The position numbers were made by a program, and so were the translations under genes. The notes below the pieces were generated by a model. It was not told the DNA's origin and searched no databases. It was given only the letters and a program-made list of their open reading frames with translations. Shown piece after piece: positions 1 to 43,017 of a stretch of DNA of 43,017 nucleotides; positions within the stretch are counted from its first letter, which is position 1, and the number at the start of each line of letters is the position of its first letter. Source of the DNA: a virus; the IMG/VR virus record IMGVR_UViG_3300031673_000138, positions 1 to 43,017 of that record, one strand, 5' to 3'.

Positions 1-127
1 AGCTGGATCTGACCATGCTAATGGAGGCGCGGTGAAGGTGGGGTCGCTGTTTAGCGGGATAGGAGGATTCGATCTTGGACTCGAAGAAGCAGGAATGCAA
101 GTTGTCTGGCAGTCGGAGATTGAACCG
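1..127. repeat. Terminal direct repeat marking circular closure (copy 1)
   Basis: These 127 bases are identical to bases 42891-43017. The repeat begins just before the stop of the winged-helix gene at the right end and runs into the C5-methyltransferase gene at the left end, so it splits a gene rather than framing one. An exact overlap of 127 bases is what an assembler working with a k-mer of that size leaves on a circular or circularly permuted molecule. The true unit length is therefore 42,890 bp. I do not read it as a biological terminal repeat. Confidence 0.9.
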
Positions 128-1165
128 TACTGCTGCAAAGCCCTCAAGAAGCACTGGCCGAACGTGCCTAACCTCGGAGACATCTATGGAATCAAAGACC
201 CGCCCTCAGTTGACCTTATTTGCGGAGGATTCCCCTGCCAGCCCTTTAGTGTTGCCGGGAAGCGAAAAGGCAAGGCAGATGACCGTTACCTCTGGCCGCA
301 GACTATCCGAGTTATTGGACACGTCAAACCCCGCTGGATTGTGCTTGAAAATGTTCTTGGACTCGCCTATATGGTCGAGCAAATCGGCAAGACTAAAGTG
401 GAAAGCAAGACACTTCAGCGCCTGTCGCAGAGTGACTTTTACAAGGGAGTATTCACACGACAAGAATTATTGCTTCTCGCAGTCATCATTGAAGATATTG
501 AAAAAGCAGGATATAGCTTGCCCCAACTTAAAGATAAAACCCCGGTCATTCCTGTTATTCCAGCTTGTGCCCTTAATGCCCCGCACAGGAGAAGCAGGGT
601 TTGGATTGTTGCAAACGCCAAAGACTCCGACGGGTGGCCCGTGTCCGATCAGGACAAGCAAGGGCGGCGGACTCCGGAAGCTGGAGGATCAGATCGCCAT
701 GCTTCACACTCCATCAGGACAAGAGCCGGGAGTCAAAGTGGAGAGACTTCAAACGAAGGAGGGGGAACCTGCAAAGGTGGGCGAACGGGCATACGACAAG
801 GAGACGGGGAGACTGGCCCAGGTGGGGTTACATCAACAAATCGCCATGCTCCCGACACCGAGTCACAGCGACGGAACGGGACACGACAGGACGTGGGGAT
901 GCGGCCAGGTTTCACTACACAATGTAATCATGGGACAGGGGAAACAACCGAACGGAAAGATTCTTTTGTCTGGGAGTGGAAAGAAAACTGGCCTGAAGTT
1001 GCAACCAATCTTCTCCGAGTGGATGATGGGCTACCCGCCTGGGTTCACCGACATCGGGTCGCAAGACTCAAGGCCCTCGGCAACGCAATCGTCCCCCAGA
1101 TCGCGGAAGAAATCGGACGGATGATAATGCAAATAGAACACATGGAAAAAGGAGTGAACCGATGA
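32..1165 (+). CDS. DNA (cytosine-5) methyltransferase
   Basis: A 377-residue C5-cytosine DNA methyltransferase that would modify phage DNA at a specific site, probably against host restriction. Motif I is at residues 4-12 (GSLFSGIGG), the catalytic Pro-Cys is in GGFPCQPF (Cys69), ENV is at 106-108, HRRSRVWIVA at 185-194 and the C-terminal GNAIVPQ at about 350-356. The GTG start follows GGAGG at good spacing. Residues from about 198 to 310, where the target-recognition domain should be, are low-complexity (G, T, R, S, D rich) in this frame. The same DNA is open in another frame that looks more protein-like. The gene follows the winged-helix gene across the circular junction. Confidence 0.93.
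   Translation: MKVGSLFSGIGGFDLGLEEAGMQVVWQSEIEPYCCKALKKHWPNVPNLGDIYGIKDPPSVDLICGGFPCQPFSVAGKRKGKADDRYLWPQTIRVIGHVKPRWIVLENVLGLAYMVEQIGKTKVESKTLQRLSQSDFYKGVFTRQELLLLAVIIEDIEKAGYSLPQLKDKTPVIPVIPACALNAPHRRSRVWIVANAKDSDGWPVSDQDKQGRRTPEAGGSDRHASHSIRTRAGSQSGETSNEGGGTCKGGRTGIRQGDGETGPGGVTSTNRHAPDTESQRRNGTRQDVGMRPGFTTQCNHGTGETTERKDSFVWEWKENWPEVATNLLRVDDGLPAWVHRHRVARLKALGNAIVPQIAEEIGRMIMQIEHMEKGVNR
186..1124 (+). CDS. Overlapping out-of-frame ORF inside the C5-methyltransferase gene
   Basis: A 312-codon ORF lying wholly inside the C5-methyltransferase gene in another frame; the open frame extends upstream to a TTG at 75. I chose ATG 186 because CGGAGA lies 5 nt before it. Its product begins METKTR-like (MESKTRPQ), followed by LTLFAEDSPASPLVLPGS, contains repeated TP-rich elements (LLQTPKTPTGG, AMLHTPSGQEPG, AMLPTPSHSDG) and ends near FSEWMMGYPPGFTDIG. 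I recall proteins with this order (LFAEDS, LVPSMPRTGE, LLPTP, EWLMGFPIGWTDL) in phage genomes, often labelled as methyltransferases, so it may be a genuine dual-coded protein. Function is unknown. The alternative is a long shadow frame imposed by a conserved methyltransferase. Confidence 0.4.
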   Translation: MESKTRPQLTLFAEDSPASPLVLPGSEKARQMTVTSGRRLSELLDTSNPAGLCLKMFLDSPIWSSKSARLKWKARHFSACRRVTFTREYSHDKNYCFSQSSLKILKKQDIACPNLKIKPRSFLLFQLVPLMPRTGEAGFGLLQTPKTPTGGPCPIRTSKGGGLRKLEDQIAMLHTPSGQEPGVKVERLQTKEGEPAKVGERAYDKETGRLAQVGLHQQIAMLPTPSHSDGTGHDRTWGCGQVSLHNVIMGQGKQPNGKILLSGSGKKTGLKLQPIFSEWMMGYPPGFTDIGSQDSRPSATQSSPRSRKKSDG

Positions 1166-1428
1166 AGTACGTAATCATTCTTATTGCCGCAGCCCTGGTG
1201 CTGCTGGCGGGAATCGGGAGAACCGATAATCTTGGCCCGATAGGAAGCGGTTATGATTTCTCTGTCGAAGCCGAATTGACCAACCAACAGCTACGGGCCG
1301 AAATCGACAGTCTTCGGGCAGAGCTTGACCGGGCCTATGAGACCAATCAACTACTCGAAGCGAAGCTCAGAACACTTCAGCAGGAGATCAACACCCTGGA
1401 CATCGAGCGGAAGCTGGCGGAGGACTAA
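1162..1428 (+). CDS. Membrane-anchored coiled-coil small protein
   Basis: An 88-residue protein whose ATG overlaps the end of the C5-methyltransferase gene by 4 nt (ATGA), implying coupled translation. Residues 3-18 (YVIILIAAALVLLAGI) form a transmembrane or signal segment. Residues about 38-85 are a heptad-rich helix (LRAEIDSLRAELDRAYETN) predicted to be a coiled coil. The topology resembles small spanin-like or anchored dimerisation proteins, but its place between two methyltransferase genes gives no lysis context. No family was recognised. Confidence 0.75.
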   Translation: MKYVIILIAAALVLLAGIGRTDNLGPIGSGYDFSVEAELTNQQLRAEIDSLRAELDRAYETNQLLEAKLRTLQQEINTLDIERKLAED

Positions 1429-2919
1429 GTGAGCGAGCGGTGGAAGGACTGGATCAATACGGTTAAGTGCCTTGACTGCCTCGAAGGCATGAAGCAGATG
1501 CCGGATGGGTGTGTGGACGGCATTGTCACCGATCCACCTTATGGCCTAAAGTTTATGGGCAAGGAATGGGACAAGGGGGTGCCCGGTGTACCGTTCTGGT
1601 TAGAAGCTCTCCGAGTAGCCAAGCCCGGAGCGCATCTCTTGGCCTTTGGTGGGACTCGAACCTTTCACCGTTTGGCCTGTGCGATTGAGGACGCGGGCTG
1701 GGAGATACGGGACACGATCATGTGGGTTTATGGAAGCGGGTTTCCTAAGAGCCACGATGTGAGCAAGGCAATGCGAGAGGTAGTCGGGAAATTGGCACAA
1801 CCAGCAACACCAAAGCACGGCACCTTCAACTGCTCCTTTGACGAAAGCAGGGCAGTTATCACCTTTCCCGCCACTGATGCCGCAAAGCACTGGCAGGGCT
1901 GGGGCACTGCGCTCAAGCCAGCCGTTGAATTGATCTGTGTAGCCCGCAAGCCTCTGGAAGGAACCGTAGCCGAGAACGTGCTCAAGTACGGGACGGGGGC
2001 GATGAATATAGATGGGTCGAGGGTAACTGCAAATAACCACTTGACAGGCCAACGGCCTTGTGTTATATTGACGGAAAAGAAAGGAGAACCGTCATGGGAA
2101 CAAGGTCAAAACCTCTGCGATTCGTGTGCAAAGCGTGCGGGGCTGAACGGGAGACGTTCAACACCGGGAACAAAGGACATTTCTGCTCAAAGCAATGCCG
2201 CGCCGACTTTGAGCGAAAAGGGAGAGAACATCCGCGCCGATACAAGCAAGCCGGACATTGGATGCTCTGCTGGACAGAAGCAGGTGGAACCAGAGACCGC
2301 CCGAACCGCAAATTCGAGTTTGAGCATGTCCGAGTCTGGCGCGAAGCCAACGGTGCAATCCCTGCCGGGCATTGTATCCACCACGTCAACGGCGATGGAT
2401 TCGACAACAGGCTTGAAAACCTGTGCGTCATGCGGATCGGCGATCACATCGCTATGCACAAGCGGAAGCATGGCAAATACGCCCGTCGGTAGGTGGCCGA
2501 GCAATCTGATCCACGACGGAAGCGAGGAAGTGGTGAGGGGGTTTCCGACTGTTAAAAGTGGAAAGATGAAACAACATATTGAAGGTGGTAGTTTCAATGT
2601 TTATGGAAAACAATATCCCAGGGAAGTAGAAACGATAGGCGACTCCGGCTCTGCCGCCCGCTTTTTCTATTGTGCGAAAGCGTCTAAGAGTGAACGGGGT
2701 GGTTCGACCCATCCAACGGTGAAGCCCCTAAGACTCATGGAGTACCTTGTCAGGCTGGTCAGCCGAGACGATCAGATCATTCTTGATATGTTCGCAGGAT
2801 CGGGAAGCACGCTGGTTGCCTGTAAGGAGCTTGGGCGACGGTTCATTGGTTTTGAGATTAACGAAGAAGATGTCAAGCAATGCAACGGGCGATTGGGGCA
2901 TACGGGGAGTTTGCTTTGA
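1429..2919 (+). CDS. DNA N4-cytosine/N6-adenine methyltransferase carrying an in-frame insertion
   Basis: A 496-residue amino-methyltransferase with a GTG start abutting the previous stop. Motif IV TDPPYG is at residues 34-39. The AdoMet-binding motif DMFAGSGSTLVACKELG lies near 455-471, so the order is catalytic motif first, as in the beta group. Residues from about 208 to 354 do not look like methyltransferase. The natural join appears to be ...HLTG followed by RWPSNLIHDGSEEV, and 147 Ser/Thr/Ala/Gly-rich residues are wedged between. Those codons are the out-of-frame reading of the HNH gene at 2094-2492. The insertion keeps the frame open, so the enzyme may still fold with the extra segment. 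Activity is uncertain. Confidence 0.9.
   Translation: MSERWKDWINTVKCLDCLEGMKQMPDGCVDGIVTDPPYGLKFMGKEWDKGVPGVPFWLEALRVAKPGAHLLAFGGTRTFHRLACAIEDAGWEIRDTIMWVYGSGFPKSHDVSKAMREVVGKLAQPATPKHGTFNCSFDESRAVITFPATDAAKHWQGWGTALKPAVELICVARKPLEGTVAENVLKYGTGAMNIDGSRVTANNHLTGQRPCVILTEKKGEPSWEQGQNLCDSCAKRAGLNGRRSTPGTKDISAQSNAAPTLSEKGENIRADTSKPDIGCSAGQKQVEPETARTANSSLSMSESGAKPTVQSLPGIVSTTSTAMDSTTGLKTCASCGSAITSLCTSGSMANTPVGRWPSNLIHDGSEEVVRGFPTVKSGKMKQHIEGGSFNVYGKQYPREVETIGDSGSAARFFYCAKASKSERGGSTHPTVKPLRLMEYLVRLVSRDDQIILDMFAGSGSTLVACKELGRRFIGFEINEEDVKQCNGRLGHTGSLL
2041..2069 (+). promoter_or_regulatory. Sigma-70 promoter for the nested HNH gene
   Basis: TTGACA at 2041-2046 and TATATT at 2064-2069 are separated by exactly 17 bases. 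This is a near-consensus promoter lying inside the methyltransferase gene at the left edge of the inferred insertion. It is followed 25 nt later by the ribosome-binding site and ATG of the HNH gene. Confidence 0.7.
2094..2492 (+). CDS. HNH endonuclease nested out of frame in the methyltransferase gene
   Basis: A 132-residue HNH homing-type endonuclease. The N-terminal part carries a zinc site (CKACGAE then FCSKQC). The HNH core is FEHVRVWREANG, HCIHHVNGDGFDNRLENL and a final HIAMH. ATG 2094 follows AAAGGAGA at ideal spacing, and a consensus promoter lies just upstream. The whole gene lies inside the methyltransferase gene in a different frame and ends one codon before the host protein resumes its family sequence. 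Known phage HNH genes sit between genes or inside introns and inteins; here no intron or intein signals are evident. It probably cuts insertion-free alleles of the methyltransferase gene and spreads by repair (inference). Confidence 0.88.
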   Translation: MGTRSKPLRFVCKACGAERETFNTGNKGHFCSKQCRADFERKGREHPRRYKQAGHWMLCWTEAGGTRDRPNRKFEFEHVRVWREANGAIPAGHCIHHVNGDGFDNRLENLCVMRIGDHIAMHKRKHGKYARR

Positions 2920-3015
2920 CCCACGCCCCCGGACACTGACGGAAGAACGAGGGAAGCGTCCTGTCTGACCGAGAATTGGAGGCTTTGGTCGAGGGCATAA
3001 TGAAAAGGTGGTTGT

Positions 3016-3309
3016 ATGAAGAACACTTTGGATCGTCGGCAATGTCCCTGTGGTTGCGGCAGGTGGTTCGTGCCGAGCAAGTTCCGACCCGATCAGATGT
3101 ACTTCTCCCAGGAGTGCGGGCAGAGGTATAGAGAAAAACAAGGGCACGGTTTGCAGCACTCGGACAGAGAAACTCCGGAAGAATTTGCCGAGCGGTCGAA
3201 GGACATAGCGAGACACTTGCTGGGGATGGTCAAGCTACGGACAGACTATGAACTCGGCATAAGGAAGCACGCGGTGACATACCACCAGAAACCGAGGAGG
3301 GAGAAATGA
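3016..3309 (+). CDS. Small Cys-rich protein, early region
   Basis: A 97-residue hypothetical protein. Its N-terminus has CPCGCGRWFVPSKFRPDQMYFSQ and then ECGQRYREK, a pattern typical of small zinc-binding domains (three Cys, then one Cys after about 20 residues). The C-terminal half is charged and helical. ATG 3016 follows the weak purine run AAAAGGTGG, and the end overlaps the next gene by 4 nt. It begins a string of overlapping small early genes (3016-4295). No function assigned. Confidence 0.7.
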   Translation: MKNTLDRRQCPCGCGRWFVPSKFRPDQMYFSQECGQRYREKQGHGLQHSDRETPEEFAERSKDIARHLLGMVKLRTDYELGIRKHAVTYHQKPRREK

Positions 3310-3503
3310 ATGAGAAGAAGAGAATTGATGTGGGCGACACCGTGGATGTTTACTTGGGGGATTACACGGAAAGGGAAGATCGGGTTAAGGTTCTATATAC
3401 ACCAGCCGCAACTGGTGATAGCTGGGTTGTGCAAAGACGAGACGGAACGATTGTCCATGTCCAGATGTTTCAAAAGATGGTGCTAAGATCGGAGGATAAA
3501 TGA
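3306..3503 (+). CDS. Small predicted beta-barrel protein
   Basis: A 65-residue protein overlapping its neighbours by 4 nt on each side, with GGAGGGAGAA immediately before the start. The sequence alternates short hydrophobic and charged stretches (VGDTVDVYLGDYTERED, RVKVLYTP, SWVVQRRDGTIVHVQMF), as in small SH3-like barrels that bind nucleic acid or protein. No family was recognised with confidence. Confidence 0.7.
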   Translation: MNEKKRIDVGDTVDVYLGDYTEREDRVKVLYTPAATGDSWVVQRRDGTIVHVQMFQKMVLRSEDK

Positions 3504-3829
3504 CCAAGAATCTCGGAGCGGTGGATGGGGATGAAGTAATCGCGGCGATATACGCAGCCACAGAATCGGATGGCAGGGAAAGAATTGGCGATAAGGACTT
3601 CATAGACTTTGAGGGAATCAAGCGGATTTTGGTTTCCTGCCGCCTCCCCATCCAGCCGATGTCGAAGAAAGAGATTGAGGATATGCGCGAGAAGGCGAAG
3701 GCGTGGGAGATCGTGATTAGGGATTATGATATTGTAGATAATCCAGAGGCTTACGTGATTGTCAATGATGAACATGTTTTAGCTCAAGCCCGCGCCGAGC
3801 TTGCCCAGGAAGGAGAGGAGAAGAAATGA
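3500..3829 (+). CDS. Hypothetical acidic protein
   Basis: A 109-residue acidic protein, translationally coupled to both neighbours by 4-nt overlaps. The central part (FEGIKRILVSCRLP, MSKKEIEDMREKAKAWEIVIRDYDIV) looks alpha/beta and the C-terminus is a charged helix. I recognise no domain. Its conserved packing in the small-gene string suggests an early accessory role, such as host takeover, but nothing shows it directly. Confidence 0.65.
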   Translation: MTKNLGAVDGDEVIAAIYAATESDGRERIGDKDFIDFEGIKRILVSCRLPIQPMSKKEIEDMREKAKAWEIVIRDYDIVDNPEAYVIVNDEHVLAQARAELAQEGEEKK

Positions 3830-4089
3830 GTGCAGACAATTGGAGAGTATGTCCCCGGTGTCATAAGAACTGGAGACCAAAGATCAAACCGAAATATGGT
3901 GAGGTTACAGAGGAAGAGTATCTTGCAGGCCAGAAAGAGGAGGAGGAGGAAAAAAAAGAAACGATGCGAGAGGATTGGGATCTGTTGGTAAGCAAAGGGG
4001 GTGTATTTGAAATTGCTTATCGCTGTTCTTGTACTGCCTGTGGATTTAACTGGAGCTTCAAACACACAGAAAAGTTGAATTTGGAATAG
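3826..4089 (+). CDS. Zinc-ribbon-like small protein
   Basis: An 87-residue protein with CPRC near residue 9 and CSCTAC near residue 70, the two knuckles of a probable zinc ribbon. They are separated by an acidic Glu/Lys-rich segment. It overlaps the previous stop by 4 nt, with GGAGAGGAG before the ATG. Zinc-ribbon phage proteins often bind nucleic acid or host enzymes. No specific role can be read here. Confidence 0.7.
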   Translation: MSADNWRVCPRCHKNWRPKIKPKYGEVTEEEYLAGQKEEEEEKKETMREDWDLLVSKGGVFEIAYRCSCTACGFNWSFKHTEKLNLE

Positions 4090-4097
4090 GAGAAGCC

Positions 4098-4295
4098 ATG
4101 ATTAAAGTAACCGTTAGATGGTGGGATGGCTATCTGGAAGAGTTTGAGTGTAGTCTGGTTAGGTTCGGATGTGATCTACTTTGGCTTCGGTTGGAAGATA
4201 GGAAGAACCGGCATATCCCACTCCGGGCCGTACGTTGGTGGTCACAATATCCTGAGAGTCACGAAGTACGGGAGGTTTCCCATGACCCACAATGA
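4098..4295 (+). CDS. Hypothetical small protein
   Basis: A 65-residue protein with GGAG 8 nt ahead of its ATG. The sequence is Trp- and Arg-rich (VTVRWWDGYLEEF, LWLRLEDRKNRHIPLRAVRWW), suggesting a compact beta fold. It ends just inside a possible alternative start (4282) of the next gene. No function assigned. Confidence 0.6.
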   Translation: MIKVTVRWWDGYLEEFECSLVRFGCDLLWLRLEDRKNRHIPLRAVRWWSQYPESHEVREVSHDPQ

Positions 4296-4398
4296 CGAAC
4301 AGTTGGTGACGAGGAAGGTGGTAAAAGATGCTCTGTGCAGGCTGTGGTTTGCGAGGGGACACGATGGATGTAGACAATTTGGAAAGACAAGGAGGATA

Positions 4399-4935
4399 AT
4401 GTCTAAACACAAATATGATGCCTATGCTGGGAAGCGTGAGGTTGATGGCGAGTTGATTCATTTCGCCTCCCGGATGGAGTTTAACTACTACCTCTACCTG
4501 CGCTGGCTGAAGGAGCATGGTGAGAACAAGGGTTTTGTATATCAGCCCAAAGGATTCGATTTTCACCGGAGAGCTGGGGAGAGACCGGACCTATGGAAAG
4601 AGAGGTGGCTTCCGCAGAAGAGAAGCTATAGGCCCGATTTCATGGTCACCCGACTTGATGGGACTGTCGAGTATGTCGAGACGGTGGGGAAGCTCAGGCG
4701 CAGTCACAACAAGAATTTCAGACTGATGGCTATACTATTCCCCGAGATCTCGCTGCGGGTGGTCACCACACCCGAATACAAGGCCATAGAGGCCAAGGTT
4801 GGCAATCTGATAGAGGGATGGGAGCGGGGCAGATGGCGGAACCAGGAACATAGGTTTGCTGCGCGGAGCCGGATCCCGCATATCGACGATGTGGCGGGAT
4901 TGCGGGAGAGAGTCGACCGTGAACACACAGATTGA
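4399..4935 (+). CDS. PD-(D/E)xK-like nuclease family protein
   Basis: A 178-residue protein with the layout of small phage nucleases: an N-terminal helix-rich part starting MSKHKYDAYAGKREVDG, then FVYQPKGFDF, YRPDFMVT and YVETVGK. The motif is PD followed by E-x-V where canonical members have E-x-K, so the catalytic lysine is displaced or absent. ATG 4399 is chosen because AAGGAGG precedes it and because relatives start this way. An in-frame ATG at 4282, also with GGAGG, would add 39 residues. The gene at 33912 shares the YQP, YRPDF and Y-x-E-x-V-G motifs and is probably a distant paralogue. Confidence 0.65.
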   Translation: MSKHKYDAYAGKREVDGELIHFASRMEFNYYLYLRWLKEHGENKGFVYQPKGFDFHRRAGERPDLWKERWLPQKRSYRPDFMVTRLDGTVEYVETVGKLRRSHNKNFRLMAILFPEISLRVVTTPEYKAIEAKVGNLIEGWERGRWRNQEHRFAARSRIPHIDDVAGLRERVDREHTD

Positions 4936-4950
4936 AGGGGGAGGATGCCG

Positions 4951-5016
4951 ATGGACATAATCGTCACTACGCCAAGGGGTCAGATGGCTAATGCGGCCCG
5001 GGAGGCTCACCCATGA
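4951..5016 (+). pseudogene. 21-codon remnant of the gene at 40394
   Basis: This tiny ORF reads MDIIVTTPRGQMANAAREA followed by HP and a stop. The full gene at 40394-40822 begins MDIVVTMPKNQMANAAREA. Sixteen of the first nineteen residues agree, so it is a duplicated and truncated copy. GGGGGAGGATG precedes its ATG, and its stop overlaps the next ATG (ATGA at 5013-5016). It may survive as a short translated leader that couples translation to the next gene. Confidence 0.7.
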
Positions 5017-5228
5017 AGGCGACGCGAACCGTTTGGATCGAGAAGAAAGCGGCACTTGAGTTTTTTGGGAAGAGACGGAAGTTTCCCTTTGCAGTAAATA
5101 CAGAACGTAGCGCTTATGTGAAGAGGCATGAGGAGGATATGTTAGAATGCAAAATTACGTTGGAACATGATTTTCTCAACGGAAAGACCAACGGATGTCA
5201 TTTTGGTGCACCAACAAAACAGCCGTAA
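5013..5228 (+). CDS. Hypothetical basic protein, last gene of the early strand
   Basis: A 71-residue basic protein (TVWIEKKAALEFFGKRRKF) whose ATG overlaps the stop of the 21-codon remnant upstream; it has no good ribosome-binding site of its own. It may have taken over the translation start of a decayed gene. A possible alternative is that it is the displaced C-terminal part of another small protein. Function unknown. Confidence 0.5.
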   Translation: MKATRTVWIEKKAALEFFGKRRKFPFAVNTERSAYVKRHEEDMLECKITLEHDFLNGKTNGCHFGAPTKQP

Positions 5229-5261
5229 CTCTTTATTTAAGCGGTAATTAGGAGAAAGGTA

Positions 5262-5290
5262 TTGACAAGTTGAACGGATTGTCGTAACAA
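5262..5290 (+). promoter_or_regulatory. Candidate sigma-70 promoter before the terminase region
   Basis: TTGACA at 5262-5267 and TAACAA at 5285-5290 lie 17 bases apart in the gap between the last early gene and the small terminase gene. The -35 is perfect and the -10 is partial. Transcription would begin near 5297, at the base of the first hairpin. Confidence 0.5.
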
Positions 5291-5295
5291 GAGTT

Positions 5296-5399
5296 GGGAC
5301 GTTCTCTTTGTAGGTAGAGAATTATGAAGGGAACGTCCCGTCTCTTCATCTAGGATGCCCGACGAAATCGAGAGGGAGGACGTCGGGCATCTTTTATTT
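5296..5399 (+). ncRNA. Candidate two-hairpin small RNA or leader
   Basis: Between the candidate promoter and a strong terminator are about 100 nt without a convincing ORF. Hairpin 1 pairs GGGACGTTC (5296-5304) with GAACGTCCC (5331-5339). Inside it, TTCTCT (5302-5307) can instead pair with AGAGAA (5316-5321), so two folds compete for the same bases. Hairpin 2 is the terminator. The arrangement suits either a free small RNA or an attenuated leader of the late operon. The 156 bases from 5400 to the terminase start hold only a 39-codon ORF without a ribosome-binding site and nothing I can name; packaging-recognition sequence could lie here. Confidence 0.45.
5354..5399 (+). terminator. Intrinsic terminator
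   Basis: GATGCCCGACG (5354-5364) and CGTCGGGCATC (5381-5391) form an 11-bp perfect GC-rich stem with a 16-nt loop, followed directly by TTTTATTT. It would end early transcripts from the left arm and/or the short transcript from the promoter at 5262. Confidence 0.8.
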
Positions 5400-5555
5400 A
5401 TGATATTGATGTATGGCGCCCTGGATCGACTGCGTCTTTTTCGGCGATCGATCATGGTATTTCTGGCACCGAGACGCGCTGCTTTGCTTCGCAGGACTGA
5501 AGGTGACGACGTCGGAGGCGCACCTTGACAAGCCGGGGATCCTGGTGTTACGGAT

Positions 5556-6173
5556 ATGAGCAAAAAAAAGAAGAAATTGAAGAGCAGGGGCGCCGCTAAG
5601 ATCACTACCCCAAAAAAGACAGCATTGGAGAAGCAGGAATGTCCATGGTGTGGCGCGATGGCATTCAAGAATGCCAAGACATGTTTTTATTGTCGCCGGG
5701 AGTTGACCCCAACCTCAAAGAAAATCCGCGGGCATCGACGCTCAAAAGTTACAAGGGAGCTTATGGAGAAATTTCTTGAGATCGTCGCTAACAACGGAGG
5801 GATCGTCTGTGATGCTGCGGAGGATCTGAACATATCGCGACGGGCGCTGTACCGCAAACGCGCAGCCGATAAAAAATTCGCCGAGGCCTGGGACAAGGCG
5901 GTGGATCGCGGCATTGACGTGATCGAAGACGAGGCGAAGCGACGCGCACTGGACGGAACCGAGGAACCGGTATTCTATAAAGGCGAAGTGTGCGGTTATA
6001 TACGGAGGAAATCTGATGTTTGCATGAGTTTGGTACTGAAAGCGCACCGATCCAACTACCGTCAGCAGAGCCACGAGTTGACGGGACCGGGTGGATCTCC
6101 TCTGCCATCAAACGTCACAATTTACCTGCCCGACAATGAGCGAGACAAAGATGCCGAAAACAATCAGGTCTGA
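5556..6173 (+). CDS. Terminase small subunit with N-terminal zinc ribbon
   Basis: A 205-residue protein immediately upstream of, and overlapping, the large terminase gene. Residues about 55-100 (RELMEKFLEIVANNGG, then VCDAAEDLNISRRALYRKR) form the helix-turn-helix that binds the packaging site. The C-terminal half is helical and would oligomerise and touch the large subunit. Ahead of it is a Lys-rich stretch and a four-Cys zinc ribbon (Cys29, 32, 43, 46: CPWCG and CFYC), an uncommon addition. The ATG has only a weak GGA upstream. Confidence 0.82.
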   Translation: MSKKKKKLKSRGAAKITTPKKTALEKQECPWCGAMAFKNAKTCFYCRRELTPTSKKIRGHRRSKVTRELMEKFLEIVANNGGIVCDAAEDLNISRRALYRKRAADKKFAEAWDKAVDRGIDVIEDEAKRRALDGTEEPVFYKGEVCGYIRRKSDVCMSLVLKAHRSNYRQQSHELTGPGGSPLPSNVTIYLPDNERDKDAENNQV

Positions 6174-7524
6174 TATAGAAGCTAAGGTGATCAAGCCCCA
6201 GGAGGGACCGCAGGAGCAAATTCTTGCCACTTCGGCCGACATTGCGGTGTATGGAGGAGCTGCATGGGCTGGTAAGTCCTATGCTCTGTTGATGGAGGCG
6301 CTGCGACACATCAACAACCCGCATTTCGGTGCGGTCATCTTCAGACGAACCTATCCGCAAATCAAGAATCAGGGCGGGCTATGGGATACCTCAATGGAAA
6401 TCTATCCTTTAGCTGGAGGGATACCTAGAGAGGGGGATCTGGATTGGACTTTTCCGTCTGGTTGTAGGGTCAACTTTGCACATATGCAACATGAACAAGA
6501 CCGCTATCAGTGGGACGGGGCACAGATTCCCTATATCGGCTTTGATCAGCTTGAACATTTCTCGTGGCGCCAGTTCTGGTATCTGGTGGGTCGAAATCGA
6601 TCCATGTGTGGCGTGAGACCATATATCAGGGCGACCTGCAATCCCAACCCGGATCACTGGCTGCGATCCTTCATGGGCTGGTGGATTGACGAGGAGACTG
6701 GATATCCGATTCGTGCCCGGTCAGGGATTATCCGCTGGTTCGTGATTAAGGACGATGCGCCGGACTGGGCAGATGATCCGAAGGAGCTCATCAAGCGACA
6801 CGGTTCCAAAACCGTTCCAAAATCCTTCACATTTATACCAGGCAGTGTAACGGATAACAAGCTGGGCCTGGAAAAAAATCCAGAATATATGGGTAATCTG
6901 CAGAGCCTTTTTCATGTGGATCGATTGCGACTCTTGGAGGGGAATTGGAATGCGAGGGAATCGGCGGGGATGTTCTTTCAACGAGGCTGGTTTGAGATAG
7001 TGTCGGCATCTCCAGCGCTAATCGATACGGTAAGATACTGGGATCTGGCCGCATCTGACGACCCGAAGGCATCGTGGACAGCCAATGTTCAGATGGGGCA
7101 AGCTGCAAACGGACTGTTCTATATAACTGATGTGGTGAGATTTCAGGGATCGTCCCATGCCGTAGAGGAGCAACTTAAAAATCTGACGATTCAAGATGGC
7201 CATGGAATCACTGTGGGAATAGAGCAGGATCCCGGGCAGGCCGGCAAGGCGCAGGCCGAGGCCATAGCGCGGATGCTTGCAGGCTACGACGTGCAGATTA
7301 ACCCGGTGAGAGAATCAAAGGGACTTAGGTGTAGACCATTTAGCGCACAGGCCGAAGCTGGAAACGTTAAGTTGGTGGCGGGATCCTGGAATGAGCCATA
7401 TTTGCGCGAGCTGGAAAATTTTGACGCTTCGCCCGGTTGTGTGGCTGATCAGGTGGACGCTTCAAGCGGGGCTTTTTTCATACTTACATCTATGAGAAAG
7501 GCGGGGACATGGGGTCGTCGCTAA
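6136..7524 (+). CDS. Terminase large subunit
   Basis: The DNA-packaging motor and nuclease, 462 residues. The ATPase has Walker A GGAAWAGKS at residues 40-48 and a Walker-B-like strand IPYIGFDQLEHF, where Asp-Gln replaces the usual Asp-Glu. The RNase-H-like nuclease begins at RYWDLAASDDPKASWT, followed by GIEQDPGQAGKAQ and QVDASSGAF, giving the acidic metal ligands. ATG 6136 overlaps the small-subunit gene by 38 nt; a longer reading from 6091 is possible but unlikely. It docks on the portal encoded at 7901. Confidence 0.95.
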   Translation: MSETKMPKTIRSDIEAKVIKPQEGPQEQILATSADIAVYGGAAWAGKSYALLMEALRHINNPHFGAVIFRRTYPQIKNQGGLWDTSMEIYPLAGGIPREGDLDWTFPSGCRVNFAHMQHEQDRYQWDGAQIPYIGFDQLEHFSWRQFWYLVGRNRSMCGVRPYIRATCNPNPDHWLRSFMGWWIDEETGYPIRARSGIIRWFVIKDDAPDWADDPKELIKRHGSKTVPKSFTFIPGSVTDNKLGLEKNPEYMGNLQSLFHVDRLRLLEGNWNARESAGMFFQRGWFEIVSASPALIDTVRYWDLAASDDPKASWTANVQMGQAANGLFYITDVVRFQGSSHAVEEQLKNLTIQDGHGITVGIEQDPGQAGKAQAEAIARMLAGYDVQINPVRESKGLRCRPFSAQAEAGNVKLVAGSWNEPYLRELENFDASPGCVADQVDASSGAFFILTSMRKAGTWGRR

Positions 7525-7584
7525 CAGTCAACACAAGAGAAGGGATGGCTTAGTAGAAACAATACTTAAAGGGCTTGCAAAATC

Positions 7585-7851
7585 GTGACGGAGATTCTTA
7601 GCATTATAATGGCCATTCTCAGTTTAGTTGTGGCGATAGTTGCGGTAGTGGTAGCCATCCTTAAACTGCGGTCGATACAGCACAAGTTCGAAGATAACCA
7701 TGTCGCATCTATATGGAAAGAGATCGATAGTTTTAAGAAAGACTATTCCAGTCATTGCCTAAACGAGAGTAACAGATTGACGGCAATCGAAAAGGATTTA
7801 ACCTATATCCGGCGCGACGTGAATAAGTTGCTGGGGGATAAAACTCAATGA
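7585..7851 (+). CDS. Small membrane protein with coiled coil
   Basis: An 88-residue protein: a long hydrophobic helix near residues 4-27 (LSIIMAILSLVVAIVAVVVA) followed by an amphipathic charged helix (SIQHKFEDNHVASIWKEID and TAIEKDLTYIRRDVNKLLG). One transmembrane segment plus cytoplasmic or periplasmic coil is typical of haemolysin XhlA-like and similar lysis accessory proteins, but the match is only of topology. The GTG start has a poor ribosome-binding site. It lies alone between terminase and portal genes. Confidence 0.65.
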   Translation: MTEILSIIMAILSLVVAIVAVVVAILKLRSIQHKFEDNHVASIWKEIDSFKKDYSSHCLNESNRLTAIEKDLTYIRRDVNKLLGDKTQ

Positions 7852-7900
7852 ACAAGCAAACCCTTAAACGCCGAAAAGATATTGAATCCGGAGGATTGAA

Positions 7901-9262
7901 GTGACGAGAGTGACGAAGAAAAAAGCTTCGGAGAGTGGTTTTTCCGCGAATGAGCAACGAGCATTGTTTGCAATGGCATCTATCCTGGCGAGCCGGGCCA
8001 ACCTCGCATCGCGACTGGGCATGTCTTTTGGCGAGAAACGAGACATATACGAAGCCTTGGGATATCCCAAGTCGCCCGGTTTTGATGACTACGTGGCCTG
8101 TTACAAACGTCAGGATGTGGCTAGGGCAATAATCGATGCACCGGTCAGGGCGTGTTGGAGAAAAAAACCACGGATTACGGAAAGCAAAGAAAAAGATACG
8201 GACTTTGAGAAGGCATGGAGAAGCCTGGTGGCTTCAAAGGGAATTTATCATTACCTTTCTCGCGTGGACAAAATGGCATCAATTGGTTGTTTCGCGATAC
8301 TTTTCATGGGACTTGATGATGGTATTGACATGGGCAGAGAGGCGAAATCGGCCAAAAACCTGCTTTATCTCATGCCCTATTCACAATCCAACGCAATTAT
8401 TTCTACGAGTGAAACCGACAAGAAAAATCCACGTTACGGCTTACCCGCGACATATTCACTAACAATGAAAGCCCACACAACAGAGGGAAATTTGTCATCT
8501 AGTGTGCATTGGTCGAGGGTGATTCATGTCGCAGAGGATTGCCTGGAGGACAATGTTCTGGGCCTTCCCAGCCTTGAACCAGTACTGAATCGACTAATCG
8601 ACCTGGAGCGCGTAGCAGGAGGTTCCTCGGAGATGTTTTGGCGGGGCGCTTTCCCGGGCTATGGATTCAAGCAGGATCCGGGTACTTCAATGGGAAAGCA
8701 AGATCTTGATGATCTAAAAAATGAGATCGAAGATTACATGCACAAGCTCCAGCGATACATACGCCTCCGTGGCATCAGCGTGGAGAACCTTGCACAACAA
8801 GTTTCCGATCCTTCAAACCACGTTGGAATTCTTATAGATCTGATCGCCTGTGCCAAACGGATACCCAAGCGAATTCTCATGGGATCCGAGCGTGGGGAAT
8901 TGGCATCAAGCCAGGATGAAAGGGCTTGGAATGATAGAATAGATGAGAGACGTCGAGAGCACTGCGAGCCCGTTATTCTTCGACCATTCATTGATCGACT
9001 CATAACCGTGGGAGTTTTGCCAAGGCCAGCTGGCGGATATGCCGTGGAATGGCCATCGCTTACCATCACTTCTGCCAAAGAAAATGCAGAGGTAGCACAA
9101 CAGACATCAATGGCATTGAAGAATTACGTGGATGCAATGGGTGCAGATCAAGTTGTTCCCCCGGAAATATTTTTGAGGGAGGTGCTGGGATTCAGCGAGG
9201 AGGTTATTTCCGAAATTGAGCTGATTGTCAAACAGGGACACGGTTATGAAAACGATGAATAA
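7901..9262 (+). CDS. Portal protein (DUF1073-like)
   Basis: A 453-residue portal that would form the dodecameric DNA channel at one head vertex. The N-terminal motif (GYPKSPGFDDYVACYKRQD, VARAIIDAPVRACWRKKP), the middle (SRVIHVAEDCL, LERVAGGSSEMFWRGA) and the late segment (KRIPKRILMGSERGELASSQDE) match the DUF1073/HI1409-type portal family as I know it. Length fits. The GTG start follows GGAGGA. It lies downstream of terminase, as expected, but is separated from the Mu-F-like head gene by the exported-protein cassette. Confidence 0.88.
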   Translation: MTRVTKKKASESGFSANEQRALFAMASILASRANLASRLGMSFGEKRDIYEALGYPKSPGFDDYVACYKRQDVARAIIDAPVRACWRKKPRITESKEKDTDFEKAWRSLVASKGIYHYLSRVDKMASIGCFAILFMGLDDGIDMGREAKSAKNLLYLMPYSQSNAIISTSETDKKNPRYGLPATYSLTMKAHTTEGNLSSSVHWSRVIHVAEDCLEDNVLGLPSLEPVLNRLIDLERVAGGSSEMFWRGAFPGYGFKQDPGTSMGKQDLDDLKNEIEDYMHKLQRYIRLRGISVENLAQQVSDPSNHVGILIDLIACAKRIPKRILMGSERGELASSQDERAWNDRIDERRREHCEPVILRPFIDRLITVGVLPRPAGGYAVEWPSLTITSAKENAEVAQQTSMALKNYVDAMGADQVVPPEIFLREVLGFSEEVISEIELIVKQGHGYENDE

Positions 9263-9293
9263 TTTGGGGAAGAAACCTTAACCAGGAGGAGCT

Positions 9294-9803
9294 ATGAAGA
9301 AGCTCGTGCTTTTTGCGGTTCTGTTGTGCCTATTGTCGGTTCCCGGTGCCGCCGGTGTTCTCGACAATGGATATGCAATGGTCGGCGGTGGAGCATTTGG
9401 CACACCAGACCAGATCAAGGTTGGAGATATTCACGGGTTTGCCATAGCCTCCGGCTTGGTCCCGCTATATCTCAACAGCAAGCTATTGGGTCGAGTCAGC
9501 TTTGCCAACCTTAACAGCGAGAAGGAAGTTGAGAGCTATACCGGTTCTGTAATGTTGATGAGCCGGAATGTCGCATCCAACCTTATCAATCCTTACGCAT
9601 TTACCGCACTCAGCCTGACACATGAGGCAGAGTCGAATGATCCGAATTCTTTCGGAATGGATGGTGGAATTGGCCTGATGTGGGAGTTGATAGGCGGGCA
9701 CTGGTATGGAGAGGCAGGATATAAAAACATTGCAGGGGATGCATCGTTCGGATTGAGTTTGGGATTGGTTTTTGATCTGAACAAGCCAGCAGAGAAACAG
9801 TGA
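9294..9803 (+). CDS. Exported, predicted outer-membrane barrel-like protein
   Basis: A 169-residue protein with a clear Sec signal peptide (residues 1-20, KKLVLFAVLLCLLSVPGAAG). The mature part alternates glycine-rich amphipathic strands (AMVGGGAFGTP, SYTGSVMLMSRNVA, GMDGGIGLMWELIGG, FGLSLGLVFDLN), as in small outer-membrane beta barrels. GGAGGAG precedes the ATG. It is unrelated to any phage structural family I know and opens a cassette of exported proteins. It may alter the host surface (inference). Confidence 0.7.
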   Translation: MKKLVLFAVLLCLLSVPGAAGVLDNGYAMVGGGAFGTPDQIKVGDIHGFAIASGLVPLYLNSKLLGRVSFANLNSEKEVESYTGSVMLMSRNVASNLINPYAFTALSLTHEAESNDPNSFGMDGGIGLMWELIGGHWYGEAGYKNIAGDASFGLSLGLVFDLNKPAEKQ

Positions 9804-9867
9804 GGTCACCGCACAGATCTCACCACAAAACATGCCTAGGAGAGAAAGTGGTTCGGAGAGGCCTAAG

Positions 9868-10173
9868 ATGATCAAAACGCTTAAAGAGAAGATGCAGTGG
9901 GAGCGACTGCACCATCTCTATATCGGGATTTTCGGAGGATCTGTCTGCCTGGCCGGGGTTTGCATCGCCCTGGCTTATAGAAGCCTCTCTACCGTAGGAT
10001 ATCTCCTCGGTGGAGCCATACTCCTGCTCTCCTGGGCATTTGATGATTGGTTATACCACCAGCATGGGTGGCGGACACCATGTTGGTGGATAGAACAAGC
10101 CTTGAGAAAACTTAAAGCGTGGCGGACCATAGAGGCGTTCGCAAATAAGATAATCGGAGGAAAACCGGAATGA
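9868..10173 (+). CDS. Membrane protein with two predicted helices
   Basis: A 101-residue protein with two hydrophobic segments (IGIFGGSVCLAGVCIALAY and VGYLLGGAILLLSWAF) and a basic C-terminal tail. ATG 9868 is preferred over 9832 because GGAGAGG lies just before it. Its stop overlaps the next gene (ATGA), placing it in the lysis block; it could be a holin partner or pinholin-type protein, though it is not a member of a family I can name. Confidence 0.7.
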   Translation: MIKTLKEKMQWERLHHLYIGIFGGSVCLAGVCIALAYRSLSTVGYLLGGAILLLSWAFDDWLYHQHGWRTPCWWIEQALRKLKAWRTIEAFANKIIGGKPE

Positions 10174-10457
10174 AAAAACTCATTGCATACCTAAAGCTTT
10201 TCGGGATGTTCAAGAATATCAATCAGGTATATCGGGAGGAGACCGGGAAGGACCGGCCTCCCTATCTAAGCCGGCGGTTCATCGGAATGGTGATCCTGCT
10301 GGCAGGTGCAGTTCTCTCTCTCCATTTTGGGACACAGATCGATCAGAATATCCTGGAGCAAATCATAGACAACCTGGACAAGGTAATCTCAGCCGGGATG
10401 GTTATTTATGGGCTCGTCATGGGCATAGTGGGTATCCTGAAGAGAGAGAAAAAGTGA
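10170..10457 (+). CDS. Holin-like membrane protein
   Basis: A 95-residue protein with two predicted membrane segments (FIGMVILLAGAVLSLHFG and VISAGMVIYGLVMGIVGIL) separated by an acidic loop, and charged ends (KREKK at the C-terminus). Size, topology and position directly before the muralytic enzyme make it the best holin candidate; its stop overlaps the next GTG start. The call rests on topology and context. Confidence 0.65.
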   Translation: MKKLIAYLKLFGMFKNINQVYREETGKDRPPYLSRRFIGMVILLAGAVLSLHFGTQIDQNILEQIIDNLDKVISAGMVIYGLVMGIVGILKREKK

Positions 10458-10897
10458 GCCTGAACAAATATCAGTTCAAGGAGCTGATCGAGAAAACGCT
10501 CCGGATATTCGATCCGGTTCTCCTGAGTCCCCAGGCTGTTAAGCTTCAATTGATAACGGCAGCCGTGGAGAGCGGATTCGGCACACACCTGAGACAGTTG
10601 GGCGGAGGTCCAGCGCTGGGATTCTTTCAGATGGAGCCGGGGACGTTTAGGTGGCTGAAAAGAGTCTATCAGACCAAGTATCCTGAGCTGATCGATCGGC
10701 TGCCGGAAGAGCTCGAGTGGGATATCCGCTTGGCCATTATCATGGCTCGTTTGAGGTATAGGATCGTTCCCGAAGCCCTCCCGGGAGAAAACGATATCCA
10801 GGGCATGGCAGCGCATTGGAAAGAGTATTATAACACATCTGCTGGTGCGGGTAAAGTAATGGATTTCATAGAAGCTTATCAGAGGTACGTTAAATGA
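10454..10897 (+). CDS. Lysozyme/transglycosylase-like endolysin
   Basis: A 147-residue soluble protein with the signature of a goose-type or SLT-like muralytic fold: LQLITAAVESGFGTHLRQLGG, with catalytic Glu39 in A-V-E-S-G, then PALGFFQMEPGTFRWL, and a late repeat region HWKEYYNTSAGAG. It has no signal peptide, so release would need the holin. GTG start in a 4-nt overlap with the holin-like gene; the stop overlaps the next ATG. Confidence 0.8.
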   Translation: MSLNKYQFKELIEKTLRIFDPVLLSPQAVKLQLITAAVESGFGTHLRQLGGGPALGFFQMEPGTFRWLKRVYQTKYPELIDRLPEELEWDIRLAIIMARLRYRIVPEALPGENDIQGMAAHWKEYYNTSAGAGKVMDFIEAYQRYVK

Positions 10898-11292
10898 ACC
10901 GGCGTAACTTTCTCAAGTTGATTCCCTGTGCAGGTCTGGCTCTCTGTGTGCCCAAGATTGTACGGGGAGAGGATAGACCAAACTGTATCGATAATTGTGA
11001 CCAATGTACCCTGGACCGGATGTGCTGTAGAACGCTTAAGGTTCCCCTAAGAGAAGGGGAGAGGATAAGGTTAATTAACGCTGCTGAAAGGCTTGGTTTA
11101 CCTCCACCCAAACTTAGTCTATACGAACATAGGGGCATACAGTATGAAGAAATGTTACCACCCTGCACGTTCTGGCACTACGCTACTAAACGATGTCTAA
11201 TATGGGGAAAGGAACAACCTTGTGCGTGTAAAAAGTATTATAGCTGTGGTATTTGGTGTGCTTCTGCTATTCCTCAGTACGTCCAATGCTGA
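10894..11292 (+). CDS. Tat-exported YkgJ-like Cys-cluster protein
   Basis: A 132-residue protein. The N-terminus MNRRNFLKLIPCAGLALCVP is a twin-arginine (Tat) signal with the RRNFLK motif. The mature part has a metal-binding Cys pattern (C..NCDQCTLDRMCCR, then CTFWHYATKRCLIWGKEQPCACKKY) that resembles the YkgJ/Fe-S-zinc chelating family. Tat export fits a protein that folds around its metal in the cytoplasm. Such a protein in a phage lysis block is unusual. The ATG overlaps the endolysin stop; its end overlaps the next gene by 71 nt in another frame. Confidence 0.75.
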   Translation: MNRRNFLKLIPCAGLALCVPKIVRGEDRPNCIDNCDQCTLDRMCCRTLKVPLREGERIRLINAAERLGLPPPKLSLYEHRGIQYEEMLPPCTFWHYATKRCLIWGKEQPCACKKYYSCGIWCASAIPQYVQC

Positions 11293-11908
11293 GGCTACCC
11301 TGACGGGAGTAGACACACTGTACCTATATAGCGACACGACTGGATGCACGGAAGATTGTGATACGTGCTGGACGGGTAACTGGGTTAACATGCAGAGCAG
11401 TGACGATGTTTATGTAACTGCGGATTTCATTAGTTTGTTTGAGTTGGGTTATTTTAAGATAGATGCTGTGGACACATTGGAAAGAGACCTTGACTCGCTT
11501 GCATATCTTTTTGAAGGGAAAACATCTACAAGTACACGCGAAGTTTACCTGGGAAGATTTTACTGCGACTCAGAAGGCGGATATTATGCATGCGACACGT
11601 CGTGGACGTTGACGACTGACGAGACAACGCACAGAATAGCGATTTTAGAAAACATCTGTCAAGAACCTCCCGAACCTTGGCCTCAGAATGGTTGGGTGAA
11701 TTTCTTTTTCCCTGTCGACATTCCGTTTGGAATACATTCAGGCGCAGGTACATGGAGTAAGGGGCAGGTTGTTTCGGTAGACATGCTGGCGGTAATAGTT
11801 TACAGCACAAGTACGGCGGAGCCGTCGGGTCAGGTCATAATTATAGGGAGAATGGATGAAGAAAATCACAATCCTCGTTTTGGTAAGCCTGCTATTTATT
11901 GTCAGTAG
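11222..11908 (+). CDS. Exported Cys-containing protein
   Basis: A 228-residue protein with a strong Sec signal peptide (VKSIIAVVFGVLLLFLSTSNAEA). The mature region is acidic, Thr/Ser/Asp-rich and beta-like, with paired cysteines (GCTEDCDTCW, FYCDSEGGYYACD) suited to disulfides in the periplasm or outside. GTG start with AAAGGAAC upstream. It overlaps both neighbours (71 and 53 nt). No family was recognised; its style matches surface or adhesin proteins rather than virion proteins. Confidence 0.7.
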   Translation: MRVKSIIAVVFGVLLLFLSTSNAEATLTGVDTLYLYSDTTGCTEDCDTCWTGNWVNMQSSDDVYVTADFISLFELGYFKIDAVDTLERDLDSLAYLFEGKTSTSTREVYLGRFYCDSEGGYYACDTSWTLTTDETTHRIAILENICQEPPEPWPQNGWVNFFFPVDIPFGIHSGAGTWSKGQVVSVDMLAVIVYSTSTAEPSGQVIIIGRMDEENHNPRFGKPAIYCQ

Positions 11909-12767
11909 CGGACAGGCTCAGGTTGCCAGGGTGCATGGCAAACAACAAAATGCCGTTTTCACGGATAGCATAACGGGTAATATTGTAATGCAGGATGATT
12001 GGTGGATCGGTATGTCCGCAGACTCCGGCAGGATTATATTTGACGGTACTCTCTTAGACGATATAATCATAAAGAATGCTCGATTGATAGTATCGCAGCC
12101 ACTCAATGAATCTCAGTTTCGCATTACCACCAGCGCGGACTTGACCACAAAGTATGTGGATTTTGAAGAGGTCGAAGGTGATCTTGAGATCAGAACGTCT
12201 GGGGGAGACGTCTCCTTTACAGATGAGCGAGTCAAAGGCGCGGGTGCGTTCGCCATAGGATCGGTAATGTTAGCTGCGGATTCTGCCCTTACAGTCTGGG
12301 CGGGAGCGCATATTTATCAAAACCTGTATGTTGAAGACAACATAAAATCGAATGGTAGGGTGTGGGCAGATACGTTCTATAAGGGTGCGGTGGAGGCAGA
12401 TTCAACATTGGTGACAAATAAATATATCAGAAATCGACCTCAAAGCAAGAGTTTTACAATTGCCAATATAGATAACACCTTTGATTTCAAACTCTGGAAG
12501 ACTCCCGTTGCCATCACTATCGATTCGGTATTCGGGCAGTGCTCAGACGGGACTAACGTAGTGGGCGCACTCGATGAATATGATTGGGACTATACTGATC
12601 TGGTAGCCATTGTAAACGCAGACTGGACGTTCACTACAACCTATCAGGCCATTGGTTCTTTCACCAATGCAGGGATCGCAGCCAAGAACCATCTGCGCTG
12701 GCATACAACATCGGTAAGTGGAGCGGTGACATTTTTTGATATAACAATCTGGTTTCATGAAGATTAG
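11856..12767 (+). CDS. Exported fibre-like beta-solenoid protein
   Basis: A 303-residue protein with a signal peptide (KKITILVLVSLLFIVSSGQAQ). Residues about 60-190 consist of short repeating strands ending in Asp/Gly turns (IIFDGTLLDDIIIKNARLIV, LEIRTSGGDVSFTD, LTVWAGAHIYQNLYVEDNI), typical of trimeric beta-helical fibres. The C-terminal 100 residues look like a globular beta head (WDYTDLVAIVNADWTF). A fibre with a cleavable signal peptide is odd for a phage. ATG with AGGGAG upstream, overlapping the previous gene. Confidence 0.68.
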   Translation: MKKITILVLVSLLFIVSSGQAQVARVHGKQQNAVFTDSITGNIVMQDDWWIGMSADSGRIIFDGTLLDDIIIKNARLIVSQPLNESQFRITTSADLTTKYVDFEEVEGDLEIRTSGGDVSFTDERVKGAGAFAIGSVMLAADSALTVWAGAHIYQNLYVEDNIKSNGRVWADTFYKGAVEADSTLVTNKYIRNRPQSKSFTIANIDNTFDFKLWKTPVAITIDSVFGQCSDGTNVVGALDEYDWDYTDLVAIVNADWTFTTTYQAIGSFTNAGIAAKNHLRWHTTSVSGAVTFFDITIWFHED

Positions 12768-12845
12768 AGGAGGGCTGATTATGCTAATATCAAAAGACAC
12801 ATAAGACGAACTAAAACAATTAACTCTTTTAACGGAGGTGGGAAG

Positions 12846-14087
12846 TTGAAAACATCTGAAAAACTGAGAAAGATATGGAGTTTGATCCCCGACGCAATAT
12901 CCTTCTTGTTGATGGTCATGGTCGCCTGTATGATTCTCTACGTGCCTGTATGGGCTTACATCAATAAAACAGTCGGAGGTGTTGGCAATAATCCTGGCTA
13001 TGGTACTATTACTCGCGGTGATTCCCTGCATGTCGTTCCTACAGTGTTGTGGACTGACAGCCTGTGGGAGATGGTCTACTTGATGATTGAAACGACAACG
13101 GCTGTCATTCCCGTGGCTGATTCTGCGCTCAAGTATACTCACGACGGAATCAAGGATTATCACATGGATTGGGGAACCGGCACGCATCAAGTTTCTACGG
13201 ATGATATAACTGAGGGATCGTCAAATTTATTTGACCAAGACCTGCCGGATTCGTCTGACTGGTCTACAGCGTATTCCTGGGGAGATCATTCGGGTCAGAA
13301 TTATTTAGATGAAGATAATCTCGGAACATGGAAAGTCTTTTACAGCGATGATGGAACTGCGGATTGGGTTGAATTAGCTCTTGGTGCAGACGGAACTTAT
13401 CTCAGGTCTAACGGCGCGTCTGCCGCTCCTACATTTGATACCCCCCCTGGTGGTGATCCTGGTTCTGCAATCCATGATTCGGTTTATGCCAACACTCCTG
13501 GTTATGCGACGAACAGTGAAATTGGAGATACTATAACTGCCAATTGGGCTGTCTTTATTGCTGGTGATGGAGATGCTTCAGAAGCAGACGTGCATGATTC
13601 GTTAGCAACTCATTATATCCAGCGATTTGTCTGGCCTGTAAATGCAATTGAAGGCAACATAGCAGGTGGTCTTGAAATGCTTTATCCTGTTGCTGTAGAC
13701 AATTTTGATTGGACGATTCGCTACACCGCTACCAGCGATAATTCAACAGACACCGCTCTAATTTTCAGCTTTCGTATGCCAATGGGGTGTGATGGAGATG
13801 GACTTGATACTATAGCGTTTAATGCTCGGACTACTGGATTAGCAGTAGAAGATGCCTCAATTGAAGTGATGGTATATAAGAGAACTGCGGATGGTGGGGC
13901 AGCCATTGCAATTGATTCTCTGGATGCCTTCAATACGGCTGGAGCTTGGGAGCATAAAATCATAACCGGATTTAGCACTAACGCATCTCCTGGTGACTGG
14001 ATCAGAATCGAAATGATTGTTAATTGTGATGCAACAGACGATACTGTATTCCATGATCTAACCTATGGATGGTATACGGGCATATAA
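12846..14087 (+). CDS. Membrane-anchored tail-fibre-like protein
   Basis: A 413-residue protein with TTG start after GGAGGTG. Residues about 13-37 (IPDAISFLLMVMVACMILYV) form a transmembrane anchor or uncleaved signal. After it comes a phage-fibre element near 135-160: DSSDWSTAYSWGDHSGQNYL matches the W-x-x-AY-x-WGDH-x-x-x-YL repeat of tail-fibre stalks. The C-terminal 150 residues resemble a beta-rich receptor-binding or trimerisation head (MVYKRTADGGAAIAIDSLDA). Anchor plus fibre stalk suggests display on the infected cell's membrane, or a fibre whose hydrophobic N-terminus docks to the tail. Confidence 0.72.
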   Translation: MKTSEKLRKIWSLIPDAISFLLMVMVACMILYVPVWAYINKTVGGVGNNPGYGTITRGDSLHVVPTVLWTDSLWEMVYLMIETTTAVIPVADSALKYTHDGIKDYHMDWGTGTHQVSTDDITEGSSNLFDQDLPDSSDWSTAYSWGDHSGQNYLDEDNLGTWKVFYSDDGTADWVELALGADGTYLRSNGASAAPTFDTPPGGDPGSAIHDSVYANTPGYATNSEIGDTITANWAVFIAGDGDASEADVHDSLATHYIQRFVWPVNAIEGNIAGGLEMLYPVAVDNFDWTIRYTATSDNSTDTALIFSFRMPMGCDGDGLDTIAFNARTTGLAVEDASIEVMVYKRTADGGAAIAIDSLDAFNTAGAWEHKIITGFSTNASPGDWIRIEMIVNCDATDDTVFHDLTYGWYTGI

Positions 14088-14098
14088 AGGAGAAAGCT

Positions 14099-15139
14099 GT
14101 GAAACGATTAGCCGTAGCGTTCATTCTGCTTTGCGCTCTATGGGTTAACGTCTACTCCGAAGACATCACGGTGGGGGATACGCTCGGACTTTATTACCCT
14201 ACGCACGTCAACAATGTGATGGCTCCCTGGGACACAATGGTTGCTGATATTATTCACTGTGGCGTTTACCTCGAAAGGGTTGCTATGGTTGGCACTGGCG
14301 GTGGCGAATGGCATGGGGTTTATATTGCAACATTCCCAGGAAGTTTCGCCGCCGCCTATAAGGCGGTATATGCCGGAGATACTACAGCAGGAGAACCACA
14401 GTATTTTGGCGTTCTTGATACTACGGCCTTTCATGGATCGGCTGCCGGATTAACAGCACAGGAGATAATTGATTCCCTTGTCAATCAGGGATATATCCCT
14501 GGTATCGGCTCTGGTGAATTTGCCTGCACATTGGAAGTTCGAGACAGTTCGCTTCAGGCTGGAATACAGGGTGTTGTCATAGCCATAAAAAACAACGCTC
14601 AGAGTATAACCCTTCGGTCAGGTGTTACCAATGGAGACGGCCTGGCGTTTTTCAACCTGGACCCACTTACAACCGGAAATAGTTATAAGCTATGGCTACA
14701 AGAACTTGGTTACAACTTTACATTTCCCGAAACATTGGATCTGCGTGGAGACACCACGGCGGTATTCTACGGCACCGCCTTTGATGTTGGATCTCCTCCG
14801 GTGGCTAATAAATGCCGAGTCTATGATCAGATCTTTGACTTTGAGCTTGACAGTCTCAGTGGCGTGGAGATAGCGGTCAGGCTCGATGTACCAAAGGACT
14901 CGATCCTGAGATATGAGGGGTATCCAATCTCACCCTATAGAAAAACCTACACTACTGGCGTGAACGGACGATGGTCGTTTGATCTGGTTCCAAACTCGGA
15001 CTATTCGCCATCTGGCACAGTTTATATATTCAAGTTCAAGCATCCGGTTGTGGGTGGTCCCTACTTTATCTACGAGGACACTGCGACTGTGCCAGACCAG
15101 GAGACGGCACGATATCGTGAGATAAGCGGAAAGATGTGA
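14099..15139 (+). CDS. Exported protein with CarboxypepD-reg/Ig-like domains
   Basis: A 346-residue protein. GTG 14099 follows AAAGGAGAAA and gives a signal peptide (KRLAVAFILLCALWVNVYS); an earlier start at 14069 lacks this support. Residues about 145-230 (CTLEVRDSSLQAGIQGVVIA, then GVTNGDGLAFFNLDPLTTGN) match carboxypeptidase-regulatory/CNA-B-like Ig folds. A second similar domain follows (KTYTTGVNGRWSFDLVPNSD). Such domains act as stalks and carbohydrate binders on surface proteins and in phage fibres. It is the last gene of the exported cassette. Confidence 0.7.
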   Translation: MKRLAVAFILLCALWVNVYSEDITVGDTLGLYYPTHVNNVMAPWDTMVADIIHCGVYLERVAMVGTGGGEWHGVYIATFPGSFAAAYKAVYAGDTTAGEPQYFGVLDTTAFHGSAAGLTAQEIIDSLVNQGYIPGIGSGEFACTLEVRDSSLQAGIQGVVIAIKNNAQSITLRSGVTNGDGLAFFNLDPLTTGNSYKLWLQELGYNFTFPETLDLRGDTTAVFYGTAFDVGSPPVANKCRVYDQIFDFELDSLSGVEIAVRLDVPKDSILRYEGYPISPYRKTYTTGVNGRWSFDLVPNSDYSPSGTVYIFKFKHPVVGGPYFIYEDTATVPDQETARYREISGKM

Positions 15140-15140
15140 G

Positions 15141-17150
15141 ATGAGCAGAATTTGTATATGTGAGAGTGTGGAAAGTATCGGTGATGAGCGGTTATCACTG
15201 AACAATACGTTCCGCATCGATCCGACACGGACCACCATGTTGAGGCGACGATTTGTGGCTGAGATGGATCGGCGGTTCAATGTGCTTAAGCGGGACATAA
15301 AGACATCAATTATGATGCGTGATTGCTTTGGGATTCAGCCAGACATGTTACCAAGCCCCGGATCCCTGGCGAGTCTTTCCGCAGCTTCGTGGAGGGCGTT
15401 TGATTTTCCACGCTCACCAGATAAGGTGACCGCGTTTATGGCATGGTTACAAGAACAGGTTGAGATGGGAATATTGGAAATAATTCAAAGACCAGGAGTA
15501 CACTTTGATCCAGCCGGATCTCCCTGGACAAACCTTTACATCGACCCTGCTTATCAGAAAGGCATACGTCGCTCCAGGGCAGAGCTGATAGCGAAGGGCT
15601 ATCAATTACCAGTCCTTGATAATATGCCGGGAGGAATTGCAGCCATTATGAGCCAGCCCTTCCATGCCGAAAGGGTGGCGGCTATTTATACCAGGACATT
15701 TGAGGACCTGCGGTCGGTGACACAGGTGATGGGTGCGCAGATCCGACGGCTGATTGCCGATGGCCTGACCACCGGACTGGCCCGGGGACTGGCAGAAGGC
15801 AAGAATCCAAGAGATATTGCTCGCGAGCTCATGAGGGATGTGGCGAATAGAGTTGACAAGATAGGCATCACCCGGGCCCGGATGATAGCGCGAACCGAGG
15901 TGATCAGGGCCCACCATGTGGCCACCGTGGCTGAATACAGACAAGCCAGCGAAGAGATGCAGGTTGATGTTATGGCTGAATGGTCAACTGCCGGTTATGA
16001 TGTGTGTGAGATCTGCCAGGAAATGGCTCTGGCCGGTCCGTATACTTTGGACCAGATTGAGGGGATGGTCCCTGCACATCCGAATTCGTACGCGGCAGGG
16101 ACGGAGATTTACACGAAAGATGGCTTCGTTCCGGTTGAGCGTGTCAAGGTGAACAATAATTGTCTGTCCCTTAATCCTGAAACATTCGATTTGGAATATG
16201 TGCCCGTAGTGGGGACGTTCGCGCACAAGGAAAAGCAGATGGTTCAATTTCTCAGTCGCACCTTCGACATGCTGGTTACAGAGAACCATCAGATGTTCAC
16301 TCTACGGCGCGAGCGCAAATGGACAGCACCGCGATCCTGGGAATTTATAGACGCCATTACCGTCCCAAAGGAGAGCATGTTTTATCGCTCATCAAGGTGG
16401 GCGGGCTATTCCGAACCCACAATAACGGTCAACGGTACGGAGATTGAGACTGCCCTATTCGCCGAATTCATGGGATGGTGGCTGTCTGAAGGGTCGCTCT
16501 CCCAAAACGTCATTGTTCTTAGCCAAAGCTCTACTGCCAATCCAGACAAATATGAGAGAATTGCCGAGGTATGCTCACTGTTGGGTAGAACTTCAAGGCG
16601 CGCGTCTGCTGTCGCCCTCTGGAACGATAAACTGTACGCGTACCTTGCTCCACAGGGAAAACAACCCGTGCGTTATGTGCCGGAGGAGGTCAAGCAACTA
16701 TCACCCGCCTATCTCAGAGTGTTTCTTGATAGTTTCGCGGCTGGAGACGGCCACGTCAGACAATGCAAGCCCTGGAAGGGTGGGGACTTTTCTCCAGAGA
16801 TCGTTCACATGACATCCTCTCGACGCATGGCGGATGGTCTTGGTGAGTGCATTCTCAAGGCAGGGCGATGCCCCAGCTTTTATTGTTATCCGAATGCCGG
16901 AAAGGTTGTCCAGCACAAGAACGGAGCATACGCTGGGAATTTCGATACATGGTTTATACGGGAATGCAGAACGCAGATGGCGAGACTTGAATCTAGAGTG
17001 AAGCGTACGTTGGTTGACTATGATGACACTGCCTTCTGTGTGGAGTTGGCGAAATTTCACACTCTATGGGTACGGCGAAACGGAAAGACAGCATGGTCTG
17101 GTAATTGCCGGTGTTGTGCAATACCGGTGGTGAAGGAAAGGGAGGGGTGA
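15141..17150 (+). CDS. Mu F-like minor head protein precursor with intein
   Basis: A 669-residue precursor. Residues 1-315 are a minor head (SPP1 gp7/Mu F-like) protein: helical middle, then GLARGLAEGKNPRDIARELM, ITRARMIARTEVIRAHH and a C-terminal zinc-like element. The expected end is HPN-CRC, but the sequence reads HPN, 340 residues of intein, then CRCCAIPVVKEREG. After splicing the mature protein would have 329 residues. The ATG is 1 nt after the previous stop. The protein is needed at the portal vertex during head assembly, so splicing may be essential for virion formation. Confidence 0.92.
   Translation: MSRICICESVESIGDERLSLNNTFRIDPTRTTMLRRRFVAEMDRRFNVLKRDIKTSIMMRDCFGIQPDMLPSPGSLASLSAASWRAFDFPRSPDKVTAFMAWLQEQVEMGILEIIQRPGVHFDPAGSPWTNLYIDPAYQKGIRRSRAELIAKGYQLPVLDNMPGGIAAIMSQPFHAERVAAIYTRTFEDLRSVTQVMGAQIRRLIADGLTTGLARGLAEGKNPRDIARELMRDVANRVDKIGITRARMIARTEVIRAHHVATVAEYRQASEEMQVDVMAEWSTAGYDVCEICQEMALAGPYTLDQIEGMVPAHPNSYAAGTEIYTKDGFVPVERVKVNNNCLSLNPETFDLEYVPVVGTFAHKEKQMVQFLSRTFDMLVTENHQMFTLRRERKWTAPRSWEFIDAITVPKESMFYRSSRWAGYSEPTITVNGTEIETALFAEFMGWWLSEGSLSQNVIVLSQSSTANPDKYERIAEVCSLLGRTSRRASAVALWNDKLYAYLAPQGKQPVRYVPEEVKQLSPAYLRVFLDSFAAGDGHVRQCKPWKGGDFSPEIVHMTSSRRMADGLGECILKAGRCPSFYCYPNAGKVVQHKNGAYAGNFDTWFIRECRTQMARLESRVKRTLVDYDDTAFCVELAKFHTLWVRRNGKTAWSGNCRCCAIPVVKEREG
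16086..17105 (+). other. LAGLIDADG intein (340 residues) in the Mu F-like gene
   Basis: Residues 316-655 of the precursor. Block A starts at Ser316 (SYAAGTEIYTKDGFVPVERV). Block B holds T-x-x-H in LVTENHQMF. The two LAGLIDADG helices are AEFMGWWLSEGS and VFLDSFAAGDGHV, each with an acidic residue. Block F is FHTLWVRRNG and block G ends AWSGN before Cys656. Nucleophiles are Ser at +1 of the intein, terminal Asn655 and Cys as the first downstream extein residue. The penultimate residue is Gly rather than His, a known variant. Splicing and homing activity both look possible. Confidence 0.92.
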
Positions 17151-17154
17151 CGCG

Positions 17155-17355
17155 ATGGCAGGTGAGGGAAAAAGAAAGAGTGTGCTTGACAAACGCACCC
17201 AGACATACATAGATTACTTCGTCAGACTGTTGGAGGGGAAGTTCACCGGGAACGTTTCATTCAACTGCTATCGGGGTGGGATCAGTAAGACATATAAGAC
17301 GTTTGAACCAATAGTCGTGGTCAAAGAAGAGATTGTGCTGAACAGAAAGGATTAA
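17155..17355 (+). CDS. Small conserved-looking hypothetical protein
   Basis: A 66-residue basic protein (KRKSVLDKRTQTYIDYFVRL, VSFNCYRGGISKTYKTF, VVVKEEIVLNRKD) starting 4 nt after the head-protein stop. The central F-x-x-N-x-x-x-GG pattern suggests a compact beta fold. It is the last gene before the terminator at 17434. Function unknown. Confidence 0.65.
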   Translation: MAGEGKRKSVLDKRTQTYIDYFVRLLEGKFTGNVSFNCYRGGISKTYKTFEPIVVVKEEIVLNRKD

Positions 17356-17433
17356 AAAGCTCCAGGACACACAGACAAAACTGAGCGACTAACAGCCGAA
17401 TAGTTTCACTCGGACACTAAGGTCAACCCTTAC

Positions 17434-17468
17434 GCCGATTCGCCCTAACGGGTGGGTCGGCTTTTTTT
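17434..17468 (+). terminator. Intrinsic terminator between head genes
   Basis: GCCGATTCGCCC (17434-17445), a TAAC loop and GGGTGGGTCGGC (17450-17461) form a stem, followed by TTTTTTT. It divides the terminase-portal-exported block from the protease-capsid block. Read-through or a promoter after it must supply capsid transcription; I found no convincing promoter in 17356-17495. Confidence 0.85.
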
Positions 17469-17495
17469 GTTGAAAATTCGAAACGGGATAGACTC

Positions 17496-19433
17496 ATGAA
17501 CTACGGACTGAACATCAAAACTCTGCAGGCCAGCCTGCCGGTACGCTACGAGATGTTTGAGGGTCGTCGGCACGCCGTGGTCCCGGTCGTGATTCTGGTG
17601 GAAGGGGTACATCACGGTGCGAGCGGGTGTTACTACTATCCGGCCAGCGAGTTGGCCGATATCCCCGAATCCTGGAACGGCATCCCAATCCCGGTTTTTC
17701 ATCCGGAAGAATATGGAATGGCAATCCCGGCGAATCGACCAAATGTGATCCAGGAAAGATCGGTGGGCAGGTTGTTTAATGTCTGGTTTGACGCTCATGG
17801 CTCAAAACTTCGGGGAGAAGTGTGGATTGATGAGGAGAAGGCGGAAAAGATTGATCCGGCAGTTCTGCCCATCATTCTTAACGGAGACCCCCTGGAGGTG
17901 TCGAGTGGGCTTTGGTTCGACACAGATGGAGTGCCGGGAATGTGGCATGGTGAAGAATATCAGGCAACGGTCAGCAACTTCAGACCGGACCACTTAGCAC
18001 TTTTGCCAGGCATGGAGGGAGCTTGCAGCTGGACGGACGGATGTGGAATCAGATCGAATCAAACTCAAAATGGAGGTGACATGAATGTGATATTCAATAT
18101 CAGATCTACGGCCAGGACACCATCGTTTGACGGTACCGAATCGGTGTCATGGGCAGGTGTAAAAAAGGGTTTTGCCGATTACCGGGACGCCTATTACAGA
18201 GCGAAGGGAAACAGACCAGAGGACGTTCCGTCCCGGGTGCAGGATGCGCCAGCGGCGATGAAAACCTGGATCGCCAGCAAGACCTTATTGGGTGAGGGCG
18301 GAGCAGATAACGAGCGCGACCTGCTCATGTTTCCCGTGGTGAATCCCGGGACCGGAAAGCTGAACGAGGGTGCCCTGAGAGCCGTGATCAGCGGCAGAGG
18401 CAGTCAGGCCGATATCCCGGACACGGCCAAAAAGTCGGCGCAGGATAAGGCGCGCAATATGCTCAATCAGCATTTCGATGCCGGACTGGAGACACAGGAA
18501 TCGGTCGGTTTGAAGAAGAAGTTGGTTGCTGCGTTGCGAAATGTGGGTGCGGCGCTTGGCTTGTCGGTTCTCGACATGAGCCACGAAGACATCAGGGTAA
18601 AATTGCAACGCGTCTTGGATGCTCTGGACAATCCGGGCTGGCGCCACTGGGTGCGGGAGGTGTTTGATGACAGTGTGGTCTATGTGGCGGAGGGAACCAA
18701 CCCGAGCGAAGTGGGGGTGTCACAGGGGGTGGTCAAGATGTACCGGCGCGGCTACACGCTGAACGAGGAGACCGGAGAGGTGAACCTTAAAGACGATGCG
18801 AAGGAGGTGAGAGAAGAGACAAACTATGTACCGGTGGGACCCACCGGGAATCTTGTAAACCCGAAACGAGTGGAGGACAAAACGATGGACCCGAAAAAGG
18901 ACCGCATCAACGCTCTCATCGCGTGTGAGCAGACCCGGTTCACCGCGGATGACGCGAAGTGGCTGGAGTCGTTGTCGGAAGAACAGCTCGACAAGCTGGG
19001 TATCAACGAGTCCGAGCCAGCCAAGAAACCGGACGAACCGGGAGGCAAAGAAACACCTCTGAACAAACCCGCCGCCCCGGACACGCCGCCCGCAACCGAA
19101 AAGCCCAAAGTCGACAACGAGCCGGCGGGCAACAAAAAGCCGGTAGGCGTCAAGGAGTACATCGCCGCGGCACCCCCGGAGATCCAGGAGACCCTGTCGA
19201 GGGCCGTGGCACGCGACGAGGCGGTCAAGGACGCACTGGTGAAGGCGGTGATCGCCAATGCGCGGAACCAGTTCACCGAGGAGCAGTTGCGGGCCAAGAC
19301 CATCGGTGAGCTCGAGCAGATCACAGCCCTGGCCGCGGTAGAGGTGGACTTCTCCGGACAGACCGGAGGTCCGGCTGCCCGCGAAGACAAGGTTCCGGCC
19401 ATGCCGCCCTCCTATGAGCCGGCGAAGGCATAG
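17496..19433 (+). CDS. Prohead protease/scaffold (DUF2213-like)
   Basis: A 645-residue two-part protein. The first about 190 residues resemble the DUF2213 protease family: VVPVVILVEGVHHG, WNGIPIPVFHPEEYGM, SVGRLFNVWFD, and the conserved FRPDHLALLPGMEGACSW. The rest is Lys/Glu/Pro-rich and helical (for example SLSEEQLDKLGI and a Pro-rich linker), as in scaffold domains that are removed after assembly. Between them is a region (WAGVKKGFADYRDAYYRAKG) of unknown role. Position just before decoration and capsid genes supports the call. Confidence 0.8.
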   Translation: MNYGLNIKTLQASLPVRYEMFEGRRHAVVPVVILVEGVHHGASGCYYYPASELADIPESWNGIPIPVFHPEEYGMAIPANRPNVIQERSVGRLFNVWFDAHGSKLRGEVWIDEEKAEKIDPAVLPIILNGDPLEVSSGLWFDTDGVPGMWHGEEYQATVSNFRPDHLALLPGMEGACSWTDGCGIRSNQTQNGGDMNVIFNIRSTARTPSFDGTESVSWAGVKKGFADYRDAYYRAKGNRPEDVPSRVQDAPAAMKTWIASKTLLGEGGADNERDLLMFPVVNPGTGKLNEGALRAVISGRGSQADIPDTAKKSAQDKARNMLNQHFDAGLETQESVGLKKKLVAALRNVGAALGLSVLDMSHEDIRVKLQRVLDALDNPGWRHWVREVFDDSVVYVAEGTNPSEVGVSQGVVKMYRRGYTLNEETGEVNLKDDAKEVREETNYVPVGPTGNLVNPKRVEDKTMDPKKDRINALIACEQTRFTADDAKWLESLSEEQLDKLGINESEPAKKPDEPGGKETPLNKPAAPDTPPATEKPKVDNEPAGNKKPVGVKEYIAAAPPEIQETLSRAVARDEAVKDALVKAVIANARNQFTEEQLRAKTIGELEQITALAAVEVDFSGQTGGPAAREDKVPAMPPSYEPAKA

Positions 19434-19496
19434 CGGTCCGGCATGTGGGGAGGGTTGATAAGTAGCAGATAAACCTGTTGGGATAAGGAGGTTGAC

Positions 19497-19928
19497 GTGG
19501 CATTCAAAACGATAGCGATCGTGGGAACTCCCCAGATCAAGGAATACACCGCAAACGCCGCAGCCACTCCGGGGCATCTCTGCGAGCTGATGAGCACCGG
19601 GAAGGTTCGGGCACACGCCACGGCTGGCGGCAGTTGCCAGAAGCGATTCTTCCTGGAGAACAAGCTGGCCGGTGGAGAAATCGACACTGCCTATGTGGCC
19701 GATGAGCAGTGCCAGACCGGAGTTTTCAAGCCGGGTGATGAGGTGTACGGCCTGCTGGCAGACGGCGAAAACGCCGCGATCGGCAGCAAGCTGGAGAGCG
19801 CCGGCGACGGCACGCTCCGGGTAGTGCATGTCGATGCGTCCGTGGACGAAATCGCGGTGAATTCGATCGTCGGTGAGGCGCTCGAGGCCGTGAACATGAC
19901 GGGCAGGATCCGGTTCGAGGTCTGGTAG
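19497..19928 (+). CDS. Head decoration/stabilisation protein (DUF2190-like)
   Basis: A 143-residue beta-rich protein (HATAGGSCQKRFFLENKLAG, FKPGDEVYGLLADGENA, VVHVDASVDEIAVNSIVGEA) whose composition and place, directly before the major capsid gene, match small capsid-stabilising proteins. GTG start with AAGGAGG. It would sit on the outside of the capsid lattice. Confidence 0.75.
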   Translation: MAFKTIAIVGTPQIKEYTANAAATPGHLCELMSTGKVRAHATAGGSCQKRFFLENKLAGGEIDTAYVADEQCQTGVFKPGDEVYGLLADGENAAIGSKLESAGDGTLRVVHVDASVDEIAVNSIVGEALEAVNMTGRIRFEVW

Positions 19929-19991
19929 TCTGCCCGGGCACAGGCAAAGCACAGTTTTAGAAGGATTAACTTCAAACGAAAGGAAAGGGCA

Positions 19992-20990
19992 ATGAAAAAA
20001 GGACTGTCGGATGCCCAGGTGGACGCGATCATCAATGGGCGAGCATTTGGCGGTGTGGCTGCCCACCTGATGGCCAACGGGTTCAACGTGAACTCGCTGA
20101 GAAACAACGCCACCACCCTGCGGCATGAGGAATGGCAGTACTACGACAAGGCGGTCGTAGACATAGCCCGGCCCACCCTGGTCGGTGTCAACGATCTGCG
20201 TAGTCGTGGACTGGTATTCCCGTTAGACGGCATGGCGAACCCCGTGCTGGCATGGGAGACCATGAGCGACGAGGAAGATGCCCAGATGGCGATGAAGCCG
20301 GAGGTGGAGGGCAGGAAGGATCAGCCCGAGTTCGTCATGAAGTACCTCCCCATGGCCATCACGTTCAAGGACTTCGAGATCGACATCAGGAGCTTGAACG
20401 CGAGCCGGAAGGCGGGAACGCCTCTGGACGCCACCCAGGCCCAGACCGCGAGTTTCAAGGTGGCCGACAAGATCGAGACGGTGCTGTTCAACGGCGCCAG
20501 CTCTTACACCTTCGGATCGGGGACGATCTGGGGCTATACCGATTTCGAGCACCGGAACACGATCAGCCTGGGCACTGACTGGGATGAGTCGGCTGCGACC
20601 GGAGCAATCATCGTCGGCAAAGTGCTGGAGATGATCCAGGCCAGCATCGACGACAACCATCCCGGACCGTGGGGACTCTACGTTCCATCCGGCTATGCCG
20701 GCAAGATGGGCGACGACTACAAGACCTACGGCACCACGTCGATCGGACAGAGAATCGCCGAGATCGATGGTATCGAGTTCGTCAAGGTCGCGCCCAAGCT
20801 CACCGCCGACAACGTGGTTCTGGTCGAGCTGTCCAGCCGGACGGTAGAGATGGTCATCGGCATGGACATCACCAATGTGCCGTGGGAAAGCCCGGGTGGC
20901 TTCACCCTGCATCACAAGGTGATGGCCATAATGGTGCCGCGCCTCAAGGCCGACCAGGATGGTCGGTGCGGAATCGTTCACGCATCATAA
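19992..20990 (+). CDS. Major capsid protein (HK97 fold)
   Basis: A 332-residue protein that would build the icosahedral shell. It begins with a short helical arm and has the alternating pattern of HK97-fold shells: GVNDLRSRGLVFPLDG, the long helix at ATQAQTASFKVADKIETVLF, WGYTDFEHRNTISLG, and the P-domain/A-domain strands HPGPWGLYVPSGYAG and HHKVMAIMVPRLKAD. The glycine-loop motif WGYTDFEHRN recalls the encapsulin-like branch. AAAGGAAAGGG precedes the ATG. The codon bias here and in the neighbouring protease gene is G/C-richer than in the exported cassette. Confidence 0.85.
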   Translation: MKKGLSDAQVDAIINGRAFGGVAAHLMANGFNVNSLRNNATTLRHEEWQYYDKAVVDIARPTLVGVNDLRSRGLVFPLDGMANPVLAWETMSDEEDAQMAMKPEVEGRKDQPEFVMKYLPMAITFKDFEIDIRSLNASRKAGTPLDATQAQTASFKVADKIETVLFNGASSYTFGSGTIWGYTDFEHRNTISLGTDWDESAATGAIIVGKVLEMIQASIDDNHPGPWGLYVPSGYAGKMGDDYKTYGTTSIGQRIAEIDGIEFVKVAPKLTADNVVLVELSSRTVEMVIGMDITNVPWESPGGFTLHHKVMAIMVPRLKADQDGRCGIVHAS

Positions 20991-21046
20991 CGCAAAACCC
21001 CTAACCGGGGACTGGTAACCAAACCAGATTCCCCTGTGGAGGACAG

Positions 21047-21475
21047 ATGTCTGTGCTATTCAGAATGCGACAGAATGTGGGCAAGCACATCATGAGTCAT
21101 GGCGGACAGAAGAAGGTGCTGCGTCCCGGCGATACGATCCGGTGCGAGAAGTACGAGCTGGGCAATGCTCTGGACAAGTTCGAGCAGCTTGAGCCGGATC
21201 CGCCCGCACCGGCTCCGAAAGTGGGGTTGAGGGCGGTGCATATCGGCTTCGGAAAGTACAATGTGATCAGCGATGCCACCGGAAAGCCCATAAACGACGA
21301 GCCACTAACCAAAGAAGAGGCTCGGGCCATGGAGCGACGGGGTGTGGCGGAGGCGAAACCCGACACAGAAACGGGCGGTGGGACCACCGGACCCAACGCC
21401 GACGATCCCGGCGGAGACTCCAAGACCGGTGATGAGACGGAGGACGGCAAACAGACCAATGGGAAGCCAAAGTAA
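21047..21475 (+). CDS. Hypothetical protein after the capsid gene
   Basis: A 142-residue protein with GTGGAGGAC before the ATG. The first 60 residues are a basic beta region (QKKVLRPGDTIRCEKYELG), the middle reads VGLRAVHIGFGKYNVISDAT, and the C-terminal 45 residues are disordered and Gly/Asp/Thr-rich. It is like small head-associated proteins found between capsid and connector genes. Role not identified. Confidence 0.65.
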   Translation: MSVLFRMRQNVGKHIMSHGGQKKVLRPGDTIRCEKYELGNALDKFEQLEPDPPAPAPKVGLRAVHIGFGKYNVISDATGKPINDEPLTKEEARAMERRGVAEAKPDTETGGGTTGPNADDPGGDSKTGDETEDGKQTNGKPK

Positions 21476-21538
21476 GTTCTGGCGCGCACCGCAACTATGG
21501 CCCGGTGCCACTCGGTAGCTGGTGAAAGGGCCCAAGTA

Positions 21539-21613
21539 ATGGCGTGGCTGGGTAGCCGAAAGATTCAGGCCATGATTCGCGGCGGATACTATAACAGATG
21601 GAAAACGATATGA
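21539..21613 (+). CDS. Possible 24-residue peptide coupled to the sulfotransferase-like gene
   Basis: A 24-codon ORF (MAWLGSRKIQAMIRGGYYNR then WKTI) whose stop overlaps ATG 21610 as ATGA. An in-frame ATG at 21497 would lengthen it to 38 residues. GAAAGGG lies upstream at long spacing. The overlap is the main support. It may be a translated leader. Confidence 0.35.
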   Translation: MAWLGSRKIQAMIRGGYYNRWKTI

Positions 21614-22296
21614 GCGACAAGATCATATTGGTGACCGGTGCATCCCGATCGGGCATCTCTTTTGTGGCCAGTATCATTGAGGTCTGTGGGGCATCGGGCG
21701 GCAGAACGGCACGTTCGATGCGACCAGATCATCGGGGTTCTATGGAAAACATAGATATCCGTGAATCCATGATAAAACCGTTTCTGCGAGGCATACGAGC
21801 AGATCCCAACGCCCAACATCCTCCCGACATCAAAAAGTGTGGGGATGTTGCTGAAAAGATCAAAGGGTGGTGGTCATCTAAGGTGCATTCAATATTGGAT
21901 GATCGTAGCGATGACTCAAGTTTCTTTGTTGCTGGGTCGCAAATATGCTTGATGTGGCCCATATGGGCAGCGGCATTTCCCGATGCCCGCTGGGTGTTGG
22001 TGCGACGCAGCGATGAGGGCATTATCAATTCATGCATGATGACCGGTTTCATGGACGCCCACAAAACGGCAGATGGGTGGCGTGAATGGTTAAGCGAGTA
22101 TAAGAGCAGGTTTGAAGAGATGGTCGATCAGGGAATTAATCTGTGGCAAATATGGCCGTATCGGGTCATTCGGGGAGACCTGCGTGGAGCCAAAGACATG
22201 ATTGAGCATGTCGGTCTGAGGTGGGATCCGGCTGCGGTCAGAAATCTAATCGCGCCCACCCTGTGGAAGGGGGGAGTGTTTGAGGTAAGAGCATAG
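21610..22296 (+). CDS. Sulfotransferase-like protein
   Basis: A 228-residue protein with the P-loop-like 5'-phosphosulfate motif of sulfotransferases at residues 6-20 (ILVTGASRSGISFVA) and a 3'-phosphate site around WVLVRRSDEGIINSC. These proteins move sulfate from PAPS to a hydroxyl or amino group. ATG 21610 is chosen for its ATGA overlap with the small ORF upstream; an in-frame ATG at 21598 is the alternative. It lies between capsid and connector genes, so the target might be virion, host envelope or DNA. The canonical catalytic His is not obvious, so activity is uncertain. Confidence 0.72.
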   Translation: MSDKIILVTGASRSGISFVASIIEVCGASGGRTARSMRPDHRGSMENIDIRESMIKPFLRGIRADPNAQHPPDIKKCGDVAEKIKGWWSSKVHSILDDRSDDSSFFVAGSQICLMWPIWAAAFPDARWVLVRRSDEGIINSCMMTGFMDAHKTADGWREWLSEYKSRFEEMVDQGINLWQIWPYRVIRGDLRGAKDMIEHVGLRWDPAAVRNLIAPTLWKGGVFEVRA

Positions 22297-22304
22297 GAGG
22301 TGAT

Positions 22305-22670
22305 ATGGCGAAGAGAGTCACCGAAGCAGCGGTTAAGGAGATAATTGGCACCGATTTGACCGCAGAACAAATCGCTCCGTTTCTGAAATCGGCCAACGTA
22401 TTAATCGCCGCGACCCTTTCTGATGAGGATTACGGCACAGATTTGTTACGAGAAATTGAGCTTTGGCTATCAGCCCATTTCGTAGCCATTCAAGATCCGC
22501 AGGTGGCAAAAGAGAAACTCGGTGGTGCCGAGGTGACCTATGATGGAAAGACGGATTTGGGTCTAAATGGCACCCGTTACGGCCAGCAGGTTATGCTGTT
22601 GGATCATCATGGTAAGCTGGCGGAGATCTCAAGAGCCAAGGGACCTGCAGAATTGAAGGTGCTGGGATGA
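22305..22670 (+). CDS. Head-tail connector (adaptor)-like protein
   Basis: A 121-residue mainly helical protein (VTEAAVKEIIGTDLTAEQIA, FLKSANVLIAATL, LREIELWLSAHFVAI) with a Gly-rich end. This helical arrangement is typical of adaptor proteins that bind under the portal. GGAGGTGAT precedes the ATG; the end overlaps the next gene by 4 nt. Identified by fold pattern and order. Confidence 0.7.
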   Translation: MAKRVTEAAVKEIIGTDLTAEQIAPFLKSANVLIAATLSDEDYGTDLLREIELWLSAHFVAIQDPQVAKEKLGGAEVTYDGKTDLGLNGTRYGQQVMLLDHHGKLAEISRAKGPAELKVLG

Positions 22671-23035
22671 GCCCGCATCGGAGTAACTTTTTAAATGAGG
22701 CGATGAACCAAGTTGCGGTTTATTGGGGAAATCCACAAAGCGACGGAAGCGGGGGTCGGTCGTTTGGTGAAAGCCCCGTGGAAATCGATTGTCGATGGGA
22801 ACAGCGGTCAGAGCTATATGTGGATTCGTCCGGACAGGAGAAGCGATCACAGGCGGGCGTTTATGTAAACCAGGATTTGGATTGTGGTGGTTATCTGTAT
22901 CTGGGCGAGCTGGACGATCTTTCCGTGGCGGAACAGTCGGATCCGCTGATTGTAGCCGAGGCATATGAAATTAGGGGGTTTGAGAAAACTCCCAGTTTTA
23001 GGGCGGACATTGTGATCAGAAAGGCGCTGCTATGA
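22667..23035 (+). CDS. Head closure (stopper)-like protein
   Basis: A 122-residue beta-rich protein (EIDCRWEQRSELYVDSSGQE, AGVYVNQDLDCGGYLYLGE, VAEAYEIRGFEKTPSFRAD) with 4-nt overlaps on both sides. Strand pattern and position after the adaptor match head-tail joining stoppers that close the head after packaging. Confidence 0.7.
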   Translation: MSPHRSNFLNEAMNQVAVYWGNPQSDGSGGRSFGESPVEIDCRWEQRSELYVDSSGQEKRSQAGVYVNQDLDCGGYLYLGELDDLSVAEQSDPLIVAEAYEIRGFEKTPSFRADIVIRKALL

Positions 23036-23433
23036 AGCGGTTTGAAGTGACAGGGATCAATGATGTGGTTCGAAACCTCAACCGGGAGATCCGGAACATT
23101 GAGAATCGGACCAGAGCGGGAATGCGTGAGGCGGCACTTGTTGTGAGAAAGCGTTCGCAAGAATTGACACCAGTTGATAAGGAGAACCTGAAGGCATCTG
23201 CCTACACTACTGCTTACAACACACTTTGGGGACCAGCAGCAGAGATCGGATATACCGCCTCTTATGCAATATTCGTGCATGAAATCCCCCCCCCGTTTAT
23301 GACTGGTGTTTTTCAGAGGTCGGCCCGACACCATCCGCCAGGACAATGGAAGTTTTTGGGGACGGCTTTAATTGAAAAGAGAATGGCAATTTTAGACATC
23401 ATCCGCAGGAGGGCAGCCGTTCCAGCGGGATAG
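23032..23433 (+). CDS. HK97 gp10-like tail completion protein
   Basis: A 133-residue protein with the gp10 pattern: an N-terminal helix (VRNLNREIRNIENRTRAGMR), ALVVRKRSQELTPVDKENLK, AEIGYTASYAIFVHE, and the end GQWKFLGTALIEKRM. It joins the tail to the head in siphophages. It overlaps the previous gene by 4 nt. Confidence 0.85.
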   Translation: MKRFEVTGINDVVRNLNREIRNIENRTRAGMREAALVVRKRSQELTPVDKENLKASAYTTAYNTLWGPAAEIGYTASYAIFVHEIPPPFMTGVFQRSARHHPPGQWKFLGTALIEKRMAILDIIRRRAAVPAG

Positions 23434-23459
23434 CTGTGCGGAGCCATGGAGGTAGGCGT

Positions 23460-23855
23460 ATGAATCCGCCAAGCGTTGACATTAAAGACATGTTGGATGC
23501 TGATTCCAATCTTTCTTTAACTTTTGCGGAAAATCTTTTCGTGAGCGAGATGCCAACCGCTCCGGATCTGTGTGTGGCTATTTATGATGCTTCGGGAGAC
23601 GATTTGGCGCCCAATTTCGTTTATGAACGTCCCCACGTACAGATAAGGGTGAGGGGTGCGAAAGGACAATATTCGGAGGCACACCTGCTCGCTCAGACGA
23701 TACGGGATACGTTGAACGGGACCACTAATTACGAAATTAACTCGGCCCGTTATATCGGCATCTGGTCTATGGGAGACATTCTCTTTTTAGGATATGACGA
23801 TAATCATCGTCCCTTATTGACGATGAATTTTCGATTGCACAGGACAAACGCATAG
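23460..23855 (+). CDS. Tail terminator/minor capsid-like protein
   Basis: A 131-residue protein. ATG 23460 is chosen over the upstream TTG-type start because GGAGGTAGG lies before it. DIKDMLDADSNLSLTFAENL, followed by PDLCVAIYDASGD, VQIRVRG, HLLAQTIRDTLNG and a C-terminal LLTMNFRLHR, matches the alpha/beta fold of tail terminators that cap the tail tube. Confidence 0.78.
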   Translation: MNPPSVDIKDMLDADSNLSLTFAENLFVSEMPTAPDLCVAIYDASGDDLAPNFVYERPHVQIRVRGAKGQYSEAHLLAQTIRDTLNGTTNYEINSARYIGIWSMGDILFLGYDDNHRPLLTMNFRLHRTNA

Positions 23856-23862
23856 TTGTGAG

Positions 23863-23940
23863 ATGCGGTGCAGAAAAAAGAAATATGACAAGCTGGGCGC
23901 AACCATTGCACTGTCAAGCGTCGATGGAAACAGAACTTAA
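23863..23940 (+). CDS. Possible 25-residue small protein (truncated?)
   Basis: A 25-codon ORF, MRCRKKKYDKLGATIALSSV then DGNRT, in the gap before the tail-tube gene. It resembles the first half of small phage zinc-finger proteins of the form K-x-x-YDKLGA-x-x-AL that normally continue into a Cys-x-x-Cys element. Here the second half is missing. No good ribosome-binding site, so it may be a relic. Confidence 0.3.
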   Translation: MRCRKKKYDKLGATIALSSVDGNRT

Positions 23941-23958
23941 ACCAAAGGAGGTAGCATT

Positions 23959-24378
23959 ATGAGTGATGCCATAGCAGGAGTAGGCGCGCAGTTTAAGCGA
24001 GAGTCGGATTCAGAGTCCGGGGTGTTCTCCGCCATAGCCGAGGTGAGCAATATAGGTGGACCAGAGTTGGCGCGGGACACGATTGATGTCACGAGCCTTG
24101 ACTCAACCGGAGGGTATCGCGAGTTTATCGGTGGTTTCAGGGATGGAGGCGAGGTATCTTTGTCCATGAATTTCACCATCGACACCTATAACCAGATGAA
24201 GACGGATTATGAATCGGATGACACGCACAACTACCAGGTGGTGTTGCCAGATACCGGAGCCACCACGCTCGAATTCGCGGCATTTGTGACCAGGTTGGGA
24301 TTGTCCGTGCCGACGGATAACAAGATCAGCGCAGACGTTACCATAAAGATCACTGGCCAAGTGACTTTGACCACATAA
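23959..24378 (+). CDS. Major tail tube protein
   Basis: A 139-residue protein of the siphophage tail-tube type: SNIGGPELARDTIDVTSLDS, GGYREFIGGFRDGGEVSLSM, VVLPDTGATTLEFAAFV and an end of KISADVTIKITGQVTL. These strands form the hexameric ring that stacks into the tail. AAAGGAGG precedes the ATG. The chaperone genes follow it directly. Confidence 0.9.
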   Translation: MSDAIAGVGAQFKRESDSESGVFSAIAEVSNIGGPELARDTIDVTSLDSTGGYREFIGGFRDGGEVSLSMNFTIDTYNQMKTDYESDDTHNYQVVLPDTGATTLEFAAFVTRLGLSVPTDNKISADVTIKITGQVTLTT

Positions 24379-24443
24379 CACAGGGGTGATCTTTACGGTT
24401 GCTGTCAGATGAACCTAACCGTGTAACAGTGAGGTAAGGTACC

Positions 24444-24830
24444 ATGAAGATCTTAACCAAAGATCAAATTCTTAATGCACAAGACATTGAGATGCAGGAG
24501 GTGGACGTGCCGGAGTGGGGTGGACCGGTGCGGTTGAAGACCGCCACGGCGCGAGACAGGGACAACTTAGACAGGATTCTATTTCCGAAGCCGGGAGTGA
24601 GGAACCTGGATCATTTCAGAGCAAGGGTGGTGGCGATGTGCGTGGTGGATGAGGCGGGCAACAAGATTTTTACCGACGAGGATGTGCCACTGCTTAGCGA
24701 AAAATCGGCAACGGCAATCGACCGCCTCTTTCCGACAGCACAGAGGCTTTCGGGATTCTCGACAGCAGAGGTGGGGGAGATAGCAAAAAACTTGTTGACC
24801 AGCCCAGGCGAAGATTCGCATTCAGATTAG
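24444..24830 (+). CDS. Tail assembly chaperone, short (G-like) product
   Basis: A 128-residue protein between tail tube and tape measure genes, where lambda has G. It begins MKILTKDQILNAQDIEMQEV; the middle (RLKTATARDRDNLDRILFPK, ARVVAMCVVDEAGNKIF) is typical of chaperone N-domains that bind tail-tube subunits. A slippery heptamer at 24785-24791 lies 13 codons before the stop. A minority of ribosomes would shift and make the long form. Confidence 0.85.
   Translation: MKILTKDQILNAQDIEMQEVDVPEWGGPVRLKTATARDRDNLDRILFPKPGVRNLDHFRARVVAMCVVDEAGNKIFTDEDVPLLSEKSATAIDRLFPTAQRLSGFSTAEVGEIAKNLLTSPGEDSHSD
24785..24791 (+). promoter_or_regulatory. -1 ribosomal frameshift site A AAA AAC
   Basis: The heptamer AAAAAAC is in register (gca aaa aac) as X XXY YYZ, the most efficient bacterial -1 slip site. 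After the shift the frame reads CTT GTT GAC CAG and then RRFAFRLALELG without a stop to 25141. The alternative frame is therefore open and protein-like. Confidence 0.88.
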
Positions 24831-25141
24831 CGCTTGAGCTGGGGTGTCCACATCCGGACTTTTTGCTGGATCAACTCAATGCCCGTCAGATAGCTGAATG
24901 GGAAGCGTTCTTCTCCCTGGAGCCCTGGGGAAATGAAGTTGAATGGTACAGGGTCGCCATGATAGCGACTACGATTGCAAATGTGTTCAGGGGCAAAAAA
25001 GGCAGGTCGTTTAAAATAGAGGACTTCATGCCCAAACACATGGTGGCCAAGCCGAAACAGTCCATGGAGGAAATGAAGGCTGTGGTGATGGGTATTTATG
25101 GATGGGCTAAGAGGAAAAAGCTGACTAAAAAGGAGAAATAA
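24791..25141 (+). CDS. Tail assembly chaperone, T-like extension (by frameshift)
   Basis: The -1 frame from the slip site adds 116 residues and gives a 232-residue G-T fusion. The extension begins LVDQPRRRFAFRLALELG and continues with FLLDQLNARQIAEWEAFFSL, the classic T-domain pattern that contacts the tape measure. Independent starts inside it exist but have no ribosome-binding site, so synthesis by frameshift is the better reading. Confidence 0.85.
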   Translation, partial: LVDQPRRRFAFRLALELGCPHPDFLLDQLNARQIAEWEAFFSLEPWGNEVEWYRVAMIATTIANVFRGKKGRSFKIEDFMPKHMVAKPKQSMEEMKAVVMGIYGWAKRKKLTKKEK

Positions 25142-25143
25142 GG

Positions 25144-27765
25144 TTGGCTAATATCGGTACGCTTACAGCTCATATCGGAGCGGATACGAGGGGACTGCAG
25201 ACCGGACTGTCCCGGGCAGAGGCTCAACTGAACGGATTTTCCCGCAGCACAACCGCCATGCTGGGGCGGGTTGGGGCAGCTTTTGCCAGCGCTTTTGCCG
25301 CCAGTAAAATAGCGGGAGTGGTCAAGAATGTGACCATGGTGGCGGCGCGGGTCGAAGAGCTGGGGGTGGTGCTGGAAAATACTGGTCGAGCTTCCAATTA
25401 CTCCGCTCAATATCTGGCGCAAGAGGAGCAGAAAATCGAGGCGCTGGGTATTACAACCGAGGCTTCCAGGACACTGTTGATCCGGCTCATGCAGTCGCAG
25501 CTCGATGTAGCTGACGCTGCCAAAATAGTGAGAGCTGCACAGGATCTTGCCGTCATCGCGCAGATGGATTCTTCCCAGGCAACAGAAACTCTGACCTATG
25601 CCATAGCGGCACAACAGCCGATTCTCCTCAAACAGTTCGGGATTGTCACCGACCTGACAGAAATCTACGGATCCTATGCAAAAACCATCGGGAAATCAGC
25701 ACAGGATCTGACCGATGTGGAAAAACGGCAAGCCACTATGAACGTGGTGATGGAACAAGCCGCCCGGGTGGCGGGGACATACGAGGCGGCCATGGAGACC
25801 GCAGGGAAACAGTATCGATCGCTCAATAGATATACCCAGGAGGCAGCGGTGGCGGTGGGGAATCATTTTCTACCAGCATTGTCGCTGGCGGTCCATGCGA
25901 CAGAAAATTTCATGAAAGCGGTTACAGCGCTGGCATCTCCACTCCAGACATCGATTGCTTCTATCATGAAACAGCGAGGGGTGTTTGATGAGTCTGAAGG
26001 AAGCATTAATGCGGTGATTGCCCGATACGAGGAATTGAAAAACGAAACCGCCAGAACTGCGGACGAACAGAACGAATACAATCGCATCATGAAAAAGATT
26101 CTGAGCATCATGCCCAGCGTTATCGTTGAGTATGATCGTTATGGGAACATGCTGAGGCTCAACGAGGAATCGCTCAGAAAAAATCTGTCGGCCGAAAGGG
26201 CGCTATTACAAATAGAAACAGATAAAAAGATCGCGGAGATTACCGCAAAAGTTGAGGACTTGAATGTTGGGCTTGAGAAGCAGACCAAATATTACGAGAA
26301 GATACAGGGTACATCGGAAGTGTTTGAGCCCTACTATGGCTTCACCATGCTCTATTCGGATAAGCTCAAGGAGCTGACCGGACAGCAGGCAGTTTTCCTT
26401 CCCATATTGGAACTATCGGGTAGGTTCTTTGAAATTTATGGCGACAGAGTAGAGATGGCTCGTCAGCGAGTTGAGGGACTGAAGAAAGAACAGGGGAAAT
26501 TACAAGAATACTTGGATCAGCTTAAGGGGGTTCCCCCGCCAATGATGCACGGCCCAACAATGGAAGAGCTTAAAGGCCCCCCTCCGCCTCCCATTGACAC
26601 ACAAAAACTCTTGGATGCCCAGGTCAATTTGTTGGACAATCTGCTGAATCAGACCGGCAAAAGCCGGGATGAGTTGCTGGCGGTTTGGGATCAGTATGAG
26701 ATGGCGAGGCTCAAGCAACTTGAAGCGGAAGCCGCTGGTTTATTGAAGCTAGGGGTATCGGCTGATCTAGTCAAAGACTCGCTCGCTGTCGAAGTGCAGA
26801 AACTTGAGCAAAAGAAGATTGAGAAACTCACGGTGCAATATGAGGCCATTCCGGGTCCGCCACCGGTGTCTCTTGAGGAATGGTGGAACCTGGACAAGAC
26901 GCAACAGGATCTCCAGCGGGCGCTGGATGAGATGCAGACGAGGACAGAGAACTACTACACCTGGCTGAAAGAAACCGGGCGGATCTCGACCGAGGATTAC
27001 ATAGCTCGTCTCCAAGAGAAACTGGCTGGCGAGCAGGAATTCTCCGATGCCTGGATGCAGATTTATCAGCAGATTTCCTCAATTGAGGCAGCGGAGGCGG
27101 AGGCTGCGAAACAGCGGTGGATAGAGAACCATGAGATTAAGATCGGAATCTACAAAAGCATAGGAGAGGCTGCCGCCAACACGTTCAGCAACATGGCGGC
27201 CAACGGGCAGAACCTTTTCGACGCCCTGGAGAATGCGGCCGAGGCCTTCAAAAATGCCGTCATCAGCGTCTTGGCTCAGTGGTTGGCAAAGGCAATCGCT
27301 ACCGGTCTGATCGATCTTGCCCGGCACACCGCCATAGAGAAGGCCAAAACGGCGGTCACGGCACAAGAGGCGGCGAAAAGAGCGGCTATAGAGAGTGCTT
27401 CAGGTATCCCGGGGATCGGGATTTTTGGTCTGTTCTTTAAGGGAGGAGGATTGGTGGGGATGCAAGGCGGAGGACTGCTTCATGGTGGAACACCCGGGCG
27501 CGATAGCGTACCGATCATAGGTGAGCCGGGTGAATATATGTTAGACGTACCGACCGTCAAGGCGGTAGGCATCCCGGCCCTTGAATATATGAGAAAAGAA
27601 CACCGGATCCCGAGCAGGGAACAGACCATAATCAATGTAAATATGGGTGGCTTCTCGTTCGGACAGATGAGTCGAGCGGAAAGATTAACCTTGCCCCTTG
27701 ACTTTGAGGATGCGGTAAAAAGAGCACTTGAAAACTTAGTCAGAACAGGAAAATTGGAGATATAA
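25144..27765 (+). CDS. Tape measure protein
   Basis: An 873-residue protein, the longest in the genome, that sets tail length; at about 1.5 A per residue the tail would be near 130 nm. TTG start after AAGGAG. The N-terminus (IGTLTAHIGADTRGLQTGLS) and long helical segments are typical; residues about 40-55 and 720-765 are hydrophobic and could enter the host membrane. The C-terminus has a glycine-rich element (KGGGLVGMQGGGLLHGGTPG then RDSVPIIGEPGEYMLD), common in tape measures. Confidence 0.93.
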   Translation: MANIGTLTAHIGADTRGLQTGLSRAEAQLNGFSRSTTAMLGRVGAAFASAFAASKIAGVVKNVTMVAARVEELGVVLENTGRASNYSAQYLAQEEQKIEALGITTEASRTLLIRLMQSQLDVADAAKIVRAAQDLAVIAQMDSSQATETLTYAIAAQQPILLKQFGIVTDLTEIYGSYAKTIGKSAQDLTDVEKRQATMNVVMEQAARVAGTYEAAMETAGKQYRSLNRYTQEAAVAVGNHFLPALSLAVHATENFMKAVTALASPLQTSIASIMKQRGVFDESEGSINAVIARYEELKNETARTADEQNEYNRIMKKILSIMPSVIVEYDRYGNMLRLNEESLRKNLSAERALLQIETDKKIAEITAKVEDLNVGLEKQTKYYEKIQGTSEVFEPYYGFTMLYSDKLKELTGQQAVFLPILELSGRFFEIYGDRVEMARQRVEGLKKEQGKLQEYLDQLKGVPPPMMHGPTMEELKGPPPPPIDTQKLLDAQVNLLDNLLNQTGKSRDELLAVWDQYEMARLKQLEAEAAGLLKLGVSADLVKDSLAVEVQKLEQKKIEKLTVQYEAIPGPPPVSLEEWWNLDKTQQDLQRALDEMQTRTENYYTWLKETGRISTEDYIARLQEKLAGEQEFSDAWMQIYQQISSIEAAEAEAAKQRWIENHEIKIGIYKSIGEAAANTFSNMAANGQNLFDALENAAEAFKNAVISVLAQWLAKAIATGLIDLARHTAIEKAKTAVTAQEAAKRAAIESASGIPGIGIFGLFFKGGGLVGMQGGGLLHGGTPGRDSVPIIGEPGEYMLDVPTVKAVGIPALEYMRKEHRIPSREQTIINVNMGGFSFGQMSRAERLTLPLDFEDAVKRALENLVRTGKLEI

Positions 27766-28796
27766 TGGCTCTTGGATGTGAGGTAAGTTATAGCGCGATT
27801 CACTTCGGCACGGTGTATGTCGGGGACTATGACGACCAGTTGTTTAAGATCACCAATACGGGTGAATCGGGGGATGGAAACCTGACCGGGACGGTGTCGG
27901 TTCCCGGCCCAGACTTTTCAATCCAGGGAACAGCGACCTACGACCTGGGCCCCAGCGAGGAGCAGTGGTTCACCATCAGGTTCGCTCCGCAAAGCAGTGG
28001 CTTCAAAGACGAAACGGTTGAGACCGGTGATGCTCTTTGCGCCGATCTGGATGTTGACGGCACTGGCAATGACACGCCGGTATGTTCGCTGCTCAACACC
28101 AGTCTGGACTTTGGAGAGTTAGAGCCAGAGGACTATTCTGATCTCACCATTCGAATCACCAACAACGGTGGCGGCACATTGAGTGGCTCGGTCAGCATGG
28201 CCTCGGGGGAAAACTATTTCAGCCTCTTAGAGAGCGACCTTTCATATTCTCTGACCCATGGACAATATGCCGAGTTTACTGTCAGGTTCGAGCCGGACGG
28301 TCCCGGTATCTTTACCGGAAGCGTGGAGACCGGCAATGCAACCTGTGCGGACATATCCCTGTCGGGCATGTGCGACTATGCACAAAGCACACCATATTTG
28401 CTATATGCGGGAGAAAGCTCTTCTGCTGGTGATGATGTAACCGTTTATCTGGACCTTGCCCTGGTCGTGCCCTTTCCAGTTGACCATGAGGTGCCAGCGA
28501 CTGTCAGCAGGACAGAGGATAAGAAACTAAAGGTTTATAAGCATGAGCTCGGAGGAGATAGGAAGCGCACCTGGGTCGTGACGGCCTGGCTGAAGATTGT
28601 AGACAGCCCCGGTTATCGATGGATGGATCTGGAGAATTTTTATTGTGATCATATTGAAGGACCTCTAAAACAGTTTACTTTCTGTGATAATTTTAATCAG
28701 ACCTATACGGTTAGAATGGTCGGATTCGGGCCACCGGAATTCCACACTCGCAACCTAGTCAAGATCCGCATGGTGATGGAGGAAGATTATGAGTAA
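27765..28796 (+). CDS. Distal-tail-like protein with two ASH/Ig-like domains
   Basis: A 343-residue protein. Residues about 5-95 and 105-205 are two tandem ASPM-SPD2-Hydin-like Ig folds: IHFGTVYVGDYDDQLFKITN, WFTIRFAPQSSGFKDETVE, then LDFGELEPEDYSDLTIRITN, FTVRFEPDGPGIFTGSVE. A Cys pair sits in each (ALCADLDVDG, NATCADISLSG). The C-terminal 130 residues look like a distal tail domain (WVVTAWLKIVDSPGYRWM). ATG overlaps the tape-measure stop (1 nt). Ig-like domains in tail proteins usually bind glycans; ASH-type ones are rare. Confidence 0.72.
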   Translation: MALGCEVSYSAIHFGTVYVGDYDDQLFKITNTGESGDGNLTGTVSVPGPDFSIQGTATYDLGPSEEQWFTIRFAPQSSGFKDETVETGDALCADLDVDGTGNDTPVCSLLNTSLDFGELEPEDYSDLTIRITNNGGGTLSGSVSMASGENYFSLLESDLSYSLTHGQYAEFTVRFEPDGPGIFTGSVETGNATCADISLSGMCDYAQSTPYLLYAGESSSAGDDVTVYLDLALVVPFPVDHEVPATVSRTEDKKLKVYKHELGGDRKRTWVVTAWLKIVDSPGYRWMDLENFYCDHIEGPLKQFTFCDNFNQTYTVRMVGFGPPEFHTRNLVKIRMVMEEDYE

Positions 28797-31212
28797 GATT
28801 CTCGCTTCTGGGATAATTGCTTTGCTGGCTGGCAGTGTCAGCACGGTCAAACTGGTTCGGATAATCCCCAATGACGGAGACTCATTGCCCGAGCTATGTT
28901 TTGCCACCAAGAACATAACGGTCACCGCCTGGGATGGTGGAAGTGATAGGGTGTTCGTCGGCAAAATAATCTCTGAGGGTGGACTGGGTACATTTGAGCA
29001 ATCGATAGACATATCCGAAGGGGGCAACATAGCCACGGTTGGTACTATGAAGGTGGTCCTGTCCAACCCACAGTACACTCAGGTCGACGATCAGGACGTC
29101 AGATTTGATGAATATATTGCCACCTACACGTTAGAGGGGAGAAAGGTGGAAATCTGGTTGGCACTGACGAGCGACGATACTGTTGATTATGATGACCTCA
29201 TCCTCGTTCACACATTCGTGGTGTCCGATTACTCGTACGACTACTCCGAGTTCACGCTGTCGCTTGAGTCTCTCAGCGTAACGCGGCACAAACTGATACC
29301 CGAAGAGATTCTCTCGCAGAAGGACCATCCCAACATACCCGCGAGCAACATCGGTAAAGTGGCTCCATTGCTCTACGGAGAATTGAGTCACGCCACATGG
29401 GGCCAGAGCATTTCTTCGTATGTGCCATGCATCTGTGTGGATCAAAATTGTGGCAGATATCTGGTGAGCCAGAACAAACTGTTTCCGTATATGGACCTCT
29501 ACCCTGTCTGTATTTACTATGCTGATGCCGACAGGTATGGCACGTTAATGAAAGTGCTTTCCGCAAACCACCCGCCAGAGGATGTCGTATTTGGCAGACC
29601 AACCACATTCACGCTTAAAAAAATAGAAGATGTTTCAGGAGAAAACGAGAGTCCTATTTATGCCTACATAGTCTCTCGATGCAACGCAAAGGGGTCTCAA
29701 TGTGATCCGGTCGATAAGGATCTTGGCCACTTGTTTGATAATAAATCGACCACCTACATCACCATCGGCGCAGGAGAAAAGGTCTATGTTCGCTGTCCAT
29801 TTCCAGCCAACCCCGGCAAATTGTTACACGAAACGCTCTATCAGCAAGTAGTGCTGGGTTTCCATGTCAGCTTTTACGGTGTGTTCTCGGGTGCCGGGAC
29901 GGTCAAATACTATAATCCACGATGGGATAACGGAGTTGGTGGATTCTCCACGGGCGAGGCTATCTCGGGCACGAATGGATTCACGTATGATTTCGGAGCA
30001 GATAAGTCGGCGCACGGATCGGCTGATGATCAGTCAGATCAGTATGATCCCTGGACAATTGACGAGATACTTGATCTGGAGTTTGGCGTTGAGATGACAT
30101 CGGGATCCGAGATATTCAGGTACATGCATCTGGCTATTAACCGCGTCCTTGTGGCAACCGAACAACCAATTTCTGAGTGGATCGTAGTGGCCAGACGACC
30201 AGGTTCGAAAAAACCTCGCATGTGGCGGCAACGGGAGATAGAACCCTTTAACTCGCTTGAATCCCATGACATGATTTACGTCAACAGCATGGGCGCTACT
30301 TTTCCCGATTGGATTGAGGATTCAGGGAGAAGCCAAACCACGTGGCATGAGGACGACGATGCGATCGGGAGAGGCGGCGGATCAGTCTACATCATAGAGG
30401 CAATATATCGTGACGAGCTTGGTTTGACATCCGCAGAGATAGATATGGATGCCTTTGATGCGCTGGGGGAGGTGGATGAATCTAACCGGCGGCGGTATGA
30501 TTATCTGGGCAATATCATTAACACGCAGAAAGACAGCAGGCAGATCATAGGACAAATCTGCCAGCAACTTCGAATAGTGCAAACGCTTGATCAGTTCGGC
30601 AGGGAAAGCGTGAAGCTTTTTGGCTATGATCCGACCCTAGACTCGGCCCGCATAATCGACACAATAGATCGCACCACCATGATTGAGGGCACGGCCAAGG
30701 TCGATCTCTCGCCGCTTGACGAAGTTTACAATTCATTTGAGGTGGCATACATGAGGCTCTGGCACAACGGGGCGTTCGCCTACACTTATTACCTCAACCG
30801 CAACGGTGACAACCTGTATGACGCCGACAGACCAGTAGGTATTGAGTCAGACGATCCGGTCAGCTATCCGATTCTGTGTCAGACGAGCTACATAAAGTAT
30901 GGCTTTGAGCGGAAGCTCTATTTTGAGGCGAGTTGGATTGACAGAGGCAACCCGGGTTTATCCGAGACTACCGCGGAGAATCTGATCAAGTGGCTTTGCG
31001 AGTGGTTTTGCTTCCGCAAGTATATTTTCACTTGGGAGTCCGGTCTGGATCACCTTGAGCTTGAGATAGGTGATTTAGTGAAGATTGACCATGACCTGCT
31101 TCCGCCAGACCTAAGAGGCGTGGCAGCCTTCATGGTGACAGGGATAAAGTACGATGTTGGAAGCGACAAAACTAAATACACCTGTTGGCAGATCCCCGAC
31201 TTCCTACAATGA
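28789..31212 (+). CDS. Tail hub/tip protein
   Basis: An 807-residue protein overlapping the previous gene by 8 nt. The N-terminus (LLAGSVSTVKLVRIIPNDGD, FVGKIISEGGLGTFEQSIDI, GTMKVVLSNPQYTQVDD) and the C-terminal 200 residues (IEGTAKVDLSPLDEVYNSFE, LELEIGDLVKIDHDLLPPDL, AAFMVTGIKYDVGSDKTKYT) resemble baseplate hub or tail-associated proteins of siphophages, which form the tip and often carry receptor-binding or lytic parts. The middle has no domain I can name. It is the last structural gene. Confidence 0.78.
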   Translation: MSKILASGIIALLAGSVSTVKLVRIIPNDGDSLPELCFATKNITVTAWDGGSDRVFVGKIISEGGLGTFEQSIDISEGGNIATVGTMKVVLSNPQYTQVDDQDVRFDEYIATYTLEGRKVEIWLALTSDDTVDYDDLILVHTFVVSDYSYDYSEFTLSLESLSVTRHKLIPEEILSQKDHPNIPASNIGKVAPLLYGELSHATWGQSISSYVPCICVDQNCGRYLVSQNKLFPYMDLYPVCIYYADADRYGTLMKVLSANHPPEDVVFGRPTTFTLKKIEDVSGENESPIYAYIVSRCNAKGSQCDPVDKDLGHLFDNKSTTYITIGAGEKVYVRCPFPANPGKLLHETLYQQVVLGFHVSFYGVFSGAGTVKYYNPRWDNGVGGFSTGEAISGTNGFTYDFGADKSAHGSADDQSDQYDPWTIDEILDLEFGVEMTSGSEIFRYMHLAINRVLVATEQPISEWIVVARRPGSKKPRMWRQREIEPFNSLESHDMIYVNSMGATFPDWIEDSGRSQTTWHEDDDAIGRGGGSVYIIEAIYRDELGLTSAEIDMDAFDALGEVDESNRRRYDYLGNIINTQKDSRQIIGQICQQLRIVQTLDQFGRESVKLFGYDPTLDSARIIDTIDRTTMIEGTAKVDLSPLDEVYNSFEVAYMRLWHNGAFAYTYYLNRNGDNLYDADRPVGIESDDPVSYPILCQTSYIKYGFERKLYFEASWIDRGNPGLSETTAENLIKWLCEWFCFRKYIFTWESGLDHLELEIGDLVKIDHDLLPPDLRGVAAFMVTGIKYDVGSDKTKYTCWQIPDFLQ

Positions 31213-31242
31213 CAGCCGAGGGTGGGTCTCCCAAAAAAGAAC

Positions 31243-31270
31243 TTGACAAACATGGGGGTGGGGCTATATC
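31243..31270 (+). promoter_or_regulatory. Possible promoter in the region after the tail genes
   Basis: TTGACA (31243-31248), 16 bases, TATATC (31265-31270). No convincing gene starts downstream on this strand: the first ATG opens only 20 codons. A second TTGACA lies at 31362-31367. The promoter may be a relic or drive a short RNA towards the convergent exported gene. Confidence 0.35.
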
Positions 31271-31522
31271 ATCCTATGGTTAATAGAATTGAGTGGTCAC
31301 GCCCAGGACAAAAGGAAAATGATAGGTCGTTACGATGAACTTTAGGCGCGGTTTTTTCCTCTTGACAGATAATCACATCCACATATCTTAAGAATGAAGA
31401 GTGGGTTGGGCTAAACCCTAAATCATAAACGTCACCAACCAATTTAAGAACATGTTCGTCTTGTATTTTGGAGAACTGAATTAAGGAAACTATAACTATC
31501 TGACGATATAAGGATAGGATAG

Positions 31523-31669
31523 TTGCGTGTACCAGAATTTGACAGTAAGAACAGATGTAAGCTAAAGGGTTATGATGGCAACACCTATCACATGACCCTG
31601 AAAACATGGGAACACATAATCAACCGTCCTGAACGCGATGTAATCAAGTTCAATTTTGATATAGAATGA
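31523..31669 (+). pseudogene. Probable truncated coding fragment
   Basis: TTG 31523, after AGGATAGGATAG, opens 48 codons reading LRVPEFDSKNRCKLKGYDG, then NTYHMTLKTWEHIINRPE and a stop. The YHMT-x-x-TWEHI-x-x-RPE pattern resembles the first part of small phage nuclease-like (PBECR-type) proteins of about 120 residues; the rest is missing where the convergent exported gene ends. On the other strand, between 31290 and 31500, another open stretch (FLRYVDVIICQEE) appears to carry a frameshift. The 437 bases from 31213 to 31649 look like decayed genes, not a regulatory island. Confidence 0.3.
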
Positions 31670-32855
31670 GAACCTTGGATATCGTGACACAATTTTGCCC
31701 ATCTAGGGTTGGGTCAAAGACGGGGACTTTGATTATGCGGGGGCTGATAGGATAGACAGAATTTACAACCGTGTAAGAGATTGAATCCCATGTTGCCGTG
31801 GAATCCAAATCGATTAAACATTTGAGTCCCTGAACCGTTGGTCCTTTCATGCTGCCAGCCTCTATGTAAAGCTGATCGCCTGGACTTATAATAAAGGGTT
31901 CGCTCTCTTCACATATCCACCGTCGATAAGAATCTGCGCCCGTGTATATCATATCACTACCTATCTGACCAAAACAGACTGCGTAATAATAACACGCCTT
32001 GGGTAATTCAACAGAACTCCTTAATTTTAAGACCATCTGATCTCCGACTTTACTTGACGCTTCATAGCCAGTGATATTGGGATCGTAAGGTTCGGTCATA
32101 TCCCATAAACTATCTTGATCTGCATCATCCCATCTGTCTGGAAAAGAAAAGGGCTTCAAACCATCAGTTCCACAAAGGATAGATACATCCACTGTATCTT
32201 CTGACGAATCGCCGATTATGTATATTTCTGCCTTATATTGTCCCAATGTTTTTATTGAGTCACGATATGCTGTAACTGTAATCGTAGCATCGTTGGTGCC
32301 ACTGGTCGGAGAAACAGCAAACCAATCATCCTCTGACTTGGAGATGGTCCAGTTTAAAGGTTCTTCTCCCATATTTTCAATTTCAAAAGAAACAACACTT
32401 CTTCCTGCCTCGAAATTTACTTTGTCGGTAGAAACAGAGAGCGTCGCCTTTGCAAACAGGGTTTTGTGTGAACAATGGCCCGTGCAGACGATGCGAATAT
32501 TTCCGTTTACTGTAGCATCGGCCTTTCCACTGCACCATCTTTCCGGATTGGTTTGATAACACTCGAACGTTACTTCTACCCTGTCACTATCTCTAAATGC
32601 CTTGTTATCTCCATCTATCAGGTTAGGTAAGATGACGGTATCTCCTTTTTTCACATATTGATTGAGTTGTTTAAAAATACTTATTTCACCTCGTGTGTGT
32701 CTATATTTAGTAATTTGGGCATTCGGATAGTCCGATTCATTCGTAAACCTTACCAGCGGTTCTTCTATATTCGATGATGGGGATTTTGTCGTTTTTGAAC
32801 ACACAGACACCGAGAAACACACCAAGGGCAAGAGTATCAATTTAAGTATTCTCAT
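31650..32855 (-). CDS. Exported BACON-domain protein linked to the repressor
   Basis: A 401-residue protein on the repressor strand. ATG at 32855 gives a signal peptide (RILKLILLPLVCFSVSVCS); the Cys contexts do not fit a normal lipobox, so a lipoprotein is uncertain. Residues about 137-222 form a BACON-like Ig domain (NWTISKSEDDWFAVSPTSG then TNDATITV). The C-terminal half (WDDADQDSLWDMTEPYDPN) looks like another beta domain. It starts 13 nt after the repressor stop with no separate promoter seen, so it should be expressed in the lysogen. BACON domains bind glycans or mucin, suggesting surface alteration, adhesion or superinfection exclusion. Confidence 0.78.
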   Translation of the reverse strand: MRILKLILLPLVCFSVSVCSKTTKSPSSNIEEPLVRFTNESDYPNAQITKYRHTRGEISIFKQLNQYVKKGDTVILPNLIDGDNKAFRDSDRVEVTFECYQTNPERWCSGKADATVNGNIRIVCTGHCSHKTLFAKATLSVSTDKVNFEAGRSVVSFEIENMGEEPLNWTISKSEDDWFAVSPTSGTNDATITVTAYRDSIKTLGQYKAEIYIIGDSSEDTVDVSILCGTDGLKPFSFPDRWDDADQDSLWDMTEPYDPNITGYEASSKVGDQMVLKLRSSVELPKACYYYAVCFGQIGSDMIYTGADSYRRWICEESEPFIISPGDQLYIEAGSMKGPTVQGLKCLIDLDSTATWDSISYTVVNSVYPISPRIIKVPVFDPTLDGQNCVTISKVLILYQN

Positions 32856-32868
32856 CCCAGATTTTCCT

Positions 32869-33549
32869 TCACTCAAACCTTTTCCATGCCCAGACCACCT
32901 GGCCAAGGATCAAGCCATCCTTCTGGGCGGTTATGAGCGGAGCGTGTTCTTCCTCCCAGCGTGGATTAATCGCCTTGAAATGGAATCTGTCCTCCACCAC
33001 CAGGAGCTGCTTGACTGTCACCTGGAAATCACCGGTATGACACGCCACTATCTTTTTGTTGAGTCTTTTGGAGTCCTTCCTGGTGACGTCGACCGCCACC
33101 ATATCCCCGTTGTCCAGAACAGGGGTCATGGAATCCCCCTGCACAAATATGCAGTATGGCTTGCCCACGTTCCGCAGGGTGCGACGGTGAATGAGACATG
33201 TCCCCTGGACATCGGATTCGGTGATCTCGAGACCGGTGCCGAGAGAAACGGGATCTGACAGCAAAGGAACCGGGACGAAATTCTCGACATCCTCTCCATA
33301 GAGAGGTCGCTGGGAGACCACGAGTTTGTGTTCTATCACAGGTGTGGACTTACGCTGACAACCGAAAAATTCCACGATATCGATATCTAACCCCTTTGCC
33401 AGAGCAAAGAGCGTGTCCAGGTTTGGCTTATACTTTCCCGCCAATATCTTCGAGAGATGCGATTCCGCAATGCCTGTTAATTTGGATGTCTTGTAAGCGG
33501 AGTATCCCTTTGACTCAATTACCCGTTTTATTTCTTTTCCTATATCCAC
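32869..33549 (-). CDS. CI-like repressor (XRE HTH plus S24 peptidase-like domain)
   Basis: A 226-residue lysogeny repressor. The HTH is at residues about 8-40 (VIESKGYSAYKTSKLTGIAE then SHLSKILAGKYKP). The S24 domain has Ser140 in FVQGDSMTPVLDNGDMVAVD and Lys180 in VTVKQLL, the catalytic dyad. The linker (residues 65-115) has no Ala-Gly or Cys-Gly pair, so RecA-driven self-cleavage may not occur or may use another site. GTG start without a ribosome-binding site. It would bind the palindrome at 33642 and silence cro. Confidence 0.9.
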   Translation of the reverse strand: MDIGKEIKRVIESKGYSAYKTSKLTGIAESHLSKILAGKYKPNLDTLFALAKGLDIDIVEFFGCQRKSTPVIEHKLVVSQRPLYGEDVENFVPVPLLSDPVSLGTGLEITESDVQGTCLIHRRTLRNVGKPYCIFVQGDSMTPVLDNGDMVAVDVTRKDSKRLNKKIVACHTGDFQVTVKQLLVVEDRFHFKAINPRWEEEHAPLITAQKDGLILGQVVWAWKRFE

Positions 33550-33554
33550 TATAA

Positions 33555-33583
33555 AAAGAAAACATCCCCAAATTAAATGTCAA
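33555..33583 (-). promoter_or_regulatory. Candidate repressor promoter giving a near-leaderless mRNA
   Basis: On the minus strand TTGACA (33583-33578) is followed after 17 bases by TTCTTT (33560-33555). Transcription would begin at or next to the GTG start at 33549, as with the leaderless cI message of lambda. This explains the missing ribosome-binding site. TGTCAAGT at 33578-33585 matches eight bases of the cro operator half-site, so the repressor may regulate itself here. Confidence 0.45.
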
Positions 33584-33641
33584 GTATAATTATCATGTAT
33601 GTAAGGTATGTCCAGTAAATTACTTTAGGGTGCAAAATTTT

Positions 33642-33660
33642 ACTTGACAAGTTGTCAAGT
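33642..33660. promoter_or_regulatory. Palindromic operator
   Basis: ACTTGACAAGTTGTCAAGT is a perfect inverted repeat: nine-base arms around a central G. It covers the -35 box of the cro promoter, the position expected for repressor binding. A half-site recurs at 33578-33585. Confidence 0.8.
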
Positions 33661-33671
33661 AGTATTATATT
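33644..33671 (+). promoter_or_regulatory. Early (cro) promoter
   Basis: TTGACA (33644-33649), 16 bases, TATATT (33666-33671), 31 nt before the Cro-like ATG. Its -35 is inside the palindromic operator, so the repressor would block polymerase. It should drive the long early operon. Confidence 0.8.
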
Positions 33672-33702
33672 GCCACCGACAAAAGAAAGGAGTGATATCC
33701 GA

Positions 33703-33915
33703 ATGACAAATAATCTGAAAAGAATCTTGGATGAACGAGGCATGACATATATGGATTTAACCTTGAAGACTGGGCTTGATCCCGCGCACATTAGCAAAAT
33801 CGTCAAGGACAACAAGGGGGTCCATGTCGAAACCGCACTGAAGATAGCAAAGGCCCTCGATATGAAGGTTGAAGAAATTTTCGTGCCAGAATCGGAGAAA
33901 GTACAGCAACAATGA
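33703..33915 (+). CDS. Cro-like regulator (XRE HTH)
   Basis: A 70-residue single-domain HTH protein: NNLKRILDERGMTYMDLTLK then TGLDPAHISKIVKDN, followed by LKIAKALDMKVEEIF. ATG 33703 follows AAAGGAGTGAT. It is divergent from the repressor with the operator between. It would compete with the repressor and favour lytic growth. Its stop overlaps the next ATG. Confidence 0.85.
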   Translation: MTNNLKRILDERGMTYMDLTLKTGLDPAHISKIVKDNKGVHVETALKIAKALDMKVEEIFVPESEKVQQQ

Positions 33916-34514
33916 GATCTAAGATACAAAAAATAAGACATTGGCGAGAGCAAATTTTCGCCGACAAACTCACCCGTCAAGGGAAAAGGTTTATTTATCA
34001 GCCAGCTTCTTTCAATGTTGAGGGCATCCAATATCGCCCAGATTTCTATGTCCCCTCCGATCGGATTTTTTATGAAGTAGTAGGAACAAGGCAGGCCTTT
34101 AATCAAAACAGGCAAAAGATTGACTTGGTGCGGAAAACGTATCCGTTTATCAGAATATTGGTCGTGAATCCAGATGGAACAAGCTATCGCGATGGTGCGA
34201 TCAAAAAGAAGATTCAACCAGCACATCCTGGCCTTATAGCGTTTAAGCGCAAATCCAGTAAGCACCCAGTTCTTCCGTCCGGTAAGGTGTTGGGGACTAT
34301 AGTGTTTATCAAAAAACTTATTATGGAAAACGACATTGAACTCCGGTTGGTTGCAAACGACATGAGACTGTCCGCGGGGACAGTTCACAAATTGTTGTAC
34401 AAAGAGCTTGATAGACAGCCCACACGAAGGACAGTTGAAAGATTGTTTGAGTATGAGAAAAAACTCAGGAAACGACACCCCGAGGACTGTCATCAAGAAG
34501 TGATACAGAAGTGA
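33912..34514 (+). CDS. PD-(D/E)xK-like nuclease family protein with C-terminal HTH
   Basis: A 200-residue protein overlapping cro by 4 nt. Residues about 25-100 have the small phage nuclease motifs FIYQPASFNVEG, YRPDFYVPSD, YEVVGTRQAFNQNRQK and RILVVNPDGTSY. The usual Lys of E-x-K is Val, as in the relative at 4399; I recall members of this phage family with EVVGTRQ, so this may be its normal form. Residues about 130-190 look like a helix-turn-helix (LRLVANDMRLSAGTVHKLLY). It may cut or bind DNA early in infection. Confidence 0.65.
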   Translation: MRSKIQKIRHWREQIFADKLTRQGKRFIYQPASFNVEGIQYRPDFYVPSDRIFYEVVGTRQAFNQNRQKIDLVRKTYPFIRILVVNPDGTSYRDGAIKKKIQPAHPGLIAFKRKSSKHPVLPSGKVLGTIVFIKKLIMENDIELRLVANDMRLSAGTVHKLLYKELDRQPTRRTVERLFEYEKKLRKRHPEDCHQEVIQK

Positions 34515-34518
34515 CACT

Positions 34519-34857
34519 ATGGATGATCGCCTAAAGCAATACGTCACATCTAACCGCCTCTGTCCCCGGAGTGGTCCTATGGCATTAGGATACTGCCCCA
34601 AGCAGAAAAAGGGTTGCTTCAGTCCAAACGGGCTCAGATCATGTCCCGTTTCCGGATTTCCACTGATTTGCATAAAAGACCTCTCTGATAGCCTTATAAA
34701 TCGACTGGAGCTTGCTGGAGCGACGAAAAGTGGCCAGGCACAGGATCGGGTTAAGAAAAAGATCGTCGATCCACAGGCTTCTGATAGCTTGCACAAGTCG
34801 GTGACCAAGTCGGATCTTTCAGATTTTCGGGTGATCCCCCAGGACAATATACGGTGA
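34519..34857 (+). CDS. Cys-rich hypothetical protein
   Basis: A 112-residue protein. The first 60 residues hold five cysteines (LCPRSGPMALGYCPKQKKGC then RSCPVSGFPLIC), suggesting a zinc or disulfide-stabilised knot; the remainder is polar and perhaps disordered. Starts 4 nt after the previous stop. No family was recognised. Confidence 0.6.
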   Translation: MDDRLKQYVTSNRLCPRSGPMALGYCPKQKKGCFSPNGLRSCPVSGFPLICIKDLSDSLINRLELAGATKSGQAQDRVKKKIVDPQASDSLHKSVTKSDLSDFRVIPQDNIR

Positions 34858-35051
34858 TGTCAAAAATTGTCAAGAAAAATGTAGCCGGCTCGATGCGGTT
34901 ACACCGGCAAGTTGATGCCATGACACCGTCGCAAAGGGATGCGCTGGTAGAATTTGTGGAGACGGCAATTGGTTCGAGAGGAGGTGATTGTGCTGAGAAG
35001 GCTGATGAGATGCGCCAAGCATGTTTGGTGCAGGATGGGTCGGCGGTGTGA
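34857..35051 (+). CDS. Small helical hypothetical protein
   Basis: A 64-residue helical protein (LHRQVDAMTPSQRDALVEFV). The ATG shares one base with the previous stop (TGATG), implying coupling. The C-terminus overlaps a second small ORF in another frame. No family was recognised. Confidence 0.5.
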   Translation: MSKIVKKNVAGSMRLHRQVDAMTPSQRDALVEFVETAIGSRGGDCAEKADEMRQACLVQDGSAV

Positions 35052-35145
35052 TGGTGCGGAGATAAATGAGGACGTTCTTGCCGCATCGGTATTTGTTTTC
35101 CTGATGGTGGAGTTTGGGTTACAGTGGATCATCCTAATAGAATAG
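34990..35145 (+). CDS. Possible 51-residue membrane protein
   Basis: GTG 34990 follows AGAGGAGGT at good spacing and opens 51 codons: a basic start (LRRLMRCAKHVWCRMGRRCD) and a C-terminal membrane helix (VLAASVFVFLMVEFGLQWII). The Shine-Dalgarno is the best evidence. It overlaps the previous gene by 62 nt. Confidence 0.45.
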   Translation: MLRRLMRCAKHVWCRMGRRCDGAEINEDVLAASVFVFLMVEFGLQWIILIE

Positions 35146-35153
35146 GGGGAGCG

Positions 35154-35342
35154 ATGTCAGAGGTAATGGAAAGGTTAACCAAAAATGATAGAGAAGGCAA
35201 AAGGGCGATGCACCAGCGGCTTGAAAAGATGAAGAGGGTACCGGGACGGCCAGTCACCTTTTTATTGGATGAGGAGGAGATGGAGCGGATGAGGCGACGA
35301 CACACATCGGGGCCTGTAGAAAAAGCTGAAGAGGGGAGATAG
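35154..35342 (+). CDS. Small basic helical protein
   Basis: A 62-residue highly charged protein (VMERLTKNDREGKRAMHQRL, FLLDEEEMERMRRRHTSG). ATG 35154 follows AGGGGGA; an earlier in-frame start lacks this. Probably a DNA- or protein-binding helix-rich early protein. No family was recognised. Confidence 0.6.
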   Translation: MSEVMERLTKNDREGKRAMHQRLEKMKRVPGRPVTFLLDEEEMERMRRRHTSGPVEKAEEGR

Positions 35343-35344
35343 GG

Positions 35345-35587
35345 GTGCATAGCGCAAGAATTGAAAACTCCGATCGACTGCGAAGGGTTCTTAATGTTCT
35401 GTGCAGAGGACCGCATACTACGCTTGAAATCATGCGGGAGGCGCAGGTATGTGCTGTAAACTCGATTGTTGCAGAATTAAGGGCCAATGGGATACCGGTT
35501 CGGTGTGAGTGTAAGGGAAGGGGAAGGTTTTTGTATTCTCTGTCAGAGGGTCAATTGAACCTAAATCTGAGAGGAGGTGAAGCATGA
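35345..35587 (+). CDS. Winged-helix protein, paralogue of 42662
   Basis: An 80-residue winged-helix DNA-binding protein: RLRRVLNVLCRGPHTTLEIM, then IVAELRANGIPVRCE and FLYSLSEG (wing). The gene at 42662-42892 shares V-L-x-x-L-x-x-GPHTT, the ELR-x-N-x-IPV core and YSL-x-EG, so the two are duplicates. GTG start after GAGGGGAG; its stop overlaps the next gene. Possibly a regulator of early transcription or replication. Confidence 0.75.
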   Translation: MHSARIENSDRLRRVLNVLCRGPHTTLEIMREAQVCAVNSIVAELRANGIPVRCECKGRGRFLYSLSEGQLNLNLRGGEA

Positions 35588-36288
35588 GCATAGAGGCGAA
35601 ACGAGGCTGTGGCTTCCGGAAGGTTGGAGGTCTGTATCTGGTCGGTGATGGGCTGGGTGTAACCTGCGATCGGCTACCCTATTCGGTCGGGGTGTGCCGG
35701 GTCTGTGGCGAGGGAATCAGGCCTGCCAGGGGTGTGCGGTGGTTGGATGGCAAGGAGTTTTTCGGTGGAAACTGCAAAGCTTTGATTCGAGACGTTGATT
35801 CTGGTCAACTGGAAGGATACCTTGGTTCTCCCTGCCACGAACTGCATTGTCCCATCTGCTATAGCGATGAGCTGAGCCTCGTCGGTCTGATGTGGGTTGG
35901 GGAGAAATTCTATCCCACCCCAGAGGTTTTTGAGCAAGAATCGGCCAGACTGGGGGTATCCAAGCGGATCTCGGCGGTGCCGAAGGAAATCGAGATCGGC
36001 AAGACGTGGATTCTGCTGGTGCATCCACGGGCCATGCGAAAGAAGGTTCACGCAAAGCAGGTGGACGGGATGGGGAGGGTGGAGACTACCGCCTACAGTC
36101 CGGGCATCTTCCACGCCTTCAAGGTGAGCCGGATCGAACGGATAGTGACTGACCTGACCGGGCAGGAGGAGATTGAAAAACTGAAGAAGCGCGGAATCAC
36201 ACCGGTCATAGTGCCAGCTGAGGATCCAGATCACAATCCGCAGGGAAAGAAAAAAACAGCCGAGGAACCAGAACTGGCTGTGGCATAA
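35584..36288 (+). CDS. Conserved phage hypothetical protein with Cys motifs
   Basis: A 234-residue protein starting RGCGFRKVGGLYLVGDGLGV after MSIEAK, with zinc-like pairs CRVCG and CPICY near residues 38-42 and 90-94, and the strongly patterned segment MWVGEKFYPTPEVFEQE, VSKRISAVP, TWILLVHPRA. I recall this layout from many phage genomes as an uncharacterised protein. AGGAGGTGAAG precedes the ATG. It may bind nucleic acid through the zinc pairs; no reaction is suggested. Confidence 0.75.
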   Translation: MSIEAKRGCGFRKVGGLYLVGDGLGVTCDRLPYSVGVCRVCGEGIRPARGVRWLDGKEFFGGNCKALIRDVDSGQLEGYLGSPCHELHCPICYSDELSLVGLMWVGEKFYPTPEVFEQESARLGVSKRISAVPKEIEIGKTWILLVHPRAMRKKVHAKQVDGMGRVETTAYSPGIFHAFKVSRIERIVTDLTGQEEIEKLKKRGITPVIVPAEDPDHNPQGKKKTAEEPELAVA

Positions 36289-36291
36289 AAG

Positions 36292-36330
36292 AAGCTCCCC
36301 TCGGCCCTATCGTCGGGCCGAAGGGAGCTT
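36292..36330. repeat. Strong inverted repeat between genes
   Basis: AAGCTCCCCTCGGCCC (36292-36307) pairs with GGGCCGAAGGGAGCTT (36315-36330) around a 7-nt loop, a very stable hairpin. On the plus strand no T-run follows; on the minus strand CTTTTAT follows. It may cut read-through from the minus side, protect an mRNA 3' end, or act as an attenuator. Confidence 0.7.
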
Positions 36331-36372
36331 GGAATCAGATGGTTATATCCTTGTTACGGAGGCGACAAAACA

Positions 36373-36552
36373 ATGGTTGACATAAAAAGCGAAGCCGTTG
36401 AAACGGAACAAATTGAGGACGATTTTCTGGATGAGGTTTTGCAGGATGGCGAGGTGGGTGCGGAGATAATTCTGCAGCTCCCGGAAGAACCGGAAGGTGC
36501 AAGGCTCGTCCCTGCCGGTGAACCGATATTCCACCTTGAGATCAAGGAGTAA
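36373..36552 (+). CDS. Small acidic protein
   Basis: A 59-residue acidic protein (MVDIKSEAVETEQIEDDFLD, EEPEGARLVPAGEPIFHLEI). ATG 36373 follows GGAGG at a spacing of 10. Composition resembles acidic early proteins that bind host enzymes or mimic DNA, but it is too short to call. It lies between the hairpin at 36292 and the palindrome at 36570. Confidence 0.6.
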   Translation: MVDIKSEAVETEQIEDDFLDEVLQDGEVGAEIILQLPEEPEGARLVPAGEPIFHLEIKE

Positions 36553-36569
36553 TAAAATACTCAAAGGCA

Positions 36570-36585
36570 CGAACCGTACGGTTCG
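36570..36585. promoter_or_regulatory. Perfect 16-bp palindrome before the next gene
   Basis: CGAACCGTACGGTTCG has no spacer and no mismatch. It lies 18 nt before the ATG at 36603 and just upstream of the ribosome-binding site (AGGAG). It may be a dimeric-protein binding site or a short RNA hairpin that controls translation. Confidence 0.5.
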
Positions 36586-36602
36586 GCTATAGGAGATGAA
36601 AG

Positions 36603-37922
36603 ATGACGGGACAAGAAGATAAGACAGATAGTCTCACCCCCCAAACCAAAGAGAGCTCCCCCACCGATCCTCTGGCAAAGCTGGCCGAGATGGGCGGTGC
36701 GCAACACATCCTGAGCGTGGAGTCTGCCCGGGAGATACTGAAGGATACGAAGAGATTCATCGCTGAGGGATTGATTGCGGGTCAGGATTACGATCTGGTT
36801 CAGAAAAGAGGGGAGACAATAAAGCAACTCAAAAAGCCGGGTGCTGAAAAGCTGAGAATGAAATTTCGGCTCGGCGTCAGCTTTGAAGTACAGAACAGGA
36901 TATTGGACTGGGACAAAAAGGTTTTCTATTACGAGGTCGTTGCCATAGCGGTGCATGTTCCATCCGGAGTTGAGATGGGGCGCTTCATAGCTGTTTGTCA
37001 CAGCAGGGAGGACAAATATCGGTACAGATGGCTTTTTGAAAGTAACCTGCCACCCGGTACAGATAAAAACAGCTTGATGTCGGAAGAGCGGAAATCTAAG
37101 GCGGGTGGAAAATATTTGGTATACCGCATGGACAATCCGAATCCGGAGGATCAGATCAATACGTTCCTGCAGATGGCGGAGAAGCGCGCATTTGTGGGGG
37201 TGATCAGGATTGCCACCTGCACATCTGATCAGTTCGCTGATGAACCTGGCACGGGTAATGGTGATACGGCAGGGAAGGATGATGGAAAGGTGGGGCGCGG
37301 TCAGCGAAGAACTCCGGGAAAGTCCAAGCCTAAACCCCAGTCAAGTTCTCAAGTGACGGGATCTGTTCGGGAGGCGGTTTATAAACACTTCAAGGGAGAT
37401 GAGGATGCGGTACAAGATTTCCTGCGGAAATCTTTGAAGGCAACCGGGACTGTTCCGTTCGACAAGCTTCCACCCAAAGAGCTGGAGAAAATCTCCCTGG
37501 CACTCAAGGCGGAGAAGAATGGCGGTGTTTCGGCGGGAGGAACTAATCTTCTTGATGCCGGCCTTAAGAATGTGATTCTGCTCAGCCTTAAATCACCAGC
37601 TCTCAGCGAGGCGGAAAAATCGGAAATCAGGGCGAAGCTGGATGAATATCATCCACACCTGGTCACCGACAAAGACACCATGACTCGGGCCGAAGCTGAG
37701 AGAACGGTTCGGTTTATCGGTTACAAAGAGGAGATTGCATCTACGCGAGAGAAACTAAAAGAATGCTTCGGGGATGATGAGGATGTGGGATTGATGTTCG
37801 CCGGAGAGGTACTGCAATTAAGAGACGTTCAACTGGACAAGCTGACCTCGGGGCAGCTCCTGAAACTGCGCGAGGCGACGGAGAATAAGTTGAAGGAAAT
37901 ATCCGGAGGGCTGGATTTTTAA
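36603..37922 (+). CDS. Putative DNA recombination/annealing-type protein
   Basis: A 439-residue protein. The first 210 residues have the pattern of phage proteins often found with recombination genes: QDYDLVQKRGETIKQLKKPG, AEKLRMKFRL, VFYYEVVAIAVHVPSGVEMG, CHSREDKYRYRW, then NTFLQMAEKRAFVGVIRIAT and SDQFADE. The last part resembles KRA-type motifs of single-strand annealing proteins. The C-terminal half is helical and charged, with repeat-like blocks (DEDAVQDFLRKSLKATGTVP). Role in DNA repair or replication is inferred; no catalytic residues are seen. Confidence 0.55.
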   Translation: MTGQEDKTDSLTPQTKESSPTDPLAKLAEMGGAQHILSVESAREILKDTKRFIAEGLIAGQDYDLVQKRGETIKQLKKPGAEKLRMKFRLGVSFEVQNRILDWDKKVFYYEVVAIAVHVPSGVEMGRFIAVCHSREDKYRYRWLFESNLPPGTDKNSLMSEERKSKAGGKYLVYRMDNPNPEDQINTFLQMAEKRAFVGVIRIATCTSDQFADEPGTGNGDTAGKDDGKVGRGQRRTPGKSKPKPQSSSQVTGSVREAVYKHFKGDEDAVQDFLRKSLKATGTVPFDKLPPKELEKISLALKAEKNGGVSAGGTNLLDAGLKNVILLSLKSPALSEAEKSEIRAKLDEYHPHLVTDKDTMTRAEAERTVRFIGYKEEIASTREKLKECFGDDEDVGLMFAGEVLQLRDVQLDKLTSGQLLKLREATENKLKEISGGLDF

Positions 37923-37933
37923 GGAGATGGCGA

Positions 37934-38125
37934 TTGTTGAAGAAAATGGAAAGACATGGTGGCAAACGAGAGGGGCGACAGGATCATGTCAGCAAGCCAT
38001 TGCCGGCGTGGGTGGTGGAGCGGGTTGAGAGATGTCTTGAGACCTGGAGGCGGGAGCCACCATCCGCCTCCTTGTGGTGCGACGGATCCCTGGCGATGGC
38101 AATCCAAAACTACCGCCGGGGATAA
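37934..38125 (+). CDS. Small Arg/Trp-rich protein
   Basis: A 63-residue basic protein (WVVERVERCLETWRREPPSA, LAMAIQNYRRG). The TTG at 37934 follows AAGGAG at 7 nt; ATG 37943 in the same frame is the alternative. It starts 11 nt after the previous stop. Function unknown. Confidence 0.5.
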   Translation: MLKKMERHGGKREGRQDHVSKPLPAWVVERVERCLETWRREPPSASLWCDGSLAMAIQNYRRG

Positions 38126-38147
38126 AAATCGAAGGGAGAGTAGCGGC

Positions 38148-38528
38148 ATGGAATCAGAAGAAATCAATGTTGGCGCAATTCTTGTGGAGAGGGATAAAGC
38201 TTTAAAGCTCATCGAGTCTTTCCGAGACGCAGTGAGTGCTGAGGTGTTTTACACAAAAGGATTGTCTGATGAAATTGACGAATTACACCGGCAACTAAGG
38301 GAAGGTCTATCACACACCACAATTTGCATGCACAAAACCGAGGAAGACAGAAAGAAGTTAGAAGCAAACATTGTTGCACTTCTGCTTGAATTCTGGCCAG
38401 GATGCACCGACTTGGTTCACCTCCAAAAATACTCGAGTAAGATAGTTGATGTTCTGCTTCACCATGACCAGCTCCAGGCCCCCGGCGGAAAAGACAAGGA
38501 TGTCCCCGCCAGGGGCCGTCCCGTCTAA
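38148..38528 (+). CDS. Coiled-coil hypothetical protein
   Basis: A 126-residue helical protein (NVGAILVERDKALKLIESFR, EIDELHRQLREGLSHT, EDRKKLEANIVALLLEF). ATG 38148 follows GAAGGGAGAG; the longer reading from 37956 overlaps the preceding gene and is unlikely. Probably an early accessory protein. No family was recognised. Confidence 0.6.
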   Translation: MESEEINVGAILVERDKALKLIESFRDAVSAEVFYTKGLSDEIDELHRQLREGLSHTTICMHKTEEDRKKLEANIVALLLEFWPGCTDLVHLQKYSSKIVDVLLHHDQLQAPGGKDKDVPARGRPV

Positions 38529-38542
38529 ATAAGGGTGGTGAC

Positions 38543-38896
38543 ATGGAGACAAAAGAAAAAACGGTTTGCCCCAAATGTGGTAGGCCCGTGAAAGATGGAA
38601 CGCTGATGTCAATCAGTTCAGAGGGTAGATCAACTGGCCAGTTTTGCGATAAGTGTTTGCGGGATGTGGCCAAGTCTGTAGGCAAAAAAACGAGGAGGGG
38701 ACCGATGGATTTTGATGGAGTAATAAATAAGATAACGGTGACATCAAAGAAAGATGGCGATTTCGAGCAAGACTACTTACAACTGTTGGTTCTGGTCCAA
38801 ATGCACCGGGGCGACGATTTAAGCCATTTCGCAGGGTTTTTCAGACAGGCTGCTCGCTTCACCGTAGAAAAGCATCAAGGAGACATGAATTTATAG
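38543..38896 (+). CDS. Zinc-knuckle hypothetical protein
   Basis: A 117-residue protein with CPKCG near residue 9 and CDKC near residue 36, a likely zinc ribbon, followed by a helical part (DYLQLLVLVQMHRGDDLSHF). It lies in the early run and would be DNA- or protein-binding. Function unknown. Confidence 0.6.
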   Translation: METKEKTVCPKCGRPVKDGTLMSISSEGRSTGQFCDKCLRDVAKSVGKKTRRGPMDFDGVINKITVTSKKDGDFEQDYLQLLVLVQMHRGDDLSHFAGFFRQAARFTVEKHQGDMNL

Positions 38897-38904
38897 GGGG
38901 GATT

Positions 38905-39177
38905 GTGCGACTCAACAAACAGACCGGCAACATGTATCCCTGGGTAACTCACACCGGGAACCCTGTTCGTGGTAAGTGTCTGCACGGGTGTATCTATTGC
39001 TACATGAAAAGATTCCCGGTAGGTCCGCTGCGGCTCGAGGAGAAAGACTTGCTCATTCCTACCGGTCGTGGGAAAACCATTTTCGTGGGGAGCTCCACCG
39101 ATGCCTGGACAAGCTCTGTGAACGGGTATGGAACAAAGCTTTCAACTGGATCGTCGCAGATAGGGTTGAGCCGTTGA
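38905..39177 (+). pseudogene. Truncated radical-SAM (DUF5131-like) protein
   Basis: A 90-residue ORF matching the start of the phage radical-SAM family (DUF5131, about 250 residues): KQTGNMYPWVTHTGNPVRGK, then CLHGCIYCYMKRF, with the Cys-x3-Cys-x2-Cys iron-sulfur motif, and KTIFVGSSTDAW. Past residue about 70 the family sequence is lost and a stop soon follows. The AdoMet-binding barrel would be incomplete. The DNA continues open in another frame as the next gene. Confidence 0.72.
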
Positions 39178-39551
39178 CCACTCAGGAGAGAATAGGCATC
39201 CGGCAGGCAGTGGTCCGGGATACTGTGGCGCTTATCGACACCAGGATCATGCAGAAGGATCCTGGTATGCTCTTGTATAGGGACTCGATTCCGCCTAAGA
39301 CCACGCCACCAGCAGATACACAGACCGAACCGGAGCCGGAGAAGGATGAAATGTCTCCGGAGGAAAAGGCTGAATTCGTGAAGGACCTGAAGAGAGATCT
39401 ATTGACTCTCAAGGCTGGAGCGAAAAAAGAGGTTGTCAGCTACGTGGCCAAGATTCTCGAGTGTAGCGGTGCGGTTCCGGCCTTGTTGTCGCTATCGACG
39501 GCAGACCTGAAGAAAATCAGAGACAAGGTGGACAAAGATTCGAAACCATAA
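38976..39551 (+). CDS. Early protein whose start lies inside the radical-SAM remnant
   Basis: The open frame runs 191 codons. Its first about 45 residues are an out-of-frame reading of the radical-SAM fragment and probably not original. From about residue 44 it looks real: LCERVWNKAFNWIVADRVEP, IGIRQAVVRDTVALIDTRIM, then a Pro/Glu linker and a helical end (EVVSYVAKILECSGAVPALL). No good start with a ribosome-binding site exists near residue 44, so a deletion seems to have joined two genes. The radical-SAM start plus a frameshift could express it. Confidence 0.45.
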   Translation: MSARVYLLLHEKIPGRSAAARGERLAHSYRSWENHFRGELHRCLDKLCERVWNKAFNWIVADRVEPLTTQERIGIRQAVVRDTVALIDTRIMQKDPGMLLYRDSIPPKTTPPADTQTEPEPEKDEMSPEEKAEFVKDLKRDLLTLKAGAKKEVVSYVAKILECSGAVPALLSLSTADLKKIRDKVDKDSKP

Positions 39552-39556
39552 ACATA

Positions 39557-39644
39557 GGTAGCCGTGACGGGAGATTGCGGTAAAAACCTGATACGCGCCC
39601 GTCCGATGAGCAGCCGCAAGCAGAATTCGGGTTTCACGGCTACC
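39557..39644 (+). ncRNA. Structured RNA element with possible pseudoknot
   Basis: GGTAGCCGTGA (39557-39567) pairs perfectly with TCACGGCTACC (39634-39644), enclosing 66 nt. Inside, GACGGG (39566-39571) can pair with CCCGTC (39598-39603), and TTGCGG (39575-39580) with CCGCAA (39614-39619). The last two stems cross each other, which makes a pseudoknot. The outer stem ends 10 nt before the ribosome-binding site of the HD-domain gene. It matches no riboswitch class I know; it may be a cis-regulator, processed RNA or ribozyme. Confidence 0.5.
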
Positions 39645-39664
39645 TTTGAGAGAGGAAATTTCAA

Positions 39665-40324
39665 ATGCTTAAGATGACCGAGGCTGGCAAGCAGAAGGTT
39701 TTCGCTGAGGACTTGGCCATGATTCAATCGGATGAGATCCGGAATTTCACCATCCAGGTGATGGCTACGTTTCCAGAGCACTTCTGGATACAGCCGGGGA
39801 GCTCCACGGGACTATATCATCCGGCTTGTACCCTGGTTAAAAGCGGACTTCTGGTGCACATCAAAAGGGTGGTCTTTTTCGGGAAGAAGCTAATCCGGGC
39901 TCATGGCTGGAACATTCCTTCGGATAAAGCAGATAGGATTATCTCTGCCATGATCCTGCATGACGGGCAGAAGGGCGGGCGAGGTTACGGTCCATACCAG
40001 AACTATGAGAATCATCCGCTGCTGGTACAGTTAAGGTATTATAAAAGTTTTTCTAAAAACAGCGAAGAGGTACAAATTCCACCGTCAGAAGAGGAGGAGT
40101 GGAAGGTTGACATCTGGCAAATGATCCGCTTTCACATGGGTCCCTGGTCGCCGAAGAAAGCGCAGAAGCCCCTGGACAAGTACAGCAAGAACGAGCTGAT
40201 CGTCTACCATGCCGATTATCTGGCAGCGCAGAAGGATCTGGTGACGCCGGTGGATTATGAGATCGGCAATCTGGAACTTGAGTATCTCGAAACACAGGAT
40301 GCGAATTTCACAATGGGCGAATAG
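39665..40324 (+). CDS. HD-domain phosphohydrolase-like protein
   Basis: A 219-residue protein with HD-superfamily metal ligands: His52 (GLYHPACTL), His65 (LLVHIKRVV), His99-Asp100 (SAMILHDGQKGG), then ENHPLLV, IRFHMGPW and a late Asp in VYHADYLAA. HD enzymes remove phosphates from nucleotides or alarmones or cleave cyclic nucleotides. GAGAGAGG before the ATG lies just after the structured RNA. Its place beside a nucleotidyltransferase gene suggests nucleotide metabolism or signalling control. Confidence 0.72.
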   Translation: MLKMTEAGKQKVFAEDLAMIQSDEIRNFTIQVMATFPEHFWIQPGSSTGLYHPACTLVKSGLLVHIKRVVFFGKKLIRAHGWNIPSDKADRIISAMILHDGQKGGRGYGPYQNYENHPLLVQLRYYKSFSKNSEEVQIPPSEEEEWKVDIWQMIRFHMGPWSPKKAQKPLDKYSKNELIVYHADYLAAQKDLVTPVDYEIGNLELEYLETQDANFTMGE

Positions 40325-40393
40325 GATACAGACAGGGATGGAGAGTTGAAAGATGATGGGGATAAGTAGGGAGAACAAAAAGAGGAATTGAAT

Positions 40394-40822
40394 ATGGACA
40401 TAGTTGTAACGATGCCTAAGAATCAGATGGCAAACGCTGCACGAGAGGCGCAAGACTGCATTAGAGAGGGAGGTGGAGCATACTTCCGAAGACTTGCTCC
40501 CCCTCATGCTCACAAACCCCCTGTTGAGACTGGCGACCGAGTTTTCTATGTTGAAGATGGTTACCTCCGCGGCTTCGCTGTAGTGAGAGACGTTTTATGC
40601 TCAGAGCGCAGTTGCGCAACTACGGGCACACATTGGCCGAGTGGCTGGTATGTCGCTATGGATGCTAAAACTTGGAAGTGGATAAAGCCTATCCCCATGA
40701 TCGGATTTCGTGGTTATAGGTTTCTTCATTATTGCATGTATCTGAAGCAACACCTTTCAGAGCATATTTATGTTGTAGGCAGTTGGCTGGATCCCAGGCC
40801 TGCGGTAGAGGTGGGCAAATGA
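40394..40822 (+). CDS. PUA/ASCH-like small protein
   Basis: A 142-residue protein starting MDIVVTMPKNQMANAAREAQ. The middle (VETGDRVFYVEDGYLRGFAV, GWYVAMDAKTWKWIKPIPMI) has the strand pattern and GDRV-Y motif of PUA/ASCH-like domains that bind RNA or modified bases. GAGGA precedes ATG 40394. A 21-codon copy of its start remains at 4951. Its stop overlaps the next ATG. Confidence 0.65.
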   Translation: MDIVVTMPKNQMANAAREAQDCIREGGGAYFRRLAPPHAHKPPVETGDRVFYVEDGYLRGFAVVRDVLCSERSCATTGTHWPSGWYVAMDAKTWKWIKPIPMIGFRGYRFLHYCMYLKQHLSEHIYVVGSWLDPRPAVEVGK

Positions 40823-41340
40823 TTCCTTTAGCGGTAGCCAATGATCGATCCAGGAGGCTGTGCGAGATCCTCCTGCCGTTCTGTAAGAGCCTTCAGGTGG
40901 TGGGCAGCATCCGGAGACAGAAGCCGGAGGTAAAGGACATCGACCTACTCTGTATCTTCCGGCCACGGGGCGCCGTGGACCTCCTGGGGTGGTTTAAAGA
41001 TAACAGGCATGCCAAGTATGCTCCCGGCACACAAGAGAGCATGCCACAGCTGATTTCAGCGGGTGCAGCAAAGATGGCCATGGTCTTTGAGACCACCGCG
41101 GTGGATCTGTGGTTTGCCACCGAGGAGACCTGGGGCGTGTTGGGATTGATCCGGACCGGATCTGCAGACCATAACAAAAAGCTCTGCATACTGGCCAAAA
41201 ACCAGGGGTGGCATTTCGCCGTCGGTGGTGCACATCCCGGCATCTATGACCAGAACGGGAAGAAGCTGGCCGGGGATACAGAAGCGGAATTCTTCAGGGT
41301 GCTGGGGATAGACTATGTGCCTCCGCATAGGAGGGGATAA
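40819..41340 (+). CDS. DNA polymerase X-like nucleotidyltransferase
   Basis: A 173-residue protein with the Pol-beta-like catalytic motif VVGSIRRQKPEVKDIDLL (GS at 29-30, Asp40 and Asp42), a third Asp96 in AVDLWFA, and the DNA/NTP-binding segment GLIRTGSADHNKKLCILAKN; the C-terminus has GTE-like GDTEAEFFRVLGIDYVPPHRR. It is a minimal palm-thumb form, lacking the 8-kDa and fingers domains of full Pol X. It may fill gaps or add nucleotides. ATG overlaps the previous stop (ATGA). Confidence 0.8.
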   Translation: MIPLAVANDRSRRLCEILLPFCKSLQVVGSIRRQKPEVKDIDLLCIFRPRGAVDLLGWFKDNRHAKYAPGTQESMPQLISAGAAKMAMVFETTAVDLWFATEETWGVLGLIRTGSADHNKKLCILAKNQGWHFAVGGAHPGIYDQNGKKLAGDTEAEFFRVLGIDYVPPHRRG

Positions 41341-41355
41341 AAAAGAGGGGATACA

Positions 41356-41499
41356 TTGAAGCTTTCTGCATTACGCGAACTTTGGCCTTCCATGGGAAGC
41401 CGTTGCAATATCACAGAGATAAACGAAGATGCTATCGGTGCGCTTCTTTTTGTGATGATCGGGCTATGGGGAGTCATCTGGAAGTTGCTTTTAAAATAG
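41356..41499 (+). CDS. Small membrane protein
   Basis: A 47-residue protein from TTG 41356 after AGAGGGG. It has an N-terminal amphipathic part (LSALRELWPSMGSRCNITEI) and a C-terminal membrane helix (AIGALLFVMIGLWGVIWKLL). Small phage membrane proteins can block host receptors or act as toxins; here only topology can be read. Confidence 0.55.
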   Translation: MKLSALRELWPSMGSRCNITEINEDAIGALLFVMIGLWGVIWKLLLK

Positions 41500-41517
41500 A
41501 GGGTAGAGGAGGGAAAA

Positions 41518-42387
41518 TTGCCACGACAGCCTACTCCGTATTTTCAGGTCTACGCAGCTGAGCTCTTAACAGATGAAAAGATCGAGGAACTTTCCAATGA
41601 GGAGTTGGGAATTCTTCTGCGCCTGTGGTCAAAAATGTGGGTAAATGGTGTAGAGAGGGGAACTCTTCTCCGGGAACAGGGGGTTCCAATTTCTGACGAG
41701 AAACTCGCAGAATTTTTACGCTTAAGCTTGGAACAATGGACACAAACAAAGGATCGATTAGTGGTAGATGTTAAGGTGTTAAAGTTGGGCGAAAATGGAG
41801 AGCTTTATTCAAGCCGGATGCGTAACTTTAAGACTAAATGGGAGTTATATGGAGACGAAAAAGAATCCAAAAAGAAACGAAAAAGAAAAATACCGGAAAA
41901 ATACCTGACGACATCATTAGCATCATCATCAGCATCATCATTAGCAAAGATAAAAGAACCAGCGCCTCCGGCGGGTGATGTTGACAAGTCTGTGGAAAAC
42001 TCAAAACCAGACCGGGACCAGAACTCCAAAAAAGTGGAGGACTTTCTCTCTGGTAAAACCGGGTTTGGTCAGGGTGGTAAGAACCGGGACAGGGAATTCC
42101 GGGATGAAGTCAAAAAGGTCTGTCTGGCGGTCATCGATCGCTGCCGACAGTGGGGGGACGAGATTGGAGACGAGAATGAAGCGGTCAATAAAATCTTCGG
42201 GATGATGATGAATTTGATGCGGTACGGTGTTGCTCAAAAGCCGAAAGGCGTTTTGCATTTCCGCGGTCACCCAACAGATGTGAAGGTGGCCTTGGAGCTG
42301 GTGGCAGCTCTAAGTAAAAAACGTCCAGAGAAGCCGATCGCTGAGCTCATAGATGCGTTCAGGAAACAGCCTCAGTATCGGAGGTAA
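41518..42387 (+). CDS. Replisome-organizer-like protein
   Basis: A 289-residue protein with TTG start after AGAGGAGGG. The N-terminus (RQPTPYFQVYAAELLTDEKI, LSNEELGILLRLWSKMWVNG) matches the winged-helix start of phage replication initiators of the DUF1376/organizer type. The middle is basic and Ser-rich with a trinucleotide repeat tract; the C-terminal helical domain (KKVCLAVIDRCRQWGDEIGD) could bind host helicase. No helicase or polymerase family A/B gene is present, so the phage would recruit the host replisome. Confidence 0.65.
   Translation: MPRQPTPYFQVYAAELLTDEKIEELSNEELGILLRLWSKMWVNGVERGTLLREQGVPISDEKLAEFLRLSLEQWTQTKDRLVVDVKVLKLGENGELYSSRMRNFKTKWELYGDEKESKKKRKRKIPEKYLTTSLASSSASSLAKIKEPAPPAGDVDKSVENSKPDRDQNSKKVEDFLSGKTGFGQGGKNRDREFRDEVKKVCLAVIDRCRQWGDEIGDENEAVNKIFGMMMNLMRYGVAQKPKGVLHFRGHPTDVKVALELVAALSKKRPEKPIAELIDAFRKQPQYRR
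41912..41943. repeat. Trinucleotide (cat/agc) repeat tract, possible iterons
   Basis: CATCATTAG, CATCATCATCAG and CATCATCATTAG follow one another inside the replication gene, encoding Ser-rich sequence. In lambda-like phages the origin lies inside the initiator gene, so this could be an origin; a simple slipped repeat is as likely. Confidence 0.35.
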
Positions 42388-42389
42388 AA

Positions 42390-42596
42390 ATGACCTGGCA
42401 ACCAGTGTTTAAATCCCCATTGGGTTTTGTGGAGACCAAAAAAGCTAAGCACCTTCGGGAATTGAGGAAAGAGGCCGCCGATGGCAGCCGGAAAGCGCTT
42501 CGGGGACTGTGGGAGGTTGGATATGTGGTGATAAAGCTCGGTGATAAAACGGTGAATCTAAGAGAGAAATTCGGAGATCTAAAAAAAGGAGCATAA
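42390..42596 (+). CDS. Small basic protein
   Basis: A 68-residue basic helical protein (FVETKKAKHLRELRKEAADG, ALRGLWEVGYVVIKLGDKTV) starting 2 nt after the replication gene; ATCGGAGG lies before its ATG. Possibly a partner of the replication protein. No family was recognised. Confidence 0.6.
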   Translation: MTWQPVFKSPLGFVETKKAKHLRELRKEAADGSRKALRGLWEVGYVVIKLGDKTVNLREKFGDLKKGA

Positions 42597-42597
42597 T

Positions 42598-42696
42598 ATG
42601 GCCAAAGGAGCGGTGGTAGTCGATCCCGGCTTGGTACAGCAGATCCCGGTGGGTGAAATCTATGCCAAGAAAGAGAGCGGACAAGGAACGCTTTGA
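42598..42696 (+). CDS. Possible 32-residue protein
   Basis: ATG 42598 follows AAAAAGGAG and opens 32 codons (MAKGAVVVDPGLVQQIPVGE). It overlaps the winged-helix gene by 35 nt in another frame. The ribosome-binding site and tight spacing are the support. Confidence 0.45.
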   Translation: MAKGAVVVDPGLVQQIPVGEIYAKKESGQGTL

Positions 42697-42892
42697 GGAG
42701 CTGAAGAACTCTGAGCGGCTTTGGAAGGTCTTGCGGTTACTCATGCTTGGGCCGCATACGACCCGGCAGTTACAAAGGGCAACTGACTCTACGGGTACAT
42801 CCGCCACCATCTGTGAGCTAAGGAGGAACTTGATTCCCGTAATATCTACACCGGTTGGCCGGACCGTAGAGTATTCGCTACTGGAGGGATAG
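42662..42892 (+). CDS. Winged-helix protein, paralogue of 35345
   Basis: A 76-residue winged-helix protein: LWKVLRLLMLGPHTTRQLQR, ATICELRRNLIPVIS, VEYSLLEG. It shares the GPHTT, ELR-x-N-x-IPV and YSL-x-EG motifs with the protein at 35345. ATG 42662 is preferred to GTG 42653. Its stop lies in the terminal repeat; in the circle it is directly followed by the C5-methyltransferase gene. It may regulate the methyltransferase genes. Confidence 0.72.
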   Translation: MPRKRADKERFEELKNSERLWKVLRLLMLGPHTTRQLQRATDSTGTSATICELRRNLIPVISTPVGRTVEYSLLEG

Positions 42893-43017
42893 CTGGATCT
42901 GACCATGCTAATGGAGGCGCGGTGAAGGTGGGGTCGCTGTTTAGCGGGATAGGAGGATTCGATCTTGGACTCGAAGAAGCAGGAATGCAAGTTGTCTGGC
43001 AGTCGGAGATTGAACCG
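42891..43017. repeat. Terminal direct repeat (copy 2)
   Basis: Identical to bases 1-127. It includes the stop of the winged-helix gene and the start of the C5-methyltransferase gene, and shows that the molecule closes to a circle. Confidence 0.9.

Follow-up and report, generated by a model that had tools for sequence, protein, structure and literature searches.

The window, by which we mean the whole 43,017-nucleotide stretch of viral DNA that was analysed, holds nine genes in a 5.8 kb gap between a portal gene and a MuF-like head gene, all at the positions given in an earlier sequence-only reading. The genes and the features discussed with them are as follows.

7901..9262, + strand: portal protein, the left border (phrog_146, E 2.5e-59)
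9294..9803, + strand: protein with a Sec signal (signal scan) and a putative small outer-membrane beta-barrel; a 59% identical protein follows the portal in relative L092
9868..10173, + strand: small membrane protein, holin-like, with a transmembrane segment; the start at 9868 has a Shine-Dalgarno motif, that at 9832 has none
10170..10457, + strand: small membrane protein with a weak holin match (phrog_4712, E 0.013)
10454..10897, + strand: endolysin or lytic transglycosylase-like protein, no signal (phrog_3108, E 2.8e-34)
10894..11292, + strand: cysteine-rich protein with a Tat signal (NRRxFL motif), 39% identical to its homologue in relative L097
11222..11908, + strand: Sec protein with no assigned fold (signal score 4.57; Shine-Dalgarno motif)
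11856..12767, + strand: Sec fibre-like protein 1, with a syntenic Sec homologue in relative L196 (4e-26)
12846..14087, + strand: Sec fibre-like protein 2 (TTG start), with homologues in L097, L193 and L196, all signal-bearing
14099..15139, + strand: Sec protein 3, with homologues in L097, L193 and L196, all signal-bearing; its C-terminal two thirds are common to a Zixibacteriota chromosomal protein
15141..17150, + strand: MuF-like head protein, the right border (phrog_758, E 5.2e-36)
about 16086-17105, + strand: intein-like insert in MuF, split HPN/CRC motif
17434..17461, + strand: strong rightward terminator-like hairpin, the only one of the region (12 pairs and a T run)
31650-32906, leftward: BACON lipoprotein beside a CI-like repressor, the likelier lysogenic conversion gene

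Export or membrane signals are present in 8 of the 9 genes of the gap, the sole exception being the endolysin gene at 10454. Signals were scored by our own rule-based scan rather than by SignalP, with a background of about 5% elsewhere in the phage genes of relatives. Sec-type signals are found at 9294 (MKKLVLFAVLLCLLSVPGAA^GVL), 11222, 11856 and 14099, a twin-arginine signal at 10894 (MNRRNFLKLIP...), transmembrane segments in 9868 and 10170, and a long hydrophobic signal in 12846. The scan thus recovers the Sec, Tat and membrane signals claimed by the sequence-only reading, which wrote seven of nine but listed eight. A score of at least 3.0 is reached by 6 of the 9 block genes, compared with 2 of 45 in the rest of the genome (Fisher p = 8e-5). 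An n-h-c pattern with small -3/-1 residues, or a twin-arginine motif, occurs at real start codons. Shine-Dalgarno motifs lie upstream of the starts at 9294, 9868, 11222, 11856, 12846 and 14099, and are absent at the alternative upstream starts 9832 and 14069. No lipobox is seen by eye in the signals from 10894 onward. The N-terminus of 12846, previously taken for a membrane anchor, is more likely a cleavable signal, because the alignment of all four homologues of this fibre-2 family preserves V-x-A followed by [Y/V/I]-I-N-[K/R] in the same position.

Read from its sequence, the 5.8 kb block is two modules inside the head-gene operon, one for lysis (9294-10897) and one for export (10894-15139). 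The idea of a single cassette spanning 9294-15139 was rejected, as the lysis part sits elsewhere, behind the tail hub, in L097. There the homologue of 9294 (2e-6) adjoins a holin-like gene and an endolysin gene that is itself homologous to 10454 (2e-51); the window's endolysin has matches in 163 phage records, several of them annotated as endolysin. For the 9294 protein we infer a barrel fold. The gene for phage lambda Lom is flanked by tail spike and fibre genes, and its product goes into the membrane of the host (PMC12309495). Lom-type barrels and 9294 share a signal peptide and a small (here putative) barrel among late genes; unlike Lom, the 9294 protein has no detectable Pfam or PDB sequence match, and its gene adjoins holin and endolysin genes. 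This likeness is limited to 9294 and says nothing about the five export-module proteins.

Genes within the block are separated by small gaps or overlap. Promoter-like hits number 13, compared with 15.6 expected, and so are no more frequent than chance, and no strong rightward terminator was found in the block upstream of 17434. Since 14099 ends one base before the start of MuF and the first strong terminator is that at 17434, the block genes are probably expressed late, together with the head genes. The phage encodes a CI-like repressor and thus looks temperate, which raises the prospect of lysogenic conversion, in which the prophage would make proteins that alter the lysogen's surface and so affect adhesion, nutrient binding or exclusion. 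Conversion genes typically encode exported cargo, and the host carries relatives of 14099. However, a block that lies inside the rightward head-gene run, with its tight spacing and no strong terminator, should be silent in a lysogen, and the leftward gene for a BACON lipoprotein, next to the repressor, is the better candidate for conversion. Lysogenic conversion is therefore an improbable account of the module.

The export module recurs upstream of MuF in two relatives. L196 has the order fibre 1, fibre 2, 14099, MuF, with signals present, and L097 has the order Tat, Sec, ..., fibre 2, 14099. Its Tat protein, directly after the portal, keeps the same motif as 10894, and the Sec protein in the place of 11222 has marginal similarity (pairwise E 0.008). 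Distant homologues, with 30-52% identity to the window, retain signals and cleavage motifs. Fragments of the same phage from one IMG/VR sample (L002, L005, and L004/L006/L191/L194, the last four representing the same two contigs) were not counted as independent. Many relatives have portal and MuF side by side, and the gap is therefore a variable insertion site. Across 80 portal relatives, signal-bearing genes make up 24 of 64 in portal-MuF gaps versus 41 of 773 elsewhere in the same loci (odds ratio 10.7, p = 8e-13).

These results bear on whether the hydrophobic N-termini are export signals at all. Were they not, the proteins would stay in the cytoplasm and enter virions as ordinary fibres, as their fibre-like sequence and location in the head operon might suggest. 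This is very unlikely, given the n-h-c pattern, the small -3/-1 residues aligned in all four fibre-2 homologues, the twin-arginine motif kept in L097, and the strong enrichment over other phage genes. The predicted export-module proteins have Sec or Tat signals and their own ribosome-binding sites, and it is highly probable that the module is real and exported.

The proteins themselves are fibre- or adhesin-like, a description that the evidence supports. The C-terminal domain of 11856 has a 50% identical counterpart in a fibre-like protein of L094, and some exported proteins at this site in relatives have weak matches to adhesin-type domains (Fn3 and PKD in G137, CBM96 in L093). Relative L130 encodes an 829-aa protein with tail-fibre-like repeats and a Sec signal at its start; over 75 residues it shares 68% identity with a protein of L235 that is annotated as a tail fibre and has no signal. 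The view of these proteins as fibres or Ig stalks stands in its first part; the Ig-like label of 14099 has as its sole basis a weak CarboxypepD_reg match (E 0.0018), below Pfam's cut-off. A supposed WGDH-type fibre repeat is a motif that occurs once, as WGDHSGQNYL. Neither 11856, 12846 nor 14099 has a significant match in PHROG, Pfam, NCBIfam or phage records, nor do 12846 and 14099 in PDB; isolated phages contain no direct homologues of the three fibre-like proteins, the Tat protein or two isolated domains. Four-sequence alignments gave no usable structure (mean pLDDT 38 and 32).

Of 132 Zixibacteriota genomes, 115 encode a protein that matches the C-terminal two thirds of 14099. In 74 of the 75 genomes that could be tested, this host homologue and a phage capsid gene are 4.0-8.4 kb apart, and the capsid profile is found in 111 of 132, nearly always in one copy. 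That the host counterpart travels with a capsid gene is a new finding relative to the sequence-only reading. Terminase and portal genes are also present in the host element (checked in G001 and G030 only), and no tail genes were recognised nearby in the regions read. Like gene transfer agents, the element combines genes for terminase, portal and capsid, and its capsid gene is mostly single-copy and retained throughout the lineage; it differs in the absence of recognised tail genes in those regions and in encoding exported proteins. The capsid gene and exported protein point to a putative, unreported domesticated particle, and nothing relevant on Zixibacteria capsid elements was found among open-access papers. 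Binding of the proteins to the particle would explain co-inheritance with the capsid gene equally well, which counts against a mechanism on the envelope side. In G031 the exported protein is intact and the capsid gene was not found, in keeping with a surface role that does not depend on particle assembly. The N-terminal part of the 14099 homologue in L193 is 73% identical to L196, whereas its C-terminal part is 54% identical to host G108 and 24% to L196 (tree support 100/99); by these comparisons, L193 has swapped its C-terminal domain for the host version.

In the textbook view, tail fibres are synthesised and attached while still in the cytoplasm. The exported proteins could instead be virion fibres with an export step, stored in the periplasm (perhaps disulphide-bonded or trimerised) and docking on capsids or tails at lysis. 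The fibre-like sequences, including the L130 protein with its stretch matching a tail fibre, fit such docking, as do the position of the genes among portal, MuF and lysis genes, the host homologue that travels with a capsid gene, and terminal-domain swapping, which is typical of receptor-binding fibres. Furthermore, no signal-less fibre gene is obvious behind the tail hub in the window or L097, while three fibre-like genes without signals lie there in the G001 prophage, which does not carry the export module. This distribution fits exported proteins that are the virion's own fibres and speaks against an envelope-side mechanism. G137, however, has a signal-less fibre-like protein behind the hub together with exported ones, so that export there is more than a step in tail-fibre production. 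Persistence of the G031 protein also argues against docking, and we know of no tailed phage that gains fibres after export. On balance, docking after lysis seems unlikely, though it is the stronger of the alternatives. Strict complementarity, in which the export module replaces ordinary fibres, fits the window, L097 and the G001 prophage and fails in G137.

The exported proteins have no detected resemblance to other proteins of the same genome in the window, and show weak matches at most in three relatives. On these grounds there is no support for a decoy modelled on the virion's receptor-binding domain; the lack of shared domains between exported and tail proteins was also counted against an envelope-side mechanism. 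The earlier proposal of surface display stands as to fibre- or adhesin-like proteins, conserved export signals and placement for late expression, but not as to such a decoy; display on the host surface and receptor masking are hypothetical parts of it.

We favour, at a probability of roughly 45%, an envelope-side mechanism in which predicted adhesins are displayed where particles meet the envelope around lysis. The export-module proteins would leave the cytoplasm late in infection via Sec or Tat, become adhesive fibres of the periplasm or outer membrane, and act at the particle-envelope interface around lysis. Most likely, by occupying or altering sites on the surface, they would keep progeny from adhering to the dying cell or to pieces of it, and would shut out related particles. 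In phage T5 this role belongs to Llp; here different proteins would perform it. The chromosomal counterpart may do likewise for the domesticated capsid element of the host. Llp-type exclusion proteins stop adsorption to infected cells and lysed cell fragments (PMC9586334). Both systems would place exported phage proteins (here predicted) at the envelope; Llp is an early lipoprotein that blocks FhuA, whereas the module encodes large Sec/Tat proteins with no lipobox, probably from a late operon, and this difference in timing weighs against the proposed mechanism. Surface-displayed bacterial DGR proteins are exported and adhesin-like, as the export-module proteins are predicted to be; phage DGR target proteins are without signal peptides (PMC6199706). 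Nothing relevant on signal-bearing phage fibres was found in the open-access literature, and the statement that no described system has such a composition agrees with our search, which covered open-access papers and returned no match.

The findings suggest that the encounter of particles with the cell surface is controlled by the exported proteins. More tentatively, phages of Zixibacteriota and related bacteria, and a nearly phylum-wide domesticated capsid element, may share a Sec-exported fibre module as the extracytoplasmic recognition partner of capsid particles, whether on the envelope or docked after lysis. Recognition would then be split across the membrane, with phage and host element trading terminal domains. 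If true, a conserved group of fibre-like proteins made late and exported would represent either a new control of the envelope at the time of lysis or fibres that particles acquire after export, and the domain swap in L193 would mean that phage and host element draw on the same recognition module.

The first and last 127 bases (1-127 and 42891-43017) of the 43,017-base IMG/VR record are identical, so it probably represents a complete circular assembly. It looks like the genome of a temperate tailed phage. Among sequenced genomes, the portal finds its best match (58%) in a Candidatus Zixiibacteriota genome, from which we infer that the host belongs to that phylum or one close to it.

Landmark genes of the record (start coordinates)
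5556: TerS
6091: TerL
7901: portal
between 7901 and 15141: cassette
15141: MuF, the Mu F-like head protein
17496: possible protease
19992: major capsid
25144: tape measure
27765 and 28789: tail proteins
32869, leftward: CI-like repressor

Beside the repressor, 31650-32906 (minus strand) encodes a putative lipoprotein with a lipobox-like SVSVC and a viral BACON domain (PF19190, E 5.7e-9), a candidate lysogenic-conversion or exclusion gene. The MuF gene carries an intein-like insert (16086-17105, about 340 residues) that splits an HPN/CRC motif and has weak HINT/intein matches; MuF of relatives L097 and L196 and of the prophage in genome G001 has the length of the uninterrupted protein.

The positions of all nine cassette genes (9294-15139) given by the sequence-only reading are confirmed, as are their export or membrane signals: a rule-based scan (our own rule set, not SignalP) finds Sec, Tat or transmembrane signals in eight, the endolysin being the sole exception. 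At a single threshold, six of the nine are signal-positive versus 2 of the 45 other genes in the window (p = 8e-5). Shine-Dalgarno (SD) motifs lie upstream of 9294, 9868, 11222, 11856, 12846, and 14099, and are absent before the longer alternative starts 9832 and 14069. Signal-bearing phage proteins stand out because the target proteins of phage DGRs carry no signal peptide (PMC6199706).

The earlier idea of a single cassette did not survive comparison. In L097, the genes for the barrel-like protein, the endolysin, and a small membrane protein form one cluster behind the tail hub, and the exported fibres are encoded elsewhere, at portal/MuF; in the G001 prophage, the endolysin, a membrane protein, and a small protein with a signal follow the fibre genes. 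By gene arrangement, the cassette is thus a predicted lysis module (9294-10897) joined to a predicted export module (10894-15139). The small signal-bearing barrel-like protein (9294-9803; L092; L097; L230) recurs in several phages of the clade, adjoining holin-like and endolysin genes, and no spanin was recognised. Protein 9294, whose nearest precedent is Lambda Lom (PMC12309495), and its kin may have a role in breaching the outer membrane during lysis. The cassette genes are likely co-expressed late with the head genes, since they overlap or are closely spaced, a single base separates the end of 14099 from MuF, and no strong rightward terminator-like hairpin occurs before the one at 17434. 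Promoter-like matches in the region are no commoner than chance.

The strongest support for the predicted exported set comes from relatives, whose genes were called mechanically. L196, an IMG/VR contig, has the window's order (Sec protein, fibre 1 [11856], fibre 2 [12846], 14099 homologue, MuF, protease, capsid), and its fibre-like genes retain the signal. Between portal and MuF, L097 encodes Tat, Sec, and Sec proteins and, farther on, fibre 2 and the 14099 homologue; both of the latter are also present in L193. Identity to the window is 30-44% for fibre 2 and 31-52% for 14099. Short motifs persist: V-x-A precedes [YVI]-I-N-[KR] in 4/4 fibre 2 sequences, a conserved [EQ]-[DT]-I-T opens the mature part of the 14099 family directly after the predicted cleavage site, and L097 retains the Tat motif NRRxFL. 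That these N-terminal signals go unused seems improbable.

In G001's phylum (a database grouping around G001), 115 of 132 genomes match a profile built from the four phage 14099 proteins, mostly with one copy each and over about 200 C-terminal residues; 15 of 19 host proteins examined carry a signal by the rule-based scan. Neighbours in the genomes read include terminase (phrog_2, 5e-27), portal (phrog_3753, 3e-30), a major head protein (phrog_3922, 4.5e-72), and a virion structural protein (phrog_4588), with no tail tube or tape-measure gene recognised. The capsid profile matches 111/132 genomes, nearly always once. Both genes share a contig in 75 genomes, 4.0-8.4 kb apart in 74 (median 5.8 kb). 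In G031 (3.27 Mb contig), this profile found no capsid gene, and the exported protein is intact. The chromosomal Zixibacteriota element, ordered terminase, portal, capsid, structural protein, then two signal-bearing proteins, is seen in G001 C6 (L228-L229), G015 C1 (L218-L219), G030, G032, and others. It appears to be a domesticated head element and may be an unreported gene transfer agent.

The 14099 homologue of L193 (L193:2251-3231) is chimeric, with a phage-type N-terminal part and a host-type C-terminal domain. L193 and L196 are 73% identical in the first 118 residues and only 24% in the rest, where the identity of L193 to host proteins is 54%; in a tree, this part falls within a host group (support 100/99), apart from the other phages. 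The terminal domain therefore appears to have been exchanged between phage and host element.

Export signals and gene order are conserved, insertion occurs at a variable site, and a capsid-gene link is seen in two settings. The export-module proteins would be exported late in infection and would act at the envelope. We favour, at a probability of 0.45, display on the envelope as a way of controlling the encounter of particles with the dying or neighbouring cell. T5 Llp is the nearest functional precedent; its early synthesis (PMC9586334) counts against this reading, as does the fact that neither the window nor L097 shows an obvious fibre gene of the ordinary kind. Second, and tentative, is that the fibres attach to particles once they have been exported or the cell has lysed. 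Lysogenic conversion is unlikely.

Among the portal relatives fetched, portal and MuF are often <200 bases apart. The gap is 1.7-8.2 kb in L093, L094, L097, L100, L101, L103, L113, L119, L134, L152, L158, L159, L161, and L169; in such gaps, at loci picked by portal similarity rather than signals, 24 of 64 genes are signal-positive by the rule-based scan versus 41 of 773 others (odds ratio 10.7, p = 8e-13). More distantly, G137, G138, G139, and L130 instead encode large fibre- or adhesin-like proteins with signals upstream of the portal, between TerL and portal wherever TerL is in view. These phages (G137-G139 at L237-L244 and L255-L256, and L130) have related portals, and their upstream proteins carry Sec signals. 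The L130 protein has a Sec signal followed by tail-fibre-like repeats; over one stretch it matches an annotated, signal-less tail fibre at 68% identity. Signal-bearing fibre-like proteins may, on this comparison, be common in phages of the window's clade.
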